Below are positions 1 through 53,607 of a stretch of DNA of 53,607 bases, piece after piece. Position 1 is the first letter of the stretch. Every line of letters starts with the position of its first letter. Source of the stretch: Clostridia bacterium (GTDB lineage: Bacteria > Bacillota > Clostridia > Oscillospirales > Acutalibacteraceae). The position numbers and the translations under genes are program-made. The notes below the pieces were generated by a model. That model saw only the letters and a program-made list of their open reading frames with translations. It was not told where the DNA came from and searched no databases. The stretch is taken from NCBI GenBank assembly GCA_017524165.1, contig JAFWUH010000004.1:1-53607 (forward strand), in the 5' to 3' direction.

Positions 1-310
1 AGTGTATTTTGTGAGCCGGCAGACCGTCTAATGCTTCCGTCACCGCTTTATTAGTCAGCTTTCTCACCTCGCTGACCGGCTGACCTTTGATCAACTCGGT
101 TGCCATGGAACTGGAAGCAATCGCACTGCCGCATCCAAAGGTTTCAAACTTCACATCCCGGACGATATCATCCTCGATTTTTAAATAGATTTTCATAATA
201 TCTCCGCATTTGGCGTTGCCGACCTCCCCGATTCCGTTAGCATCTTCCAACACGCCGACATTACGGGGGTTGCGAAAATGATCCATTACTTTTTCACTGT
301 ATAAACTCAT
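1..310 (-). CDS. iscU: IscU/NifU-type Fe-S cluster scaffold (3' end outside window)
   Basis: Scaffold on which Fe-S clusters are assembled from sulfur delivered by the cysteine desulfurase encoded just upstream. The visible 103 residues carry the U-type signatures: the NPRNVG loop (14-19), Cys35 and Asp37 in AKCGD, and Cys60 in FGCGSA, which are cluster ligands in this family. The third ligand Cys normally follows the HKIH seen at the end and lies outside the window, so the gene is cut by the window edge and not mutated. ATG at 310 has an AAGGAG box 8 nt upstream. The gene starts 12 nt after the iscS stop, in the same operon. Whether it is a short IscU-like protein or a longer NifU with extra domains cannot be seen. 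Confidence 0.9.
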   Translation of the reverse strand, partial: MSLYSEKVMDHFRNPRNVGVLEDANGIGEVGNAKCGDIMKIYLKIEDDIVRDVKFETFGCGSAIASSSMATELIKGQPVSEVRKLTNKAVTEALDGLPAHKIH

Positions 311-322
311 TTGAATGACTCC

Positions 323-1507
323 TTACAAAATAAAATCTTTTTTCCCTGTTGTCAGATCTCGCCAAATCGGAGAAAATCCGCGTAGATAGGCAACAACTTC
401 TTGAACCGCCTGAATGATTTCATCGGCATCGGTTTCGGTAATATCCTCGCCGATACTCAAGCGCAAGGAACCGTGTGCCACATCATGCACTCTGCCTATT
501 GCCAACAGAACATGGCTCGGATCCAAAGAACCGGAGGTGCACGCACTGCCGGAGGAGGCGCAAATTCCCTTGTCATCCAAAAGCAACAGAAGCGATTCCC
601 CCTCGATCCCCTCAAAGCAGAAATTCACATTTCCCGGCAGTCTGTGGCATGCGTCGCCGTTGAGCGCCGCATGCGGGATCTGGCGTAATCCTGTAATTAA
701 CCGGTCTCGCACCTTTATAAGATGCGCCGCGGTTGTTTCCATGGCAGTAACCGATTCCTTCAGCGCCTCTGCCATTGCGGCGATCCCCGGCACATTTTCC
801 GTTCCTGCCCGTTTGCCGCGTTCCTGCGCCCCGCCTTCAATCAAATTTGTCAGCGGAACGCCTTTTTTAGCATAGAAAAATCCAACGCCCTTTGGACCGT
901 GAAACTTGTGTGCAGAGGCGGAAAGCAGATCAATATGATCCGCTTCCACATTCACCGGAATATGCCCGATCGCCTGCACGGCGTCTGTATGAAACAAAAC
1001 TCCCTTTTCCCGGCAAATCGCACCGATTTCCCGAATCGGCTGAATCGTGCCAATCTCGTTATTGGCATACATGATTGTCACCAGACAGGTATCGTCACGA
1101 ATAGCAGCTTCAACCTCTGACGGAATGATCAAGCCGTTCTCGTGAACATCTAAAAGTGTGACCTCAAAGCCCTCTTTTTCCAACGCCTTCAGCGTATGCA
1201 ATACCGCATGATGTTCAAAAGCAGACGACACAATATGCCATTTTCCCTGCCTTTTTCCATAAGCGGCGGCCGATCGAATCGCCTGATTGTCCGCCTCGCT
1301 CCCGCCGGAGGTAAAAATAATTTCCTTTGACGACGCGCCGATTATCCCGGCGATATCTGCCCGCGCTTTTTCAAGTATTTCCTTTGCTTTTTGTCCATGC
1401 GTATAAAGACTGGACGGATTTCCCCAGCCTTCCTGCCAGAGAGAAATCATGGTTTTCATCGCCGCATCACTCATCTTTGTGGTTGCGGCATTATCAGCAT
1501 AAATCAC
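323..1507 (-). CDS. iscS: Cysteine desulfurase (NifS/IscS family)
   Basis: PLP enzyme that removes sulfur from L-cysteine as an enzyme-bound persulfide for Fe-S cluster synthesis on the adjacent scaffold; cytosolic. The 394-residue length is typical. The PLP lysine is Lys201 in AHKFHGPKG, and the mobile-loop nucleophile is Cys323 in SSGSACTSG. The N-terminal YADNAATTK segment is typical of the family. The start is GTG at 1507 with AGGGAG 7 nt upstream. It is the first gene of a minus-strand operon (iscS-iscU) with a consensus promoter (TTGACA, 17 bp, TATAAT). The promoter spacer contains an operator-like 15-mer that also occurs in the promoter of the divergent Rrf2 regulator, which suggests repression by that protein. 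Confidence 0.95.
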   Translation of the reverse strand: MIYADNAATTKMSDAAMKTMISLWQEGWGNPSSLYTHGQKAKEILEKARADIAGIIGASSKEIIFTSGGSEADNQAIRSAAAYGKRQGKWHIVSSAFEHHAVLHTLKALEKEGFEVTLLDVHENGLIIPSEVEAAIRDDTCLVTIMYANNEIGTIQPIREIGAICREKGVLFHTDAVQAIGHIPVNVEADHIDLLSASAHKFHGPKGVGFFYAKKGVPLTNLIEGGAQERGKRAGTENVPGIAAMAEALKESVTAMETTAAHLIKVRDRLITGLRQIPHAALNGDACHRLPGNVNFCFEGIEGESLLLLLDDKGICASSGSACTSGSLDPSHVLLAIGRVHDVAHGSLRLSIGEDITETDADEIIQAVQEVVAYLRGFSPIWRDLTTGKKDFIL

Positions 1508-1538
1508 TTTTTTGCTCCCTTCTCATCCTTTTATAAGC

Positions 1539-1567
1539 ATTATAAACCTATTTGCCTACTTTGTCAA
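1539..1567 (-). promoter_or_regulatory. iscS promoter (-35 TTGACA / -10 TATAAT)
   Basis: On the minus strand TTGACA (1562-1567) and TATAAT (1539-1544) are separated by exactly 17 bp, a perfect sigma-A consensus. The spacer (1545-1561) contains one copy of the 15-bp repeat discussed with the Rrf2 operator. Confidence 0.9.
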
Positions 1568-1606
1568 TAGGTTTTATTTTTTTCTTGATTTACCTATTTA
1601 CCTACT
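1544..1606. promoter_or_regulatory. Candidate Rrf2/IscR operator: duplicated 15-mer in both divergent promoters
   Basis: The 15-mer ACCTATTTRCCTACT occurs at 1546-1560 and 1592-1606 (one mismatch), 46 bp apart in the same orientation. The first copy sits in the -35/-10 spacer of the leftward iscS promoter and the second in the spacer of the rightward regulator promoter. A perfect 8-bp inverted repeat (AAACCTAT at 1544-1551, ATAGGTTT at 1567-1574) overlaps the first copy. A protein bound to either copy would block RNA polymerase. The natural candidate is the Rrf2 protein encoded at 1642. Confidence 0.7.
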
Positions 1607-1613
1607 GTATAAT
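1585..1613 (+). promoter_or_regulatory. Promoter of the Rrf2 regulator gene
   Basis: TTGATT (1585-1590), a 17-bp spacer and TATAAT (1608-1613). The spacer is almost entirely the second operator-like 15-mer. Confidence 0.85.
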
Positions 1614-1641
1614 AATAAAAAAAGCGCAAGGAGGATGCCGT

Positions 1642-2040
1642 ATGATTTCGACCAAAGGGCGATATGCGATACGCGTCATGATTGATCTTGCCGAAAACGA
1701 TACCGGAAACTATATCCCGTTAAAGGATATTGCCGCCCGGCAGGAGATTTCAAAAAAATATCTGGAGATTATTGTCCGAGACATGGTTGCCGGCGGATTA
1801 TTGATCGGCGCCAGCGGAAAAGGCGGCGGCTATAAACTTTGCCGAAAGCCGGAAGACTATACCATCGGTGAAATTATCGAATTGATGGAGGGACCCCTGA
1901 CACCTGTTGCCTGCCTTGCAACCGATGCCGCGCCCTGTCCGCGAGCCTCGGTCTGCGAAACCCTTCCCTTGTGGATGGAATATGATCAAATGACGCATGA
2001 TTTTTTCTACGGAAAGCATCTGAATGATTTTATCAAATAG
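1642..2040 (+). CDS. iscR: Rrf2-family transcriptional regulator (IscR-like)
   Basis: Winged-helix regulator of 132 residues, normal for Rrf2. The N-terminus (MISTKGRYAIRVMIDLA) and the DIAARQEISKKYLEIIV recognition-helix segment are typical. The GKGGGYKL wing follows near residue 60. Three cysteines lie in a C-x7-C-x5-C pattern near residues 91-105, where IscR binds a [2Fe-2S] cluster, so Fe-S sensing is plausible; the spacing differs from the C-x5-C-x5-C of E. coli IscR. The start is the ATG at 1642, preceded by AAGGAGG. An upstream in-frame extension would run through the promoter and is not credible. The gene is divergent from iscS-iscU, and the shared operator implies autoregulation plus control of that operon. 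It could instead be a CymR-like cysteine regulator. Confidence 0.88.
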   Translation: MISTKGRYAIRVMIDLAENDTGNYIPLKDIAARQEISKKYLEIIVRDMVAGGLLIGASGKGGGYKLCRKPEDYTIGEIIELMEGPLTPVACLATDAAPCPRASVCETLPLWMEYDQMTHDFFYGKHLNDFIK

Positions 2041-2085
2041 ATAACTTTTCCCCGTGAATGGAATCCACTCAAGCCGATTTCGATA

Positions 2086-2114
2086 TTGACATCTTCTTTC
2101 AAAACGATTATACT
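2086..2114 (+). promoter_or_regulatory. Promoter of the DUF975 gene
   Basis: TTGACA (2086-2091), a 17-bp spacer and TATACT (2109-2114), 42 bp before the ATG. Confidence 0.85.
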
Positions 2115-2155
2115 GAATGATGGTCAAAAACCAAAAATTTTTAAGGGGAGATTTT

Positions 2156-2743
2156 ATGTTTAACAGAAGAGAAATTAAAGAACGCGCAAAGCAACAGCTC
2201 GGGAACAGTATTTTTGCAAACAATTGGTTGTTTGCGCTGGTGGTTATCTTGATTTCAGGCGCCATAAGCGCTGTTGCCGGAACTGCGGGTATCCTTGCCG
2301 TTTTGGTTACAGGCCCGCTGGCTTACGGTGTTGCATTCTTGTTTTTAAAGCAGGCACGCGACGGACAAAAGATGGTAATTACCGATGTTTTCAAAGGCTT
2401 TACCGATGATTTCGGCGGAAATGTTGTTCTTATACTGTTAGAGACTATTTTTGTTGCACTTTGGACAATGCTGTTCATCATTCCCGGTATTGTGAAAGCA
2501 TATTCCTATTCAATGATTTTTTACATTAAGGCAGATCATCCGGAATATGATTGGCATCAATGCTTTGATGAAAGTAAACGCATTACTTCGGGACACAAAT
2601 GGGATCTTTTCGTACTCGATTTAAGCTTTATCGGATGGCTGATCGTCGGCTCTATTTGCTTGGGTGTCGGTAATCTTTGGGTGTCCGCTTATATGACCGC
2701 TGCAAAAGCACAGGCATATGAAGCTATTAAAAACGCACAGTAA
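2156..2743 (+). CDS. DUF975 family integral membrane protein
   Basis: Membrane protein of 195 residues whose biochemical role is not known. The start MFNRREIKERAKQQL matches the amphipathic opening of DUF975 proteins. Four to five hydrophobic segments follow (roughly residues 20-45, 45-60, 88-112, 145-185), with the family-type stretch FIIPGIVKAYSYSM and the soluble DESKRITSGHKW loop. The ATG at 2156 has an AAGGGGAG box; an in-frame ATG 39 nt upstream overlaps the expected transcription start and lacks a ribosome site. The gene is monocistronic, between its own promoter and a bidirectional terminator. A function in membrane stress or transport would be a guess. Confidence 0.8.
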   Translation: MFNRREIKERAKQQLGNSIFANNWLFALVVILISGAISAVAGTAGILAVLVTGPLAYGVAFLFLKQARDGQKMVITDVFKGFTDDFGGNVVLILLETIFVALWTMLFIIPGIVKAYSYSMIFYIKADHPEYDWHQCFDESKRITSGHKWDLFVLDLSFIGWLIVGSICLGVGNLWVSAYMTAAKAQAYEAIKNAQ

Positions 2744-2797
2744 ACGAACTACAGGTTTTCACTGATTCATTGAAAAATTGTGATTGGAAACATAAAA

Positions 2798-2829
2798 GGG
2801 TGCTTGTTCCGTGAGCAAGCACCCTTTTT
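2798..2829. terminator. Bidirectional terminator between the DUF975 and VWA genes
   Basis: GGGTGCTTG (2798-2806) pairs with CAAGCACCC (2815-2823), followed by TTTTTA on plus. The minus strand also has a TTTTATG tract, so the hairpin serves both converging genes. Confidence 0.88.
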
Positions 2830-2869
2830 ATTGTTTACGGCATATATTTTGATTTTGCCAAAGCGGCTG

Positions 2870-3532
2870 TTAAACTTTGCCTTTTCTGTTTTGGAAATCG
2901 TCGTCGATATCCTTGCACCAGGACGCTTCAATCGGTTGATTTTTTCGCATTTTACAGACCGTCTGCGCCACGGTACGGAACAGGACGGCAGTCCCTCCCT
3001 TATCCGCATGGTAATTGACTGCTCTGTCAGCACCGATACCAAAGTGTTTTGCGGTTTCGACAGAATCAATATTGGCGCCGATAAAAAGGAATTCCCAACC
3101 GAACTTTTCTTTCTGATGCTTGACCATCTTTTTCACTTCATTGCTGGAGAAAATATGACTTGCGTTTTCGAGTCCATCGGTTGTAATGACGAACATCGTA
3201 TGCTCCGGCACATCTTCGGGGCGGGCGTATTTATGGATATTTTCAATGTGTTTGATGGCTCCGCCGATCGCGTCGATCAGCGCCGTGCTGCCGCGGACAA
3301 AGTATTCCTTGTCGGTCATTGGTTTGATTTTGTCAAGACTTACCCGGTCATGGATCACCTCGCTGACATTGTCAAACAGAACCGTAGAAACATAGCACTT
3401 GCCGTCTTCCTTTTTCTGCTTCTCAATCAGCGAATTGAAGCCGCCGATTGTGTCGCTCTCCAATCCCGCCATGGAACCGCTTCTGTCCAGAATAAATACC
3501 AATTCCGTAATGTTGTTTTTGACCTTTTTCAT
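2870..3532 (-). CDS. VWA-domain protein (cytosolic, TerY-like)
   Basis: A 220-residue von Willebrand A domain with no signal peptide or membrane segment. The metal-ion-dependent adhesion site is complete: DRSGSM (16-21), the Thr of GSTALIDAI, and the Asp of TTDGLEN. The fold is therefore expected to bind Mg2+ and mediate a protein interaction. The chosen start is the ATG at 3532, 8 nt after GGAGG; an upstream TTG at 3547 lies inside that ribosome site and is rejected. Similar small VWA proteins in Clostridia are often found beside the kind of helical HTH-like protein encoded upstream here (3669-4277), so the two may act together. Substrate unknown. Confidence 0.8.
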   Translation of the reverse strand: MKKVKNNITELVFILDRSGSMAGLESDTIGGFNSLIEKQKKEDGKCYVSTVLFDNVSEVIHDRVSLDKIKPMTDKEYFVRGSTALIDAIGGAIKHIENIHKYARPEDVPEHTMFVITTDGLENASHIFSSNEVKKMVKHQKEKFGWEFLFIGANIDSVETAKHFGIGADRAVNYHADKGGTAVLFRTVAQTVCKMRKNQPIEASWCKDIDDDFQNRKGKV

Positions 3533-3553
3533 TTTCTTTTCCTCCAAAAAATT

Positions 3554-3594
3554 AATGTGACCGTTCGGTCTCTTGACCTTACGATCACATTATA
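3554..3594 (-). promoter_or_regulatory. Promoter -10 and long imperfect inverted repeat upstream of the VWA gene
   Basis: On minus, TATAAT occupies 3589-3594; the -35 is not obvious. It overlaps a 17-nt inverted repeat (arms 3554-3570 and 3575-3591, 4-nt loop, three mismatches) that would form a hairpin in the 5' UTR or serve as an operator. A second small inverted repeat (TGTCGC/GCGACA, 3615-3633) lies between this promoter and the upstream gene and could be a weak terminator. Confidence 0.5.
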
Positions 3595-3668
3595 GCGGAT
3601 TATTTTTGAAAATGTGTCGCGCGAAAAGCGACAAAATTTAAATTCACAACCGAAAAATAATTTATTTT

Positions 3669-4277
3669 TTACACACCCAAAAGTGCCTGATCAAAGGCAA
3701 AAAGCGCCTCGTTGATCTCAAACATATTATAATTTCCATTCGTGATAAAATACTCGATGATAATATCAAACTTGTTGCTGTGTGACAGCGCAAAACCGGC
3801 TTTTTGAAGCATATCTTTGGTTTCTTCAAGTGAAAGCTCCAAAGCAATGGCAAAAGCAAGCGCCGTCGTTTTGCTGGGTTTATATAATCTATTGCTTCTG
3901 ATTTTTGAAAAAAGTTTGCGATCTATATTCGCTTTTTTATAACACTCCGCATCTTCCATTCCCTTTTCATCAATCTTGCGAAGCAACATTTCGGAAAAGC
4001 TCTCGTCGATTTGTTTCAGCGCATCGTCCAAAGACGCCGCCGTTGCCATCGACGCTTGTTCCAACGGCAATGCCTTTGTCTTGCGCAGGACGGCACCGTC
4101 TGCAACCGGTTTACACGCCGACGCACTCCGCCCGGCACCTTTTTCCCGCACCCGGTTTCGTTCATCGGATAAAAAGTGCTCCTCCACATAGCGGTCATGA
4201 ATAAAAGCAGCTATCTCCTCAAAGAGTTTTTTGTCAAAAAGTTTTGTTTTGTCTTTTCGTATTAATTTTAATGGCAT
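3669..4277 (-). CDS. Helical protein with C-terminal HTH-like domain, partner of the VWA protein
   Basis: A 202-residue soluble protein. Residues about 1-75 are charged and low in recognisable motifs ([18 protein letters not shown]). The C-terminal ~110 residues have an XRE-like helical pattern: [18 protein letters not shown], then [18 protein letters not shown], then [19 protein letters not shown]. This arrangement recurs in Clostridia next to VWA proteins and probably binds nucleic acid or a protein partner, but no function is established. ATG at 4277 has AAGGAT 6 nt upstream. It lies 46 nt after luxS on the same strand, so may be cotranscribed with it. Confidence 0.7.
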
Positions 4278-4323
4278 AATCTTATCCTTAAAAATTCAGA
4301 AAATCATTTTATTCACAGATTCA

Positions 4324-4848
4324 TCATGAATCGTAGAAATGCTGTCCGTCATCTGTCATGAGCCGTTCGGTCTTAGGATATTCAAAGATAGCGTTGTTTT
4401 CGGCGTTTGCTTCAAGATAATCCGCAAATTCTTTTGCATACCATTTTGCCATTTCAAGATTGTGCATCAGGTAGTGTCCGCAATTGACAGGGGTAGCACC
4501 GGAAACTTCCTGTGCTTTACCGACCGATTTGAAGGCGCTCAACATCAGCTCATATAGCTCCTGCGGGGCACGGTCGCCTTTAAGTATGAGATAAAAACCT
4601 GTCAGACAGCCCATTGGACCCCAATAAACGATCTCGTCTTTCCAATCAGAATCATTCCGAAGAAAAGTTGCAATAATATGTTCCAGCGAATGCATGGCGG
4701 CAACATCAATGACCGGCTCCCTGTTTGGTCTTTTAAGCCTTATATCATAGGTGGTAACCGAATAGTCGCCTAAACGGTCGACTCTGCTTGTGAAAATACC
4801 GGGTATAATCTGTGTATGATCTATTGAAAAGCTCTGTATTAATTCCAT
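4324..4848 (-). CDS. luxS: S-ribosylhomocysteine lyase LuxS
   Basis: Cleaves S-ribosylhomocysteine to homocysteine and DPD, the precursor of autoinducer-2, in the activated methyl cycle; cytosolic metalloenzyme. All key residues are present: His53 and His57 in HSLEHI with Glu56, catalytic Cys81 in MGCLTGFY, and metal-ligand Cys123 in NCGH. The 174-residue length is slightly longer than the usual ~155-160. ATG at 4848 has AGGAG 8 nt upstream. No SAM riboswitch or clear promoter was recognised in the 145-nt gap upstream (4849-4993). Confidence 0.96.
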   Translation of the reverse strand: MELIQSFSIDHTQIIPGIFTSRVDRLGDYSVTTYDIRLKRPNREPVIDVAAMHSLEHIIATFLRNDSDWKDEIVYWGPMGCLTGFYLILKGDRAPQELYELMLSAFKSVGKAQEVSGATPVNCGHYLMHNLEMAKWYAKEFADYLEANAENNAIFEYPKTERLMTDDGQHFYDS

Positions 4849-4993
4849 TTTTGTTTCTCCTATGTTTCAACGATAATTGTGATTGCAGAAATAGCTTCCT
4901 TTGAAAAAACAAAATGCCTGTGAATCAGCTGTTTGTTCTTCAACTTCCAATCTGCAAAACTTTTGTTCAGTATATTTTAAAATAAAAAACACT

Positions 4994-6589
4994 TTATTTA
5001 CTCAACAGAATCCTTTGATCCAGGTTGTCGAGCCGCTTTGCATCACAGGTGATCTGAAAAATCATAAGCATAACATTTGTGCCCGTATCAAGATAATCAA
5101 GCACAATGCCGACAGTGGTCGCCAGAATGATTGCCTCCGTAGGGATCCCGAGACCGGAGAACAAAACAGTATAGCAAAGAATATCTGCTCCCGGAATAGG
5201 CGGCATAGCAATGGTGATTAATGTGGAGACCGCTACAGCCATCACGAGCCATGGAATACTGACAGCGATCTGATAGTTCTCAGCCAAAGTACAGACGAGT
5301 ACGGTGAAATAAATCACGCTTGACGGCATATAAATCACAGCGCCCAGCGAGTATACGAACGATGTCAAATTTTTATTTACGCCAAGTTTCTTCTCGCAAG
5401 TTTCCATCCCGATCTGAAAAGCGGAAACGCTGGAAGCGGAAGTGAACGCTACCAGGAACGGAGGGAGAACTTTTTTCATCAACAGTATCGGGGAACATTT
5501 CAAGCGAAGCGAAGATATAATCCATACAATCACGGTGAGAATAATAACTATAACCGCAATCAGTATGATCGGCTTTAACACAGATATTAAAACGCTTGCC
5601 TGCCCCGACCAGATTAACTGTAACAACATACTGAAAACAAACAACGGTACCAACGCACAGACAGATGAAACGATTTGCTGAAACAGCATCGCTGATTCCT
5701 CAATCAGTCCGCGAACACGACTTCCGCGTTCACCGATTGCAAGAAGCGCACAGCCCACAAATGTTGAAATGACGATAATGTGGAGGGTGTTGCCCGTTTT
5801 GAACGGATCGACGATGTTTGTCGGCAGAATGTCAAAAAACATGCGGCTGATCTGATCGAAAGCGGAGACTTGCTCCTGTCCGCCTGAGGAAAAGTTCAGC
5901 TTTACAAACGGCAGAGTGATGACGGCGGAAATCGCACCAATCGCAAAGGAGATACCAATAAACCGGGCAATGACCGATTTCCCCGTTCGTCCGAGCGTTG
6001 CGGAATCACCCATCCCCAGTATACCGCTGCATATCGTCAAAAAAATCATCAAACCGGCAAAGGTGTTCAGTAACCCCAAAAAGCAATTTGAAACGGGAGA
6101 AAGCAGGGAATCATTAATGGTCAGCCGTACAGTGTCCGGAATGATATTTCCGAGTGTGCCCAAAACCACAGCGGCAATCGCAGCAAGCATGATATAAAAC
6201 AAGGTACTTCGTTTCGGTCTGTTTGCCAAAACAAGAGAAACCGTGTTGGACTTGCCCCTGCAACTCCATGCCGGAAACAAACCAAGTGAACGCATCATAT
6301 CGTCAGCCAACGGATTATCGCCGGTTTTAGAAGGATCAAACGGTTCCGCTTCATAATGCAAGCGGAACATATGACGCCCGAATTGCTTCCCGAGACCGAC
6401 GCTGATCTTCATACTGCTTCCACAATGCGTCAATATATTGATCAGGATTTCTTCCACGGTCAATCGGATACGCTGAACACTGCGGTATTCCGCGTTAAGC
6501 TTGTGCAGATAATCCTGCACCTCAGCGGAAATCGTATCAACGGCAACTGCATTTAATGTATATTCCTTATAGACTAACCTCATTATCAT
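4994..6589 (-). CDS. Fusion of an HATPase-like domain with a dicarboxylate/amino-acid:cation symporter (SDF) domain
   Basis: A 531-residue protein with two parts. Residues about 5-115 resemble anti-sigma-factor-type HATPases (RsbW/SpoIIAB): the N-box-like helix RIRLTVEEILINILTH and a degenerate glycine region before SNTVSLVL. Residues about 125-525 are a multi-pass sodium:dicarboxylate carrier with the serine-rich hairpin (FTSASSVSAF), SLGAVIYM, PPIPGAD and DTGTNV. The family's NMDGT motif reads YMPSS and the last cation-site region is altered, so substrate and coupling may differ. The start is uncertain between ATG 6589 and ATG 6583, both served by one GGAG. It has its own extended -10 promoter and stands alone. 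No domain of this type is expected at the N-terminus of a standard carrier. Confidence 0.75.
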   Translation of the reverse strand: MIMRLVYKEYTLNAVAVDTISAEVQDYLHKLNAEYRSVQRIRLTVEEILINILTHCGSSMKISVGLGKQFGRHMFRLHYEAEPFDPSKTGDNPLADDMMRSLGLFPAWSCRGKSNTVSLVLANRPKRSTLFYIMLAAIAAVVLGTLGNIIPDTVRLTINDSLLSPVSNCFLGLLNTFAGLMIFLTICSGILGMGDSATLGRTGKSVIARFIGISFAIGAISAVITLPFVKLNFSSGGQEQVSAFDQISRMFFDILPTNIVDPFKTGNTLHIIVISTFVGCALLAIGERGSRVRGLIEESAMLFQQIVSSVCALVPLFVFSMLLQLIWSGQASVLISVLKPIILIAVIVIILTVIVWIISSLRLKCSPILLMKKVLPPFLVAFTSASSVSAFQIGMETCEKKLGVNKNLTSFVYSLGAVIYMPSSVIYFTVLVCTLAENYQIAVSIPWLVMAVAVSTLITIAMPPIPGADILCYTVLFSGLGIPTEAIILATTVGIVLDYLDTGTNVMLMIFQITCDAKRLDNLDQRILLSK

Positions 6590-6620
6590 TCATCTCCGCA
6601 AATTCCGATTTGTAAAGGTA

Positions 6621-6629
6621 ATTATATCA
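6621..6629 (-). promoter_or_regulatory. Extended -10 promoter of the carrier gene
   Basis: Minus strand TGATATAAT: TATAAT at 6621-6626 with TG one base upstream. The -35 (near 6644-6649) is poor, as is common with extended -10 promoters. Confidence 0.5.
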
Positions 6630-6698
6630 TAATTCTACATCAAAGAAAAGCTGACATTTCTGATTTCTCAAAAAACTCGGCTTTTTTATGCAGTTTTC

Positions 6699-6741
6699 AA
6701 AAAAGAAGAACCTCAACTACGCGTTTGCGTGTCGCGGTTCT
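6699..6741 (-). terminator. Hairpin with T-rich tail between tRNA-Leu and the carrier gene
   Basis: AGAACC (6707-6712) pairs with GGTTCT (6736-6741), with a smaller ACGC/GCGT stem inside. On minus it is followed by TCTTTTTTG. It may be a second terminator behind the tRNA or the tail of a small RNA. The rest of 6590-6797 holds the carrier promoter and nothing else recognised. Confidence 0.5.
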
Positions 6742-6797
6742 CGACCGGTTAAAGTATTCATAACGCAAGCAACCGGCTTCGGAGAAAAAACCATAGA

Positions 6798-6832
6798 TAA
6801 AAACAGAGCCTAACCCGGATCGGGTCAGGCCC
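6798..6832 (-). terminator. Terminator of tRNA-Leu
   Basis: Minus-strand hairpin GGGCCTGACCC / GGGTTAGGCTC (6806-6832, two G-U pairs) followed by TGTTTTTAT, starting 7 nt after the CCA end of the tRNA. Confidence 0.85.
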
Positions 6833-6838
6833 TGCCTG

Positions 6839-6925
6839 TGGTGCCGGTGGCCGGACTCGAACCGGCACGGTATCGCTACCGGTGGATTTTGAGTCCACTA
6901 CGTCTGCCAATTCCATCACACCGGC
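6839..6925 (-). tRNA. tRNA-Leu (anticodon CAA)
   Basis: Minus-strand cloverleaf of 87 nt including an encoded CCA. Acceptor GCCGGTG (6925-6919) pairs with CACCGGC (6849-6843), with discriminator A at 6842 and CCA at 6841-6839. The anticodon stem GTGGA/TCCAC holds loop CTCAAAA, giving anticodon CAA for the UUG codon. A long variable arm (CGGTAGCGATACCG) and T-loop GTTCGAGTC are as expected for leucine. It has its own promoter and terminator, so it is independent of the tyrS operon upstream. Confidence 0.96.
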
Positions 6926-6968
6926 ATATTTCGGTGAAAAACAAATCTCTCACCGAAACAGCAAAGCT

Positions 6969-6997
6969 ATTATACAATATTCTCATTCTAAAATCAA
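6969..6997 (-). promoter_or_regulatory. Promoter of tRNA-Leu
   Basis: Minus strand TTGATT (6992-6997), a 17-bp spacer and TATAAT (6969-6974). Transcription would start about 35-40 nt before the mature tRNA end. Confidence 0.85.
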
Positions 6998-7025
6998 GCA
7001 TTATTTTTAGAAAAAATAAATTTTT

Positions 7026-8249
7026 TTATTCTACCGTAAAGCGATGGAAAATCTTCTTTCCTTTTTTAACAACGATGCCGTCTTTCAATTGATCCAAACC
7101 GATCTGACAGGACGGATCTGTAACTTTTTGGTCTGCGACGCTGACCCCACCCTGTTGTACCAAACGGCGGGCTTCCCCGTTGGAGGCGGCAAGTTCGCCA
7201 CGAACCATTAAAGATAACAAGCCGATTTTTCCGTCGGTTAGATCGGCTGTCGAAAGAACGGTTTTGGGCATGTTCTCGCTGATCCCCGCACCGGAGAAGA
7301 CAGCTCTGGAAGTTTCCTGTGCGCGAAGAGCTTCCTCCTCGCCATGCACCAATTTAGTCAATTCGTATGCCAGAATTTCTTTGGCGGTATTCAGTTGACT
7401 GCCTTCCCAATGATCCATTTTATCAATTTCTTCCAGCGGCAGGAAGGTCAGCATACGGATACATTTTAACACATCGGCATCTCCGACATTGCGCCAATAC
7501 TGATAAAACTCATACGGAGAGGTCTTTTTCGGATCCAGCCAAACGGCTCCGCCGACCGTTTTCCCCATCTTCTTCCCCTCGGAATTGAGCAATAGCGTGA
7601 TGGTCATTGCATAGGCGTCTTTGCCGAGTTTTTTCCGAATCAGCTCGGTGCCGCCCAACATATTCGACCATTGGTCATCCCCGCCGAACTGCATATTACA
7701 ACCGTATTCCTGATACAGATGATAGAAATCATAGCTCTGCATGATCATATAGTTAAATTCTAAAAAGCTGAGCCCTTTTTCCATTCGCTGTTTATAGCAC
7801 TCGGCGCGCAACATATTATTGACCGAGAAGCAGGCGCCGACCTCTCGTAAAAGGTCGATATAATTGAGTTTCAACAGCCAGTCGGCATTGTTCACCATCA
7901 ACGCTTTGCCTTCGCCGAATTCAATGAATCGGCTCATTTGTTCTTTGAAGCAATCGCAGTTATGCTGTATCTGCTCGCTCGTCATCATGGAACGCATATC
8001 GGTTCTTCCCGACGGGTCGCCGACATGCCCCGTTCCGCCGCCGATTAAAGCAATCGGACGATTTCCTGCCATTTGCAAGCGTTTCATCAGGCAGAGCGCC
8101 ATAAAGTGCCCGACATGCAGACTGTCCGCCGTCGGGTCAAAGCCGATATAAAACACAGCTTTACCGCTGTTGATCAGTTCTTTGATCTCATCCTCGTCGG
8201 TTACCTGCGCAATCAAACCGCGTGCAACCAATTCATCATAAATTGTCAT
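7026..8249 (-). CDS. tyrS: Tyrosyl-tRNA synthetase
   Basis: Class Ic aminoacyl-tRNA synthetase charging tRNA-Tyr. The 407-residue length is typical of TyrS. Seen: FDPTADSLHVGH with the HIGH-equivalent H45-H48, GGDDQWSNMLGGTELIRK for tyrosine recognition, KMGKT (227-231) as the KMSKS equivalent, and a C-terminal S4 RNA-binding domain (about 345-400). ATG at 8249 has AGGAG 8 nt upstream. The first 14 nt overlap the end of recN, so it is translated as the last gene of the nusB-recN operon rather than from its own T-box leader; none was seen. No good terminator follows its stop. Confidence 0.97.
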   Translation of the reverse strand: MTIYDELVARGLIAQVTDEDEIKELINSGKAVFYIGFDPTADSLHVGHFMALCLMKRLQMAGNRPIALIGGGTGHVGDPSGRTDMRSMMTSEQIQHNCDCFKEQMSRFIEFGEGKALMVNNADWLLKLNYIDLLREVGACFSVNNMLRAECYKQRMEKGLSFLEFNYMIMQSYDFYHLYQEYGCNMQFGGDDQWSNMLGGTELIRKKLGKDAYAMTITLLLNSEGKKMGKTVGGAVWLDPKKTSPYEFYQYWRNVGDADVLKCIRMLTFLPLEEIDKMDHWEGSQLNTAKEILAYELTKLVHGEEEALRAQETSRAVFSGAGISENMPKTVLSTADLTDGKIGLLSLMVRGELAASNGEARRLVQQGGVSVADQKVTDPSCQIGLDQLKDGIVVKKGKKIFHRFTVE

Positions 8250-9912
8250 TTTTCTTACTCCTGTCCAACAATTCCTTTGCGGAATTATATAAATTATCCG
8301 TTAGTTCCGCACCCGACATCAGCCGTGCAATTTCACCGATTCGTTCCTGTTCTCCAAGCACACGAACCGTTGTCGAAGCACGGTGGTCAACGGATGTTTT
8401 TTCAATGAAAAAATGCTCATCGGCAAAGGCGGCGATTTGCGGCAGATGCGTCACACAAAGCACCTGATGCGACCGTGCGACCACCCCGATCTGCCGTCCG
8501 ACCTGCTGTGCGGCGTGACCGCTGATGCCGGCGTCGATCTCGTCAAAGATCAGGGTCGGCACCTCGTCTTTTTCCGCCAAAACACTTTTGACCGCTAACA
8601 TCACGCGGGAAAGCTCTCCCCCTGAGGCAATTTTGGAAAGCGGGCGCACCGATTCGCCCTCATTTGCCGAAATCAAAAATTCTATTTCGTCACAACCGTT
8701 TTTAGAATATTTTCCCTTTTGTATAGAGACCTGAAACGCGACCTTTGGCATATCTAACGCCGCCAATACCGCGGTAACCTGTCTGGCAAAACGATCCGAC
8801 GCCTTTTTGCGGGAAGCCGTAACTTTTTCTCCCAAAGCAATCAACCGTTCGGTCGATGCGTTGAGCTCTTCCGAAAGGCGCTCGACCTCTTCTTCCGAAT
8901 AGCGCAATCCCGACAGTTCGGCTTCCGATTTTGCCAAAAATTCAAGCATTTCTTCTTCGGTATCCCCGTATTTTTTCATCAGTTTCCGAAGAAAATCAAG
9001 CCGGTTGCGCAAGGTTTCGGCGTCCATGTCGGCATACTCGCCGTTTTCAGTAAAATCCCGTATTTCTAAACAGGTATCTTCCATGATGGAAAAAACCTCC
9101 GCCAACCGTTCTGCCGTTTTATCATAAGAACGATCCGGCAAAGCCTGCAAGCTTGTTTTCGCCTTTTTGACCAGCTCCACCGCGCCGTCGTTTTCGTCAT
9201 CGCCGTTCAGATAAAAATACGCGTCCTTTAGTAACCGCATCATTTTTTGATAGTTTTCGGCAATCGACAGTTGTTGCTTCAGTTTTTCGGTTTCGCCGAT
9301 TTGGATATCGGCTTTTTTCAATTCCTCGATCTGATAGGACAGCAAATCCATCCGCCGTTGTTTTTCATCGTTGGATTGATCTAATTCCTTAATTCTTTTC
9401 CGCACGGTGGTGAGGTGATGAAATTCGTCCGAATACTGTTGCTTGATGCCGTCGTTTTCCGCCAGTTTATCAATATAGATCACATGATTTTTAGCGTCCA
9501 AAAGCCGCTGATTGTCATGTTGACCGTGCACATCCAGCAGTCTCTGCCCAACTTCCCGCAAAAACGACACCGTTGCCGGACGGTTATTAATGCGAATCAA
9601 ACCGTTGCCGTTCTTTTGCAGCGTTCGGCTGATCAGCAGGTCGCCGTTTTCTTCCACACCGTAACCGTTTTCCGACAAAAGTGTAAGCAAATCGTTCGGC
9701 AGAGCGTCAAACACCGCCGAAACCACCACTTGATCGCATCCCGTGCGGATAATATCCTTTGACACCCGGTGACCGAGCACCGTATTGATTGCATCTATAA
9801 TAATGGATTTTCCGGCGCCGGTTTCGCCGGTCAGCACAGAAAAATGTCCTTCAAACGAAATATCGGCTCGCTCGATAACAGCAATATTTTCTATATGAAG
9901 AAATTTTAGCAT
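8236..9912 (-). CDS. recN: DNA repair protein RecN
   Basis: SMC-like ATPase acting early in double-strand-break repair. The 558-residue protein shows the split ATPase expected: Walker A GETGAGKS (29-36), the family-specific DVHGQHDNQ near residue 130, a central coiled coil (about 150-360), the ABC signature ASGGELSRVMLA, and Walker B LIFDEIDAGISG. Start ATG at 9912 has only a weak ribosome site and lies 14 nt after argR, consistent with coupling. Position after argR is conserved in Firmicutes. Confidence 0.97.
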   Translation of the reverse strand: MLKFLHIENIAVIERADISFEGHFSVLTGETGAGKSIIIDAINTVLGHRVSKDIIRTGCDQVVVSAVFDALPNDLLTLLSENGYGVEENGDLLISRTLQKNGNGLIRINNRPATVSFLREVGQRLLDVHGQHDNQRLLDAKNHVIYIDKLAENDGIKQQYSDEFHHLTTVRKRIKELDQSNDEKQRRMDLLSYQIEELKKADIQIGETEKLKQQLSIAENYQKMMRLLKDAYFYLNGDDENDGAVELVKKAKTSLQALPDRSYDKTAERLAEVFSIMEDTCLEIRDFTENGEYADMDAETLRNRLDFLRKLMKKYGDTEEEMLEFLAKSEAELSGLRYSEEEVERLSEELNASTERLIALGEKVTASRKKASDRFARQVTAVLAALDMPKVAFQVSIQKGKYSKNGCDEIEFLISANEGESVRPLSKIASGGELSRVMLAVKSVLAEKDEVPTLIFDEIDAGISGHAAQQVGRQIGVVARSHQVLCVTHLPQIAAFADEHFFIEKTSVDHRASTTVRVLGEQERIGEIARLMSGAELTDNLYNSAKELLDRSKKNDNL

Positions 9913-9926
9913 GATTCATCCCGCCG

Positions 9927-10382
9927 TCAAATCATTTTTTTTATTTCCTGCACCAATGCATCAGCATCCTTTTCGCTTCTCGTTACGACCAAAACGGTAT
10001 CATCCCCCGCCAACGAGCCGAGCATTTGATCGTAATAGAGCGCGTCCACTGCCACACAGGTACTGGATGCCATCCCGACATAACACTTAATAACCACATT
10101 GTTCATTGCATAATCCACCGATTTGACCGACCTTTTGATCAATTCGCGGTAATGGGCAAAGGGCTGTTCGCCGTTTGCATTGTTACTGTCCGGGGCGATA
10201 TAGCGGTAGTTTCCGCGGCGGTCGTGACCCTTGACCAACCGCAATTCCTTAATATCTCTTGAAATGGTGGATTGAGTCACCTCGAATCCGGCATCCTGCA
10301 ACGCCGTCTGAAGATCTTCCTGCGTCAAAATAATTTGAGATTCGATCAACTCCAAAATTTTGATCTGTCGTTTATCCTTCAT
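9927..10382 (-). CDS. argR: Arginine repressor ArgR
   Basis: Hexameric arginine-sensing DNA-binding protein that represses arginine synthesis and activates catabolism. The 151-residue length is standard. The N-terminal winged helix contains the SR motif (QSTISRDIKELRLVK, about 37-51). The C-terminal oligomerisation and arginine-binding domain contains the conserved GSLAGDDT. GGGAG lies 7 nt before ATG 10382. The gene is 2 nt after nadK. TGCATAAT-type sites near the nusB operon promoter (16635-16648) raise the possibility of autoregulation. Confidence 0.96.
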   Translation of the reverse strand: MKDKRQIKILELIESQIILTQEDLQTALQDAGFEVTQSTISRDIKELRLVKGHDRRGNYRYIAPDSNNANGEQPFAHYRELIKRSVKSVDYAMNNVVIKCYVGMASSTCVAVDALYYDQMLGSLAGDDTVLVVTRSEKDADALVQEIKKMI

Positions 10383-10384
10383 CG

Positions 10385-11233
10385 TTATACTCCCTGTTCT
10401 AAAAACTTTTCGGAAAGCGTTTGATAAAATGAACGGTCATTCAACCGGATCAGTTGCACCGACTGCGCCGATTTCCTGATCCGGACAGTAGTATACGGCC
10501 GAATCCCGACCGCTTTTTTGCCGTCTACCGTCAAATAAATATCCACCCGCTTTTTAGAAAAAGCTTTCAAGGTAACCGTTCGATTGGCTGAAAGTAAAAT
10601 CGGTTTTGCCGAAAGCGCATGGGAACAAATCGGCGTTAAGCATATATTTTCACATTCCGGATCAATGATCGGTCCGCCTGCCGACATCGAATAGGCTGTC
10701 GATCCGGTGGGCGTGGAAACAATCAATCCATCAGCACGGTAACGAATGCTGTCCCCCTGTACCGACGCCGAAATATCAATAATGCGGGAAATAAATCCGC
10801 CGGTGATCACAGCGTCATTTAACGCCTGATAGGCGGCAATCGTTTTGCCGTTTTCTTCGATTTCAATATCCAACATCATCCGTTTTTCAACGGTATAATC
10901 CTTCGTCTTCAATTTAGAGAGAAGGCGGTATTCGTTTTGCTCCAAATTTGCCAAATAACCCATTCTGCCGGCATTGATCCCCAGAATCGGTTTGCCGTAC
11001 TGTGCGGCACGCTTGGCGTAACGGATAATCGTTCCGTCGCCGCCGATCGTCACAAAGACATCGGCTATGCGAAACAGTTCTTCCTCGGGTGCATGACGGT
11101 ATTTTGCACAACAGATCCGATCAGGCAAAAAGGCTTCGATCCCCTCCTGCAAGAAAAAATCCCCGATTTTTTCCACCGTATTGGCCGAGCCGCGTTTATC
11201 CAAATTCGGCAAGACAACAACTGTCAAAACCAT
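10385..11233 (-). CDS. nadK: NAD kinase
   Basis: Phosphorylates NAD to NADP, cytosolic. Seen: GGDGT (64-68), GINAGRMGYLANLE, and STPTGSTAYSMSAGGPI with the conserved NAD-binding residues; 282 residues is normal. The ATG at 11233 is only 2 nt from the GGAGG box, whereas an in-frame TTG two codons on (11227) has ideal spacing; the protein would lose two residues, so the choice hardly matters. It lies between tlyA (17-nt gap) and argR (2-nt gap), as in many Clostridia. Confidence 0.95.
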   Translation of the reverse strand: MVLTVVVLPNLDKRGSANTVEKIGDFFLQEGIEAFLPDRICCAKYRHAPEEELFRIADVFVTIGGDGTIIRYAKRAAQYGKPILGINAGRMGYLANLEQNEYRLLSKLKTKDYTVEKRMMLDIEIEENGKTIAAYQALNDAVITGGFISRIIDISASVQGDSIRYRADGLIVSTPTGSTAYSMSAGGPIIDPECENICLTPICSHALSAKPILLSANRTVTLKAFSKKRVDIYLTVDGKKAVGIRPYTTVRIRKSAQSVQLIRLNDRSFYQTLSEKFLEQGV

Positions 11234-11250
11234 TCCCTCCTTCCGGCATT

Positions 11251-12063
11251 TTACGCTTTTTCAAAAGCGAGATAAGACTTTGACACGACCTCTTCCGGAG
11301 ACTCTTCGGTTTTCTTCTCCGGCGTATCGCTTTTTTCTAAATAGCAAAGATATTCGATATTTCCCTCCGGCCCTTTCACCGGCGAAAAATCAAGACCCAA
11401 TAATGAAAAACGGCTTTCCAATGCCAATGTGCAGATTTTTTTGACCACCGCCACATGCACCGAGCGATCCCGTACCACGCCCTTTTTCCCGACATTTTCC
11501 CTGCCGGCTTCAAACTGCGGCTTGATCAAGCAAACCGCCTGACCGCCGTCTCGCAACAGATTCCTCATCACCGGAAGAATATGTGAAAGCGAGATAAACG
11601 AAACATCCACCGAGGCGAAATCCAATAATTCCGGCACCTGTTCCGCCGTTACATAGCGGAAATTGGTGCGCTCTAAATTGACGACGCGTTCATCGGTGCG
11701 CAATTTCCACGCCAGCTGTCCGTAGCCGACATCAATCGCATAAACCTTTTTCGCCCCGTTTTGTAACATACAATCCGTGAACCCGCCGGTCGAGGCGCCG
11801 ATATCCGCACAAATACAGTCTTTCAGCTCCAAGCCGAAGCTCTGCACGGCTTTTTCCAGTTTCAAGCCGCCGCGGCTGACATACCGAAGCGTTTCTCCGC
11901 GCACTTCGATTTTATCCTCCGGTTTCACATTTACGCCGGCTTTATCCGATTTTTGATTGTTTACATAAACGATCCCGGACATGATCAGCGCTTTGGCTTT
12001 TTCGCGGCTTTCGGCGAATCCCAAGGTCACCAATGCCGCGTCCAACCGTTGTTTATCTGTCAT
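11251..12063 (-). CDS. tlyA: TlyA-type rRNA 2'-O-methyltransferase
   Basis: S4-domain plus FtsJ-like methyltransferase of the TlyA/hemolysin-A family. Relatives 2'-O-methylate 16S and/or 23S rRNA cytidines, and the haemolysin name is historical. Residues about 1-65 form the S4 RNA-binding domain (RLDAALVTLGFAESREKAK). The SAM-binding motif DIGASTGGFTD and AIDVGYGQLAW follow, then DVSFISL and LIKPQFEAGRE. 270 residues. Its start overlaps the dxs stop in ATGA, and the last dxs codons supply the GGAGG ribosome site. Confidence 0.93.
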   Translation of the reverse strand: MTDKQRLDAALVTLGFAESREKAKALIMSGIVYVNNQKSDKAGVNVKPEDKIEVRGETLRYVSRGGLKLEKAVQSFGLELKDCICADIGASTGGFTDCMLQNGAKKVYAIDVGYGQLAWKLRTDERVVNLERTNFRYVTAEQVPELLDFASVDVSFISLSHILPVMRNLLRDGGQAVCLIKPQFEAGRENVGKKGVVRDRSVHVAVVKKICTLALESRFSLLGLDFSPVKGPEGNIEYLCYLEKSDTPEKKTEESPEEVVSKSYLAFEKA

Positions 12064-13907
12064 ACTTCCTCCGTCACGGCGTCCTTTGTCAACCGAAGCA
12101 CCATTCCGTCGGCATCCAGTCCATAATGCCGGAGTGCCGAAGAAACCGTTGCTTGCGCGACAAATTTATTTTCAATTGCATGAATGAAATACCGACCTTG
12201 ATAGCCGCTGTCGGCAAGCAGTCCAGCCAAATGCTCGGCAATACCGCCGCTGCGGATCCCCTCTTCAAAGAAGTCGATCCGCTCGTATTTTTTGAGTTTT
12301 TCTATCGTTTGCAAATCCAAAGGGTAAATCTTATTGAGCTTATAAAGATCGGTATTCCCGACCGCTTTGACCGCTTGTTTCGCGTGCCAAAAAATCCTGC
12401 CGTAGGTAACGACCGCGTTTTTTCCGCCATGTAATTCGGTCGAAACATCCTGCCGAAAATCAAAATCTGCCGCTTCTCCCACGCAACCGCGCGGATAGCG
12501 GATCGCGCACAAGCTGTCATTCCCTGCCGTTTCCTCAATGCGATATTCCAATTCCTCGTAACAAGCAGGTGAATAGATTTCCATTCCGGGGACAGAAGAT
12601 AAAAAAGCCGCGTCAAAAACGCCCTGATGGCTCTCGCCGTCCTCGCCGACAATGCCGGCGCGATCGACCAACAACTTGAGGGGAAGATGTTCAATCGCGG
12701 CGTCATGAATGATTTGATCATAGCCGCGCTGCAAAAAGCTGGAATAAACCACAAAGAACGGTTTCATGCCGCCCTTTGCCAATCCCGCGCCGAAAGTCAC
12801 GGCATACTGTTCGGCAATGCCCACATCGAAAAAGCGGTTTTTAAAGCGGGAAGAGAAATCCAGCAATCCCGTTCCGGTGGTCATCGCCGCCGTTATGGCG
12901 CAAATCTTATCATCCTTTTCCGCCAAGCGACAAAGTGTTTTCCCGGCAACATCCGAAAAGTTTTTCTTGCCCGAATCGGAGGCGCCTAATTCAATATCAA
13001 AGGGTGATACGCCGTGATAACTGCGCGGACTGTTTTCGGCATAGGCGTACCCCTTCCCTTTGGTGGTAATCACATGAATGACCGACGGTCGCGTGTAGCC
13101 TTGTGCGATTTTAAAAAGCGATTCCATCGCCGCGATATCATGGCCGTTGACCGGACCGAGATAATTATATCCCAATCCCATAAAAACATTATTACGATAG
13201 ACTAAACCGCGGAAATAATCCTTGATTTTTGCCAAGCCCTCATTGAGTGCGCCGCCAATCCACGGAATCCGCAAAACAAAACGGTTGACCGCAAACTTCA
13301 GATGATGATAATGCGGACGGTTTCTCAACCGGGTAAAAGCCCTGGACCATGTGCCGACATTGCGCGAAATCGACATTTTGTTATCGTTCAAAACGATAAT
13401 AAAGTTACTTCGTCCATTCCCGACATTGTTCAACGCTTCATACGCCAAGCCGCCGGTCATGGCGCCGTCTCCGATCACCGCAACAGCCGTTCCCGCTTCC
13501 CCGCGCATGCGTTTAGCGCGGTAAATACCGTAAGCCGCCGCAATCGAGTTGCTGGAATGTCCGGTCACAAAGGGGTCATGTTCACTTTCCTGCGGCCGCA
13601 TAAACCCGGACAAGCCGCCCTCTGTCCGCAGGGTGGAAAACCGGTCAAAACGACCGGTCAGTAATTTATGTGCATAAGATTGATGCCCTACATCAAATAG
13701 AATAGCATCTTTGGGAGAAGAAAATGCACGGTGTAACGCTACCGTCAATTCCACCGCTCCCAAACTGGAAGCCAAATGTCCGCCGTTTTTGGATACTGTT
13801 TCGGTAATGCAGTCCCGAATCTCGGTACATAATTCGGACAACTGGGTTTCATCTAATTTTTTTACATCATCCGGAGAATGGATGTCACAAAGAATATGTT
13901 GATCCAA
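12060..13907 (-). CDS. dxs: 1-deoxy-D-xylulose-5-phosphate synthase
   Basis: First enzyme of the MEP isoprenoid pathway, condensing pyruvate and glyceraldehyde 3-phosphate with thiamine diphosphate. 615 residues. Seen: HKLLTGR, GHSSNSIAAAYG, the thiamine motif GDGAMTGGLAYEALNN, DVGIAEQYAV containing the catalytic Glu, and DRAGIVGEDGESHQG. The start codon is TTG at 13907, 5 nt after GAGG. It lies 15 nt after ispA and overlaps tlyA by 4 bp. Together with ispA it gives the operon two steps of prenyl-diphosphate supply. Confidence 0.96.
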   Translation of the reverse strand: MDQHILCDIHSPDDVKKLDETQLSELCTEIRDCITETVSKNGGHLASSLGAVELTVALHRAFSSPKDAILFDVGHQSYAHKLLTGRFDRFSTLRTEGGLSGFMRPQESEHDPFVTGHSSNSIAAAYGIYRAKRMRGEAGTAVAVIGDGAMTGGLAYEALNNVGNGRSNFIIVLNDNKMSISRNVGTWSRAFTRLRNRPHYHHLKFAVNRFVLRIPWIGGALNEGLAKIKDYFRGLVYRNNVFMGLGYNYLGPVNGHDIAAMESLFKIAQGYTRPSVIHVITTKGKGYAYAENSPRSYHGVSPFDIELGASDSGKKNFSDVAGKTLCRLAEKDDKICAITAAMTTGTGLLDFSSRFKNRFFDVGIAEQYAVTFGAGLAKGGMKPFFVVYSSFLQRGYDQIIHDAAIEHLPLKLLVDRAGIVGEDGESHQGVFDAAFLSSVPGMEIYSPACYEELEYRIEETAGNDSLCAIRYPRGCVGEAADFDFRQDVSTELHGGKNAVVTYGRIFWHAKQAVKAVGNTDLYKLNKIYPLDLQTIEKLKKYERIDFFEEGIRSGGIAEHLAGLLADSGYQGRYFIHAIENKFVAQATVSSALRHYGLDADGMVLRLTKDAVTEEV

Positions 13908-13922
13908 AATTTCCTCATCCTT

Positions 13923-14801
13923 TTAACGGTTGCGCAAAAGTAAGTAATCGGTTAATTCGGTCAAGGTTTCGGTATTGCCCGGGAAGCTCCCCAGCGCCGC
14001 CAAAGCCTTTTGTGTATATTCTGCCGCCATTTCACGGCAACGGTCTAAACCGCACAGCGACAAAATAGTATGTTTACCGTTTTGAGCGTCACTACCGACA
14101 GGTTTTCCTAAAATGCTTTCGTCCCCTTCGGCATCCAAAATATCATCCACCAACTGAAATGCCAGTCCTAAATTCTCACCGTATGTTTCTGCCGCGAGAA
14201 TATCGGTCTCCTCGGCGCCTGCCAAAACGGCGCCGATCGCCGCCGAAGCGCGCAATAACGCACCGGTTTTCAAGCGATAGGTTTCGAGTAACATTTCGAC
14301 CGTCGGTTCTCTTTCCTCGTTTTCCAAGTCGATCACCTGACCGCCGATCATCCCGGCGGCGCCGGCGGCACCCGCTAAAATGCCGGTAGCGCGAACAATC
14401 AACTCCTGACGGATCCCCAAGGTCTTGGCGGCAACACCGAACGCCTCGGTCAACAAGGTGTCCCCTGCCAAAAGCGCCGTTGCTTCGCCGAATTTTTTGT
14501 GGCAGGAGGGTTTTCCGCGCCGTAAATCATCGTTATCCATGCAGGGTAAATCATCGTGGATCAGGGAATAGGTATGAATCATTTCCATTGCCGCCGCAAA
14601 GTTATAGGCGCAATCATCTTCCCCGCCGCACAGTTTATAAAACTCTAACAGTAAAACGGGACGAATCCGCTTGCCGCCGTTCAGCAGGCTGTATCTTGCC
14701 GCATGCAGTACATTGTCATACAGTTGACCGCTTTCGGGCAGTAAAATATCCAACCTCGCATCCAATTTGGTCGCGTATTCTTTCAACAACAGATCAAGCA
14801 T
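13923..14801 (-). CDS. ispA: Short-chain polyprenyl diphosphate synthase (farnesyl diphosphate synthase type)
   Basis: Condenses IPP with allylic diphosphates to make FPP. 292 residues. Both aspartate-rich motifs are present: DDLPCMD (83-89) and DDILD (219-223), with GGKRIRP near 42-48 and GQVIDLE. The start is the ATG at 14801, 9 nt after GAGGAGG; the TTG at 14819 lies inside that ribosome site. The start overlaps the end of xseB by 8 bp. The chain-length region before the first motif (MEMIHTYSLIH) suits a C15 product, though geranylgeranyl synthesis cannot be excluded. Confidence 0.93.
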   Translation of the reverse strand: MLDLLLKEYATKLDARLDILLPESGQLYDNVLHAARYSLLNGGKRIRPVLLLEFYKLCGGEDDCAYNFAAAMEMIHTYSLIHDDLPCMDNDDLRRGKPSCHKKFGEATALLAGDTLLTEAFGVAAKTLGIRQELIVRATGILAGAAGAAGMIGGQVIDLENEEREPTVEMLLETYRLKTGALLRASAAIGAVLAGAEETDILAAETYGENLGLAFQLVDDILDAEGDESILGKPVGSDAQNGKHTILSLCGLDRCREMAAEYTQKALAALGSFPGNTETLTELTDYLLLRNR

Positions 14802-15003
14802 CGCCCGTTTCCTCCTCAACCTGTGTCAATGAAACAATTTTCTGCTTGGCGGTTTCCAACTGTTTGGTGCAACCGGCCGACAGTTTCATCCCCTCTTCAA
14901 ACAGGGCAATGGATTCTTCCAAGGAACATTCCCCGCTCTCCAAACGGGCAACAATGGATTCCAATGCCGTTATGTTCTCTTCAAAGTTGCTTTTTTTCCC
15001 CAT
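14794..15003 (-). CDS. xseB: Exodeoxyribonuclease VII small subunit
   Basis: A 69-residue all-helical subunit that binds XseA to form ExoVII, a single-strand-specific exonuclease. The pattern NFEENITALESIVARLESGE followed by LEESIALFEEGMKL is the family signature. It starts 3 nt after the xseA stop and overlaps the start of ispA. Confidence 0.95.
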   Translation of the reverse strand: MGKKSNFEENITALESIVARLESGECSLEESIALFEEGMKLSAGCTKQLETAKQKIVSLTQVEEETGDA

Positions 15004-15006
15004 CGG

Positions 15007-16218
15007 TCACACTTCCTTTATTGTTTGTGTTGCCGTTACGGTACAATCGGCAATGCCGTCTTGAAAACGGACGGCAAGACGATCTCCCGTCTTGATATTT
15101 TCAATACTTTTTACTGTGCTGCCGTCTTTTTGCGCAACGGCATAGCCACGGGTCAATACTTTTAAGGGACTCATCGCATCCAAACGGTTCAGGGCGTCAT
15201 GCCATTGGGTTTCTGCTTGACGAAGACGGTCTTTTGCCGCCGTTGTCAACAATTCGGTCAGATGATCCACCGCCATCATGCGCTGTAAAACAATTTCTTC
15301 GGGATGTTTCAATACCGCGGAAGACTGTACCGCCGCAAGTCGGGCGGCATCCACACGGCAACGGTTTTCCAAAACAGCCAGCATTGTCTTGCGTTGCTTT
15401 TGAAGATTTTTCAGCAACTGTTCCCCATTCGGAAAAATAAGTTCCGCCGCCGCCGAAGGCGTTGGCGCACGCAGATCCGCCACAAAATCGCTGATCGAAA
15501 AATCGGTTTCATGTCCGACTGCCGAGACGGTCGGCACCGGCGATTCGTAAATCTTTCGTGCCAACCGTTCATCATTATAGGCGGACAAATCCTCCGCCGA
15601 TCCGCCGCCGCGCCCAATCAAAATCACATCGCAACAGTTCAACGCATACAAACGGTCTAAGGTTCGAATCATTTCCGGCACCGCATTAACGCCCTGCACC
15701 GCAACACCGCAAAGGAGAATCCGGCAAAGCGGAAAACGCCGCGACGAAATATTTAAAATATCCTGTACAGCGGCACCGGTTTCAGAGGTCACCACCGCCA
15801 CTGTTTGTGGGAAAGCCGGTAACGGCCGTTTATTTTGCGCGTCAAAAAGTCCTTCGGCTTGCAGTCGTCTTTTGGTTTGCTCAAAGGCGGCTGCCAAATC
15901 ACCGACGCCGTCTTCGGTCAACTGTTCGGCATAAAGCTGATACTGTCCGTCCCGCTCGTAAACCGAAATACGACCATGAATGACCACCCGCATGCCGTCT
16001 TCTACTGAAATTTTCACGCGTGCGGCATAGGAACGAAACATCACACATCGAATGGCGGCGTCGCCGTCTTTCAGCGTAAAATACCAGTGACCGCTGGCAA
16101 AATGATTTTTAAAGTTGGAAATTTCTCCCGTCACAGTGATATTCGACAGTCGCGGATCCCCCTCCAAAAGGGATTTCACATACAGATTAAGCTGACGGAC
16201 CGAAACCGCACCGATCAT
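15007..16218 (-). CDS. xseA: Exodeoxyribonuclease VII large subunit
   Basis: Catalytic subunit of ExoVII. N-terminal OB-fold domain (about 5-100, VTGEISNFK then GHWYFTLKD), then the catalytic domain with VVTSETGAAVQDILN, LIGRGGGSAEDLSAYN and SAVGHETDFSISDFVAD, and a coiled-coil C-terminal third. 403 residues, slightly short for the family but complete. The start ATG overlaps the nusB stop as ATGA (16215-16218), indicating coupled translation. folD, often found between nusB and xseA, is absent. Confidence 0.96.
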   Translation of the reverse strand: MIGAVSVRQLNLYVKSLLEGDPRLSNITVTGEISNFKNHFASGHWYFTLKDGDAAIRCVMFRSYAARVKISVEDGMRVVIHGRISVYERDGQYQLYAEQLTEDGVGDLAAAFEQTKRRLQAEGLFDAQNKRPLPAFPQTVAVVTSETGAAVQDILNISSRRFPLCRILLCGVAVQGVNAVPEMIRTLDRLYALNCCDVILIGRGGGSAEDLSAYNDERLARKIYESPVPTVSAVGHETDFSISDFVADLRAPTPSAAAELIFPNGEQLLKNLQKQRKTMLAVLENRCRVDAARLAAVQSSAVLKHPEEIVLQRMMAVDHLTELLTTAAKDRLRQAETQWHDALNRLDAMSPLKVLTRGYAVAQKDGSTVKSIENIKTGDRLAVRFQDGIADCTVTATQTIKEV

Positions 16219-16622
16219 AATTCCGAATGTGCTTTGGATTTCACAATGGAACCCAAAATACCGTTCACAAAAGAGCCATCCTCTTGGGTAGCATATTTTT
16301 TGCAGAGTTCAACCGCCTCATTGGCTGAGACCGAATCCGGAATACTGTCAACATACAGAATTTCATAGGTTGCCAGACGCAATACTGCCAGCGCCGTTTT
16401 GGAAATACGGTTGATTTTCCAACCAACCGCCTTATCGGTAATCAATTGGTCAATGGCTTCCTGCTGACGGCAAATGCCGTAAAATGTCTCTTCCACATAA
16501 TCGTCAGGCAGCAAGTCCCGCACTTCAATCGCAAGTTTTAAAATATCTTCCGGAGAATCTTTACTGAATATCTTTTCAAAGGTCAAAAAAAAGACTTCTT
16601 CGCGTGCTTCTTTTCTGGTCAT
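16215..16622 (-). CDS. nusB: Transcription antitermination factor NusB
   Basis: RNA-binding protein of the rRNA antitermination complex. The 135-residue protein starts TRKEAREEVFFLTFE after the Met, with the conserved ILRLATYEILY-like helix (here VLRLATYEILYVDSIPD) and EAVELCKKYATQEDGSFVNGILG at the end. ATG at 16622 follows GCAGGTG; a TTG at 16649 in the untranslated leader is rejected. First gene of the ten-gene operon running to tyrS. Confidence 0.95.
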   Translation of the reverse strand: MTRKEAREEVFFLTFEKIFSKDSPEDILKLAIEVRDLLPDDYVEETFYGICRQQEAIDQLITDKAVGWKINRISKTALAVLRLATYEILYVDSIPDSVSANEAVELCKKYATQEDGSFVNGILGSIVKSKAHSEL

Positions 16623-16634
16623 AGCGCACCTGCT

Positions 16635-16648
16635 TTCATAATTATGCA
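16635..16648 (-). promoter_or_regulatory. ArgR-box-like palindrome at the nusB transcription start
   Basis: Minus strand TGCATAATTATGAA matches 11 of 14 positions of the ARG-box core TGAATAATTATTCA as generally described. It lies directly at the expected +1. Since argR is in this operon, autoregulation is possible but unproved. Confidence 0.35.
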
Positions 16649-16654
16649 ATATAT

Positions 16655-16683
16655 ATTATACCCCATTCTCTGCGTTTTTTCAA
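16655..16683 (-). promoter_or_regulatory. Promoter of the nusB-tyrS operon
   Basis: Minus strand TTGAAA (16678-16683), a 17-bp spacer and TATAAT (16655-16660). Confidence 0.85.
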
Positions 16684-16690
16684 GCATCAA

Positions 16691-16717
16691 TGCATATTTT
16701 TGCAAAAAAAATATGCA
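16691..16717. repeat. Perfect 11-bp inverted repeat between the divergent nusB and purB promoters
   Basis: TGCATATTTTT (16691-16701) and AAAAATATGCA (16707-16717) flank 5 nt. It lies between the two -35 elements, 8 bp from the nusB -35 and 17 bp from the purB -35, a good position for a shared regulator. Confidence 0.6.
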
Positions 16718-16733
16718 AAATTTTGGGAATCGG

Positions 16734-16762
16734 TTGACGAAATGATTTTGCAATGATATACT
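16734..16762 (+). promoter_or_regulatory. Promoter of purB
   Basis: TTGACG (16734-16739), a 17-bp spacer and TATACT (16757-16762), 38 bp before the ATG. No purine riboswitch fits in the short leader. Confidence 0.85.
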
Positions 16763-16800
16763 GATTTTGTCAGTTTATCAACCAGTTTGGAGGAATTGTA

Positions 16801-18237
16801 ATGAATCAGGACAGAACCGGTTACATCTCACCGCTTTCCACGCGGTATGCAAGCCGTGAAATGCAGTTTATTTTTTCGCAGGAATATAAATTTCGCACTT
16901 GGCGAAAGCTTTGGATCGCTTTGGCGAAAGCTGAAAAAGAATTGGGGCTCGACATTACCGACGAACAAATTGCCGAATTGGAAGCTCATCGCGACGATAT
17001 CAATTATGAGGTCGCCGAGGCGCGCGAAAAGCAGGTACGGCACGATGTTATGAGCCATGTCTATGCATACGGTCAACAATGTCCTACCGCCGCCCCGATC
17101 ATTCATTTGGGTGCAACCAGTTGTTATGTCGGGGATAACACCGATATTATTATTTTGCGAGAAGCTTCTCGCCTGATCCTCAAAAAAGCGGCGCAGGTTT
17201 TAAAGAATCTTGCCGGTTTCGCCGAAAAATACAAAGCGCTTCCCTGTCTTGCCTATACGCATCTTCAACCGGCACAGTTGACCACCGTCGGCAAACGCGC
17301 CACCCTTTGGATGAACGAATTATGCATGGATATGGAAAATCTTTCCGCTCAAGCCGAACGACTGGCTCTGCTCGGTTCCAAAGGCACCACCGGCACCCAG
17401 GCAAGTTTTATGGAATTGTTTGAGGGCGACGAACAAAAAATCGACCGCTTGGAACAACTGATTGCCGAGGATATGGGCTTTACCGCCTGTGTTCCCGTTT
17501 CAGGTCAAACCTATTCGCGCAAGATCGACTATTTTATTTTAAGCGCTCTTTCAGGCATAGCGCAAAGTGCCTGCAAATTCTCTAACGATCTTCGTCTGTT
17601 GCAATCCTTTGAAGAAATGGAAGAACCGTTCGGCAAGTCGCAAATCGGATCCTCCGCCATGCCTTATAAGCGCAATCCCATGCGCAGTGAACGCATCACC
17701 TCTCTGTCGCGCTATGTCATGTGTGATACCCTCAACCCCGCCTTTACCGCCGGTACACAGTGGTTTGAGCGTACCCTGGACGACAGTGCCAATAAGCGTA
17801 TTGCCGTTGCCGAGGCTTTTTTGGCGATGGACGCAATTCTCAACATCTATATCAATGTCACTTCCGATTTGGTGGTTTATGAGCAGGTCATCAACCGCCG
17901 TGTGATGGAAAAATTACCCTTTATGGCAACCGAAAATATTATGATGGAATCGGTCAAGCGCGGCGGAAACCGCCAGGAATTGCACGAAATCATCCGCGTC
18001 TATTCCCACGAAGCCACCCGCAAAGTAAAAATGGAGGGCAAGCCCAACGATTTGACCGAACGCTTAGCCACCGATGAACGGATTCCTCTCTCCCGCGAAG
18101 AAATCGAACAAGAATTATCCCCCGCCAAATTTATCGGCCGCAGTGTGTCACAAGTGGAATCCTTCTTAAAAAATGTCGCTCAACCGCTATTGGATCGCTT
18201 CTATACCGAATCGGTCGAGGGGATCTTATCGGTCTGA
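16801..18237 (+). CDS. purB: Adenylosuccinate lyase
   Basis: Catalyses two fumarate-releasing steps of purine synthesis (SAICAR to AICAR, adenylosuccinate to AMP). Member of the fumarase/aspartase superfamily with the signature SSAMPYKRNPMRSE near residues 282-295 (catalytic Ser loop), HLGATSCYVGDN near 100-111 and THLQPAQLTTVGKR. 478 residues, a length typical of the clostridial/eukaryote-like PurB branch rather than the ~430-residue B. subtilis type. ATG follows GGAGGA with 7-nt spacing. Monocistronic, with its own promoter. Confidence 0.96.
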   Translation: MNQDRTGYISPLSTRYASREMQFIFSQEYKFRTWRKLWIALAKAEKELGLDITDEQIAELEAHRDDINYEVAEAREKQVRHDVMSHVYAYGQQCPTAAPIIHLGATSCYVGDNTDIIILREASRLILKKAAQVLKNLAGFAEKYKALPCLAYTHLQPAQLTTVGKRATLWMNELCMDMENLSAQAERLALLGSKGTTGTQASFMELFEGDEQKIDRLEQLIAEDMGFTACVPVSGQTYSRKIDYFILSALSGIAQSACKFSNDLRLLQSFEEMEEPFGKSQIGSSAMPYKRNPMRSERITSLSRYVMCDTLNPAFTAGTQWFERTLDDSANKRIAVAEAFLAMDAILNIYINVTSDLVVYEQVINRRVMEKLPFMATENIMMESVKRGGNRQELHEIIRVYSHEATRKVKMEGKPNDLTERLATDERIPLSREEIEQELSPAKFIGRSVSQVESFLKNVAQPLLDRFYTESVEGILSV

Positions 18238-18342
18238 CCGCATGCATCAATTACATTGGTCGATCTTGTTTATATATTTTGATTTACCATAATTAATAAT
18301 ACGCATACCAAACATCTGTCATGTAAAGTGCATATACAGCAA

Positions 18343-18377
18343 GGGCTGCCTCACTTCTTTCGTGAGGCAGCCCTTTT
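18343..18377. terminator. Terminator between purB and the peptide cassette
   Basis: GGGCTGCCTCAC (18343-18354) pairs perfectly with GTGAGGCAGCCC (18362-18373) and is followed by TTTTGTTT on plus. On minus it lies 21 nt after the peptide stop but has a poor T tract, so it is mainly a purB terminator that may also stop the converging transcript. Confidence 0.88.
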
Positions 18378-18394
18378 GTTTCTATTGGGGTATA

Positions 18395-18562
18395 TTAGCC
18401 GTTACCAAAGACATCTGACAAACCGCCGATACCGGTGTTCCAACCTGATTCGTTATTGTCACCACCGTTGATCAAACCACCCAAACCGCCGCCCGATGTG
18501 GTAATAATATCTTCGGTCATCTCAATAATTTCCATGGTTGCTTTTTCAAATTGTTTTGCCAT
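18395..18562 (-). CDS. Glycine-rich 55-residue peptide, copy 1
   Basis: Short gene (MAKQFEKATMEIIEMTE..., ending SDVFGNG) with no cysteine, no signal peptide and no recognised family. Residues 1-17 are charged and helical-looking. From DIITTSGGG (residue 18) the sequence is Gly/Asn-rich, with two related blocks, GLGGLINGG and GIGGLSDVFG, around NNESGW. ATG at 18562 is served by GGAGGA formed by the last two glycine codons of the upstream 835-residue protein. Residues 18-55 are identical to the second copy at 22199-22366 despite 17 synonymous codon differences, strong evidence that it is translated and selected. Candidate secreted or modified peptide; no processing enzyme is seen nearby. Confidence 0.85.
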   Translation of the reverse strand: MAKQFEKATMEIIEMTEDIITTSGGGLGGLINGGDNNESGWNTGIGGLSDVFGNG

Positions 18563-18568
18563 ACTTTT

Positions 18569-21076
18569 TTATCCTCCGATATAATCGTTTAAGACAAATT
18601 CCAAGGAGTTGCCCTTGATAATTCCACCGCCGACTAATTCAACATAAGGACGAATGGTAATCTTTTCACCGTAAAGTTCGCTGCCGACATTTGCGGTGGT
18701 CAGGATAAAGTAATCTGCGCCATACTGCGATGCCGTAATCTTTCCGGCTGTCTCATCCATAAAGGAGGTATAAACCGTGGGGGTGGAAATCTTTTGTTCA
18801 TAACCCATGATTTCCATGATAAAGCCGACCGATTCATAATCTGCCAAATCGCTGTCCAACATTGAAATAAACCGTAAATCACAGGAGTCCGCATTCGGCT
18901 TCAACTGTACAGCTGTTTGCAGATACTTCATGATGACCGTTGTTTTGGCTTCAACATTCTGAATTGCTTCTTCGGTCAGACCGCAGACGGTGCAAGAACC
19001 GTTTTCGATCTGGTGTCCGGTTGCCGGCTCTCCACTCGGCATGACATAGTGATCGCCGCAATAAGAACAGGTATATTCGTCATAACCATCCTCTGTACAG
19101 GTCGGTGCATGGGTTGTTTTTTGATAATTATGCGGGATCATGTCCGTATAGTCTTTTTTATACTCATCGTGGCATATTGTGCAACGGCAAAGTGTATAAC
19201 CTTGCGAAATGCAGGTCGGCGCAACTACGGTTTCTTCGTATTGATGCACCTCTTTCACAGCCATGATATTATCAATACGGACAAGTCCGTCATCCACGGT
19301 GGTATCTACCGGACCGTCGGTCGTCGCAAAGTAGAACGATGTAACCGCGCTCTTATCAAATGTGCCCACCGGTGTATTCGGATTGTCAATCACAACACTG
19401 AAATGTATCCACTCCGGATTTGTCGTGCTGACCGTTGCAGTCATGCGTGACAGCCGGAATACATTGTAATCTGTTGTCGAGGAAGATAATTTTAAGAGTA
19501 ATTGGTTATTGCCATTCGTACCGTAAGCAGCTTGAATCTGTTCCCACATGGTGCCTTCGCGTCCGTTGTTTTTGTTGGTATGGAAACGAACATCCCATTC
19601 GAGATACCGATAATCAGTCAAATCAACTGCGGTCGGGAAGGTATAGGTTACGGTACGGAAAGCGCCGTAATTAACATTGCATCCAATAGCGGAATTAGTG
19701 TCAAAGCCACTGTTATAGCCATTGGCGTTTACATTCAAGGCTTCACCGCCACCGGTTTTTACCCATCCGTCGGTGGTGGAACAATCGCAGAGAAGCTTTG
19801 CCAACGCATCGGGATCCGGCTCCGGCTCGGGTTCGGGTGTTTCTTCCTTGATCGCCATGATATTGTCAAGGCGAATAACGCCGTCATTTACGCCAGAATT
19901 TACAGCGCCCTCTACCGTTGCAAAATAGAAATTCTTCATCGCAGAAAGGTCAAAAGATCCTACCGTGCTGGTTGGATGATCCAGCACTACCTGGAAATGC
20001 ACCCATTCCGAATTGGTCGCGCTGACAACCGCATTCATCTCAGAAAGCGAGAAAGTAGCATAATCATTGTCCGAAGAAAATACTCTCAATACCAGAGTAT
20101 TGTTGCCATTCGTACCGTAAGCAGCTTGAATCTGTTCCCACATAGTGCCTTCACCATGTGAAGCGCTGGTATAAAAACGAACATCCCATTCGAGATACTT
20201 ATAGTCGGTCAAATCAACCGCAGTCGGGAAAGTATAGGTCGCCGTACGGAAAGCGCCGCCATTAACCGCACATCCAATTGCGGAATTGGTGTCGAAGCCA
20301 CTATTATAGCCACTGGCATTTACATTCAACGCATTGCCGGTCGTTTTTACCCATCCGTCGGTGGTGGAACAATCGCAAAGAAGTTTTGTCAACGCATCAG
20401 GATCCGGCTCCGGTTCGGGATCGGGTTCTGGATCCGGTTCAACGGCAACATCTTTCGTGGCAACGATGTTATCAATTGCAATAAAACCGTTGTCTACTGC
20501 TGTATTAGCAGCACCGTCAGTTGTCGAGAAATAAAATGCCGTAAAGGCGGATGGATCAAAATTTCTCGCAGTATTCGGCTGATCCATCTTGACCTTGAAG
20601 TGCACCCACTCCGAATCCACCACAGTAATGGTCATGGTTGACTTACGGAAGATATTACATTTATTATCCCCGGTCGAGCTAATCTTTAAATACATTGCAT
20701 TCTGACCATTGTCCACATATGAAGCAAGAATCTGCTCCCACATGGTTCCAGCAAGTCCATTACTTTTAGACGAATGAAAACGGACATCCCATTCTAAATA
20801 AGTATAGCCGCTCAAATCCATCGGAGAAGATGGTGCAAAAGTGATTGTCCTGAACGCACCGTATGAAACATTAGATGCAACAGAATTTGAGCTGTCCAGA
20901 CCATCCGTTCTAAGAAGCATGTCTTTCATGCCGTTGCCGCCGGTTTTGGTCCAACCGGTGAGGGTATCACAATCGCTGATGACCAACCTGTTTGTTGTGG
21001 TTTCTGCAGTAACCGGAACCACAAAAAGGGTCATCAATATAGCAAAAGTGAGCACCAATGCCAATATTTTTTTCAT
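18569..21076 (-). CDS. Secreted modular protein: three carbohydrate-binding-like modules plus conserved C-terminal region
   Basis: An 835-residue exported protein of unknown activity. Signal peptide at 1-25 (KKILALVLTFAILMTLF...PVTA). Three related modules of about 185 residues follow (about 26-210, 228-408, 422-608), each with YLEWDVRF, a GTMWEQI-like loop, W(V/I)HF and DNI; this looks like a beta-jelly-roll binding module but is not assigned to a CBM family. Pro-Glu-Asp linkers separate them. Residues about 610-700 hold two Cys-rich repeats (APTC...GY...C..C). Residues about 702-835 form a C-terminal region nearly identical to that of the 916-residue protein and end DYIGG. The chosen start has AAAGGA 9 nt upstream; the longer frame from 21121 lacks a ribosome site. 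No catalytic domain is evident, so a surface or matrix binding role is inferred. Confidence 0.75.
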   Translation of the reverse strand: MKKILALVLTFAILMTLFVVPVTAETTTNRLVISDCDTLTGWTKTGGNGMKDMLLRTDGLDSSNSVASNVSYGAFRTITFAPSSPMDLSGYTYLEWDVRFHSSKSNGLAGTMWEQILASYVDNGQNAMYLKISSTGDNKCNIFRKSTMTITVVDSEWVHFKVKMDQPNTARNFDPSAFTAFYFSTTDGAANTAVDNGFIAIDNIVATKDVAVEPDPEPDPEPEPDPDALTKLLCDCSTTDGWVKTTGNALNVNASGYNSGFDTNSAIGCAVNGGAFRTATYTFPTAVDLTDYKYLEWDVRFYTSASHGEGTMWEQIQAAYGTNGNNTLVLRVFSSDNDYATFSLSEMNAVVSATNSEWVHFQVVLDHPTSTVGSFDLSAMKNFYFATVEGAVNSGVNDGVIRLDNIMAIKEETPEPEPEPDPDALAKLLCDCSTTDGWVKTGGGEALNVNANGYNSGFDTNSAIGCNVNYGAFRTVTYTFPTAVDLTDYRYLEWDVRFHTNKNNGREGTMWEQIQAAYGTNGNNQLLLKLSSSTTDYNVFRLSRMTATVSTTNPEWIHFSVVIDNPNTPVGTFDKSAVTSFYFATTDGPVDTTVDDGLVRIDNIMAVKEVHQYEETVVAPTCISQGYTLCRCTICHDEYKKDYTDMIPHNYQKTTHAPTCTEDGYDEYTCSYCGDHYVMPSGEPATGHQIENGSCTVCGLTEEAIQNVEAKTTVIMKYLQTAVQLKPNADSCDLRFISMLDSDLADYESVGFIMEIMGYEQKISTPTVYTSFMDETAGKITASQYGADYFILTTANVGSELYGEKITIRPYVELVGGGIIKGNSLEFVLNDYIGG
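19200..20480 (-). repeat. Intragenic tandem repeat (modules 2 and 3 of the secreted protein)
   Basis: Modules 2 and 3 share long near-identical DNA stretches, for example CCGTAAGCAGCTTGAATCTG at 19521 and again at 20115, a period of 594 bp (198 codons). Module 1 is clearly more diverged, so one module duplicated recently or is kept similar by conversion. Confidence 0.75.
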
Positions 21077-21130
21077 AGTTTTCATTCCTTTCATTATTTT
21101 AACATTAAAAATCGTGCGCAAGAATACATC

Positions 21131-21181
21131 GTTTGATTGTTATAATACAAATTTTTAAAATATATATTATAACAACCAAAC
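21131..21181 (-). promoter_or_regulatory. 17-bp inverted repeat carrying TATAAT boxes upstream of the first cassette
   Basis: Arms 21131-21147 and 21165-21181 match with one mismatch. Each arm contains TTGTTATAATA in opposite orientation, so the element has a -10-like box on each strand. It lies 55-105 bp before the 835-residue gene in a very AT-rich stretch and is the likely promoter/operator region. No clean -35 at 17 bp was found. Nothing else is recognised in 21077-21324. Confidence 0.5.
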
Positions 21182-21324
21182 AATCAATCAACTATGCATT
21201 TGAATTGTACAACAATTTTACTAATAAGTCAAGACAATTGTGAAATAATTTTTAATAAACAACCCATTAGATGCATAAAATTTATATTTTTATTTGTATT
21301 ATTTAAAAGCATGTTCTACTTAAC

Positions 21325-21357
21325 GAAAAAGGCTCCCTCACAACCGTGAGAAAGCCT
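21325..21357 (-). terminator. Terminator of the second cassette
   Basis: Minus-strand hairpin AGGCTTTCTCAC / GTGAGGGAGCCT followed by TTTTCG, starting 5 nt after the stop of the dockerin-like protein gene. Confidence 0.85.
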
Positions 21358-21362
21358 TTCTC

Positions 21363-22202
21363 TTATAGTTTCAATAAAAGTTGTCGGAAGAAAATCAAAT
21401 CTTCTGCATTCAACATACTGCCGGGCAATATTGCTTTCTTTTTCAGCGCAATCAAATCACAAACATCGGTTTTACCGTTTTTATTGATATCGGTATTCTC
21501 AAACGAATAATCGACATCCGCAACTGTACTAACCTTGGAAAGCGATTGCCCATACCGTGAAAAAATATCCTGTCCGCTTGCAGCTGTATTTCCGGAAAAT
21601 GTCGATTGATAGACATAAACTTTTGATGTAAAGTCGCCGTAAATCGCTCCGCCGCGTGTATCTTGTTTTGCCAAAACAAAATTCCGAACCGTAACACCTT
21701 CCAGGCTTAATTCCGCGCCGGACTTAACTTCTGAAAATCCGCCGCAGGAAGCCGTTCTCTGTATTCCGTTTCCGTCAAAAATCAAATCTTTGAGGAACAA
21801 TTTTGCGCCGTTTTCCAAGATAATGGCGGATGAAGATCCGTAACAGGATACGGTATGAACCGTTTCCACGACCGTATCGACAAAATTCGCTCGTCCCCAC
21901 ACCGTGTAGGTACTGCCGCTTTTGACACGGCGCACCCCACTGGAAATGGTTAGACGAGTATTCTCGGGGATCACAATCGTTTCGTTGATCGAAACAGGTT
22001 CAAAGATTTCAATAGTATCACCGTTTTTTGCATGTTGCAATGCTTCAGAAAGAGATCCGTAAAGGGTAACCGATTGAACGATTCCCGAAACCGAAACAAG
22101 CTGAACCTTAAAATCTTCCGTATTCACACCAATTGCAGCACAGCTATACCACGGAAGCATCATAATCCACACTGCAAAAAGAATGATTAAGAATTTTTTC
22201 AT
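21363..22202 (-). CDS. Secreted beta-helix-like protein with dockerin-type repeat
   Basis: A 279-residue exported protein. Signal peptide at 1-22 (KKFLIILFAVWIMMLP, ending near SCAA). Residues about 45-225 look like a right-handed beta-helix with short repeats (GDTIEIFEPV, AIILENGAKLFLKDL, GAELSLEGVTV, GGAIYGDF, YVYQSTFSGNTA). The C-terminus has one dockerin-type calcium loop, DINKNGKTDVCDLIALKKK, followed by a degenerate second half (LNAEDLIFFRQLLL) lacking the Asp ladder. The start at 22202 overlaps the stop of peptide copy 2 as ATGA (22199-22202), implying coupled translation. An upstream extension to 22247 would run inside the peptide gene and is rejected. It may dock onto a cohesin scaffold; none is in the window. 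Confidence 0.75.
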   Translation of the reverse strand: MKKFLIILFAVWIMMLPWYSCAAIGVNTEDFKVQLVSVSGIVQSVTLYGSLSEALQHAKNGDTIEIFEPVSINETIVIPENTRLTISSGVRRVKSGSTYTVWGRANFVDTVVETVHTVSCYGSSSAIILENGAKLFLKDLIFDGNGIQRTASCGGFSEVKSGAELSLEGVTVRNFVLAKQDTRGGAIYGDFTSKVYVYQSTFSGNTAASGQDIFSRYGQSLSKVSTVADVDYSFENTDINKNGKTDVCDLIALKKKAILPGSMLNAEDLIFFRQLLLKL

Positions 22203-22366
22203 CCGTTTCCAAAAACATCGGACAAACCGCCGATACCGGTGTTCCACCCGGATTCGTTATTGTCGCCGCCATTGATTAAGCCGCCGAGTCCGCCACCCGA
22301 GGTGGTGATAATATCATCCGGCAACTCAAAAAATTCGATTGTTGCTCTTTCAAATTTTTTTGCCAT
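22199..22366 (-). CDS. Glycine-rich 55-residue peptide, copy 2
   Basis: Paralogue of the peptide at 18395-18562 with the same length. The N-terminal 17 residues (MAKKFERATIEFFELPD) differ from copy 1 at 8 positions, mostly conservatively. Residues 18-55, from DIITTSGGG to DVFGNG, are identical although 17 of those 38 codons differ. The ATG at 22366 lies 5 nt after a GGAGGA box supplied by the Gly-Gly codons that end the 916-residue protein, and the stop overlaps the next gene's ATG. It is therefore translated between two exported proteins. No Cys is present, which argues against lanthionine or disulfide-type peptides. No function can be assigned. Confidence 0.85.
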   Translation of the reverse strand: MAKKFERATIEFFELPDDIITTSGGGLGGLINGGDNNESGWNTGIGGLSDVFGNG

Positions 22367-22371
22367 GTTTC

Positions 22372-25122
22372 TTATCCTCCGATATAATCGCTTAAAACGA
22401 ATTGTAAAGGTCTGCCCTTAATAATGCCGCCGCCGACTAATTCCGCAAACGGACGAACAGTGATTTTTTCTCCGTACAGATCACTACCGACATTCGTGGT
22501 AGTCAAGATAAAGTAGTCTGCACCATACTGCGAAGCGGTAACTTTTCCGGCAGTCTCATCCATAAAGGAGGTATAAACTGTCGGCGTGGAGATCTTTTGC
22601 TCGTAACCCATCATTTCCATGATAAAGCCAACCGACTCATAATCCGCCAAATTGCTGTCCAACATCGAGATATAACGCAAGTCGCAGGAGTCATCGTTCT
22701 GCTTTAACTGTACCGCTGTTTGAAGATATTTCATAATCACTGCGGATTTTGCCGCAACATTTTGAATAACTTCTTCGGTCAGACCGCAGACCGAACAAAC
22801 ACCGTTCTCAATTTGGTGTCCGGTTGCCGGTTCTCCGCTCGGCACGATATAATGATCGCCGCAGCAAGAACAGGTATATTCTGCATAGCCTTCTTCGGTA
22901 CAAGTAGCAGGATGCACCGTTTTGACATAATCGTGCGGATGATTAAAGGTCATAGAAACTAATCCGTTGATACGCTGTGTCCATACATCCTGTACGGGTG
23001 TAAAGTTGGTAAATTCAACACGGATCACATCGCCGGTCTTTAAATCAATGTTTTGTAAAAACGGCACTGCAATCTTTTCATTTTGCGCATTCTTGGTCCC
23101 GAAAACAGCAAAGCCGTTACGCTTTTCAGCAGAACTATCACCATTCCAAATCACACGGTCATTCTTGGTAATGCGTATACCGAAATCCACCTGTGTTGAT
23201 GTATCATATTGTGAGAAATAGTTCACTTCATCCCATGCAATCGCTAAGTCCTGATTAGTTCGACCCAATGTGTAGATGCCGTCATACGGTGCGGTAAAAG
23301 CATATGCCGCGTCAATGCACCAGCCGTCATCATCACCGCCCCAAGCACTGTTAGTCGGAGTAATGCGAGCTAAATGATATCTGCCATCTGCCGGCATAGT
23401 CTCGGGCGCATAATAGCAATAACCCGGATAATTACCCCATGCGTGTTCTCCGTTATAAACATAAGTATAACCGTTGTCACGAGCAAAGCTACTGCCTGCC
23501 GAAGCCCAGCCGGCTCCTAATGCCTTGGTCTGTACCGACCACGGAGAAGAAGTGATAACATCAGTACCAGCTATACGGCACGCTTCAACTTCATCAAAGA
23601 AATCATAGACATCATACTCAATCGGGAATGTCCGAACCAATTCCATGGACGGTGTACCGGAAATCCGTTGTGCCCACGGATTACTGTCACAGGGTGTAAA
23701 AACAGTAAACTCTACACGAAGCTCATCGCCTGCATTCATCGCAATACCGGTTATATCTGGAATTGCAATGGTGGATTGTTGTGCAGTTTTGTTACCGAAA
23801 ACGGCATAGCCGTCGCGTTTTTCAGTATCGCTATCGCCATCCCAAATGGTATAGCCATTCTTGGTAATGCGAACACCAAAATCCAATGCTTCATCCTGAT
23901 TATACTGTGAGAAATAATTGGCAGAATCCCATGAAATCACTAAATCTTGATTACCTTTGCCCAAATGATAAAAACCGTTACTCGGTGCTGTAAAGACATA
24001 GGCTGCATTGATCGACCAATCCGGTGAATTTGCGCTGTTAGTCGGCGTGATCAAATTGAGCATATAGCGATCGTTGCGATTAGACGGGTAATAGAAGGAA
24101 ACACCCGGATAACTTCCCCAACTCTTTGCAGCATCGAAAAGGTAGGTCCAGTTTCCATCACGGCTGAAGGAAGTTCCAACCGATGCCCATGTGCCGCCTG
24201 CGGGCTGAACTTGTACGCTCCAGGGAGAAGCAGAAGAGATTTGTCCTCCCGAAACACGAGCGGCTTCCACATCAGCAAAGTAATCATATAAATCAAAATA
24301 ATTTGAAGAATTTTCCGGTTCATTCGGTTCATCTGAAATAGCAGTCAATTGAATTTCCGGCATACCGGAGATCCGCTGCGCCCACGGACTGCTATCACAG
24401 GGTGTAAAAACGGTAAACTCTACGCGAAGCTCATCACCTGCATTCATCGCAATATCAGTGATATCCGGTACTGCAACAACGCTTTGCTGTGCGGTTTTAC
24501 TACCGAAAACTGCAAAACCATCGCGTTTTTCAACAGAACTATCACCGTTCCAAATGGTGCTGCCGTTCTTGGTAACGCGAACGCCGAAATCCAATGCTTC
24601 AGATTTATCATACTGCGAAAAATTATTGGCAGCATCCCAAGAAATAGCTGCATCTTGATTTCCTTTTCCAAACTGATATGTACCACTATAAGGCGCAGTA
24701 AAAGTATACGCCGTATTGATAAACCATTCAGTCGAATTAGCACTATTCGTCGGTGCGATCAAATTAAGCATGTACCGACCGGAAAGGGATGCCGGATAAT
24801 GGAAAGAAACACCGGGATAGTTTCCCCAATGCTTTTCGGCATCGAAAAGGTAGGTCCAATTTCCATCACGGCTGAAGGAAGTTCCAACCGATGCCCATGT
24901 TCCGCCTGCAGGCTGAACTTGTACGCTCCAGGGAGAAGCAGAAGAGATTTGTCCTCCCGATGCACGGGCAGATTCCACATCAGCAAAGTAATCATACAAC
25001 TGATACCGAACCGGTAACGAAATATCATCGTTCGCCGAAGTTGCGATGCCGGAAATAAACATTGATTGCAGAATTAGCACAAAAACAATGAATCCAATTC
25101 CGAGTTTGCGAAAATGTCTCAT
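22372..25122 (-). CDS. Secreted modular protein: three ~220-residue modules plus conserved C-terminal region
   Basis: A 916-residue exported protein. Signal peptide at 1-31 (LGIGFIVFVLILQSMFISG, then IATSAN). Three modules (about 37-262, 274-492, 500-716) each contain LYDYFADVE or a variant, ASPWSVQ, NYPG, a TAPYSGTYQFGKGNQD-like strand, DFGVRVTKNG, IWNGDS and AGDELRVEF; they look like beta-sandwich binding modules of no assigned family. One Cys-rich repeat (about 722-780) and a C-terminal region (about 782-916) shared with the 835-residue protein follow, ending DYIGG. ATG at 25122 has AGGAGG upstream, and a good promoter lies about 100 bp before it. No catalytic motif was seen. Likely cell-surface or matrix binding, coupled to the downstream peptide. 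Confidence 0.75.
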   Translation of the reverse strand: MRHFRKLGIGFIVFVLILQSMFISGIATSANDDISLPVRYQLYDYFADVESARASGGQISSASPWSVQVQPAGGTWASVGTSFSRDGNWTYLFDAEKHWGNYPGVSFHYPASLSGRYMLNLIAPTNSANSTEWFINTAYTFTAPYSGTYQFGKGNQDAAISWDAANNFSQYDKSEALDFGVRVTKNGSTIWNGDSSVEKRDGFAVFGSKTAQQSVVAVPDITDIAMNAGDELRVEFTVFTPCDSSPWAQRISGMPEIQLTAISDEPNEPENSSNYFDLYDYFADVEAARVSGGQISSASPWSVQVQPAGGTWASVGTSFSRDGNWTYLFDAAKSWGSYPGVSFYYPSNRNDRYMLNLITPTNSANSPDWSINAAYVFTAPSNGFYHLGKGNQDLVISWDSANYFSQYNQDEALDFGVRITKNGYTIWDGDSDTEKRDGYAVFGNKTAQQSTIAIPDITGIAMNAGDELRVEFTVFTPCDSNPWAQRISGTPSMELVRTFPIEYDVYDFFDEVEACRIAGTDVITSSPWSVQTKALGAGWASAGSSFARDNGYTYVYNGEHAWGNYPGYCYYAPETMPADGRYHLARITPTNSAWGGDDDGWCIDAAYAFTAPYDGIYTLGRTNQDLAIAWDEVNYFSQYDTSTQVDFGIRITKNDRVIWNGDSSAEKRNGFAVFGTKNAQNEKIAVPFLQNIDLKTGDVIRVEFTNFTPVQDVWTQRINGLVSMTFNHPHDYVKTVHPATCTEEGYAEYTCSCCGDHYIVPSGEPATGHQIENGVCSVCGLTEEVIQNVAAKSAVIMKYLQTAVQLKQNDDSCDLRYISMLDSNLADYESVGFIMEMMGYEQKISTPTVYTSFMDETAGKVTASQYGADYFILTTTNVGSDLYGEKITVRPFAELVGGGIIKGRPLQFVLSDYIGG
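24130..24998 (-). repeat. Intragenic duplication in modules 1 and 2 of the 916-residue protein
   Basis: A stretch of about 150 bp near 24130-24290 recurs at about 24840-24998 with few differences, offset 708 bp (236 codons); for example AAGTTCCAAC at 24171 and 24879. Module 3 is more diverged. This is recent internal duplication or conversion. Confidence 0.75.
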
Positions 25123-25219
25123 AGTATTCCTCCTGAAAATTAAAAATTTTTAAAGTTTTTACTTTAATTGTCAAAAGTTAAGGCAAAAAACACAAAAAAC
25201 CTTATTTATGTTCAAAATA

Positions 25220-25248
25220 ATTGTACCATATCCTAAAAAAAAAGTCAA
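25220..25248 (-). promoter_or_regulatory. Promoter of the second cassette
   Basis: Minus strand TTGACT (25243-25248), a 17-bp spacer and TACAAT (25220-25225), giving a roughly 90-nt AT-rich leader. The stretch 25249-25324 further upstream is A/T-rich with nothing recognised. Confidence 0.85.
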
Positions 25249-25324
25249 GCGCAACCCTTTTAAAAAAGAGGTTAAAATTTTTCGATTTTTTATTTTTCCC
25301 ATCAAAAAAATTTGCTACTTTTAT

Positions 25325-25352
25325 CAAAAAAAAAGAGGGCTTTGGAGCCCTC
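25325..25352 (-). terminator. Terminator of the mazF-like gene
   Basis: GAGGGC / GCCCTC stem (25335-25352) with a run of nine or more T on minus, 12 nt after the stop. Confidence 0.9.
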
Positions 25353-25364
25353 TTCTCTGTTGTA

Positions 25365-25709
25365 TCAATTTAAGCCGAGACTAACCGAGATCGCATGGTC
25401 AACACGGTTCATTTCGTTATTATCCAGGGTGCCCATCTTTTCCCGCAAACGGCGTTTGTCAATGGTACGCACCTGTTCCAACAAAATAATGGAATCTTTC
25501 GCGAGACAACCGCCCTCAGCTGAGACTTTAATGTGCGTAGGCAGATCTGTTTTATCTCGTTGACTGGTGATGGCGGCGGCAATAACGGTCGGACTGTATC
25601 GGTTTCCGACATCATTTTGTACGATCAAAACTGGACGGATACCGCCTTGTTCCGATCCGACCACCGGGCTAAGATCCGCATAATATATTTCTCCGCGCTT
25701 AATATTCAT
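25365..25709 (-). CDS. mazF: MazF/PemK-family endoribonuclease toxin
   Basis: Sequence-specific mRNA interferase family, 114 residues. Seen: IKRGEIYYADLSPVVGSEQGG with the catalytic-type Arg, GIRPVLIVQNDVGN, and VIAAAITSQ with the conserved Thr/Ser after the third strand, plus LEQVRTIDKRRL. It closely fits the EndoA/NdoA branch of Firmicutes. The ATG at 25709 is in a monocistronic unit between two terminators. The usual upstream antitoxin gene is missing; 25710-25825 encodes no plausible small protein. It may be neutralised by an antitoxin elsewhere. Confidence 0.9.
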   Translation of the reverse strand: MNIKRGEIYYADLSPVVGSEQGGIRPVLIVQNDVGNRYSPTVIAAAITSQRDKTDLPTHIKVSAEGGCLAKDSIILLEQVRTIDKRRLREKMGTLDNNEMNRVDHAISVSLGLN

Positions 25710-25825
25710 GCTTCTTTCACACTCCGAAACTGTTCTGTCTATAGCATGACCGAATCTTTCCTGTTTTAATCAAAAGAAGTCAAATTTCTTCTCTATTATT
25801 TTATGAAGCATGATTATTTTGTTGC

Positions 25826-25866
25826 AAAAAAAACGCTTGACCGGTTTAAAACAGCGGTCAAGCGTT
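25826..25866 (-). terminator. Terminator of the glg-uppP operon
   Basis: AACGCTTGACCG / CGGTCAAGCGTT stem (25832-25866) with a T8 tract on minus, 8 nt after the uppP stop. Confidence 0.92.
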
Positions 25867-25873
25867 TTCCGTT

Positions 25874-26770
25874 TTAAGAAGCGAAAGCGAAGTAAAGCAG
25901 GACAATGACGCCCAAAATGATTCGGTAATATCCAAAAATTTGAAAATCATGTTTTTTGATATACGAAACCAGGAATTTAATCGCAAAGACAGAAACCAAA
26001 AACGCCACGACCGTACCGACGATTAAGACTGCCATCTCGTGCGGTGTAACGGTATTGCCGTGGGCAAAAAACATTAACAGTTTAATCCCGCTGCCGCCGA
26101 TCATTGCCGGAATAGAAAGGAAGAACGAAAACTCTGCCGCGACTAGACGGGAGGTTCCCAGCATCACCGCGCCCAAAATGGTTGATCCGCTTCGCGAAGT
26201 ACCCGGCACCAACGCCAGGCATTGGATCACCCCGATCCAAAATGCTAACGGAAAAGAAATCGCCTCTACACTTTTCACCTTTACTTTATGTTCCCTTCGC
26301 TCGATCACAATGAACAAAATACCGTAAACGATCAACGCACTCGCAACAATATAGGCGCGCAGGTCGCCGACCAGCATCGCGTCCAGTTGATCATCGAACA
26401 GGATACCCAGCACCGCCGCAGGCAGGGATGCCAAGGCAATTTTCAGCCACAAAATGATGCGGTCCATATAAATATAATCGTTACAAAACGATTGTATCCC
26501 GTTGACCGGTTTTCCGTTTTTTGCGGTAAAAAAAGGTTTTGCCGCTGTACTTTTGAGATGGAACGGCCAAATTTTGTTCCAAAACAGCAGAACAACTGCC
26601 AATATGGCACCGAGTTGAATCACCACCAAGAACAGTTCTTTAAAGGCGTCGCTGATATCCAGGCGGATAAACTCATCCAACAAAATCATGTGCCCGGTAC
26701 TGCTGATCGGCAGCCATTCGGTCAGTCCCTCAACAATACCAAGTAAAACGGTCTTTAAAATATCCAACAT
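25874..26770 (-). CDS. uppP: Undecaprenyl-diphosphatase UppP/BacA
   Basis: Membrane phosphatase recycling the C55 lipid carrier of cell-wall synthesis; overexpression gives bacitracin resistance in relatives. 298 residues, about eight membrane segments. The family motifs are EGLTEWLPISSTGH (14-27, with Glu14, Glu18 and Ser23-Ser24) and PGTSRSGST near 190-198 with its catalytic Arg. ATG at 26770 follows GGAGG, 17 nt after glgA. Placing a wall-lipid gene at the end of a glycogen operon has no obvious metabolic reason and may be simple cotranscription. Confidence 0.95.
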   Translation of the reverse strand: MLDILKTVLLGIVEGLTEWLPISSTGHMILLDEFIRLDISDAFKELFLVVIQLGAILAVVLLFWNKIWPFHLKSTAAKPFFTAKNGKPVNGIQSFCNDYIYMDRIILWLKIALASLPAAVLGILFDDQLDAMLVGDLRAYIVASALIVYGILFIVIERREHKVKVKSVEAISFPLAFWIGVIQCLALVPGTSRSGSTILGAVMLGTSRLVAAEFSFFLSIPAMIGGSGIKLLMFFAHGNTVTPHEMAVLIVGTVVAFLVSVFAIKFLVSYIKKHDFQIFGYYRIILGVIVLLYFAFAS

Positions 26771-26787
26771 AAAAAATCCTCCAAATG

Positions 26788-28218
26788 CTATTTGACCGTT
26801 TTCTTTTCCATTAATTCTTTATAAAGCCGAATATACTTATTGGCGGAGACCGACCAACTGTTATCGCAATTCATTGCGCGTTTTTGCAGGATCTCCCAAC
26901 CATCCCGATTGGCATACCCCATCAAGGAGCGCCAAATGGTAAACGCCATATCGTTAGCGTCATAATTGGCAAAGGTAAACCCGTTACCGGTACCGTCCTG
27001 ACTGTCCGAAATAGTATCATTCAATCCGCCGGTTTCACGAACAATCGGAATCGTCCCGTAACGCAAGGCAACCATTTGCGCTAAACCGCACGGTTCGCTC
27101 TTGCTCGGCATCAAAAAGATATCGGCACCGGCATAGATGCGATGCGCCAACTGTGGCACAAAGCCAAGCTTCAAGCCGACCTTTTCGGGATACTTCTCCG
27201 CCATCTGATGGAAGAAGTTTTCAAATTCCCAGTCCCCGGAACCCAAAATGACAAACTGCAAGTCTGCGTCCATCAATTTTTCAAACACACTTTTGACCAA
27301 ATCAATGCCCTTATGCGCTACCAATCGCGTCACCATACCGAAAACCGGCACATCGCGTTGAGGCAATCCCATTTCTTTTTGGAGTTCTTTTTTATTGAAA
27401 GCTTTTCCCGACAGACTCTCCGCCGAATAATTCATATAAATCAGCGGATCGGTTTCCGGATTGTAGACTTCGTAATCAATCCCGTTGACAATACCGACCG
27501 TTTTCTCTTGGAACTTTGCCAAAACCGGATCCAATCCGTGGGAATAGTACGGATCCAGAATTTCGCGCGCATAGGACGGTGAAACGGTCGTTACCCTATC
27601 GGCACATTCAATGGCACCCTTCATGAGATTGGCGCAACCGCCATATTCTATGATATGTTCTTCGCCCTCTTTCAGACCGAACACATCGCTATACAGATCC
27701 ATTCCGTATATGCCCTGATACTGGATATTGTGAATGGTAAAGACCGTCTTGATCTTTGCATACCGCTCGTCAAAGCGATAAAACTCACGCAGGAAAACCG
27801 GCACCAAGGCGGTCTGCCAATCGTTGCAGTGGATCACATCGGGAATAAAATTGATATGCGGTAAGATCTCCAACACCGCACGGGAGAAGAAGGCAAACCG
27901 TTCCGCATCATCATAGTGCCCATAAAGGCCTTCCCGCTTAAAATAATACTGATTATCAATTAAGTAATAAATCACACCGCCGATATGTGCTTCAAAAACG
28001 CCGCAATATTGCCGCCGCCATGCAACCGGAACGGTGATATGGCAGACAAAGGTCATTTCGGAACGCAACTGTTCCGGTACACTTTCATAAAGCGGTAAGA
28101 CGACGCGACAGCCGACCAACCGACGGCGCAGAGCTTTTGGCAAAGCCCCCGCGACATCCGCCAGTCCGCCTGACATAGCAAAGGGAAATGCTTCACTTGA
28201 AGCAAAAAGAACTTTCAT
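26788..28218 (-). CDS. glgA: Glycogen synthase (ADP-glucose type, GT5)
   Basis: Adds glucose from ADP-glucose to alpha-1,4-glucan. 476 residues. Seen: KVLFASSEAFPF at the N-terminus, GGLADVAGALPKAL, HCNDWQTALVPVFL, TIHNIQYQG, GIDYEVYNPETD, and the C-terminal SKSEPCGLAQMVALRYGT. The motif usually written KTGGL reads MSGGL, so the lysine that contacts ADP-glucose phosphate in E. coli GlgA is replaced by Met15. The start is the ATG at 28218 giving the canonical MKVLFAS; a GTG three codons earlier is possible. Third gene of glgC-glgD-glgA-uppP. Confidence 0.93.
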   Translation of the reverse strand: MKVLFASSEAFPFAMSGGLADVAGALPKALRRRLVGCRVVLPLYESVPEQLRSEMTFVCHITVPVAWRRQYCGVFEAHIGGVIYYLIDNQYYFKREGLYGHYDDAERFAFFSRAVLEILPHINFIPDVIHCNDWQTALVPVFLREFYRFDERYAKIKTVFTIHNIQYQGIYGMDLYSDVFGLKEGEEHIIEYGGCANLMKGAIECADRVTTVSPSYAREILDPYYSHGLDPVLAKFQEKTVGIVNGIDYEVYNPETDPLIYMNYSAESLSGKAFNKKELQKEMGLPQRDVPVFGMVTRLVAHKGIDLVKSVFEKLMDADLQFVILGSGDWEFENFFHQMAEKYPEKVGLKLGFVPQLAHRIYAGADIFLMPSKSEPCGLAQMVALRYGTIPIVRETGGLNDTISDSQDGTGNGFTFANYDANDMAFTIWRSLMGYANRDGWEILQKRAMNCDNSWSVSANKYIRLYKELMEKKTVK

Positions 28219-28239
28219 GTTATACACCGTCCAACAAAC

Positions 28240-29358
28240 TTAAATAATCTGATTTTTCTTTAATACCAAGGATTTTTCCGCCGTGCCCTTGAGGGTAATA
28301 TCCGATCCGATCACGGCATCCTTGTCTGAAATCACATAACACAATTCCGCATTTTGTCCGACGCAAACATCCTGCATCAAAATACAGTTTTCCACCACGG
28401 CACCTTTCCCAACATGAACGCCACGGAAAAGTATACTGTTTTTCACCGTGCCGTCAATGACGCAACCGTCCCCGACGATCGAATTTTTGACCACCGAACG
28501 GGTACCGTAACGCGTCGGCATATCCTCTCTCGTCTTGGTATAGATCGGGCGTTCGGGGCAGAACAGTTGCTGCCGCACCTGCGGATCCAACAACGCAAAA
28601 TTGTTTTCGCGATAGGAGGCGATCCCATCCATAACAGCGGCAAATTCTTCATGCACATAGCCTGTGATTTTCAGTTTGCCAACCGACTTTGCCACAATAT
28701 CACGATAAAAATCGTTCAGCTCATTTTGATATGCACCGGTAACCAAATCCAATAACAGATTTTGACGGACGATCGTAATTCCGAGACTGTACAGCGCATT
28801 TTGAGCAACGCCGTCGGCAAAATGAATTTTCTGAACATTATGATCAGCGTCCAGCTGCAACAACATGGCATTCTGATGATGAACCGGCACATCACCCTGA
28901 CAGCAGACCACCGTCATGTCCGCACCGCTTTTTTCCATGCTGTTGAGCGCCGCCGTTAAGTTTACATTGGCAACCACATCGGTATCGCAAATCACAATAT
29001 AGTCGGCATTGCTTTTTTCGATAAAGTCGCGAACGCCGTTAAGTGCTTCCACATAACCGCGATAACGCCGTGTTTCTCCGGTATTATAGGGCGGCAAAAT
29101 ATGCAATCCGCCGTTTTTGCGATCCAGATCCCAATACACACCGCTCCCGATATGATCCATCAAAGAACGGTAATTTTCCTTTGTCAACAAACCGATATTG
29201 GACACGCCGGCGTTAACGAGATTAGAAAGTGTAAAATCAATTAAACGGTATCTTGCCGCAAAGGGGACCGATGCCATCGATCGGATCGCCGTGATCTCAT
29301 TGAGCAATTCATCATGGACATTGCCAAAAACAATACCCGCTACTGCAGATGTTCTCAT
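28240..29358 (-). CDS. glgD: GlgD, non-catalytic-type subunit of ADP-glucose pyrophosphorylase
   Basis: GlgC paralogue found in Firmicutes that associates with GlgC and stimulates it. 372 residues. The nucleotidyltransferase fold is recognisable ([44 protein letters not shown]). The glycine-rich nucleotide loop of GlgC is replaced by [11 protein letters not shown], as expected for GlgD. A C-terminal left-handed beta-helix follows ([29 protein letters not shown]). The start overlaps the glgC stop as ATGA. Confidence 0.94.
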
Positions 29359-30569
29359 AACTGTTCCCCCTCCTTGACCGAATCCGTAATCATTTTATTG
29401 GCGCTGACTTTGGCATTTTTGCCCACAGTCAAGTCGTTCCCGATAACTGTAATGCCCCAACCGTCCGCACCGACGACCGCCGGATCGGCACCGATTTCAG
29501 CGCCCTCTTCCACCGTGACATTTTCAGCCACAATGCTGTAACGCACCGCGGCACCTTTTTTTATGACCGCACCGGGCATGATCAACGAATACTCTACCGT
29601 TGCGCCCTCTTCCACCGTGACATTTTCAAACAAAATGGAATAATCCAATTTTCCGCCAACGGTACAACCGTCGGTCACCAAAGAATTTTCCACCTCGGCA
29701 TACTCCGAAATATACTGTGGCGGCAGACCGTGCACCCGCGAGTAAATCCGCCAGTTCGGGTCAGCCAAATTGAGGTTCAACTTCGGATTCAACAGATCCA
29801 GGTTCGCGTCCCACAACGATTCGACCGTGCCGACATCCTTCCAATAATCGTCGAAACGGTAAACCATCATTTTTTCACCGGCCGCCAACATTGCCGGAAT
29901 AATATCCTTTCCGAAATCGTTGGAAGAATTCGGATTTTGTTCATCCTCTGTCAAATATTTTTCCAGCTTATCCGCCGAAAAAACATAAATACCCATTGAA
30001 GCCAATGTACTCTTCGGATGCGCCGGTTTTTCTTCAAATTCGTAAATCGTACCGTCGGGATTGGTATTCATGATACCGAACCGCGTCGCCTCTTCCAATG
30101 AAACATCCAAAACGGCGATCGTGCAGGCAGCGCCCGATTCAACATGTTGACGCATCATCTGTGAGTAATCCATTTTATAAATATGGTCGCCTGAAAGAAT
30201 GACGACATTTTCCGGATCGTACCGCTTGATAAATTCCAGATTCTGATAGATGGCATTGGCTGTACCTTTATACCAGTCGCCGCCTTTCTGTCCCTGATAC
30301 GGCGGCAAAATATGCACACCACCCTCTAAACGATCCAAATCCCACGGCTTCCCCGAGCCGACATAGTCGTTTAATTCCAGCGGTTTATACTGGGTCAGAA
30401 TTCCAACCGTATCAATTCCGGAATTGGTGCAATTCGATAACGGAAAGTCAATAATGCGATATTTCCCTCCGAACGGAACTGCCGGTTTTGCAATCCTGCT
30501 GGTCAAAACGCCAAGCCGACTTCCCTGACCGCCGGCAAGGAGCATTGCCACACTTTTTTTCTTCTTCAC
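29355..30569 (-). CDS. glgC: Glucose-1-phosphate adenylyltransferase
   Basis: Makes ADP-glucose from ATP and glucose 1-phosphate, the committed step of glycogen synthesis. 404 residues. Seen: [10 protein letters not shown] (11-19), [29 protein letters not shown] with the catalytic Asp, FEEKPAHP, and a C-terminal beta-helix. The start is GTG at 30569, 8 nt after GGAG. First gene of the glycogen operon, preceded by a ~175-nt leader. The phosphoglucomutase at 32223 would supply its substrate. Confidence 0.96.
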
Positions 30570-30745
30570 AAAAACATCTCCTGTTTTTCCGGAACATCCG
30601 GTTTCTTAAAAATCTGCATAATTATAAATACTCGGTCTGTTGGTTCAATATGCCGAACAGAGAGTCTGCATCCGAAAGCACGGCAACGCCGCCGTCCTAT
30701 TAAAAAGACGATAATCACGACAACCGAGAGACTTTTAATTTAGTT
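30566..30745 (-). promoter_or_regulatory. Structured leader of the glycogen operon, with a possible 50-codon upstream reading frame
   Basis: From the predicted start (~30745) to glgC. A long-range stem is visible: CTCGGTTGT near the 5' end can pair with ACAGACCGAG about 90 nt later. The enclosed part is GC-rich (GGACGGCGGCG) against an AT-rich background. A hairpin CCGGA-TGT-TCCGG lies just before the ribosome site. The leader also contains an open frame from GTG 30718 to a TGA (30566) that overlaps the glgC GTG, 50 codons and Arg/Cys-rich, but with no ribosome site. An RNA regulatory element is more likely than a peptide. No known riboswitch was recognised. Confidence 0.4.
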
Positions 30746-30751
30746 AATTTT

Positions 30752-30780
30752 ATTATATCAACATTTTTTTCCAATTTCAA
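30752..30780 (-). promoter_or_regulatory. Promoter of the glgC-glgD-glgA-uppP operon
   Basis: Minus strand TTGAAA (30775-30780), a 17-bp spacer and TATAAT (30752-30757). The stretch 30781-30914 upstream is extremely A/T-rich and holds nothing else recognised. Confidence 0.85.
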
Positions 30781-30914
30781 CACTTTTTGTCAAAAATAAA
30801 ATATATTTTTTAAAAAATTTTTCTATTTTTAGATAGTTTGCACATTTTTTGAGTGATTTTTCCGTGCAAGTCGCGTTTTTTTATTTTCCTTTAATAGAAA
30901 ATTTTTTATTTCTG

Positions 30915-30928
30915 TAAAAGCGCTTACG
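30915..30928 (-). promoter_or_regulatory. cre-like (CcpA) palindrome
   Basis: Minus strand CGTAAGCGCTTTTA matches 12 of 14 positions of the cre consensus TGWAANCGNTNWCA. It abuts the T tract of the zinc-ribbon gene terminator and lies ~135 bp upstream of the glg -35, so activation-type control is conceivable. Confidence 0.4.
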
Positions 30929-30969
30929 AAAAAAAGGCCGTGACGGAACAAACTTGTCCCATCACGACC
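30929..30969 (-). terminator. Terminator of the sigma factor/zinc-ribbon transcript
   Basis: Long two-part stem: GGTCGTGA/TCACGGCC and GGGACAA/TTGTTCC around a 2-nt loop, with a T7 tract on minus. Plus also has TTTTTT after it. Confidence 0.9.
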
Positions 30970-31054
30970 CTGTTTTTTGAAAGATCAACAGAGAAAAAGC
31001 GACTGGCTTCTATCTTTAACTATTTTCTGTAAAAAATACAGATTATATCACGGT

Positions 31055-31348
31055 TTATTCTTCAACCGGAGCTGTTTCTTCTTTCATCTTTGCAAAGCAT
31101 TCACTGCAATATACCGGGCGGTCATCGCGCGGAATAAAGGGAACCTTTGCCACGCCGCCACATGCAGCACATACTGCTTCATGCATTTCACGCGGTGCCT
31201 TGCCTGCGTTTTTACGCTTATCGCGACAGGGCTTGCAACGCTGCGGCTCGTTTACAAAGCCTTTGGATTCATAGAATTCCTGTTCTCTGGCAGAAAACAC
31301 AAATTCCTCGCCGCAATCTTTGCAAACTAAAGTCTTGTCTTCAAACAT
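31055..31348 (-). CDS. Small zinc-ribbon protein
   Basis: A 97-residue cytosolic protein with two zinc ribbons. Residues 9-12 (CKDC) and 38-41 (CKPC) flank EFVFSAREQEFYESKGF, the pattern of the probable zinc-ribbon family found alone in Clostridia. A second ribbon has CAAC (60-63) and CSEC (81-84). The function is unknown; nucleic-acid or protein binding is likely. ATG at 31348 follows GAGAGG. It is 111 nt downstream of the sigma factor on the same strand and probably shares its transcript; no separate promoter was seen. Confidence 0.8.
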   Translation of the reverse strand: MFEDKTLVCKDCGEEFVFSAREQEFYESKGFVNEPQRCKPCRDKRKNAGKAPREMHEAVCAACGGVAKVPFIPRDDRPVYCSECFAKMKEETAPVEE

Positions 31349-31459
31349 GTTTTTTTACCTCTCTTGTTTGGTTTTTCGCCCCGGACGGGATTCCACCGAC
31401 ACCTTTTAAAACGCTCTGGAAATTAAGCTACATGGGCATATATCGCAACGGCAAAACCG

Positions 31460-32035
31460 TTAAACGCTTTTTTTGTTTTTCAGTTTTGAACGAATACGGC
31501 GTAAGGCATTATCCACCGATTTATTTGAAATGCCGAGTTTTCCCGATATATCAGCATACGAACTCCCTGCCAAAAATTCAGCAAGCACTTTATATTCCAT
31601 TTCAGAAAGCTCCAACCGAATCAACTCAGTCAGATTTTCATAATCCTCTTGCTCGATGAGCATCTTTTCAGGATTTGAAGCATCGGAGAATTCCCCGGAA
31701 TCGTCCAACGAAACAATCAAAGAAAGCGGTACCCGCCTTTTACGACCGAGTGTTTTTCGTTCATCCCCCATCGCTCGGCGAATACAAAGAACGGCAAAAG
31801 AGGAAAACGCGGATTCTCCTGCACGAAAGTCCCGAACGGCATCATACAGTGCAATGGTTCCCTCTTGAATCAAATCATCCGTCTCGATACTGTACAAACT
31901 ATATTGAGCCGCCAAATAACGAATCAACGGTAAATACCGATGCGCTAACTCCGAGAAAAGACCGTCTTCTCCGGAACGAATGCGTGAAACCAGTTTTTCA
32001 TCCGATAAACCATCAAATTCAACAAAAGAAGTCAC
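31460..32035 (-). CDS. Sigma-H-like RNA polymerase sigma factor
   Basis: A 191-residue sigma-70 family factor with region 2 (LIRYLAAQYS, DDLIQEGTIALYDAVRDF, FAVLCIRRAM) and region 4 (SYADISGKLGISNKSVDNA, then LRRIRSKL). NPEKMLIEQED and KSVDNALRRIRSKL parallel B. subtilis SigH closely, so a post-exponential or sporulation-entry factor is likely. The chosen start is GTG at 32035 with GAGGTG upstream; a longer frame to 32170 would run through the promoter. Consensus promoter upstream, divergent from the phosphoglucomutase. Confidence 0.85.
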   Translation of the reverse strand: MTSFVEFDGLSDEKLVSRIRSGEDGLFSELAHRYLPLIRYLAAQYSLYSIETDDLIQEGTIALYDAVRDFRAGESAFSSFAVLCIRRAMGDERKTLGRKRRVPLSLIVSLDDSGEFSDASNPEKMLIEQEDYENLTELIRLELSEMEYKVLAEFLAGSSYADISGKLGISNKSVDNALRRIRSKLKNKKSV

Positions 32036-32077
32036 GCTTTGCACCTCAAAATAGTTCAAATCTCTATTTTTTCTTTT

Positions 32078-32106
32078 ATAATATATGAAAACAACAAAAA
32101 TGTCAA
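32078..32106 (-). promoter_or_regulatory. Promoter of the sigma factor gene
   Basis: Minus strand TTGACA (32101-32106), a 17-bp spacer and TATTAT (32078-32083). Confidence 0.88.
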
Positions 32107-32163
32107 GTTTTTTTTCTTGTTTTTGAAGATTATCTGCGGTTTCCGGAAAATACCGAAAATTTA

Positions 32164-32192
32164 TTGACAAGTCGCTCTTTTCGTTTTACAAT
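32164..32192 (+). promoter_or_regulatory. Promoter of the phosphoglucomutase gene
   Basis: TTGACA (32164-32169), a 17-bp spacer and TACAAT (32187-32192). Back to back with the sigma factor promoter, -35 elements 57 bp apart. Confidence 0.87.
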
Positions 32193-32222
32193 TATAATAT
32201 CTAAAATACAGGAGGAATGGAA

Positions 32223-33929
32223 ATGTTTTCAAAAGAATATACTCTTTGGTGCGAGCGCGCCACCGGAGATCCGGACCTTGTTAAAGAACTCAAAGAAATG
32301 GAAGGAAACGAGGAAGCCATTTCGGATGCTTTTTATAAAAGTTTGGAATTCGGCACCGGCGGGTTACGGGGTGTCATCGGCGCCGGTACGAACCGCATGA
32401 ATATTTACACCGTCGGCAAAGCGACGCAGGGTTTATCGGCTTATGTGAATTCCGTCAGCAAAAACGGCAAAGTTGCCGTGGCTTATGACAGCCGTATCAA
32501 GTCGGACACCTTCGCCCGCGCGGCAGCGTCTATTTTGGCGGCAAACGGTATCCATGTTTATCTGTATCCAGAATTAATGCCCACGCCGATGTTGTCTTAT
32601 GCCGTTCGTTACTATCACTGTGATGCCGGTATCGTCGTCACCGCCAGTCACAACCCTTCCAAATATAACGGATATAAAGCCTACGGTCCGGACGGTTGCC
32701 AGTTAGGTCTGGAAGCGGCGGACTATGTCCTTTCCATCATGAATCAGGTCGATATTTTTGACGATGTCAAAACCATGGATTTTGATACCGCTTTGGCAGA
32801 AGGAAAAATCGAATATATTCCGCAGGAAGTCATTGACAGCTACCTGAATGAGGTTGAAAAACGCCGCATTACGCCCGATTTAGATTTTTCCGATTTCAAG
32901 GTCATCTATACCCCGTTGCACGGCAGCGGCAATAAACCGGTACGCAAGATTTTGGATAAAATCGGCGTAAAAAATGTAACGGTTGTTCCTGAACAGGAAT
33001 TGCCGAACGGCAACTTCCCGACCGCACCCTATCCGAATCCGGAAATTCGTCAGGCGTTTGAATGTGCTTTGAAGTTGGCTGAAACCGTTCAGCCCGACCT
33101 GCTTTTGGCGACCGACCCCGGCTGCGACCGCGTCGGTATCGCGGTACCGGACGGCGAGGAATACCGTCTCTTTTCGGGCAACGAAGTCGGCGTTTTGTTG
33201 CTGGACTATATTTTGGAACAGCGCACGCTGAACGGCACCCTGCCGAAAAACCCGGTTGCCGTTAAAACGATCGTTTCCACCGAAATTTGTCAAAAAATTG
33301 CCGACGCCTACGGCTGTGAACTGCGGAATGTGTTGACCGGATTCAAATTTATCGGTGAACAGATCGGTCTGTTGGAAGAAAAGGGCGAAGCCGACCGATA
33401 TGTGCTCGGTTTTGAAGAAAGCTATGGCTATTTGGCAGGCGACTATGTTCGCGACAAAGACGCCGTGATTGGTTCCATGTTAATCTGCGAAATGACGGCA
33501 TTCTATAAATCCAAAGGACTTACTTTGATCGAAAAGCTGGATAAAATCTATCAAAAATACGGCTATTACTTCTGTGTGCAGAAGAGCTTCACCTGTGAAG
33601 GTCAAACCGGTATGCAAAAGATTGCCGGGATTATGGAAACGCTGCGAAACGATCCGCCTCAGGCGATTGCCGGTACTGCTGTTGCTGTCTTTAAAGATTA
33701 TGAGCGTTCGGTTTCGGTCAAGCAGGACGGCACTGAAGAAGCGCTTACCCTGCCGAAATCCAATGTTCTGTCCTTCCATTTGGCAGACGGCAGTTCCCTG
33801 ATCGTTCGTCCGTCCGGCACTGAACCGAAAATCAAGATCTATATTGAAGCCGTCGGCAAAACCGCTTCGCTTGCTGAGGCACGGCGGGAAGAATTATCGC
33901 AGGCCGGAACCGTTTTACTCGGTTTCTGA
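32223..33929 (+). CDS. pgcA: Phosphoglucomutase (alpha-D-phosphohexomutase)
   Basis: Interconverts glucose 6-phosphate and glucose 1-phosphate via an enzyme phosphoserine. 568 residues, the length of the PgcA/PGM2-like branch. Seen: FGTGGLRG near the N-terminus, TASHNPSKYNGYK with the phosphoserine near residue 141, metal-binding DPGCDRVGIAV, the sugar loop GFEESYGYL, and RPSGTEPKIKIY at the phosphate-binding C-terminal domain. The start at 32223 is 7 nt after GGAGG; the ATG at 32217 abuts that box. It feeds glucose 1-phosphate to GlgC across the divergent locus and is followed after 18 nt by the TraX-like gene. Confidence 0.95.
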   Translation: MFSKEYTLWCERATGDPDLVKELKEMEGNEEAISDAFYKSLEFGTGGLRGVIGAGTNRMNIYTVGKATQGLSAYVNSVSKNGKVAVAYDSRIKSDTFARAAASILAANGIHVYLYPELMPTPMLSYAVRYYHCDAGIVVTASHNPSKYNGYKAYGPDGCQLGLEAADYVLSIMNQVDIFDDVKTMDFDTALAEGKIEYIPQEVIDSYLNEVEKRRITPDLDFSDFKVIYTPLHGSGNKPVRKILDKIGVKNVTVVPEQELPNGNFPTAPYPNPEIRQAFECALKLAETVQPDLLLATDPGCDRVGIAVPDGEEYRLFSGNEVGVLLLDYILEQRTLNGTLPKNPVAVKTIVSTEICQKIADAYGCELRNVLTGFKFIGEQIGLLEEKGEADRYVLGFEESYGYLAGDYVRDKDAVIGSMLICEMTAFYKSKGLTLIEKLDKIYQKYGYYFCVQKSFTCEGQTGMQKIAGIMETLRNDPPQAIAGTAVAVFKDYERSVSVKQDGTEEALTLPKSNVLSFHLADGSSLIVRPSGTEPKIKIYIEAVGKTASLAEARREELSQAGTVLLGF

Positions 33930-33947
33930 AGATAGAAGAATCAGTTT

Positions 33948-34688
33948 ATGCTATCAGCTTTTGTACTTCGTGTCATTGCCCTGCTTTCCATGCTGGTGGA
34001 TCATATCGGTTACATCCTTGATTTTATGCCGTTTCGCGCGGTTGGACGAATCGCGTTTCCGCTTTATGTTTATTTGATTATCAACGGCTACCGCCATACC
34101 AAAAACCGAACGAGATATGCCTTTCGTTTGACGGTGATGGCGTTTGTTTCCCAAATCCCGTTTTCGTTGTTTGAAACGCAACAGATTTGGCAACCGAAAT
34201 GGAATGTGATGGTTACCCTTTTGTTGATCCTCTTGACCGTCTGGTCAACCGATATGCTTTCCCGAAAAAAAACCACGCGATATTTTGCGTTATTGCCTGC
34301 CGTGTTTTTTTTCGGAATAACCTATTTTTCCGTTATTCTCACCGATTATGGCTGTCGCGGTATTCTGTTAGCAATGGTCTTTTGGTATTTTGAGAAGAAA
34401 CCCATTTTGCTTTGGCTCGGATCTTTTGTTTCTATCATGTTCTATTATCTGTTGTCTATTGCAAAATTCAGTGCCTTGGCACTGCTCGGACAAACGGTTA
34501 TCTTTCCCTGGCCGGATCTATGGGGATGGGTGCAATTGTTCAGTCTCCTTTCCCTTTCCTTGATCCAATGTTACAACGGAAAAAAGGGCTACACACCGCA
34601 AAATCCGACCGTTGCAAAAGTACTGCAACACAGCTTTTATTGGTTCTATCCCGTCCATTTATTGATTCTTTATTTTATCTTTTACTAA
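33948..34688 (+). CDS. TraX-like membrane protein
   Basis: A 246-residue protein with about eight membrane segments. The N-terminus (VIALLSMLVDHIGYIL, then GRIAFPLYVYLIINGYRHT) matches the TraX family, whose founding member acetylates F-pilin but whose chromosomal relatives in Firmicutes have unknown substrates. The conserved Asp-His of LVDHIG is present. No conjugation gene lies nearby, so plasmid origin is not supported. It follows the phosphoglucomutase by 18 nt and ends at a bidirectional terminator. Confidence 0.82.
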   Translation: MLSAFVLRVIALLSMLVDHIGYILDFMPFRAVGRIAFPLYVYLIINGYRHTKNRTRYAFRLTVMAFVSQIPFSLFETQQIWQPKWNVMVTLLLILLTVWSTDMLSRKKTTRYFALLPAVFFFGITYFSVILTDYGCRGILLAMVFWYFEKKPILLWLGSFVSIMFYYLLSIAKFSALALLGQTVIFPWPDLWGWVQLFSLLSLSLIQCYNGKKGYTPQNPTVAKVLQHSFYWFYPVHLLILYFIFY

Positions 34689-34691
34689 TAC

Positions 34692-34728
34692 AAAAGAGCA
34701 CAGACGCCCGTTTGTCTGTGCTCTTTTG
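34692..34728. terminator. Bidirectional terminator between the TraX-like and CorC-like genes
   Basis: AAAAGAGCACAGAC (34692-34705) pairs with GTCTGTGCTCTTTT (34714-34727), giving A- and T-tracts on both sides. It starts right next to the minus-strand stop at 34729. Confidence 0.92.
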
Positions 34729-35997
34729 TTATTCTTCGGTTTCTTTCAGTTCTTCCACGCCGATCCGGTCGATTCGCTTGTCATCGCAAGCCAAAACCGT
34801 AATGATAAAGTTTTCGTAGCGGAAGGAATCACCGACCTTGATTTCACCCTCCAGCATGGAGGTCACCCATCCGCCGACGGTAGTGTTATCCTCGCTGAAA
34901 TCTTCATCCTCTTCAATATCAATATCAAACTCATCAAAGAAATCAATCAATCGCATTTCGCCGATCGCTTCAAAATGCGTATCGTCCACACAAACAAACT
35001 CGCGTTCGATCTCATCGGTTTCGTCCCATATTTCACCGACCAACTGTTCCAAAACATCTTCCATCGTCAATATTCCCATTGTGCCGCCGTATTCATCCAA
35101 CACCACCACCATATGGCATTTGGATTCTTTCATCTTTTCCAAAACATCGGGCAACGGCATGGTTTTATGCACAAAGGTTACTGGCAACAAAAGTCCGCGC
35201 AGATCCACCCGATCGGCATCCACCATTTCTTTAAACACATGATTTTGATGCAAAAAACCGATGATATGATCCGGGGTATCCTCGTATACCGGGATACGGG
35301 AATAAATAGATTCGGTAATTTTACGGATATTCACTTCATAAGAATCGCGAATATCAACCGCCGTCATATCCACCCGCGGCGTGATAATCTCATAAGCCAA
35401 AACATGATCAAAATCCAACGCGTTCTGCAACAGATCACTTTGTTCCTCATCCAAAACGCCCTCGTCTTCGGCGATATCAATAATGTTTTCCAAATCGTCC
35501 TCGGAAACCGCATCCGCATCCGAAATATTCTTTTCCCAAAGGTGCGAAATCAGTTGAATCAGCCCAAGGAACAGCGCTGTGATCGGTTTAAGAATCACAG
35601 ATAATCCATAAATCGGCACCGCGGTCGCGACCGAAAATTTTTCAGAAAACTGTTTTGCCAGCACCTTTGGAATGATCTCTCCGAAAATCAGTACCACCAA
35701 GGTCATTACAGCGGTGGCGATCCAAACATACCCCTCACCCAAGGCGTTCAGCACCATAACGGTCGCAATCGCAGAAGCCGCGTTATTCGCAAGATTGTTG
35801 CCGATCAACACCGCACCCAGTGCGTCATCATAACGCTCCGCCAGGCGAAGCGCCAACGAAACCGGCAAGGATTTTTTCTTTTCCAACCGTGATCTCAACC
35901 GGGCGGTATTTACCCCCGCAAAGGCAATTTCGGTTGCCGAGAAGAACGCCGACAGAATAATCAACAAAAAAATTGCCAAAATCGAAAGGTCAGGCAT
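34729..35997 (-). CDS. CNNM/CorC-family membrane protein (DUF21 + CBS pair + CorC_HlyC domain)
   Basis: 422 residues. N-terminal DUF21/CNNM membrane domain (about 1-180; FFSATEIAFAGVN, GNNLANNAASAI, FGEIIPKVLAK), then two CBS domains (about 200-325; ITPRVDMTAVDI, HMVVVLDEYGGTMGILTMED), then a C-terminal CorC_HlyC domain (about 345-422). Relatives export or sense Mg2+. The ATG at 35997 follows GGAGG encoded in the tail of the upstream gene, with an 8-bp overlap. Second gene of a tandem pair. Confidence 0.9.
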   Translation of the reverse strand: MPDLSILAIFLLIILSAFFSATEIAFAGVNTARLRSRLEKKKSLPVSLALRLAERYDDALGAVLIGNNLANNAASAIATVMVLNALGEGYVWIATAVMTLVVLIFGEIIPKVLAKQFSEKFSVATAVPIYGLSVILKPITALFLGLIQLISHLWEKNISDADAVSEDDLENIIDIAEDEGVLDEEQSDLLQNALDFDHVLAYEIITPRVDMTAVDIRDSYEVNIRKITESIYSRIPVYEDTPDHIIGFLHQNHVFKEMVDADRVDLRGLLLPVTFVHKTMPLPDVLEKMKESKCHMVVVLDEYGGTMGILTMEDVLEQLVGEIWDETDEIEREFVCVDDTHFEAIGEMRLIDFFDEFDIDIEEDEDFSEDNTTVGGWVTSMLEGEIKVGDSFRYENFIITVLACDDKRIDRIGVEELKETEE

Positions 35998-37012
35998 CCT
36001 GCTCACCTCCGATATCGTCTTCGTCGTAAATTTCCCCGACAAGCTGTTCTAAGATATCCTCTACCGTGACGATACCGAGCACCGTTCCGACCTCATCCCG
36101 CACGATTGCCAAATTACGCCGCCGATTGCTCATATAGGTCAACAATTCATTGATCGGCTGGTCGTAAGCAACGAACAGCGGATAGTCGGACACCCTTGCT
36201 AAAATGACATTATTACGGTTTTGCAAATAGGCTTTCAAAAATCGGCGGATCTGCAAAATACCCTTGACCTTCCCTTTACGGTCAATGATCGGAATACGGG
36301 AATGACCGGTAGAGCGAACCAATGCCAGCACCTCATTTGTCTTCATTCCCGCCGAAATTTTCAGCACTTCTTCCCATGGCACCATGATATCCTGTGCCGT
36401 CAAATCGTCAAAAACCAGTGCCGAGCGTACCAACCGACCGGTATCTTGGTCAAAGTCCCCGTCTTCCGAAATACTTTCCACCAAATCATGCAGCTCGTCC
36501 TCGGTGACGGTCACTTCATTTTCCAAATGCTTCTGAAACGGACGCGAAGCCAAGCGGGAAATGCCCGTAAAGAAAACCGATAACGGTTTCATGATTTTCA
36601 TTAAAAAAAACAACGATGTTGACACTGTCCGTGCAAAATGCTCGTTACAGGAACGCGCAAAACACTTCGGCAGCATTTCTCCGAACAGAAAAATGATCAC
36701 CGTGGTCAAAACCGTTGCAATTGAAACGGATCGCGTCCCCCAAATTTCCGTTGCGATAACGGCTGATAGAGTTGCACATCCGATATTCACAATGTTGTTT
36801 CCGATCAACAGAACCGAAAGTGTTTCTTCAAAATGATCCAACAGGTAAAGCACCCGCTCTGCCTTTTTATCTCCGTTATCAGCCGCCGTCATCATATGAA
36901 TGCGGTTGACCGAAGCCAATGAAATCTCGGTTCCGGAAAAATAGGCACTGCAAAAAAGCAGAACCGCAAACAGCAATAAACTTCCTATATTGCCGTCAGG
37001 ACCGCCGTCCAT
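35990..37012 (-). CDS. CNNM/CorC-family membrane protein lacking the CorC_HlyC domain
   Basis: 340 residues, paralogue of the downstream protein. DUF21 membrane domain (FSGTEISLASVN, GNNIVNIGCATLSAV, FGEMLPKCFAR) and a CBS pair (DIMVPWEEVLKI, NLAIVRDEVGTVLGIVTVED). It ends soon after LEQLVGEIYDEDD, where the paralogue continues into a CorC_HlyC domain. A natural short form is likely, since the stop is followed by an intact overlapping gene. The two may form a heteromer. A consensus promoter precedes it. Confidence 0.88.
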   Translation of the reverse strand: MDGGPDGNIGSLLLFAVLLFCSAYFSGTEISLASVNRIHMMTAADNGDKKAERVLYLLDHFEETLSVLLIGNNIVNIGCATLSAVIATEIWGTRSVSIATVLTTVIIFLFGEMLPKCFARSCNEHFARTVSTSLFFLMKIMKPLSVFFTGISRLASRPFQKHLENEVTVTEDELHDLVESISEDGDFDQDTGRLVRSALVFDDLTAQDIMVPWEEVLKISAGMKTNEVLALVRSTGHSRIPIIDRKGKVKGILQIRRFLKAYLQNRNNVILARVSDYPLFVAYDQPINELLTYMSNRRRNLAIVRDEVGTVLGIVTVEDILEQLVGEIYDEDDIGGEQDA

Positions 37013-37049
37013 GCAAAAACCAACTCCTCAATGCAATATTATTTTAAAT

Positions 37050-37078
37050 ATAATACAGGATATTATTCATTTTGTCAA
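37050..37078 (-). promoter_or_regulatory. Promoter of the CorC-like gene pair
   Basis: Minus strand TTGACA (37073-37078), a 17-bp spacer and TATTAT (37050-37055). Confidence 0.87.
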
Positions 37079-37122
37079 ATAAAACTTCCTCCCGCCGAAC
37101 ATACTAATTAGCGGTGAAGAAA

Positions 37123-37806
37123 ATGACAGCAATTATTATACGAACTATTTTTATGTTTCTTTTCGTCTCAATCGGTATTCGATTGATGGGCAAACGGCAA
37201 ATCGGCGACATGCAACCCAACGAGTTGGTTGTTACCCTACTGATATCAGAAATTGCCGCCATTCCGTTGCAGGATTTGAATCAACCGATCTTAAACGGCG
37301 TCGTAGCCATTTTTATATTGGTTGTATTAGAGATTTTCAGCTCGGTATTGGCGATGAAAAATTTTTGGATCAGAAAACTGTTGAGTGGCAAATCGGTGGT
37401 CTTGATCAAAAACGGGCTGATTGATCAGGACGCCATGCGCCAGGTGCGCATGACCGTACTGGATTTGGTAGAGCTGTTACGCGGTCAAAATGTATTCGAT
37501 CTTGCCACGGTCGATTTTGCCGTATTGGAGGTCAACGGAGATTTAAGTGTTTTGCTGAAGCCGGAAGAGCGAACGCCGTCTTGTAAAGATCTTTCTTTGA
37601 AAAAAGAATCGGACGGTCTGCCTTTGCCGATCATTTCAGACGGAAAGATTGTGAAGGAATCTTTGACAGCGCTGCAGCTTTCCGCGGAAGAATTACAAAC
37701 CTTTTTAAAGAAACATGGTTTGACCGCAAAGGATGTCTTTCTGCTTTCGGTCGACCGATACCGCAACTATAATCTGGTAGAGAAAAGAAAGGATGCCACA
37801 CAATGA
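37123..37806 (+). CDS. DUF421 (YetF-type) membrane protein
   Basis: 227 residues. Three N-terminal membrane helices (IIIRTIFMFLFVSIGIRLMG, ELVVTLLISEIAAIPL, ILNGVVAIFILVVLEIFSSV) are followed by the soluble double domain typical of YetF/DUF421 (GKSVVLIKNGLIDQDAMRQ, DLVELLRGQNVFDLATVDFA). Relatives form oligomeric membrane proteins of unclear function, linked to spores or membranes in some Firmicutes. ATG at 37123 has GGTGA 5 nt upstream; a GTG at 37114 is an alternative. Its stop overlaps the next gene by 4 bp. Confidence 0.85.
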   Translation: MTAIIIRTIFMFLFVSIGIRLMGKRQIGDMQPNELVVTLLISEIAAIPLQDLNQPILNGVVAIFILVVLEIFSSVLAMKNFWIRKLLSGKSVVLIKNGLIDQDAMRQVRMTVLDLVELLRGQNVFDLATVDFAVLEVNGDLSVLLKPEERTPSCKDLSLKKESDGLPLPIISDGKIVKESLTALQLSAEELQTFLKKHGLTAKDVFLLSVDRYRNYNLVEKRKDATQ

Positions 37807-38183
37807 AACGGTTAACGGCGGCGTTCGTCATACTGGCACTGATTATCGGACTGTGTTTTTTCGGTCGATATCAGGTGGTGAAAATATGCAAAGAAAGTCA
37901 AGTTGAAATGGAACTGTTGGCGGAATTGTCCACCTCTGTTGATTGGTTTACCATGAAAAAAGAATTGCAAGAACAGCAGAAAAAATTTGACCGCAATCAA
38001 ATTATCCTTTTACTTTTTGTACAGCGGAACCGTCTGGAACAGATTGAAACTGCTTTTGATGAATCTTTTTTCTGGATTCAATCACAAAATCCAAAAGAAC
38101 TGCGCAAAAAGCTTTTTGACTTATCCCACGATTTTAAAGGGATTTCCCGGCAACATTCCATCCAAACAAAAACATTTTTATAA
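37803..38183 (+). CDS. DUF4363-like small membrane-anchored protein
   Basis: 126 residues with one N-terminal membrane helix (LTAAFVILALIIGLCFFG) and an extracellular helical domain (KKELQEQQKKFDRNQIILLL, FDESFFWIQSQNPKELRKK). This size and position directly after DUF421 fit DUF4363 proteins. The start overlaps the DUF421 stop in ATGA, so they are probably made together. Function unknown. Confidence 0.7.
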   Translation: MKRLTAAFVILALIIGLCFFGRYQVVKICKESQVEMELLAELSTSVDWFTMKKELQEQQKKFDRNQIILLLFVQRNRLEQIETAFDESFFWIQSQNPKELRKKLFDLSHDFKGISRQHSIQTKTFL

Positions 38184-38186
38184 ATA

Positions 38187-38227
38187 TTTATGCAACTTTA
38201 TGCAAAAAAATTCTTGACAATATGCAT
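38187..38227 (+). promoter_or_regulatory. Repeated TATGCA motifs at the amino-acid ABC promoter
   Basis: TTTATGCAA occurs at 38187-38195 and 38197-38205, exactly one helical turn apart, just upstream of the -35. A third TATGCA (38221-38226) lies in the spacer. The same TATGCAAAA occurs at the purB/nusB intergenic repeat. Possible ArgR or other amino-acid-responsive operator. Confidence 0.4.
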
Positions 38228-38242
38228 CCTCAATGTTATAAT
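38214..38242 (+). promoter_or_regulatory. Promoter of the amino-acid ABC operon
   Basis: TTGACA (38214-38219), a 17-bp spacer and TATAAT (38237-38242), both perfect consensus, 32 bp before the ATG. Confidence 0.93.
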
Positions 38243-38274
38243 CAGAATAATTCTGAAGAAAAGAGGAAAAAAAG

Positions 38275-39060
38275 ATGAAAAAAATTGTTGCATTATTGTT
38301 AGTTCTTGCACTTGCCGTTGCTTTCGCCGGTTGCGGCAGTAAACCGCAAAAAGAAATCAAAAGCGTAGACGATCTGAAAGGTGCCGTAATCGGTGTTCAG
38401 TTGGGAACAACCGGTGATATTTATGCATCGGATTATGAAAAAGAAGGTTCTACTATTGAGCGTTATAATAAGGGCACCGGTGCCATTCTCGCTTTGACCC
38501 AGGGCAAGGTTGACTGCGTTGTGATTGATAACGAGCCGGCCAAAGCTTTTGTTGCCGCTAATAAGGGCTTGAAAATTCTTGAAGAAGAGTTTGCCAATGA
38601 AGATTATGCTATCTGCATGGCAAAGGATAAAGCCGATTTGCTTGCCGAATTCAATACTGCTTTGGCTGAATTAAAGAAGGACGGCGTTATTGCTCAAATC
38701 GTTTCCAACTACATCGGCGACGATACGAAAGGCACCTGCCCCTATGTTTCTCCCGAAGGTGTTGACACTTCAAAGGGCGAGCTTCATATGGCGACAAACG
38801 CTTTCTTTGAACCGTATGAGTTCTACACCGGCAAAAAAATTGTCGGTATTGATGCTGAAATTGCTCAAGCCATCTGCGATAAGCTCGGCTACAAGCTTGT
38901 GATCGACGATATGGATTTTGACTCCATCATTACCGCTGTTCAAGAAGGCAAAGCTGATTTCGGTATGGCTGGTATGACCGTTACCGACGAGCGTAAGGAA
39001 AAGATCAACTTCACCGATTCCTATGCTACCGGCATTCAGGTTATTATCGTAAAAGAATAA
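38275..39060 (+). CDS. Amino-acid ABC transporter substrate-binding lipoprotein, circularly permuted
   Basis: A 261-residue lipoprotein: signal peptide with lipobox FAGC, lipidated Cys20. It belongs to the solute-binding family 3 (HisJ/GlnH type), but the two lobes are in reversed order. Residues ~29-155 match what is normally the second lobe (SVDDLKGAVIGVQLGTTGD, then GKVDCVVIDNEPAKAF, then LKKDGVIAQIVSNYIG). Residues 168-261 match the normal start of the mature protein (ELHMATNAFFEPYEF, IVGIDAEIAQAICDKLG, DFDSIITAVQEGKADFG, GMTVTDERKEKINFTDSYA) and the protein ends at the hinge strand QVIIVKE. The residues that bind the amino-acid backbone in relatives are kept: Arg240 in TDER and Asp85 in VVIDN. 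First gene of a three-gene importer. Substrate is probably a polar amino acid. Confidence 0.88.
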   Translation: MKKIVALLLVLALAVAFAGCGSKPQKEIKSVDDLKGAVIGVQLGTTGDIYASDYEKEGSTIERYNKGTGAILALTQGKVDCVVIDNEPAKAFVAANKGLKILEEEFANEDYAICMAKDKADLLAEFNTALAELKKDGVIAQIVSNYIGDDTKGTCPYVSPEGVDTSKGELHMATNAFFEPYEFYTGKKIVGIDAEIAQAICDKLGYKLVIDDMDFDSIITAVQEGKADFGMAGMTVTDERKEKINFTDSYATGIQVIIVKE

Positions 39061-39089
39061 TCATTTATTCGCAAACAACACAGCATTTT

Positions 39090-39119
39090 AGTGGAGCGGT
39101 TTTAACTGCTCCACTTTTG
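39090..39119 (+). terminator. Intercistronic terminator-like hairpin between binding protein and permease
   Basis: AGTGGAGC (39090-39097) pairs with GCTCCACT (39108-39115), followed by TTTGT. It would reduce transcription into the permease, keeping the binding protein in excess. An extended -10 (TGCTATACT) begins just after it, near 39119-39127, and could restart transcription. Confidence 0.7.
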
Positions 39120-39152
39120 TGCTATACTGAAAACAATAAAAGGAAATTGATT

Positions 39153-39884
39153 ATGTCGGAGTTTTTTAAAGAGCTTTCTTTAAGTTTGGAAAAGACCTTT
39201 GTTCGAGAAGGACGCGGACTGCAATTACTTCGCGGTTTGGGTACAACCCTTGAAATCACCTTGTTTGCAACCTTGCTCGGTATTTTGCTGGGATTCGTCG
39301 TCGCGACGGTTCGATCTACATATGATAAAAACCTGCTCGGGAAAAAATGCCGAAAGTTCAGCGATTATATTTTAAAATTCTTTAACAGCATTTCAAACAT
39401 CTACATAACCGTCATTCGCGGAACGCCTATTGTCATCCAGTTGATGATCATGTACTATATAATTTTCGGATCGGTAAGGAACGGAATCTATGCGGCGATT
39501 TTGGCATTCGGTATTAATTCCGGCGCTTATGTCGCTGAAATTGTCCGTTCTGGTATTCTTTCGATTGATAAAGGTCAGTTTGAGGCCGGTCGATCGCTCG
39601 GATTCAACTATGCGCAGACAATGATTCATATAATTTTGCCGCAAGCGTTTAAAAACATCCTACCGGCACTCGGTAATGAATTCATTGTTTTGGTCAAGGA
39701 AACATCTGTTGCCGGCTATGTTGCCATCAAGGATTTAACCTATATCGGAAACCTCATCCGTTCCCGAACCTACGAAGCATTTTTTCCACTTATTACGGTT
39801 GCCTTGATCTATCTTGCAATAGTCATGATTCTTTCATACTTCTTGAAAAAACTCGAGAGGAGGCTGCGTAACAGTGATCACTGA
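39153..39884 (+). CDS. Amino-acid ABC transporter permease (HisM/GlnP type)
   Basis: 243 residues with five to six membrane helices. The hydrophilic EAA loop ([20 protein letters not shown]) contacts the ATPase. The N-terminal motif [15 protein letters not shown] and [11 protein letters not shown] are typical of the polar amino-acid family. Chosen start ATG 39153 with AAAGGA 9 nt upstream; a frame opening at 39117 lacks a ribosome site. Overlaps the ATPase gene by 11 bp. Confidence 0.94.
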
Positions 39885-40614
39885 TGAAGCTTTAATTAAA
39901 ATTAACGGTTTGGAGAAGGCGTTTGGCAAAATAGAAGTTTTGAAGGGCATTTCTACCGATATCAAAAAGGGCGAAGTGGTTGTTATTATCGGTCCCTCCG
40001 GTTCGGGAAAATCCACCTTTCTGCGTTGCCTGAATCTCTTAGAAGAACCGACTGGCGGTCAGATTTTCTTTGAAGGAACCGATATTACCGATAAGAATGT
40101 CAACATTAACCTGCACCGCATGAAAATGGGTATGGTATTTCAACAGTTCAATCTGTTCCCGCACATGACCATTTTGAAAAATATGACCATCGCGCCGATC
40201 AAATTGCTGAAGCTTTCCAAAGCTGAAGCAGAAGAGCGCGCTATGAAATTATTGGAAAAGGTCGGATTGGCAGATCGAGCCGATGCCTATCCGGCACAGT
40301 TATCCGGCGGTCAAAAACACCGTGTAGCCATTGTCCGCGCACTTTGCATGGAACCCGATGTCATGCTGTTTGATGAGCCGACAAGCGCCTTGGATCCAGA
40401 AATGGTCGGCGAGGTATTGACGGTTATGAAAGACCTTGCTCATTCCGGTATGACCATGGCGGTTGTCACCCACGAAATGGGATTTGCCCGCGAAGTGGCG
40501 GATCGCGTTCTTTTTATTGACGAAGGCGTCATTATGGAAGAAGGCGCGCCTGATGTCATTTTTAATCAGCCGAAAAGTCCGCGTTTGCAAGACTTTCTCG
40601 GTAAAGTCCTTTAA
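39874..40614 (+). CDS. Amino-acid ABC transporter ATP-binding protein (GlnQ type)
   Basis: 246 residues. Walker [10 protein letters not shown] (40-48), Q-loop region [12 protein letters not shown], signature [15 protein letters not shown] (Lys-His where most relatives have Gln-Arg/Gln-Gln-Arg), Walker [16 protein letters not shown] and switch His in VTHEMGFA. The start is GTG at 39874 with AGGAGG 10 nt upstream. Completes the importer with the permuted binding protein and single permease, which would act as a homodimer. Confidence 0.95.
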
Positions 40615-40632
40615 AGAAAAGTCTAAAACAAT

Positions 40633-40675
40633 ACCGCACCGTTGCAATCTGAAATGCAACGGTGCGGTGTTTTTT
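40633..40675. terminator. Terminator between the amino-acid ABC operon and the SGNH gene
   Basis: ACCGCACCGTTGCA (40633-40646) pairs with TGCAACGGTGCGGT (40655-40668), followed by GTTTTTT on plus. The minus strand has ATTGTTTT beyond it, so it also serves the converging SGNH gene. Confidence 0.93.
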
Positions 40676-41738
40676 ATATCAAATCCCATTCAGCAAACAG
40701 CGGCAATAAAGATAGATACATCCGATAAAAACCTAAATCATTCGGATGGCCTCCGTCTACGGTGCAGGCATCGGGATCTAATTCAGCAAACAGCGACCTT
40801 CCGTCAACAAAATAGACATTTTGATCGCCTAAAGCAACTGCGCGGCGATAGGAATCCATAATAATAGTGCGACTTTGTTTGTCTGCCATGGTAGCGCCGT
40901 GATGTTTGGAAATCATCAGATACGGAATGTCCGGATGTTTTTTCCGAATCTTTTGGTACATGGCAAAATGTGTCTGTTCTAACAACTCAGGAGATTCAAT
41001 GTTAGTGTTATAATCGTAGTCACAAACAAACGCAGACATTTCCTGATCGGCAATATATTGTTGCAGAATCGGTTCCCCTTTTGCACATCCTGAAAAGCCA
41101 AGATTGACAAAATCAAAATTCAAGGCACGGGATAACAACGCCATATAACTGTTTCCCGGTCGTGAAGCACATCCGCCTTGCGTGATCGAAGAACCGTAAA
41201 AGATCACCGGTTTTTGATTGCGATAACCCGCCGGCGTTTCAAACCGTGCGCCTTCCTGCACGCCGATATACAATTCGGTGACATCGTTGTAAAGTGGGAA
41301 ATTAATTAAATAATCCCGAAATTCCCCTGTTGAAAATTCTCGAATGGACTCATATCCGTGCGGCGATTCAAGCGGCGGCACAAAAGTCCCAATATAACCG
41401 TATTTGTCGTTCTTTTTAGCATAAAGATCAAATCCACTACTTCCGGTAAAGGGCATGTGCGGCATCGAACATTGCCACCGCCAGACAGCCTTGATCGCCA
41501 CAAACGGCGAATCAGTACGAAAATGAACACGGATTCCGGAGGTGTGAATATTTTCAGCAATGCCGAGTCCTTTTAGCCCCGGTGCGTAAATACGCAGGTA
41601 TTTCCCGTATTCTCCTTGATCTTTTTTGCAGTTTCCGTAGAGCACAAACGGCTTTTTAGATGCATCATACCAAACAATATCGTCCCGATGCAACGCTGTT
41701 TCAACTTTTAGATTTTTATCAACCTCTGCAATATTCAT
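40674..41738 (-). CDS. SGNH/GDSL-family hydrolase, probable carbohydrate esterase
   Basis: 354 residues without a signal peptide, so apparently intracellular. An N-terminal beta-sandwich (about 1-170) precedes an SGNH esterase domain: block I YGSSITQGG with nucleophile Ser184, block II Gly214 in NLGFSGCAKGEP, and the catalytic Asp-His pair in VDGGHPNDLG near the end. Two-domain proteins of this kind are often sugar deacetylases in polysaccharide loci. Last gene of the operon, 27 nt after the 1247-residue protein, with AAGGAGAG before the ATG. Likely removes acyl groups from imported oligosaccharides. Confidence 0.85.
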   Translation of the reverse strand: MNIAEVDKNLKVETALHRDDIVWYDASKKPFVLYGNCKKDQGEYGKYLRIYAPGLKGLGIAENIHTSGIRVHFRTDSPFVAIKAVWRWQCSMPHMPFTGSSGFDLYAKKNDKYGYIGTFVPPLESPHGYESIREFSTGEFRDYLINFPLYNDVTELYIGVQEGARFETPAGYRNQKPVIFYGSSITQGGCASRPGNSYMALLSRALNFDFVNLGFSGCAKGEPILQQYIADQEMSAFVCDYDYNTNIESPELLEQTHFAMYQKIRKKHPDIPYLMISKHHGATMADKQSRTIIMDSYRRAVALGDQNVYFVDGRSLFAELDPDACTVDGGHPNDLGFYRMYLSLLPLFAEWDLI

Positions 41739-41765
41739 TTGTTTTCTCTCCTTTGAAATACAAAA

Positions 41766-44700
41766 TTATCTCGCCTGTAAAATGATTGAACTTTCAGCAG
41801 GGACGGTCAAATTCAATTTTCCGTCGGTGCCTGTTTGATATAGCCTATCTGTAACGGCATCCTTCAATTGAACTCCGGCTCGCGCAGTTGGCACAGTAAT
41901 GCTTAGCTGTTTCGGCATGGGATTCATCACAACCACCGTATCCGCAAAAATGCGGTATATACAACCACTGGCAAGCCGAACGGCATCATACCCGTACCGT
42001 GCAAATTTGCTTTCTTTGGCGCCGATATCCGGCAATTCTCCGCGGTAAGAAAATCCAATTGTTGCCCCGGAACTAACGGCACTGCTTGCCCATTTTAGAT
42101 TATAGTCCCCGACAAGGCGGTTCATAAATTTGAAATCCGAAACAATATGATCGCCGTTTTGCCCGGAAAACCCATCGGTATTTCCGACCGATGCTGCCAG
42201 ATTGTTGCCGGTCGAAACCGATGCAAATCCGTCAAACAGTTTTTCAAAATCCACAAACAAATTATTTTTTACTTCCGCGCTTATCGTTTGACAATTCGCC
42301 GAAATCGCAGTTGTCATGCGTCCGCCGGTGCAGAACGCGCCATCAAAGGTATTGTTGTAAACCCTTATCCCCGCGCCGCCGAGCAATAAGGCGGCCGCGC
42401 TGTATAGATTTTGCGCAAAAATATTATGATGGAAAAAGGCGTTCTGTCCGTTTAAGGTTACCGCCGCCGTGCTTTTACGGCAACTGCCGACCGTATAGAA
42501 CGCGGTGTCGCGGAAGGTGCAGTTTTTCACTTCGGCGCCGTCCCCTTCAAACAAAAGCAATCCACCGACGCCTGACCCGCTTCCCTCAACGGTGAATCCA
42601 TCGAAAACGATATGATTTCCATGGAAAATCAGCCCGGTTCCGTTACCTTTTTGAACACGCAAAATCACTTGTCCGTCGGCAAAATAGGTAATCGGATTTT
42701 CCGCCGTTCCGCTTGAAACATAAACCGTTTGATTTGGCAAACAATAGGTTCCCGCCCCTACCGAAACGGTATCTCCGGGTTTCAGCAAGCCTTTTGCCTC
42801 GGCACAATTGATACTGCGAAAAGCCGTTGCGGGCGTTTTCCCATCATTTTGATTGTCGCCGTCGGGTGAGACAAAATAAACCGTTCCGCTTTGTTTTTGC
42901 ATCGTCATTTTCGGCGCTGTACCGGAGACGGTTGCCGTTCTTGTTTGATACCCCGTTTTTTCAAGGGTCACTTGATAGATGTTGACCGGCATTTCTATCC
43001 GATACTTACCGCAGGCATCGGTCACTGCCGAAACGGTTCCAGCCGAAACGGTTACCCCTTCTATCGGCGCGCCGCTGTCACGGTCAATAACAGTGCCGAA
43101 ATAGGTTCCGAGCCGTCCGGCAGCGCCCGTTTTTATCCCGTAAATTTTTTGCACAGTTTCTGCCGGTACCGTCGAATGATAAAGCGACGCATAATCGCTC
43201 CACATCAAATCGTATAACCGGCAAAACGCCAGGGTATTCATGGCCGCCGTAACCGCGCGCTCCGCCGTCATCTTGTGATAACTGTACGAAAGCATCAATT
43301 CGACTTTGCCCTCTCGAATACCGTTGGTCAACCGCGTTGCGGCCTGATTCAACATCTCGGGTGTTACCCATCGTTTACAGTTGCTGTCATAAAGAAAATT
43401 TTCCCACATGCAGCCGTCGCAGTATTTCCAAAGATTTTCCATCACAAACTCTTGCGTTTGATCGGTTGCCGTCGGAACGCCGCCGTTTAATACCACATAA
43501 TAATCCTTATTTCTTTGTTTCACCGTTTTATAAAGTTCTTTGACGGTGCTATTAATATAATTGGTACTGATATCTCCGCTTAAAACATGCTGATGCTGTG
43601 CGGAATAACAGGTTTGGCAGTCGGCGCGGCGCGGTTCATAAGGCATACGAATATCATCATAAAACATCCCGACCGCGCCGAAATTCATACATTGCTCGGC
43701 ATAGTGCTTTGCCCAGCTTAAAACCCTGTCCGAATTATGACAGACAAGGTAAAGCGGATCGCCTGTATCCGAAGCATAATCGGAATGCTGACCGTTTCCG
43801 TCCGATCCGATGATGGCAAGTTCCTCACGGTTATAAACATGGTACGGGTCAAAATAGGATCCCGCACGCACCCCGCGCTTTTTGAAATCATTTACATTAT
43901 GGCTCCATGTACCGATGCACATCTCAAAATAAGGCGCCCACTTGTCAAAATCCGCTTGAGTTTTAAAAAGATCGTACTGACTTGCTTCGCAAAACATCTC
44001 GGCATTGCGCATCCATTCGGGCGCCGCCGCACCGGACGGTTGCTCAACCGCCGTTTGCGTCCACATTTTCTGCGGAACTTCCGGAATGAAAATTTCCGGA
44101 TTGACTGCATATTCATTTTCTATTAAAACTTTTTTCATCTGTATCAAATCTCTTATATTTATTTGCCCGTCCTCGTTCAGGTCGCGGCAGATCCGGTATT
44201 GTTGATCCATCAGCAAAGAATTCCGCAACAGCACGGTATCGGCGGCCGCCAATTGATGGTCGCCGTCTAAATCGCCGATTTGATAGCCATACACCGAAAA
44301 CTCCGCTAAAGAAGCAGAAGCGCCGCGGCTTTCGGTAATTTTTAAGCCTACATACCGTACCTTGATCGGCTCGTTCAGCGTATAAAGATGATTGCGCGAT
44401 AGTTCGTTCCCTTCCCGGTATCTCCCGACAAGATTTTCAAGATAAAATAAACTGCTCAGCGAATTACTGAGATAAATTTCATATCCGGATAAAAAACGGT
44501 TCTGAACCGGTTCAAACAATATTTGAATCTGTTCCGCCGTACTGTTTTCCGCCAATTCATAGGTTAAAGTTTGATAAGCGTATTCCTGCTGTAAAGAAAA
44601 GGTGGATTTCGCGACGGTATCGGCTTTTCCGTCGGTCAAATTTTCGCCGTTTTCCCAACGGTAAATCCCAGGATCAAACAAATTTCCATCTGCATAGAAC

Positions 44701-45509
44701 TCCGATAAAGGCAATTCTCCTGCTAAAAGATTGTTGCCGTTTTTTGTCAAAAGAACACTGTCCGAACGATAGGTTGCCGTCGAACAAATGCGCTGAATAG
44801 AAGGCGTCAAAAAAATATGGTTCTGCCAATAACTGTCATTGGCTGATCCTGCAACGCCGCATAGCGCACCGAAACCCTGAAAACGGATGATATCTCCTTC
44901 TTTCAGGGTCAAAATCATATCTTCGAATACAGGTTGAACGGTTTGGGAAACCGTCGCGTAATCGCCGTTAGTCGGCCAAATTTTTTCACTGTTTTTTGTT
45001 ACTGTCACCCGTCCTTCGTGCCCGGCCGTCAGCGAATCGTCATTCAACGGGCAAATGACCGGGCAGGACAGCAGATAGTTCCCGTCCTGCAAACAGGTAT
45101 AACTGACCGCGGCCATATCATACCAGAAACCGTCTCCCCATTGGTTTGCCAACAAAACAATGCCGTTTTTTTCACTCCATGCACAAGGCTGCGCCCCAAA
45201 CACCCTGCTGTGTCCAAAAGAATTTTTCGTTCCGTATTCATCAACGCTTAACACCATCGGCTGCCATTGTCCGCCGAGATTTAATGAAGTATATTCGGCT
45301 TTCCACGAATAGTCCGACCAATTTAATTCGTCGGCGTTATCCTGATACCGCATCCATGCCTGTTGAAAACTGTAAGCCGCAGATGTGAAATCACATATTA
45401 CATCTGACGGCACCGAACCGGCGTGCACCGCAAAAACCGTAAAAAATAAAAGTAGTGAAAGAAACAAAGCAGTTATTTTTCTAATAGCCGTCTTCTCGTC
45501 TCTTTTCAT
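41766..45509 (-). CDS. Secreted multidomain glycosidase-like/beta-helix protein with internal dockerin
   Basis: 1247 residues with a signal peptide (ITALFLSLLLFFTVFAVHAG). Order: a binding-like module (~35-230) distantly like those of the 916-residue protein; a discoidin-like region (~240-405); a two-repeat dockerin (~411-462, DLDGDHQLAAADTV and DLNEDGQINIRDLI); a putative TIM-barrel glycosidase domain (~490-800, with GSYFDPYHVYN, FYDDIRMPY, LNGGVP, MWENFLYD); a carboxypeptidase-regulatory-like beta-sandwich (~805-870, GTVIDRDSGAPIEGVTV); and a right-handed beta-helix (~876-1190, VYFVSPDGDNQNDG). The last four parts are homologous to the 824-residue lipoprotein upstream. Candidate acid residues are the Asp-Asp of FYDDIR and the Glu of MWENF. 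Substrate unknown; the family was not recognised as a numbered GH. Confidence 0.75.
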   Translation of the reverse strand: MKRDEKTAIRKITALFLSLLLFFTVFAVHAGSVPSDVICDFTSAAYSFQQAWMRYQDNADELNWSDYSWKAEYTSLNLGGQWQPMVLSVDEYGTKNSFGHSRVFGAQPCAWSEKNGIVLLANQWGDGFWYDMAAVSYTCLQDGNYLLSCPVICPLNDDSLTAGHEGRVTVTKNSEKIWPTNGDYATVSQTVQPVFEDMILTLKEGDIIRFQGFGALCGVAGSANDSYWQNHIFLTPSIQRICSTATYRSDSVLLTKNGNNLLAGELPLSEFYADGNLFDPGIYRWENGENLTDGKADTVAKSTFSLQQEYAYQTLTYELAENSTAEQIQILFEPVQNRFLSGYEIYLSNSLSSLFYLENLVGRYREGNELSRNHLYTLNEPIKVRYVGLKITESRGASASLAEFSVYGYQIGDLDGDHQLAAADTVLLRNSLLMDQQYRICRDLNEDGQINIRDLIQMKKVLIENEYAVNPEIFIPEVPQKMWTQTAVEQPSGAAAPEWMRNAEMFCEASQYDLFKTQADFDKWAPYFEMCIGTWSHNVNDFKKRGVRAGSYFDPYHVYNREELAIIGSDGNGQHSDYASDTGDPLYLVCHNSDRVLSWAKHYAEQCMNFGAVGMFYDDIRMPYEPRRADCQTCYSAQHQHVLSGDISTNYINSTVKELYKTVKQRNKDYYVVLNGGVPTATDQTQEFVMENLWKYCDGCMWENFLYDSNCKRWVTPEMLNQAATRLTNGIREGKVELMLSYSYHKMTAERAVTAAMNTLAFCRLYDLMWSDYASLYHSTVPAETVQKIYGIKTGAAGRLGTYFGTVIDRDSGAPIEGVTVSAGTVSAVTDACGKYRIEMPVNIYQVTLEKTGYQTRTATVSGTAPKMTMQKQSGTVYFVSPDGDNQNDGKTPATAFRSINCAEAKGLLKPGDTVSVGAGTYCLPNQTVYVSSGTAENPITYFADGQVILRVQKGNGTGLIFHGNHIVFDGFTVEGSGSGVGGLLLFEGDGAEVKNCTFRDTAFYTVGSCRKSTAAVTLNGQNAFFHHNIFAQNLYSAAALLLGGAGIRVYNNTFDGAFCTGGRMTTAISANCQTISAEVKNNLFVDFEKLFDGFASVSTGNNLAASVGNTDGFSGQNGDHIVSDFKFMNRLVGDYNLKWASSAVSSGATIGFSYRGELPDIGAKESKFARYGYDAVRLASGCIYRIFADTVVVMNPMPKQLSITVPTARAGVQLKDAVTDRLYQTGTDGKLNLTVPAESSIILQAR

Positions 45510-45526
45510 ATCAATCTCCCTGTATC

Positions 45527-45559
45527 AAAAACGGGCAATCTCACAAAAGATTGCCCGTT
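45527..45559 (-). terminator. Intra-operon terminator-like hairpin just before the 1247-residue gene
   Basis: CGGGCAATC / GATTGCCCG stem with a TTTTTGATA tail on minus, 9 nt after the lipoprotein stop. The next gene's ribosome site (CAGGGAG) follows almost at once, leaving no room for a promoter, so the gene relies on read-through. Confidence 0.8.
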
Positions 45560-45568
45560 TCATCAAAC

Positions 45569-48043
45569 TTATCTTGCTTGCAGAATAACCGAGCTTCCCT
45601 GTTCAACCATAACATGTAAGTTGCCGGCACCGTCGGCACGGAATATTTCATCGGTCACAGCATTTTTCACTTGAACACCGGCACGACCGGTCGGAACCGT
45701 TACCGTATAATCAGTTTGTGAAAGATTCATGATCACGACCGAGTCGGCAAAGACACGATAAATACAGCCGTTTTCATCGGTTACCGCATCATATCCTTTA
45801 GCGGAATACTTGCTTTCTTTTGCTCCGACATCCGGCGCTTCGCCACGGAAAGCAAAGCCGGTATCCACACCGCTGTTGACGGCGATACTGTCCGACTTTA
45901 ATCCGTAATCCCCAAACGGTGCATACATGAATCGCAAATCGTCCTGTTTGCGGTCGTTAGGCGCGGTATACCCCGTGGTATCTCCCTTGATTTTAGAGAA
46001 AATATTGCCCTCAAATGTCCCTAAATTAGCCGAATATCCGGCATAAACCTGATCAAAGTTTGTAAAGATATTGCTCTTCACTGTCAAATTTTTACATCCT
46101 TTTTCAAAGGTTACAGCGGTAGCTGTCTGTCCGTCTACACAGAAAGATCCGTCGAAGGTATTATTCACAACGGTCACATTTTCGCCCTGCACCGAAACGG
46201 CAGTATCGGCAAATAAATCTCCCGCCAAAATATTGTGATGGAAACTACAATTTTTACCCGCCAATGTTACAGCGGCTTTGGCGTTTTTCCGATCTTTCTC
46301 GGTATAATAAGCCGTGTCACGGAACAGGCATTTTTTCAACTCAACGCCCTCACCGCCGGCGTAAACGAGTCCATCAATTCCTTGTTCGCTTCCCTCAAAA
46401 GTAAAACCGTTGAATGAAGTATAATCCCCGTTTAACACGATACCGTTTCCTTTGCCGCCTTTTATGCGAATGACAACCTCGCCTTTAGCAACATAGTTGA
46501 TTGGCTTCTCAGCAGTTCCTTTGGCGGTATAAACCGTCTGCTCCGGTACTTTATAGATTCCTTCCATGACAACGACCGTGTCACCCGGTTGCAGTTTACC
46601 TGTTGCTTCAGCATAATTCAGACTCTTAAACGGTTTTTTCGGCGTTAATCCGTCATTATCGTTACTGCCGAAATTGGAAACATAATAAATCGTGCCGGAT
46701 TCCTTTTTCATCGTCAATTGACACTGATAGCCCTTTACGACAGCTTCGGTCGCAGTATATCCCTCTTTGGATAACGAAACATTATACCGGTTAACCGGCA
46801 TGGTAATGCGGAAATTACCGTTTGCATCGGTCACCGTCGAGACAGAGTCTGCAGAAACTGTAACACCGGCGATCGGCGCATTGCTTCCTTCTTCCACAAC
46901 TGTACCGAAATAGGTGCCCATACTGCCCGCCGGACCGGTTTTCACACTATAAATCCGTTTTTTCACATCATCCGAGATGGATGTATTGGCATAAAAAGCC
47001 GCGTAATCACTCCATGCCAAATCGTACAACCGACAGAATACCAGCGTTTCCTGCACGGCGCGAAGTGCCTTTTCGGCATCCATTTTATCATAACTGTACG
47101 ACAGAATCAGTTCTGCTTTTCCTTCTTTGATACCGGCGGACAACCTCTCGGCTGCCTGTTTTAATGCGCCCGGCATGATCCAACGCTTTCCGTTAGCGTC
47201 ATAAAGGAAGTGTTCCCACATCAACGCATCCGAATACTTCCAAAGAGATTCTAAGGCAAAATCTTCGGTTTCAGGCGAAGCCATCGGCACACCGCCGTTG
47301 AGCGCCACAAAGTAGTTCGGATTTTTTATCTTAACATGCTTGTATAATTCTTTAACTGTGCTTTGAATGAAATTATGGCTAATGCTTCCCTCCAAAACAT
47401 GCTTATGTTTGGTTGAATTACAGGTCTGCGCAGTATCGCGCAGTTGGTTATACGGCATGCGAATATCATCATAAAACATACCGTTTGCGCCGAAGCCAAT
47501 GCAATTATCCACATACTCTTTTGCCCAGTCCAACACCTTGTCAGAATTATGACAGACCAAATACAACGGATTGCCGGTATCGGAAGCGTAGTCAGAACGG
47601 ACGCCGTTTCCGTTGGTGTCAACAATTGCAAGCTCCTCATGATTATAGACATGATACGGATCAAAATAGGAACCCGATACCATCCCTGCATTTTCAAATT
47701 TTTCGACATCACCGCTCCATGTACCGAGACAAAGGTCAAAATACTGTCCCCATGTTTCGTAGTCGGCGGAAGTCAGAAACATATCGTTGTAGTTTGCTTC
47801 AATATACATTTCCGCATCTCGCAGCCATTCCGGAGCGGCGGCGCCAAATTGACCGTCATTGCTGGGATCTTGCCACGGCTTTTCCGGTTTTGCGGCAATC
47901 TTCGTCACCGGATTGACTTCTGAAGATTTCGTTGCATTCTTTGCTTTGTTAACGCCGGAATCGGTTGCCTTATTACAGGCAACCGTTCCAAATAACATGA
48001 TTAATGCAAGCCCGAAACAGAAAAACTGTTTTACTGCTTTCAT
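45569..48043 (-). CDS. Lipoprotein: glycosidase-like domain, beta-sandwich and beta-helix
   Basis: 824 residues, exported and lipid-anchored (lipobox GTVAC). A short Lys/Thr-rich linker leads to the putative TIM-barrel domain (~60-375; GAAAPEWLRDAEM, GSYFDPYHVYN, FYDDIRMPYN, LNGGVP, LMWEHFLYD), the carboxypeptidase-regulatory-like module (~379-445; GTVVEEGSNAPIAGVTVSA) and a beta-helix (~449-824; IYYVSNFGSNDNDG, then GDTVVVMEGIYKV). It lacks the N-terminal modules and dockerin of its downstream paralogue, so one form would stay on the membrane and the other would be released or docked. ATG 48043 follows GGAGG; the TTG at 48055 is inside that box. Substrate unknown. Confidence 0.75.
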   Translation of the reverse strand: MKAVKQFFCFGLALIMLFGTVACNKATDSGVNKAKNATKSSEVNPVTKIAAKPEKPWQDPSNDGQFGAAAPEWLRDAEMYIEANYNDMFLTSADYETWGQYFDLCLGTWSGDVEKFENAGMVSGSYFDPYHVYNHEELAIVDTNGNGVRSDYASDTGNPLYLVCHNSDKVLDWAKEYVDNCIGFGANGMFYDDIRMPYNQLRDTAQTCNSTKHKHVLEGSISHNFIQSTVKELYKHVKIKNPNYFVALNGGVPMASPETEDFALESLWKYSDALMWEHFLYDANGKRWIMPGALKQAAERLSAGIKEGKAELILSYSYDKMDAEKALRAVQETLVFCRLYDLAWSDYAAFYANTSISDDVKKRIYSVKTGPAGSMGTYFGTVVEEGSNAPIAGVTVSADSVSTVTDANGNFRITMPVNRYNVSLSKEGYTATEAVVKGYQCQLTMKKESGTIYYVSNFGSNDNDGLTPKKPFKSLNYAEATGKLQPGDTVVVMEGIYKVPEQTVYTAKGTAEKPINYVAKGEVVIRIKGGKGNGIVLNGDYTSFNGFTFEGSEQGIDGLVYAGGEGVELKKCLFRDTAYYTEKDRKNAKAAVTLAGKNCSFHHNILAGDLFADTAVSVQGENVTVVNNTFDGSFCVDGQTATAVTFEKGCKNLTVKSNIFTNFDQVYAGYSANLGTFEGNIFSKIKGDTTGYTAPNDRKQDDLRFMYAPFGDYGLKSDSIAVNSGVDTGFAFRGEAPDVGAKESKYSAKGYDAVTDENGCIYRVFADSVVIMNLSQTDYTVTVPTGRAGVQVKNAVTDEIFRADGAGNLHVMVEQGSSVILQAR

Positions 48044-48055
48044 TTTTTCCTCCAA

Positions 48056-49408
48056 TTATTCTTCAAATCCTAAAGTTTCATTGATTTCGTTTTGAAGTTC
48101 AGGTGCAAAACGCTGCAGGATTGTACCGACTGCTTTACCGTCACGCAATTGATCGGTAATTTCAACAAAACGGTTGAAGAAATCACCGTAACCGGTTGCT
48201 AACGGCAAAACGCTCTTTTGGCTGACCATCAATTTTGCCATCTCAAATTGTTTATCGGTCAAGTGTGACATATTTACGCCGTTCAAGGTGCTCTTGCAAG
48301 CGGCGGTCAAATATTCTTCGATGAATGCAGCCCCGCCTTCAATATTAGCGGCATCTTTGCAGAGACCCCAACCGGTGTTGGCAGTATAGTTAATCTGTTC
48401 ACCCTGCGCACTTGGTCCCATTGGGAACGGAACAACACCGATTTCATCGTCAAAGCTTTGCTCATAAAGCAACTGTGTCTGATAGGTCCATCCTTCAAAG
48501 ACCATGGCAACTTTCTTGTTGGCAAAGCCTTCTTTCCACTCCCAGTGTGCGATCTGGATGGAATGATCATTATAGAACATATCCTCAAAGAACTGTAATC
48601 CTTCCGTGACACGCGGATCATTGATATTCAAAACCGGAGAACCATTCTCCATCTTGATCAAATCAGTACCGTTTGCTACAACAAAGATATCATCTTTCCA
48701 TGTTCCGAAACCGAAAATATCATTTACACCGTCATTGTCGGTATCTTCACTCATGGCAAGCGCCGTCTTACGGAAGTTTTCCCAATTCCAAGTGCCTTCC
48801 GCATAAAACTCAGCCGGCGTCTTGACCCCTGCGCGTTTAAACATGCTCTCGTTGTAATAAATACCGTACGGAACCGTGCGGGTCGTCAACGCATAGTGTT
48901 TACCTTTCAAGGAATAGATCCCGTCATTTGAACTCTGGTCGTAAACCGAATTATTCAAATCCGTATGACCGTCAATCGGTTGAATCAAGCTCTTGATTGC
49001 CATTGTCGGCATATCGCTATAGACAACGCTGACAACATCAGGAGCGTCGCCGCTTTGGATTAAGGTAGCCAAACGGGTAAAACGTTGATCCCATAAACAG
49101 GACTCAATCGTTACTTTCCCGCCGTAGCGTTGTTCAAAGGCAGCGATCTGTTTTTTCACTTCGTCGCCCGGCTCATACGGAATAAACACGGTTACATTTG
49201 CATTGGATAGATTTCTCTTTTCAAATCCGAGATTTTCGGACTCTTCCACCGAGCCTTCGGTTAAATCACGCTTTTTCTCTTCAGCTTTACGCACCGAAGT
49301 TGTGCCACTGGTATTGTCGCCCTTATCCTTCTTGGTACATCCGGCAGACAATGCACAAACCATGGCAATTGCCAGTAAAACAGCAATAATTTTTCTCATT
49401 TTTTGCAT
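48056..49408 (-). CDS. Sugar ABC transporter substrate-binding lipoprotein
   Basis: 450 residues, family 1 solute-binding protein (oligosaccharide type). Signal peptide with lipobox LSAGC (Cys24) and a Lys/Asp-rich linker. Typical features are NVTVFIPYEPGDEVKKQIAAFE, the GDAPDVVSV hinge, and late segments WGLCKDAANIEGGAAFIEE. Start ATG 49408 has GAGAGG 7 nt upstream; the extended frame to 49441 lacks one. It lies downstream of its two permeases, an inverted order for this transporter class, and directly upstream of the glycosidase-like lipoprotein (12-nt gap). Probable substrate is an oligosaccharide released by that enzyme. Confidence 0.9.
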   Translation of the reverse strand: MQKMRKIIAVLLAIAMVCALSAGCTKKDKGDNTSGTTSVRKAEEKKRDLTEGSVEESENLGFEKRNLSNANVTVFIPYEPGDEVKKQIAAFEQRYGGKVTIESCLWDQRFTRLATLIQSGDAPDVVSVVYSDMPTMAIKSLIQPIDGHTDLNNSVYDQSSNDGIYSLKGKHYALTTRTVPYGIYYNESMFKRAGVKTPAEFYAEGTWNWENFRKTALAMSEDTDNDGVNDIFGFGTWKDDIFVVANGTDLIKMENGSPVLNINDPRVTEGLQFFEDMFYNDHSIQIAHWEWKEGFANKKVAMVFEGWTYQTQLLYEQSFDDEIGVVPFPMGPSAQGEQINYTANTGWGLCKDAANIEGGAAFIEEYLTAACKSTLNGVNMSHLTDKQFEMAKLMVSQKSVLPLATGYGDFFNRFVEITDQLRDGKAVGTILQRFAPELQNEINETLGFEE

Positions 49409-49482
49409 AATAATTCCTCTCTTTCCGGCGTAGCACGCCATTTGGTTATTTTTCAGGTGAAACCCTGTTTAACCCCAAAATA

Positions 49483-50433
49483 TTATCCGACAATACCGGT
49501 TCGTTCCACGCTTTCGGTAAAGGTCTTTTGACCAAACAGGAACACGACCATCATCGGCGCAATGGACAAAAGCGCACCGGCCTGCATACGAACCTGATTG
49601 AGCATCGGGTTGGTATCGCCGCCGTCTTTCAACCGAAAAACCTCAATTTTCATATCGGCAATCGCGGTAGAAAGGGTTTTCAGTTTCGGTGCTAAAATAC
49701 TGGTGTTATAAGTATCGTTCCAATGCCAAACCAACGAAAACATAAAGACCGTTACCATCACCATCAAAGCATTTGGCAGCATAACGCGAAGATAGGTTTG
49801 TACGGGGTTGCAACCGTCGATCAAAGCGGCATTTTCCAATTCAGAAGGCATCCCGCGGAAAAACTGACGGTAAATAAAAATGAACAACCCCGAACGCAGT
49901 CCCATGCCAAACAAGGCCTGCACCCAAAAAGCCGCCGGTGTGTTAATCAAATTGACCGTCCCGCCAAATAACGAGTAAATCGGAATATGAAAGAATCGGA
50001 AGGTCATATAAAGCGAATTGATAATAGCATGCGGCGGAATAATGATCGTTAAAATAACCAACGAAAACAATATGCCTTTTCCTTTAAACCGAAACCGTGC
50101 AAAGCCATATCCGACCAGTGAACAAATCAACATTTGAATCACCGCGCTGACCACGCTGATGCTGACGGTATTCATTAAGGTTTTGGGATAATTAATCAAA
50201 TCAATCAGCGTTGTAATGTGTTCCATCGTCCAATGCCGGGTAATCCAAATAACTGACGGATTGTAAAGATCCTGCTTAGCGCGGAATGCACTGACGAACA
50301 TATACAGTAAGGGATACAACAGAAGAAAACAGATACCGATCAAGATGATGGCACGAATGATGGGCCAAACCACATGAGAAGCCAAATGCTCCCGCCGTTT
50401 TCTTCTTAAAAAATCTTTTTGTGAATCCTGCAT
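49483..50433 (-). CDS. Sugar ABC transporter permease, MalG type
   Basis: 316 residues, six membrane helices, EAA loop ELENAALIDGCNPVQTYLRV. N-terminal cytosolic Lys/Arg-rich tail (FLRRKRREHLASH). ATG 50433 follows GGGAGG with 6-nt spacing and is 30 nt after the MalF-type permease. Forms a heterodimer with it. The ATPase must come from elsewhere, as is usual for shared MsmK/UgpC-type ATPases. Confidence 0.94.
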   Translation of the reverse strand: MQDSQKDFLRRKRREHLASHVVWPIIRAIILIGICFLLLYPLLYMFVSAFRAKQDLYNPSVIWITRHWTMEHITTLIDLINYPKTLMNTVSISVVSAVIQMLICSLVGYGFARFRFKGKGILFSLVILTIIIPPHAIINSLYMTFRFFHIPIYSLFGGTVNLINTPAAFWVQALFGMGLRSGLFIFIYRQFFRGMPSELENAALIDGCNPVQTYLRVMLPNALMVMVTVFMFSLVWHWNDTYNTSILAPKLKTLSTAIADMKIEVFRLKDGGDTNPMLNQVRMQAGALLSIAPMMVVFLFGQKTFTESVERTGIVG

Positions 50434-50463
50434 ATAAATCCTCCCTTCTCCAATGATTCGGAA

Positions 50464-51357
50464 TTACTTTTCGGTATAGTATGCAAATCGGGATAACAAC
50501 AAGAATACAATACCGATCAGCAGAAATACAACCAAAGAGTACACCACCGAAAGGACCGATGCCCAACCGTATTTCATATCTCTGAAGAGAGATATCACTT
50601 CAGCCATCACCGGATTATCGTAGAATGTAAATGAATCTATAATCGTATAAATTGTATTTAAAATTAAATACGGTGTCAAGAGCGGAAAAGTAATTTTCCA
50701 AAATGTTTGCCAGGCTGTGGCACCTTCCACCGAAGAAACTTCATACAGCGAAGTCGGTATAGCTTGTAATCCTGCTAAAAACAACAGGATCTGCACACCG
50801 GCCTTCCAAATGATATCCATAATACTGTTGACAAAACCGGTTACAAAAGTAACAATTTTATTGCTCAGTCCCATGTTGATCATAGCAGCTTCCAATGCAC
50901 TGCTTTGGAAAATACTGCCCGCCTCTGCCGTCATGGTTTGTGCAAACAAATCTTGCTTAAAGACCTGTAACAATACCCCCGAAGAGACAATGATCGGTAA
51001 TGCAAACAATGCACGAACCAAGGCGCGTCCGTGAAATTTTTGGTTGATCAGCAATGCCGCAAAGATGGAGAAAATCAAAATCAACACAGTTGTACCGATA
51101 GAAGACCATAGATTTTCCAAAATCATTCTGCCGTTATCCGGATTGCGAAAGAACATTTCCTTAATGTTTTCCAACCCAACATACTTAAATATTACTCGAC
51201 CGGATCCAAATTTGATATCCCCGAACATATAACGGATTGTGCTGCAAAGAGGCACTAAAAAGAAAAAAATGATACCGACAATCCACGGAGAAATAAACCC
51301 GATGCCGGTCAGTCCCTGCCGTGTTGTCAGCGAGAGACCCTTTCTCGGCTTTGTCAT
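50464..51357 (-). CDS. Sugar ABC transporter permease, MalF type
   Basis: 297 residues, six membrane helices. GFISPWIVGIIFFFLVPLC opens the first helix, and the EAA-type loop is LYEVSSVEGATAWQTFWKIT. The start ATG overlaps the stop of the DUF5696-type gene (ATGA, 51354-51357). CUT1-class importer subunit. Confidence 0.94.
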   Translation of the reverse strand: MTKPRKGLSLTTRQGLTGIGFISPWIVGIIFFFLVPLCSTIRYMFGDIKFGSGRVIFKYVGLENIKEMFFRNPDNGRMILENLWSSIGTTVLILIFSIFAALLINQKFHGRALVRALFALPIIVSSGVLLQVFKQDLFAQTMTAEAGSIFQSSALEAAMINMGLSNKIVTFVTGFVNSIMDIIWKAGVQILLFLAGLQAIPTSLYEVSSVEGATAWQTFWKITFPLLTPYLILNTIYTIIDSFTFYDNPVMAEVISLFRDMKYGWASVLSVVYSLVVFLLIGIVFLLLSRFAYYTEK

Positions 51358-53597
51358 TGCTCATTGCCTCCTTTCTGCACGCGCGTCCATCCAAGCGGTT
51401 TTACGGTGACATCTCCTGTCACATACGGTTGATCGGAATAGTTTACAAAGACACATTCTCCGTTTTCGTAAATGGTCATTGAGACATCCTTTGCCAGGTT
51501 TTGATGATCCGTGATCGCTTTTGTTTCTAAACCGTCGACCGCTTTTTTCCATTCTTTGTAATAGGCGATCGCCTCGTTTTTCCACATGGCATAGGTCGCA
51601 CCGTACAAATAATTTAACGAAGTAGCGGACAGTTCTTTGTACTCTCCGACAAAGGAAAACTTCAACGAAGATCCGTTTTCAATGGCGCGAAGCATATTGA
51701 TTCTCGGTTCGCCACATAGATTCAGTGATGTGGACGAAATCGACATCAATCCGCGCAGTACCAGCTGAATGAACGGCACAGATTCATCAAACAGATCGTA
51801 GTTGCTGCTCTGGGTCGGCAATTCGGTGGCTACCGATAAATAAGGAAACGCAAACCAATTCGGCGCTTCAGCATAGATTTTTTTGGTTTTAGACGCCTTC
51901 TGAACCGCTTTCCCCATTTCATTTGCCGTTGCTTCCTTGTCGAAATACGGATCACGGAAGTCTGCATAAGGAGCTTTGGTCAAACTGCTCAATGCAACGC
52001 CCGGTACATTGTTCGGCAATGATTGCAATGCTTTTTTTGCGGTAATACCCAATTTTTCTACCTGTAACAGATAGGTAGGCGAAACGGTTGTTTTTTGTGC
52101 TAATGTACTTCGTAAATACGGTAATAACCGAATTGTTTTTTCAGAAATTCCTTTGGCTCCGTTAAAAAAGGAAGAATACCCTATCGCATTCTTTTGGAAG
52201 CGGGAAATTTCTTCGTTCAAATAAACTGTTGCACCCTGCTCCCCGGCTGTTTTCAGAAAATTATTCAATTCTTTTTTACCGCCGGCTGAGGAGGCGGGTT
52301 GAAATCCGGTATGGATCTTATTTTCCAAAGCCCCATGCTTATCCCATCCCAAAAGCCTTACCTCTGCAGATGCTCCGGCAAAATCTTTTAAAATATCTGC
52401 CGATGTTTTAAAATCAGTTAAGCAATATGATTTTTTATGCGGCAACCCAAAGGTATAACCCATTTTGGAAACTGTATTGTAGATATCCAAAATCAACGCG
52501 TTTGCACGATAGTTTTCTTTTAACCCTGCACGAATCAACTTTTCGTGTAAAAGATTTGCCATCTTTGTATACTCTGCGCCGTCGGACAAGAAATCCACAC
52601 CCAACCGAATGGAACCTTTTTCAATACGGTTAACAGCCAGTAATTCATAACTGACCTCCGCATAAGTGCGATCCAAAGCTGTTGCCTTTTCATGATCGCG
52701 GTAAATAAAGTTAAAATAGGCGTTTTCATAGCTTGATTTCAACAGATACGGATCTAAAATCAATCTTGCATTTGCCGCACCTTCTTCAACCAGCGTCAAG
52801 AAGCCGCTGGTACGGTCGCCGTTTTTAAAGCAGGCGCCGATGACCGGCATGGTCAACACTTCGCCGTTTCGGACAACAAACTGACTGCTACTGTATTCAT
52901 CTGCGCCGTAAACATCCTTTGCGTATTGTCCGTAAGAGGACTTTGCCGTGTGAAAATCAACCAGCGCACCCGAGCCGTCCGGTAGAAGGAAGTATCCGTC
53001 ATCCTCAGGCGTTGCGCAACCGAAGAAAGGCAACACAGCAAGTTCCAACAGTTTATAGTCGCCCTTTTCTTCAATGGCATCATAATTGATATACACCGAC
53101 AAGCGACCTTCCTGTAAGGTTATTTCCATCGGAATCGTTATTTTTAATGCCGGAAAATAATACAAAAGGCAAATGCCGTTTTCCATGGCATAAACCGAAA
53201 GACCGTCTTCGATTACACAATAGGAATAGCTGCTGTAGGAAATATCAATATGATTTTCTTTATCCGCTGCCGTTAGGACTAATTGAGAAAGCATATTGGT
53301 ACGATAAGTACCCTTTGCCATTTCGTCTTCTGCGGCGTTGAGAGGATTTGCATAATAGGTTTTCTGCGCGACGGTATCTTCGACTGCAAAATTTCCGGTA
53401 CTCGGATTACAGGAGAGCGTCAGGTTTTGAGTCTGCGCCACCACTTGAAATTCTTTTCCGCCGAGCTGTTTCCCTAACCGGGTTCCGGAAGGAGATGTTT
53501 TTTCTTTTTCAGCCAGCGCGGTCAAACCGACACCGGATATCCAAACAGTCACGGCAGTCAGTATTGCAAAAAAACGATGCATCGAATTGTGTTTCAT
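51354..53597 (-). CDS. DUF5696-type secreted protein of the sugar transport operon
   Basis: 747 residues with a signal peptide (FFAILTAVTVWISGVGLTALA) and no lipobox. N-terminal beta-rich domain (~40-290; FFGCATPEDDGYFLLPDGSGALVDF split by family-type strands) and a C-terminal alpha/beta domain possibly of glycosidase-like fold (~340-700). The features fit DUF5696 proteins that accompany two-permease sugar importers in Clostridia and Paenibacillus. No catalytic activity has been shown and no active site can be pointed to. ATG at 53597 has GAGGA 5 nt upstream, 10 nt from the window edge; an ATG five codons later is less well placed. The promoter and any regulator lie outside. Confidence 0.75.
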   Translation of the reverse strand: MKHNSMHRFFAILTAVTVWISGVGLTALAEKEKTSPSGTRLGKQLGGKEFQVVAQTQNLTLSCNPSTGNFAVEDTVAQKTYYANPLNAAEDEMAKGTYRTNMLSQLVLTAADKENHIDISYSSYSYCVIEDGLSVYAMENGICLLYYFPALKITIPMEITLQEGRLSVYINYDAIEEKGDYKLLELAVLPFFGCATPEDDGYFLLPDGSGALVDFHTAKSSYGQYAKDVYGADEYSSSQFVVRNGEVLTMPVIGACFKNGDRTSGFLTLVEEGAANARLILDPYLLKSSYENAYFNFIYRDHEKATALDRTYAEVSYELLAVNRIEKGSIRLGVDFLSDGAEYTKMANLLHEKLIRAGLKENYRANALILDIYNTVSKMGYTFGLPHKKSYCLTDFKTSADILKDFAGASAEVRLLGWDKHGALENKIHTGFQPASSAGGKKELNNFLKTAGEQGATVYLNEEISRFQKNAIGYSSFFNGAKGISEKTIRLLPYLRSTLAQKTTVSPTYLLQVEKLGITAKKALQSLPNNVPGVALSSLTKAPYADFRDPYFDKEATANEMGKAVQKASKTKKIYAEAPNWFAFPYLSVATELPTQSSNYDLFDESVPFIQLVLRGLMSISSTSLNLCGEPRINMLRAIENGSSLKFSFVGEYKELSATSLNYLYGATYAMWKNEAIAYYKEWKKAVDGLETKAITDHQNLAKDVSMTIYENGECVFVNYSDQPYVTGDVTVKPLGWTRVQKGGNEQ

Positions 53598-53607
53598 CGT
53601 GTTCCTC

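Follow-up and report, generated by a model that had tools for sequence, protein, structure and literature searches.

Two short, unannotated genes of equal length raise the question addressed here: are glycine-rich frames of 55 codons with identical C-terminal parts genuine genes and, if so, what are their products for? They lie in the window, by which we mean the whole analysed stretch of 53,607 nucleotides (contig JAFWUH010000004.1 of the Clostridia bacterium assembly GCA_017524165.1, Acutalibacteraceae). An earlier note, made from the sequence alone, had placed them at 18395-18562 and 22199-22366 and had described them as free of Cys and of a signal peptide. Both frames are real and are open on the minus strand, the plus-strand reading of these loci containing stops, and the two absences hold for each copy. 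The twin genes and the features around them are as follows.

18562..18395, minus strand: putative precursor peptide gene, copy 1, 55 aa (frame, selection and Ser column discussed below)
22366..22199, minus strand: putative precursor peptide gene, copy 2, 55 aa (frame and selection discussed below)
18569..21121, minus strand: partner 1, ORF of 850 aa with a hydrophobic, signal-like N-terminal segment
22372..25122, minus strand: partner 2, ORF of 916 aa with a hydrophobic, signal-like N-terminal segment
18572..18961, minus strand: C-terminal domain of partner 1, last 130 aa, which travels with the peptide gene
22375..22764, minus strand: C-terminal domain of partner 2, last 130 aa, used in the dS and alignment comparison of the partners
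18572..18577, minus strand: Shine-Dalgarno-like GGAGGA of copy 1, within the last two codons of partner 1
22375..22380, minus strand: Shine-Dalgarno-like GGAGGA of copy 2, within the last two codons of partner 2
18341..18375, minus strand: GC-rich inverted repeat seen by eye, 20 nt past the copy 1 stop codon
21363..22202, minus strand: 279-aa protein, third gene of the copy 2 operon, its ATG overlapping the copy 2 stop codon (ATGA)

A recount of the differences between the twins agreed with the figures of the earlier note. Residues 18-55 are identical in protein, 17 of the 38 codons differing and all of them synonymously, and residues 1-17 show amino acid differences at 8 positions. Third codon positions hold 17 of the 18 nucleotide differences in residues 18-55, and when 18 substitutions were placed at random on this segment, 20,000 times over, not once were all of them synonymous. 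Nei-Gojobori estimates for the twins are dS 1.23 and dN 0.012 over residues 18-55, and dS 0.28 and dN 0.22 over residues 1-17. A third copy with 83% identity to copy 1 is present on another contig (C23) of the window's genome (G000), and here too the selection pattern is kept, with dN 0.08-0.09 and dS of about 0.95 over residues 18-55. The twins are real coding genes under purifying selection, as had been proposed.

Each twin is tightly attached to the gene before it: the ATG of copy 1 lies 6 nt past the stop codon of partner 1, and that of copy 2 lies 5 nt past the stop codon of partner 2. The inverted repeat at 18341..18375 may possibly mark the end of the copy 1 operon. The 279-aa protein (21363..22202) begins with a signal-like segment and ends in a stretch that, by eye, resembles a dockerin; no Pfam model scored over its cut-off for this protein or for either partner. 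The third copy has the same operon layout, behind a BspA-type leucine-rich-repeat protein. Pairwise comparison against shuffles indicated that the three partners are alike only over approximately their last 210 aa, the N-terminal parts giving z-scores of 0.0, 2.6 and -1.0 and the last 135 residues 95 to 130. Over their last 130 aa, partners 1 and 2 differ at 18 of 130 residues with a dS of 1.30, and the dS of this segment between copies (0.92-1.33) is in the same range as that of the peptide. Because these dS ranges match, the partner C-terminal domain and the peptide look like one old cassette. AlphaFold2 predicted a beta-sandwich for the C-terminal domain of partner 1 (pLDDT 79), and this model had no Foldseek match at E <= 0.001.

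The earlier note had mentioned short clostridial frames with a D-[IV]-I-x-TSG motif, and a family with a D-[IV]-I-x-TS motif does exist in Clostridia. The peptides are not covered by any model in Pfam or NCBIfam; a weak match to YidB in Pfam (E 0.015-0.088, below the cut-off) was rejected as glycine-rich similarity, and two matches in a PDB profile search with the leader (E 1.1 and 2.5) as chance. Profiles were made from six relatives (A1) and from fifteen (A2), together with a 52-row leader profile (A3). At E <= 0.1, and with a few chance matches in long frames, A1 found matches in 17 of the 200 genomes searched at family level, and A2 in 67 of 295 at order level and in 45 of 291 at class level. 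A3 had matches in 35 of the 61 genomes from the genus. The search for further copies in the window's own genome, which the note had suggested, returned the third copy and, with A3, six precursor places in all (C21 twice, C23 twice, C4 and C30). With A2 there were 22 matches in G738 and 14 in G546, and a short frame with the motif was found at all 20 places fetched from the former and all 14 from the latter. Matches at L006, L011, L015, L018, L019, L020, L023 and L024 were discarded as chance, showing a long unrelated frame or no motif. Scanning named genomes with a DNA pattern returned 13 stretches, all from assemblies titled Clostridia, Oscillospiraceae, Roseburia or Bacillota.

The family leader reads Y..P..E[IV]..F..ED[IV]ITTS and is followed by a variable core. 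The notion of a constant C-terminal part behind a looser N-terminus stands within the window's genome but does not extend to the family, where it is the leader and the D-[IV]-[IL]-T-[TA]-S motif that stay constant and the variation falls in the C-terminal core. In 123 rows anchored on the D, some of them mis-anchored, Y is found at -14 in 82, P at -11 in 79, E at -8 in 68, F at -4 in 74, D itself in 100, I or V at +1 in 120, T at +3 in 91 and Ser at +5 in 114. The Ser column of the leader-profile alignment (160 hits, 11 of them unaligned) holds Ser in 149 of 149 aligned cells and no Thr, an invariance that is not fully independent since the profile was built from rows with Ser; strong Thr-bearing hits would have been retained by the profile, and zero were seen. 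The three window-type copies carry F/M..A at the Y..P positions (FEKA and FERA in the twins), and the precursor at C23:4454 is without any YxxP.

The association with secreted proteins recurs in the family. A same-strand upstream gene ending no more than 60 nt away precedes 92 of 115 peptides, and by a crude signal test 35 of 45 complete upstream neighbours are secreted-like, as against 63 of 341 other genes. In a larger set of 160 frames, 9 were too near an end and 71 had a cut upstream gene, leaving 80 testable peptides; a secreted-like gene lies upstream in 43, only downstream in 11, and on neither side in 26, the last figure being due in part to the crudeness of the signal test. The context count omits L060 and L063, which duplicate L106 and L086. 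In one genome (G516), four of the six fetched copies (L120, L121, L124 and L125) are upstream of a secreted-protein gene, and at L122 of the same genome a secreted-protein gene overlaps downstream as well. Partner modules across loci include leucine-rich-repeat, F5/8-type-C and others. LPXTG was found in 0 of 93 upstream neighbours and a hydrophobic C-terminus in 2 of 93; we rejected a missing anchor as an argument for tethering, sortase genes being present in the window's genome and in 55 of 70 genomes. The earlier note had also considered a small structural partner of the large secreted proteins; the genetic link of the twins to these proteins is strong, and a physical one may exist.

In two genomes with many copies, the core follows the end of its partner. 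Core similarity correlates with similarity of the partners' last 120 residues at r 0.93 in G546 (11 pairs) and 0.83 in G738 (17-18 pairs), and with that of the partner N-terminal parts at r 0.61 in each. The partial correlation with the C-terminal part is 0.89 and 0.81, respectively (p 0.0003), and the link to the N-terminal part vanishes (-0.05 and -0.02). After removal of near-duplicates, G738 retains a partial r of 0.39 (p 0.0003, 16 pairs), and G546 is down to three, too small a number. Because the genes are physically adjacent, duplication of the adjoining stretch could give such a correlation without contact.

General tail mimicry between core and partner was considered and rejected, a 4-mer being common to 10 of 94 pairs against a shuffled mean of 10.1. 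Two individual loci are of note. In G516 the 922-aa upstream protein L122:2-2767 ends in ..NDGSGWT and the precursor L122:3033-3180 in ..DGGGWT, other precursors of this genome ending in GWT, DWA, GWI and FWT; the resemblance of the two ends may have arisen by chance or may reflect a recognition tail that both carry. At L029:1500-1626 (G180) a precursor ends in ..IELPIIPVK and the upstream 209-aa Ser-rich protein in ..IELPIITV, and a second precursor, which follows the first, ends in ..NELPVIKD.

The earlier note had also proposed a search for linked radical-SAM, protease and export genes. These were found in trans, in the same genome and beside precursors with the same leader. Contig C4 encodes, in order, an ABC exporter, a 390-aa protein, a 139-aa precursor (MRISNPELKVIRFASDDVIASS..), a PqqD protein, a signal-peptidase-like protein, a kinase and an NTP_transf_5 protein; the leader of this precursor ends in ..VIRFASDDVIASS, the same leader end as in the twins' family. 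Contig C23 encodes a secreted 560-aa protein, a precursor, two radical SAM proteins, a kinase, a PqqD protein and an S24/S26-like protease, with no MsbA-like ABC exporter within the cluster. PF05402 (PqqD-like, discrete RRE) scored over cut-off at C3, C4 and C23 (1.6e-9 for the C4 protein) and the NTP transferase PF14907 at C4 and C57 (3.6e-35 for the C4 NTP_transf_5 protein). The best NCBIfam match of the C4 ABC protein is MsbA_lipidA (248 bits, under the cut-off of 602), the protease matches sigpep_I_arch at 1.4e-5, under its cut-off, and the C23 radical SAM proteins of 259 aa and 453 aa match TIGR04463 best (2.5e-40, 138.6 bits, under the cut-off of 525). The protease Ser, His and Asp (S26, H70, D86) are kept in 10 of 10 alignment rows.

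No Pfam or NCBIfam model recognises the kinase, and a sequence search of the PDB likewise returned nothing. Its His, SGxGK[ST]TH and DKP are invariant in 14 of 14 alignment rows, and Foldseek comparison of an AlphaFold2 model (pLDDT 95.4) with the PDB returned PEPCK from E 7e-6 and HprK/P from 1.6e-5, with modest TM-scores. PEPCK and HprK/P are two families of one fold, and on the model the kinase would have this HprK/PEPCK fold.

Clusters with a precursor occur in other genomes (L152-L156, L158, L159, L201, L202 and L205). Twenty loci were fetched around PqqD matches, nine with a precursor in the cluster and nine without, from which we conclude that enzymes and most precursors lie apart in many genomes. 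In the remaining two (L157:3561-3914 and L167:4492-4851) a PqqD protein of about 118 aa comes, by eye, directly after an OPT-type transporter gene, and these proteins are probably of another kind, a separate PqqD lineage. The PqqD-domain frame on C3 (G000:C3:71943-72113; L150 approximately 7944-8114) is just after V-type ATPase genes, and neither kinase nor protease was seen near it in the 16 kb read.

Peptide and enzymes also occur together across genomes. We hand-picked 70 genomes from earlier hit lists, 40 with and 30 without an A2 match at E <= 0.1; one of the peptide-negative genomes (G052) later matched A3. The kinase is present in 37 of the 40 and 7 of the 30, and when the genomes that supplied its profile are omitted, in 26 of 29 and 6 of 29 (Fisher p 8e-8, phylogeny ignored). 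Compared in the same way, by Fisher test with phylogeny ignored, NTP_transf_5 is found in 34 of 40 and 9 of 30, and PqqD in 35 of 40 and 14 of 30 (11 of 30 in short frames).

The literature that we searched on small proteins, PqqD/kinase, RRE and surface proteins gave one direct relative, the linear polyphosphorylated peptides (LPP; Popov et al., Nat Commun 2026, PMC13381572), and none of the papers searched contained the string 'DIITTSG'. According to the main text of PMC13381572, the LPP enzymes are the RRE LppB, the HprK kinase LppK, the SipW-like protease LppS, the NTP transferase LppN and the exporter LppD, and the precursors have a YxxPxVLxHQxIxFETxxS leader and variable C-termini. Phosphates are placed on core Ser 3 and cleavage falls after T-1; LppK takes Ser and not Thr, the LppS catalytic residues are S29, H68 and D93, and changing the leader Y or P to A weakens binding. 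The same text states the biological roles of LPPs as unknown.

As far as that text describes them, both systems have an RRE, an HprK-like kinase, a SipW-like signal peptidase, an NTP transferase and an MsbA-like exporter, with a variable core and neither lasso cyclase nor B2, and the leader logo of the family resembles the YxxP...F...S of the LPPs. The Ser, which is the phosphate acceptor in the LPPs and a candidate acceptor here, lies 18-19 residues past the Y (18 from F5 to S23 in the twins, as between Y and S of the LPP motif), and the protease Ser, His and Asp are kept as in LppS. From the LPP leader motif the family retains Y/F, P/A, the hydrophobic pattern and the Ser, but not HQ and FET, its leader ending in DIITTS and not FETxxS. 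The LPPs described there come as one to three in-cluster precursors in Bacilli genomes near capsule loci, whereas here we find up to 22 matches per genome in Clostridia, precursors scattered in secreted-protein operons, enzymes in trans and, sometimes, added radical SAM genes. The main text of PMC13381572 nowhere uses 'Clostridi', 'surface', 'secreted' or 'dispersed', and its supplements may list Clostridia loci. On this comparison the leader-like N-terminus of the earlier note is upheld, but its border probably lies near residue 20/21 rather than 17/18, since the end of the leader falls within the identical 38 residues. The resulting assignments are listed below.

18503-18562, minus strand: inferred leader of copy 1, residues 1-20 (border after the main text of PMC13381572)
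18398-18502, minus strand: inferred core of copy 1, residues 21-55 (border after the main text of PMC13381572)
18494-18496, minus strand: candidate phospho-Ser S23 of copy 1, in the Ser column invariant in the family
22298-22300, minus strand: candidate phospho-Ser S23 of copy 2, in which residues 18-55 equal those of copy 1

The reading that we prefer, with a probability of about 0.72, is that the twins are precursors of a Clostridia branch of LPP-type RiPPs, matured in trans, with a product that would act with the partner domain; maturation would be in trans because the enzymes are encoded at C4 and C23 and not beside the twins. That the twins are RiPP precursors of LPP type is very probable, and the precursor role proposed in the earlier note is supported. 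In the pathway, the chemistry, cleavage site and partner role of which we infer, the PqqD-like RRE would hold the N-terminal leader (approximately residues 1-20), the HprK-like kinase would phosphorylate the invariant Ser (S23) of the DIITTS motif, and the Ser-His-Asp signal-peptidase-like protease would take off the leader near I20/T21. The nucleotidyltransferase may modify the phosphate, and the MsbA-like ABC transporter would export the product. Given the common operon and the single cassette, the mature peptide would most likely work outside the cell with the partner C-terminal domain, possibly as ligand, in retention or as a surface tether; for a physical or functional partnership of the peptide with the co-encoded secreted protein we would put the chances a little short of even. 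Several observations go against the LPP-type reading: F..A in place of Y..P in the window copies calls for caution, the motif letters HQ and FET are absent, none of the matches for protease, ABC and radical SAM proteins reaches its curated cut-off, and the kinase is missing from 3 of the 40 peptide-positive genomes and present in 7 of the 30 peptide-negative ones.

Other explanations account for part of these data. The peptide, instead of being a RiPP precursor, could stay unmodified in the cytoplasm as a small protein that serves the secreted protein as, for instance, a chaperone or translation partner; tight translational coupling behind the secreted protein, the missing signal peptide, a core that tracks the partner C-terminal domain and window leaders without YxxP would all suit it. 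We consider it improbable, since at least 9 of the 20 PqqD loci have the same leader motif beside genes for RRE, kinase and protease, peptide and enzymes co-vary across genomes, the peptide is upstream of the secreted gene in G516, and glycine-rich, variable cores would be unlike a folded chaperone. It is quite improbable that the twins feed the radical SAM/SPASM branch at C23 and are crosslinked rather than phosphorylated. The 259-aa and 453-aa proteins there do have a RiPP maturase model (TIGR04463) as their best match, and a similar gene for about 450 aa follows the peptide in several members of the genus, but no maturase model scored over its curated cut-off (138.6 against 525 bits for TIGR04463), the kinase and protease are still in the C23 clusters, and the precursors beside radical SAM genes have a short M[KE][AF].xE[IV]V.. 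leader without YxxP, unlike the twins. The twins also lack Cys, although other radical SAM links need none.

The glycine-rich stretch directly after the leader of the twins could suggest a bacteriocin or pheromone of the double-glycine type, with a C39-peptidase ABC transporter for cleavage and export. GG is not conserved, however, the position after the Ser holding G in 61 of 147 aligned cells, and the C4 exporter has no Pfam C39 peptidase domain, so that we hold this to be very improbable. Least credible of all is a lasso peptide of the paeninodin kind (PadeK/ThcoK, PsmK, PsmN; PMC9266682). The text available from PMC9266682 gives these systems the RRE (split), kinase, nucleotidyltransferase and [Y/W]xxP leader motif also seen here, and the invariant residues of our kinase are in keeping with the His-Lys-Asp-Asp motif conserved in the lasso kinases. 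The clusters here, on the other hand, are without B2 peptidase and macrolactam synthetase. Of 70 genomes, one (G265, a partial match) had the lasso leader peptidase PF13471 over cut-off, and no match to it came from the window's genome, in which Asn_synthase (PF00733) is absent from the C4 and C23 clusters, its matches being on C32, C37 and C44. The core of the twins has no Asp/Glu at positions 7-9 after a Gly at position 1, and the phosphate is predicted near the core start, as opposed to the C-terminal Ser in the paeninodin type.

If the twins are LPP-type precursors, what is new here is the dispersal of such precursors into surface-protein operons, with a core that tracks the C-terminal domain of the partner and not its N-terminal part; among these points, the conservation of the operon shared with secreted proteins is the strongest. 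The position of the twins directly behind large secreted-protein genes hints at what LPP-type peptides are for, and the pattern ties LPP-type precursors to secreted surface proteins in many gut Clostridia, with tens per genome in some. Recurrent 'hypothetical' frames of 35-60 aa in Clostridia genomes would be explained, and the leader profile finds them. Prochlorosins, which are lanthipeptides with Nif11-type leaders, are likewise made from many dispersed precursors with a common leader by few enzymes, but differ in the type of leader and product and are not known to be tied to surface-protein operons. We tentatively propose, as an idea that we regard as doubtful, that one trans enzyme set phosphorylates, trims, decorates and exports many different peptides, each encoded behind a surface protein of its own and recognised extracellularly by the C-terminal domain of that protein, and that the modified peptide would tether, activate or mark the protein at the cell surface. 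If true, surface proteins would be retained or controlled by a route not seen before, and the LPP class would have its function.

Some variants of the precursor deserve mention. Two precursor-like stretches, at L013 (approximately 1501-1632) and L021 (approximately 1501-1641), are interrupted by an in-frame TAA that follows the start and precedes the DIIT motif, and are possibly decayed copies. Long-core precursors with the same leader occur in two genomes of the genus (L151:4913-5332, 139 aa, and L182 in G050, about 140 aa); their cores are Gly/Tyr-rich and end in ..YDAFSYG.G.YY.NG.SYYES.WQ. At many loci, for example L031, L036, L046, L049, L058, L065 and L129, the core ends in a hydrophobic-Pro-acidic sequence such as LPDDEF or LPDEE, which is a possible second recognition element.
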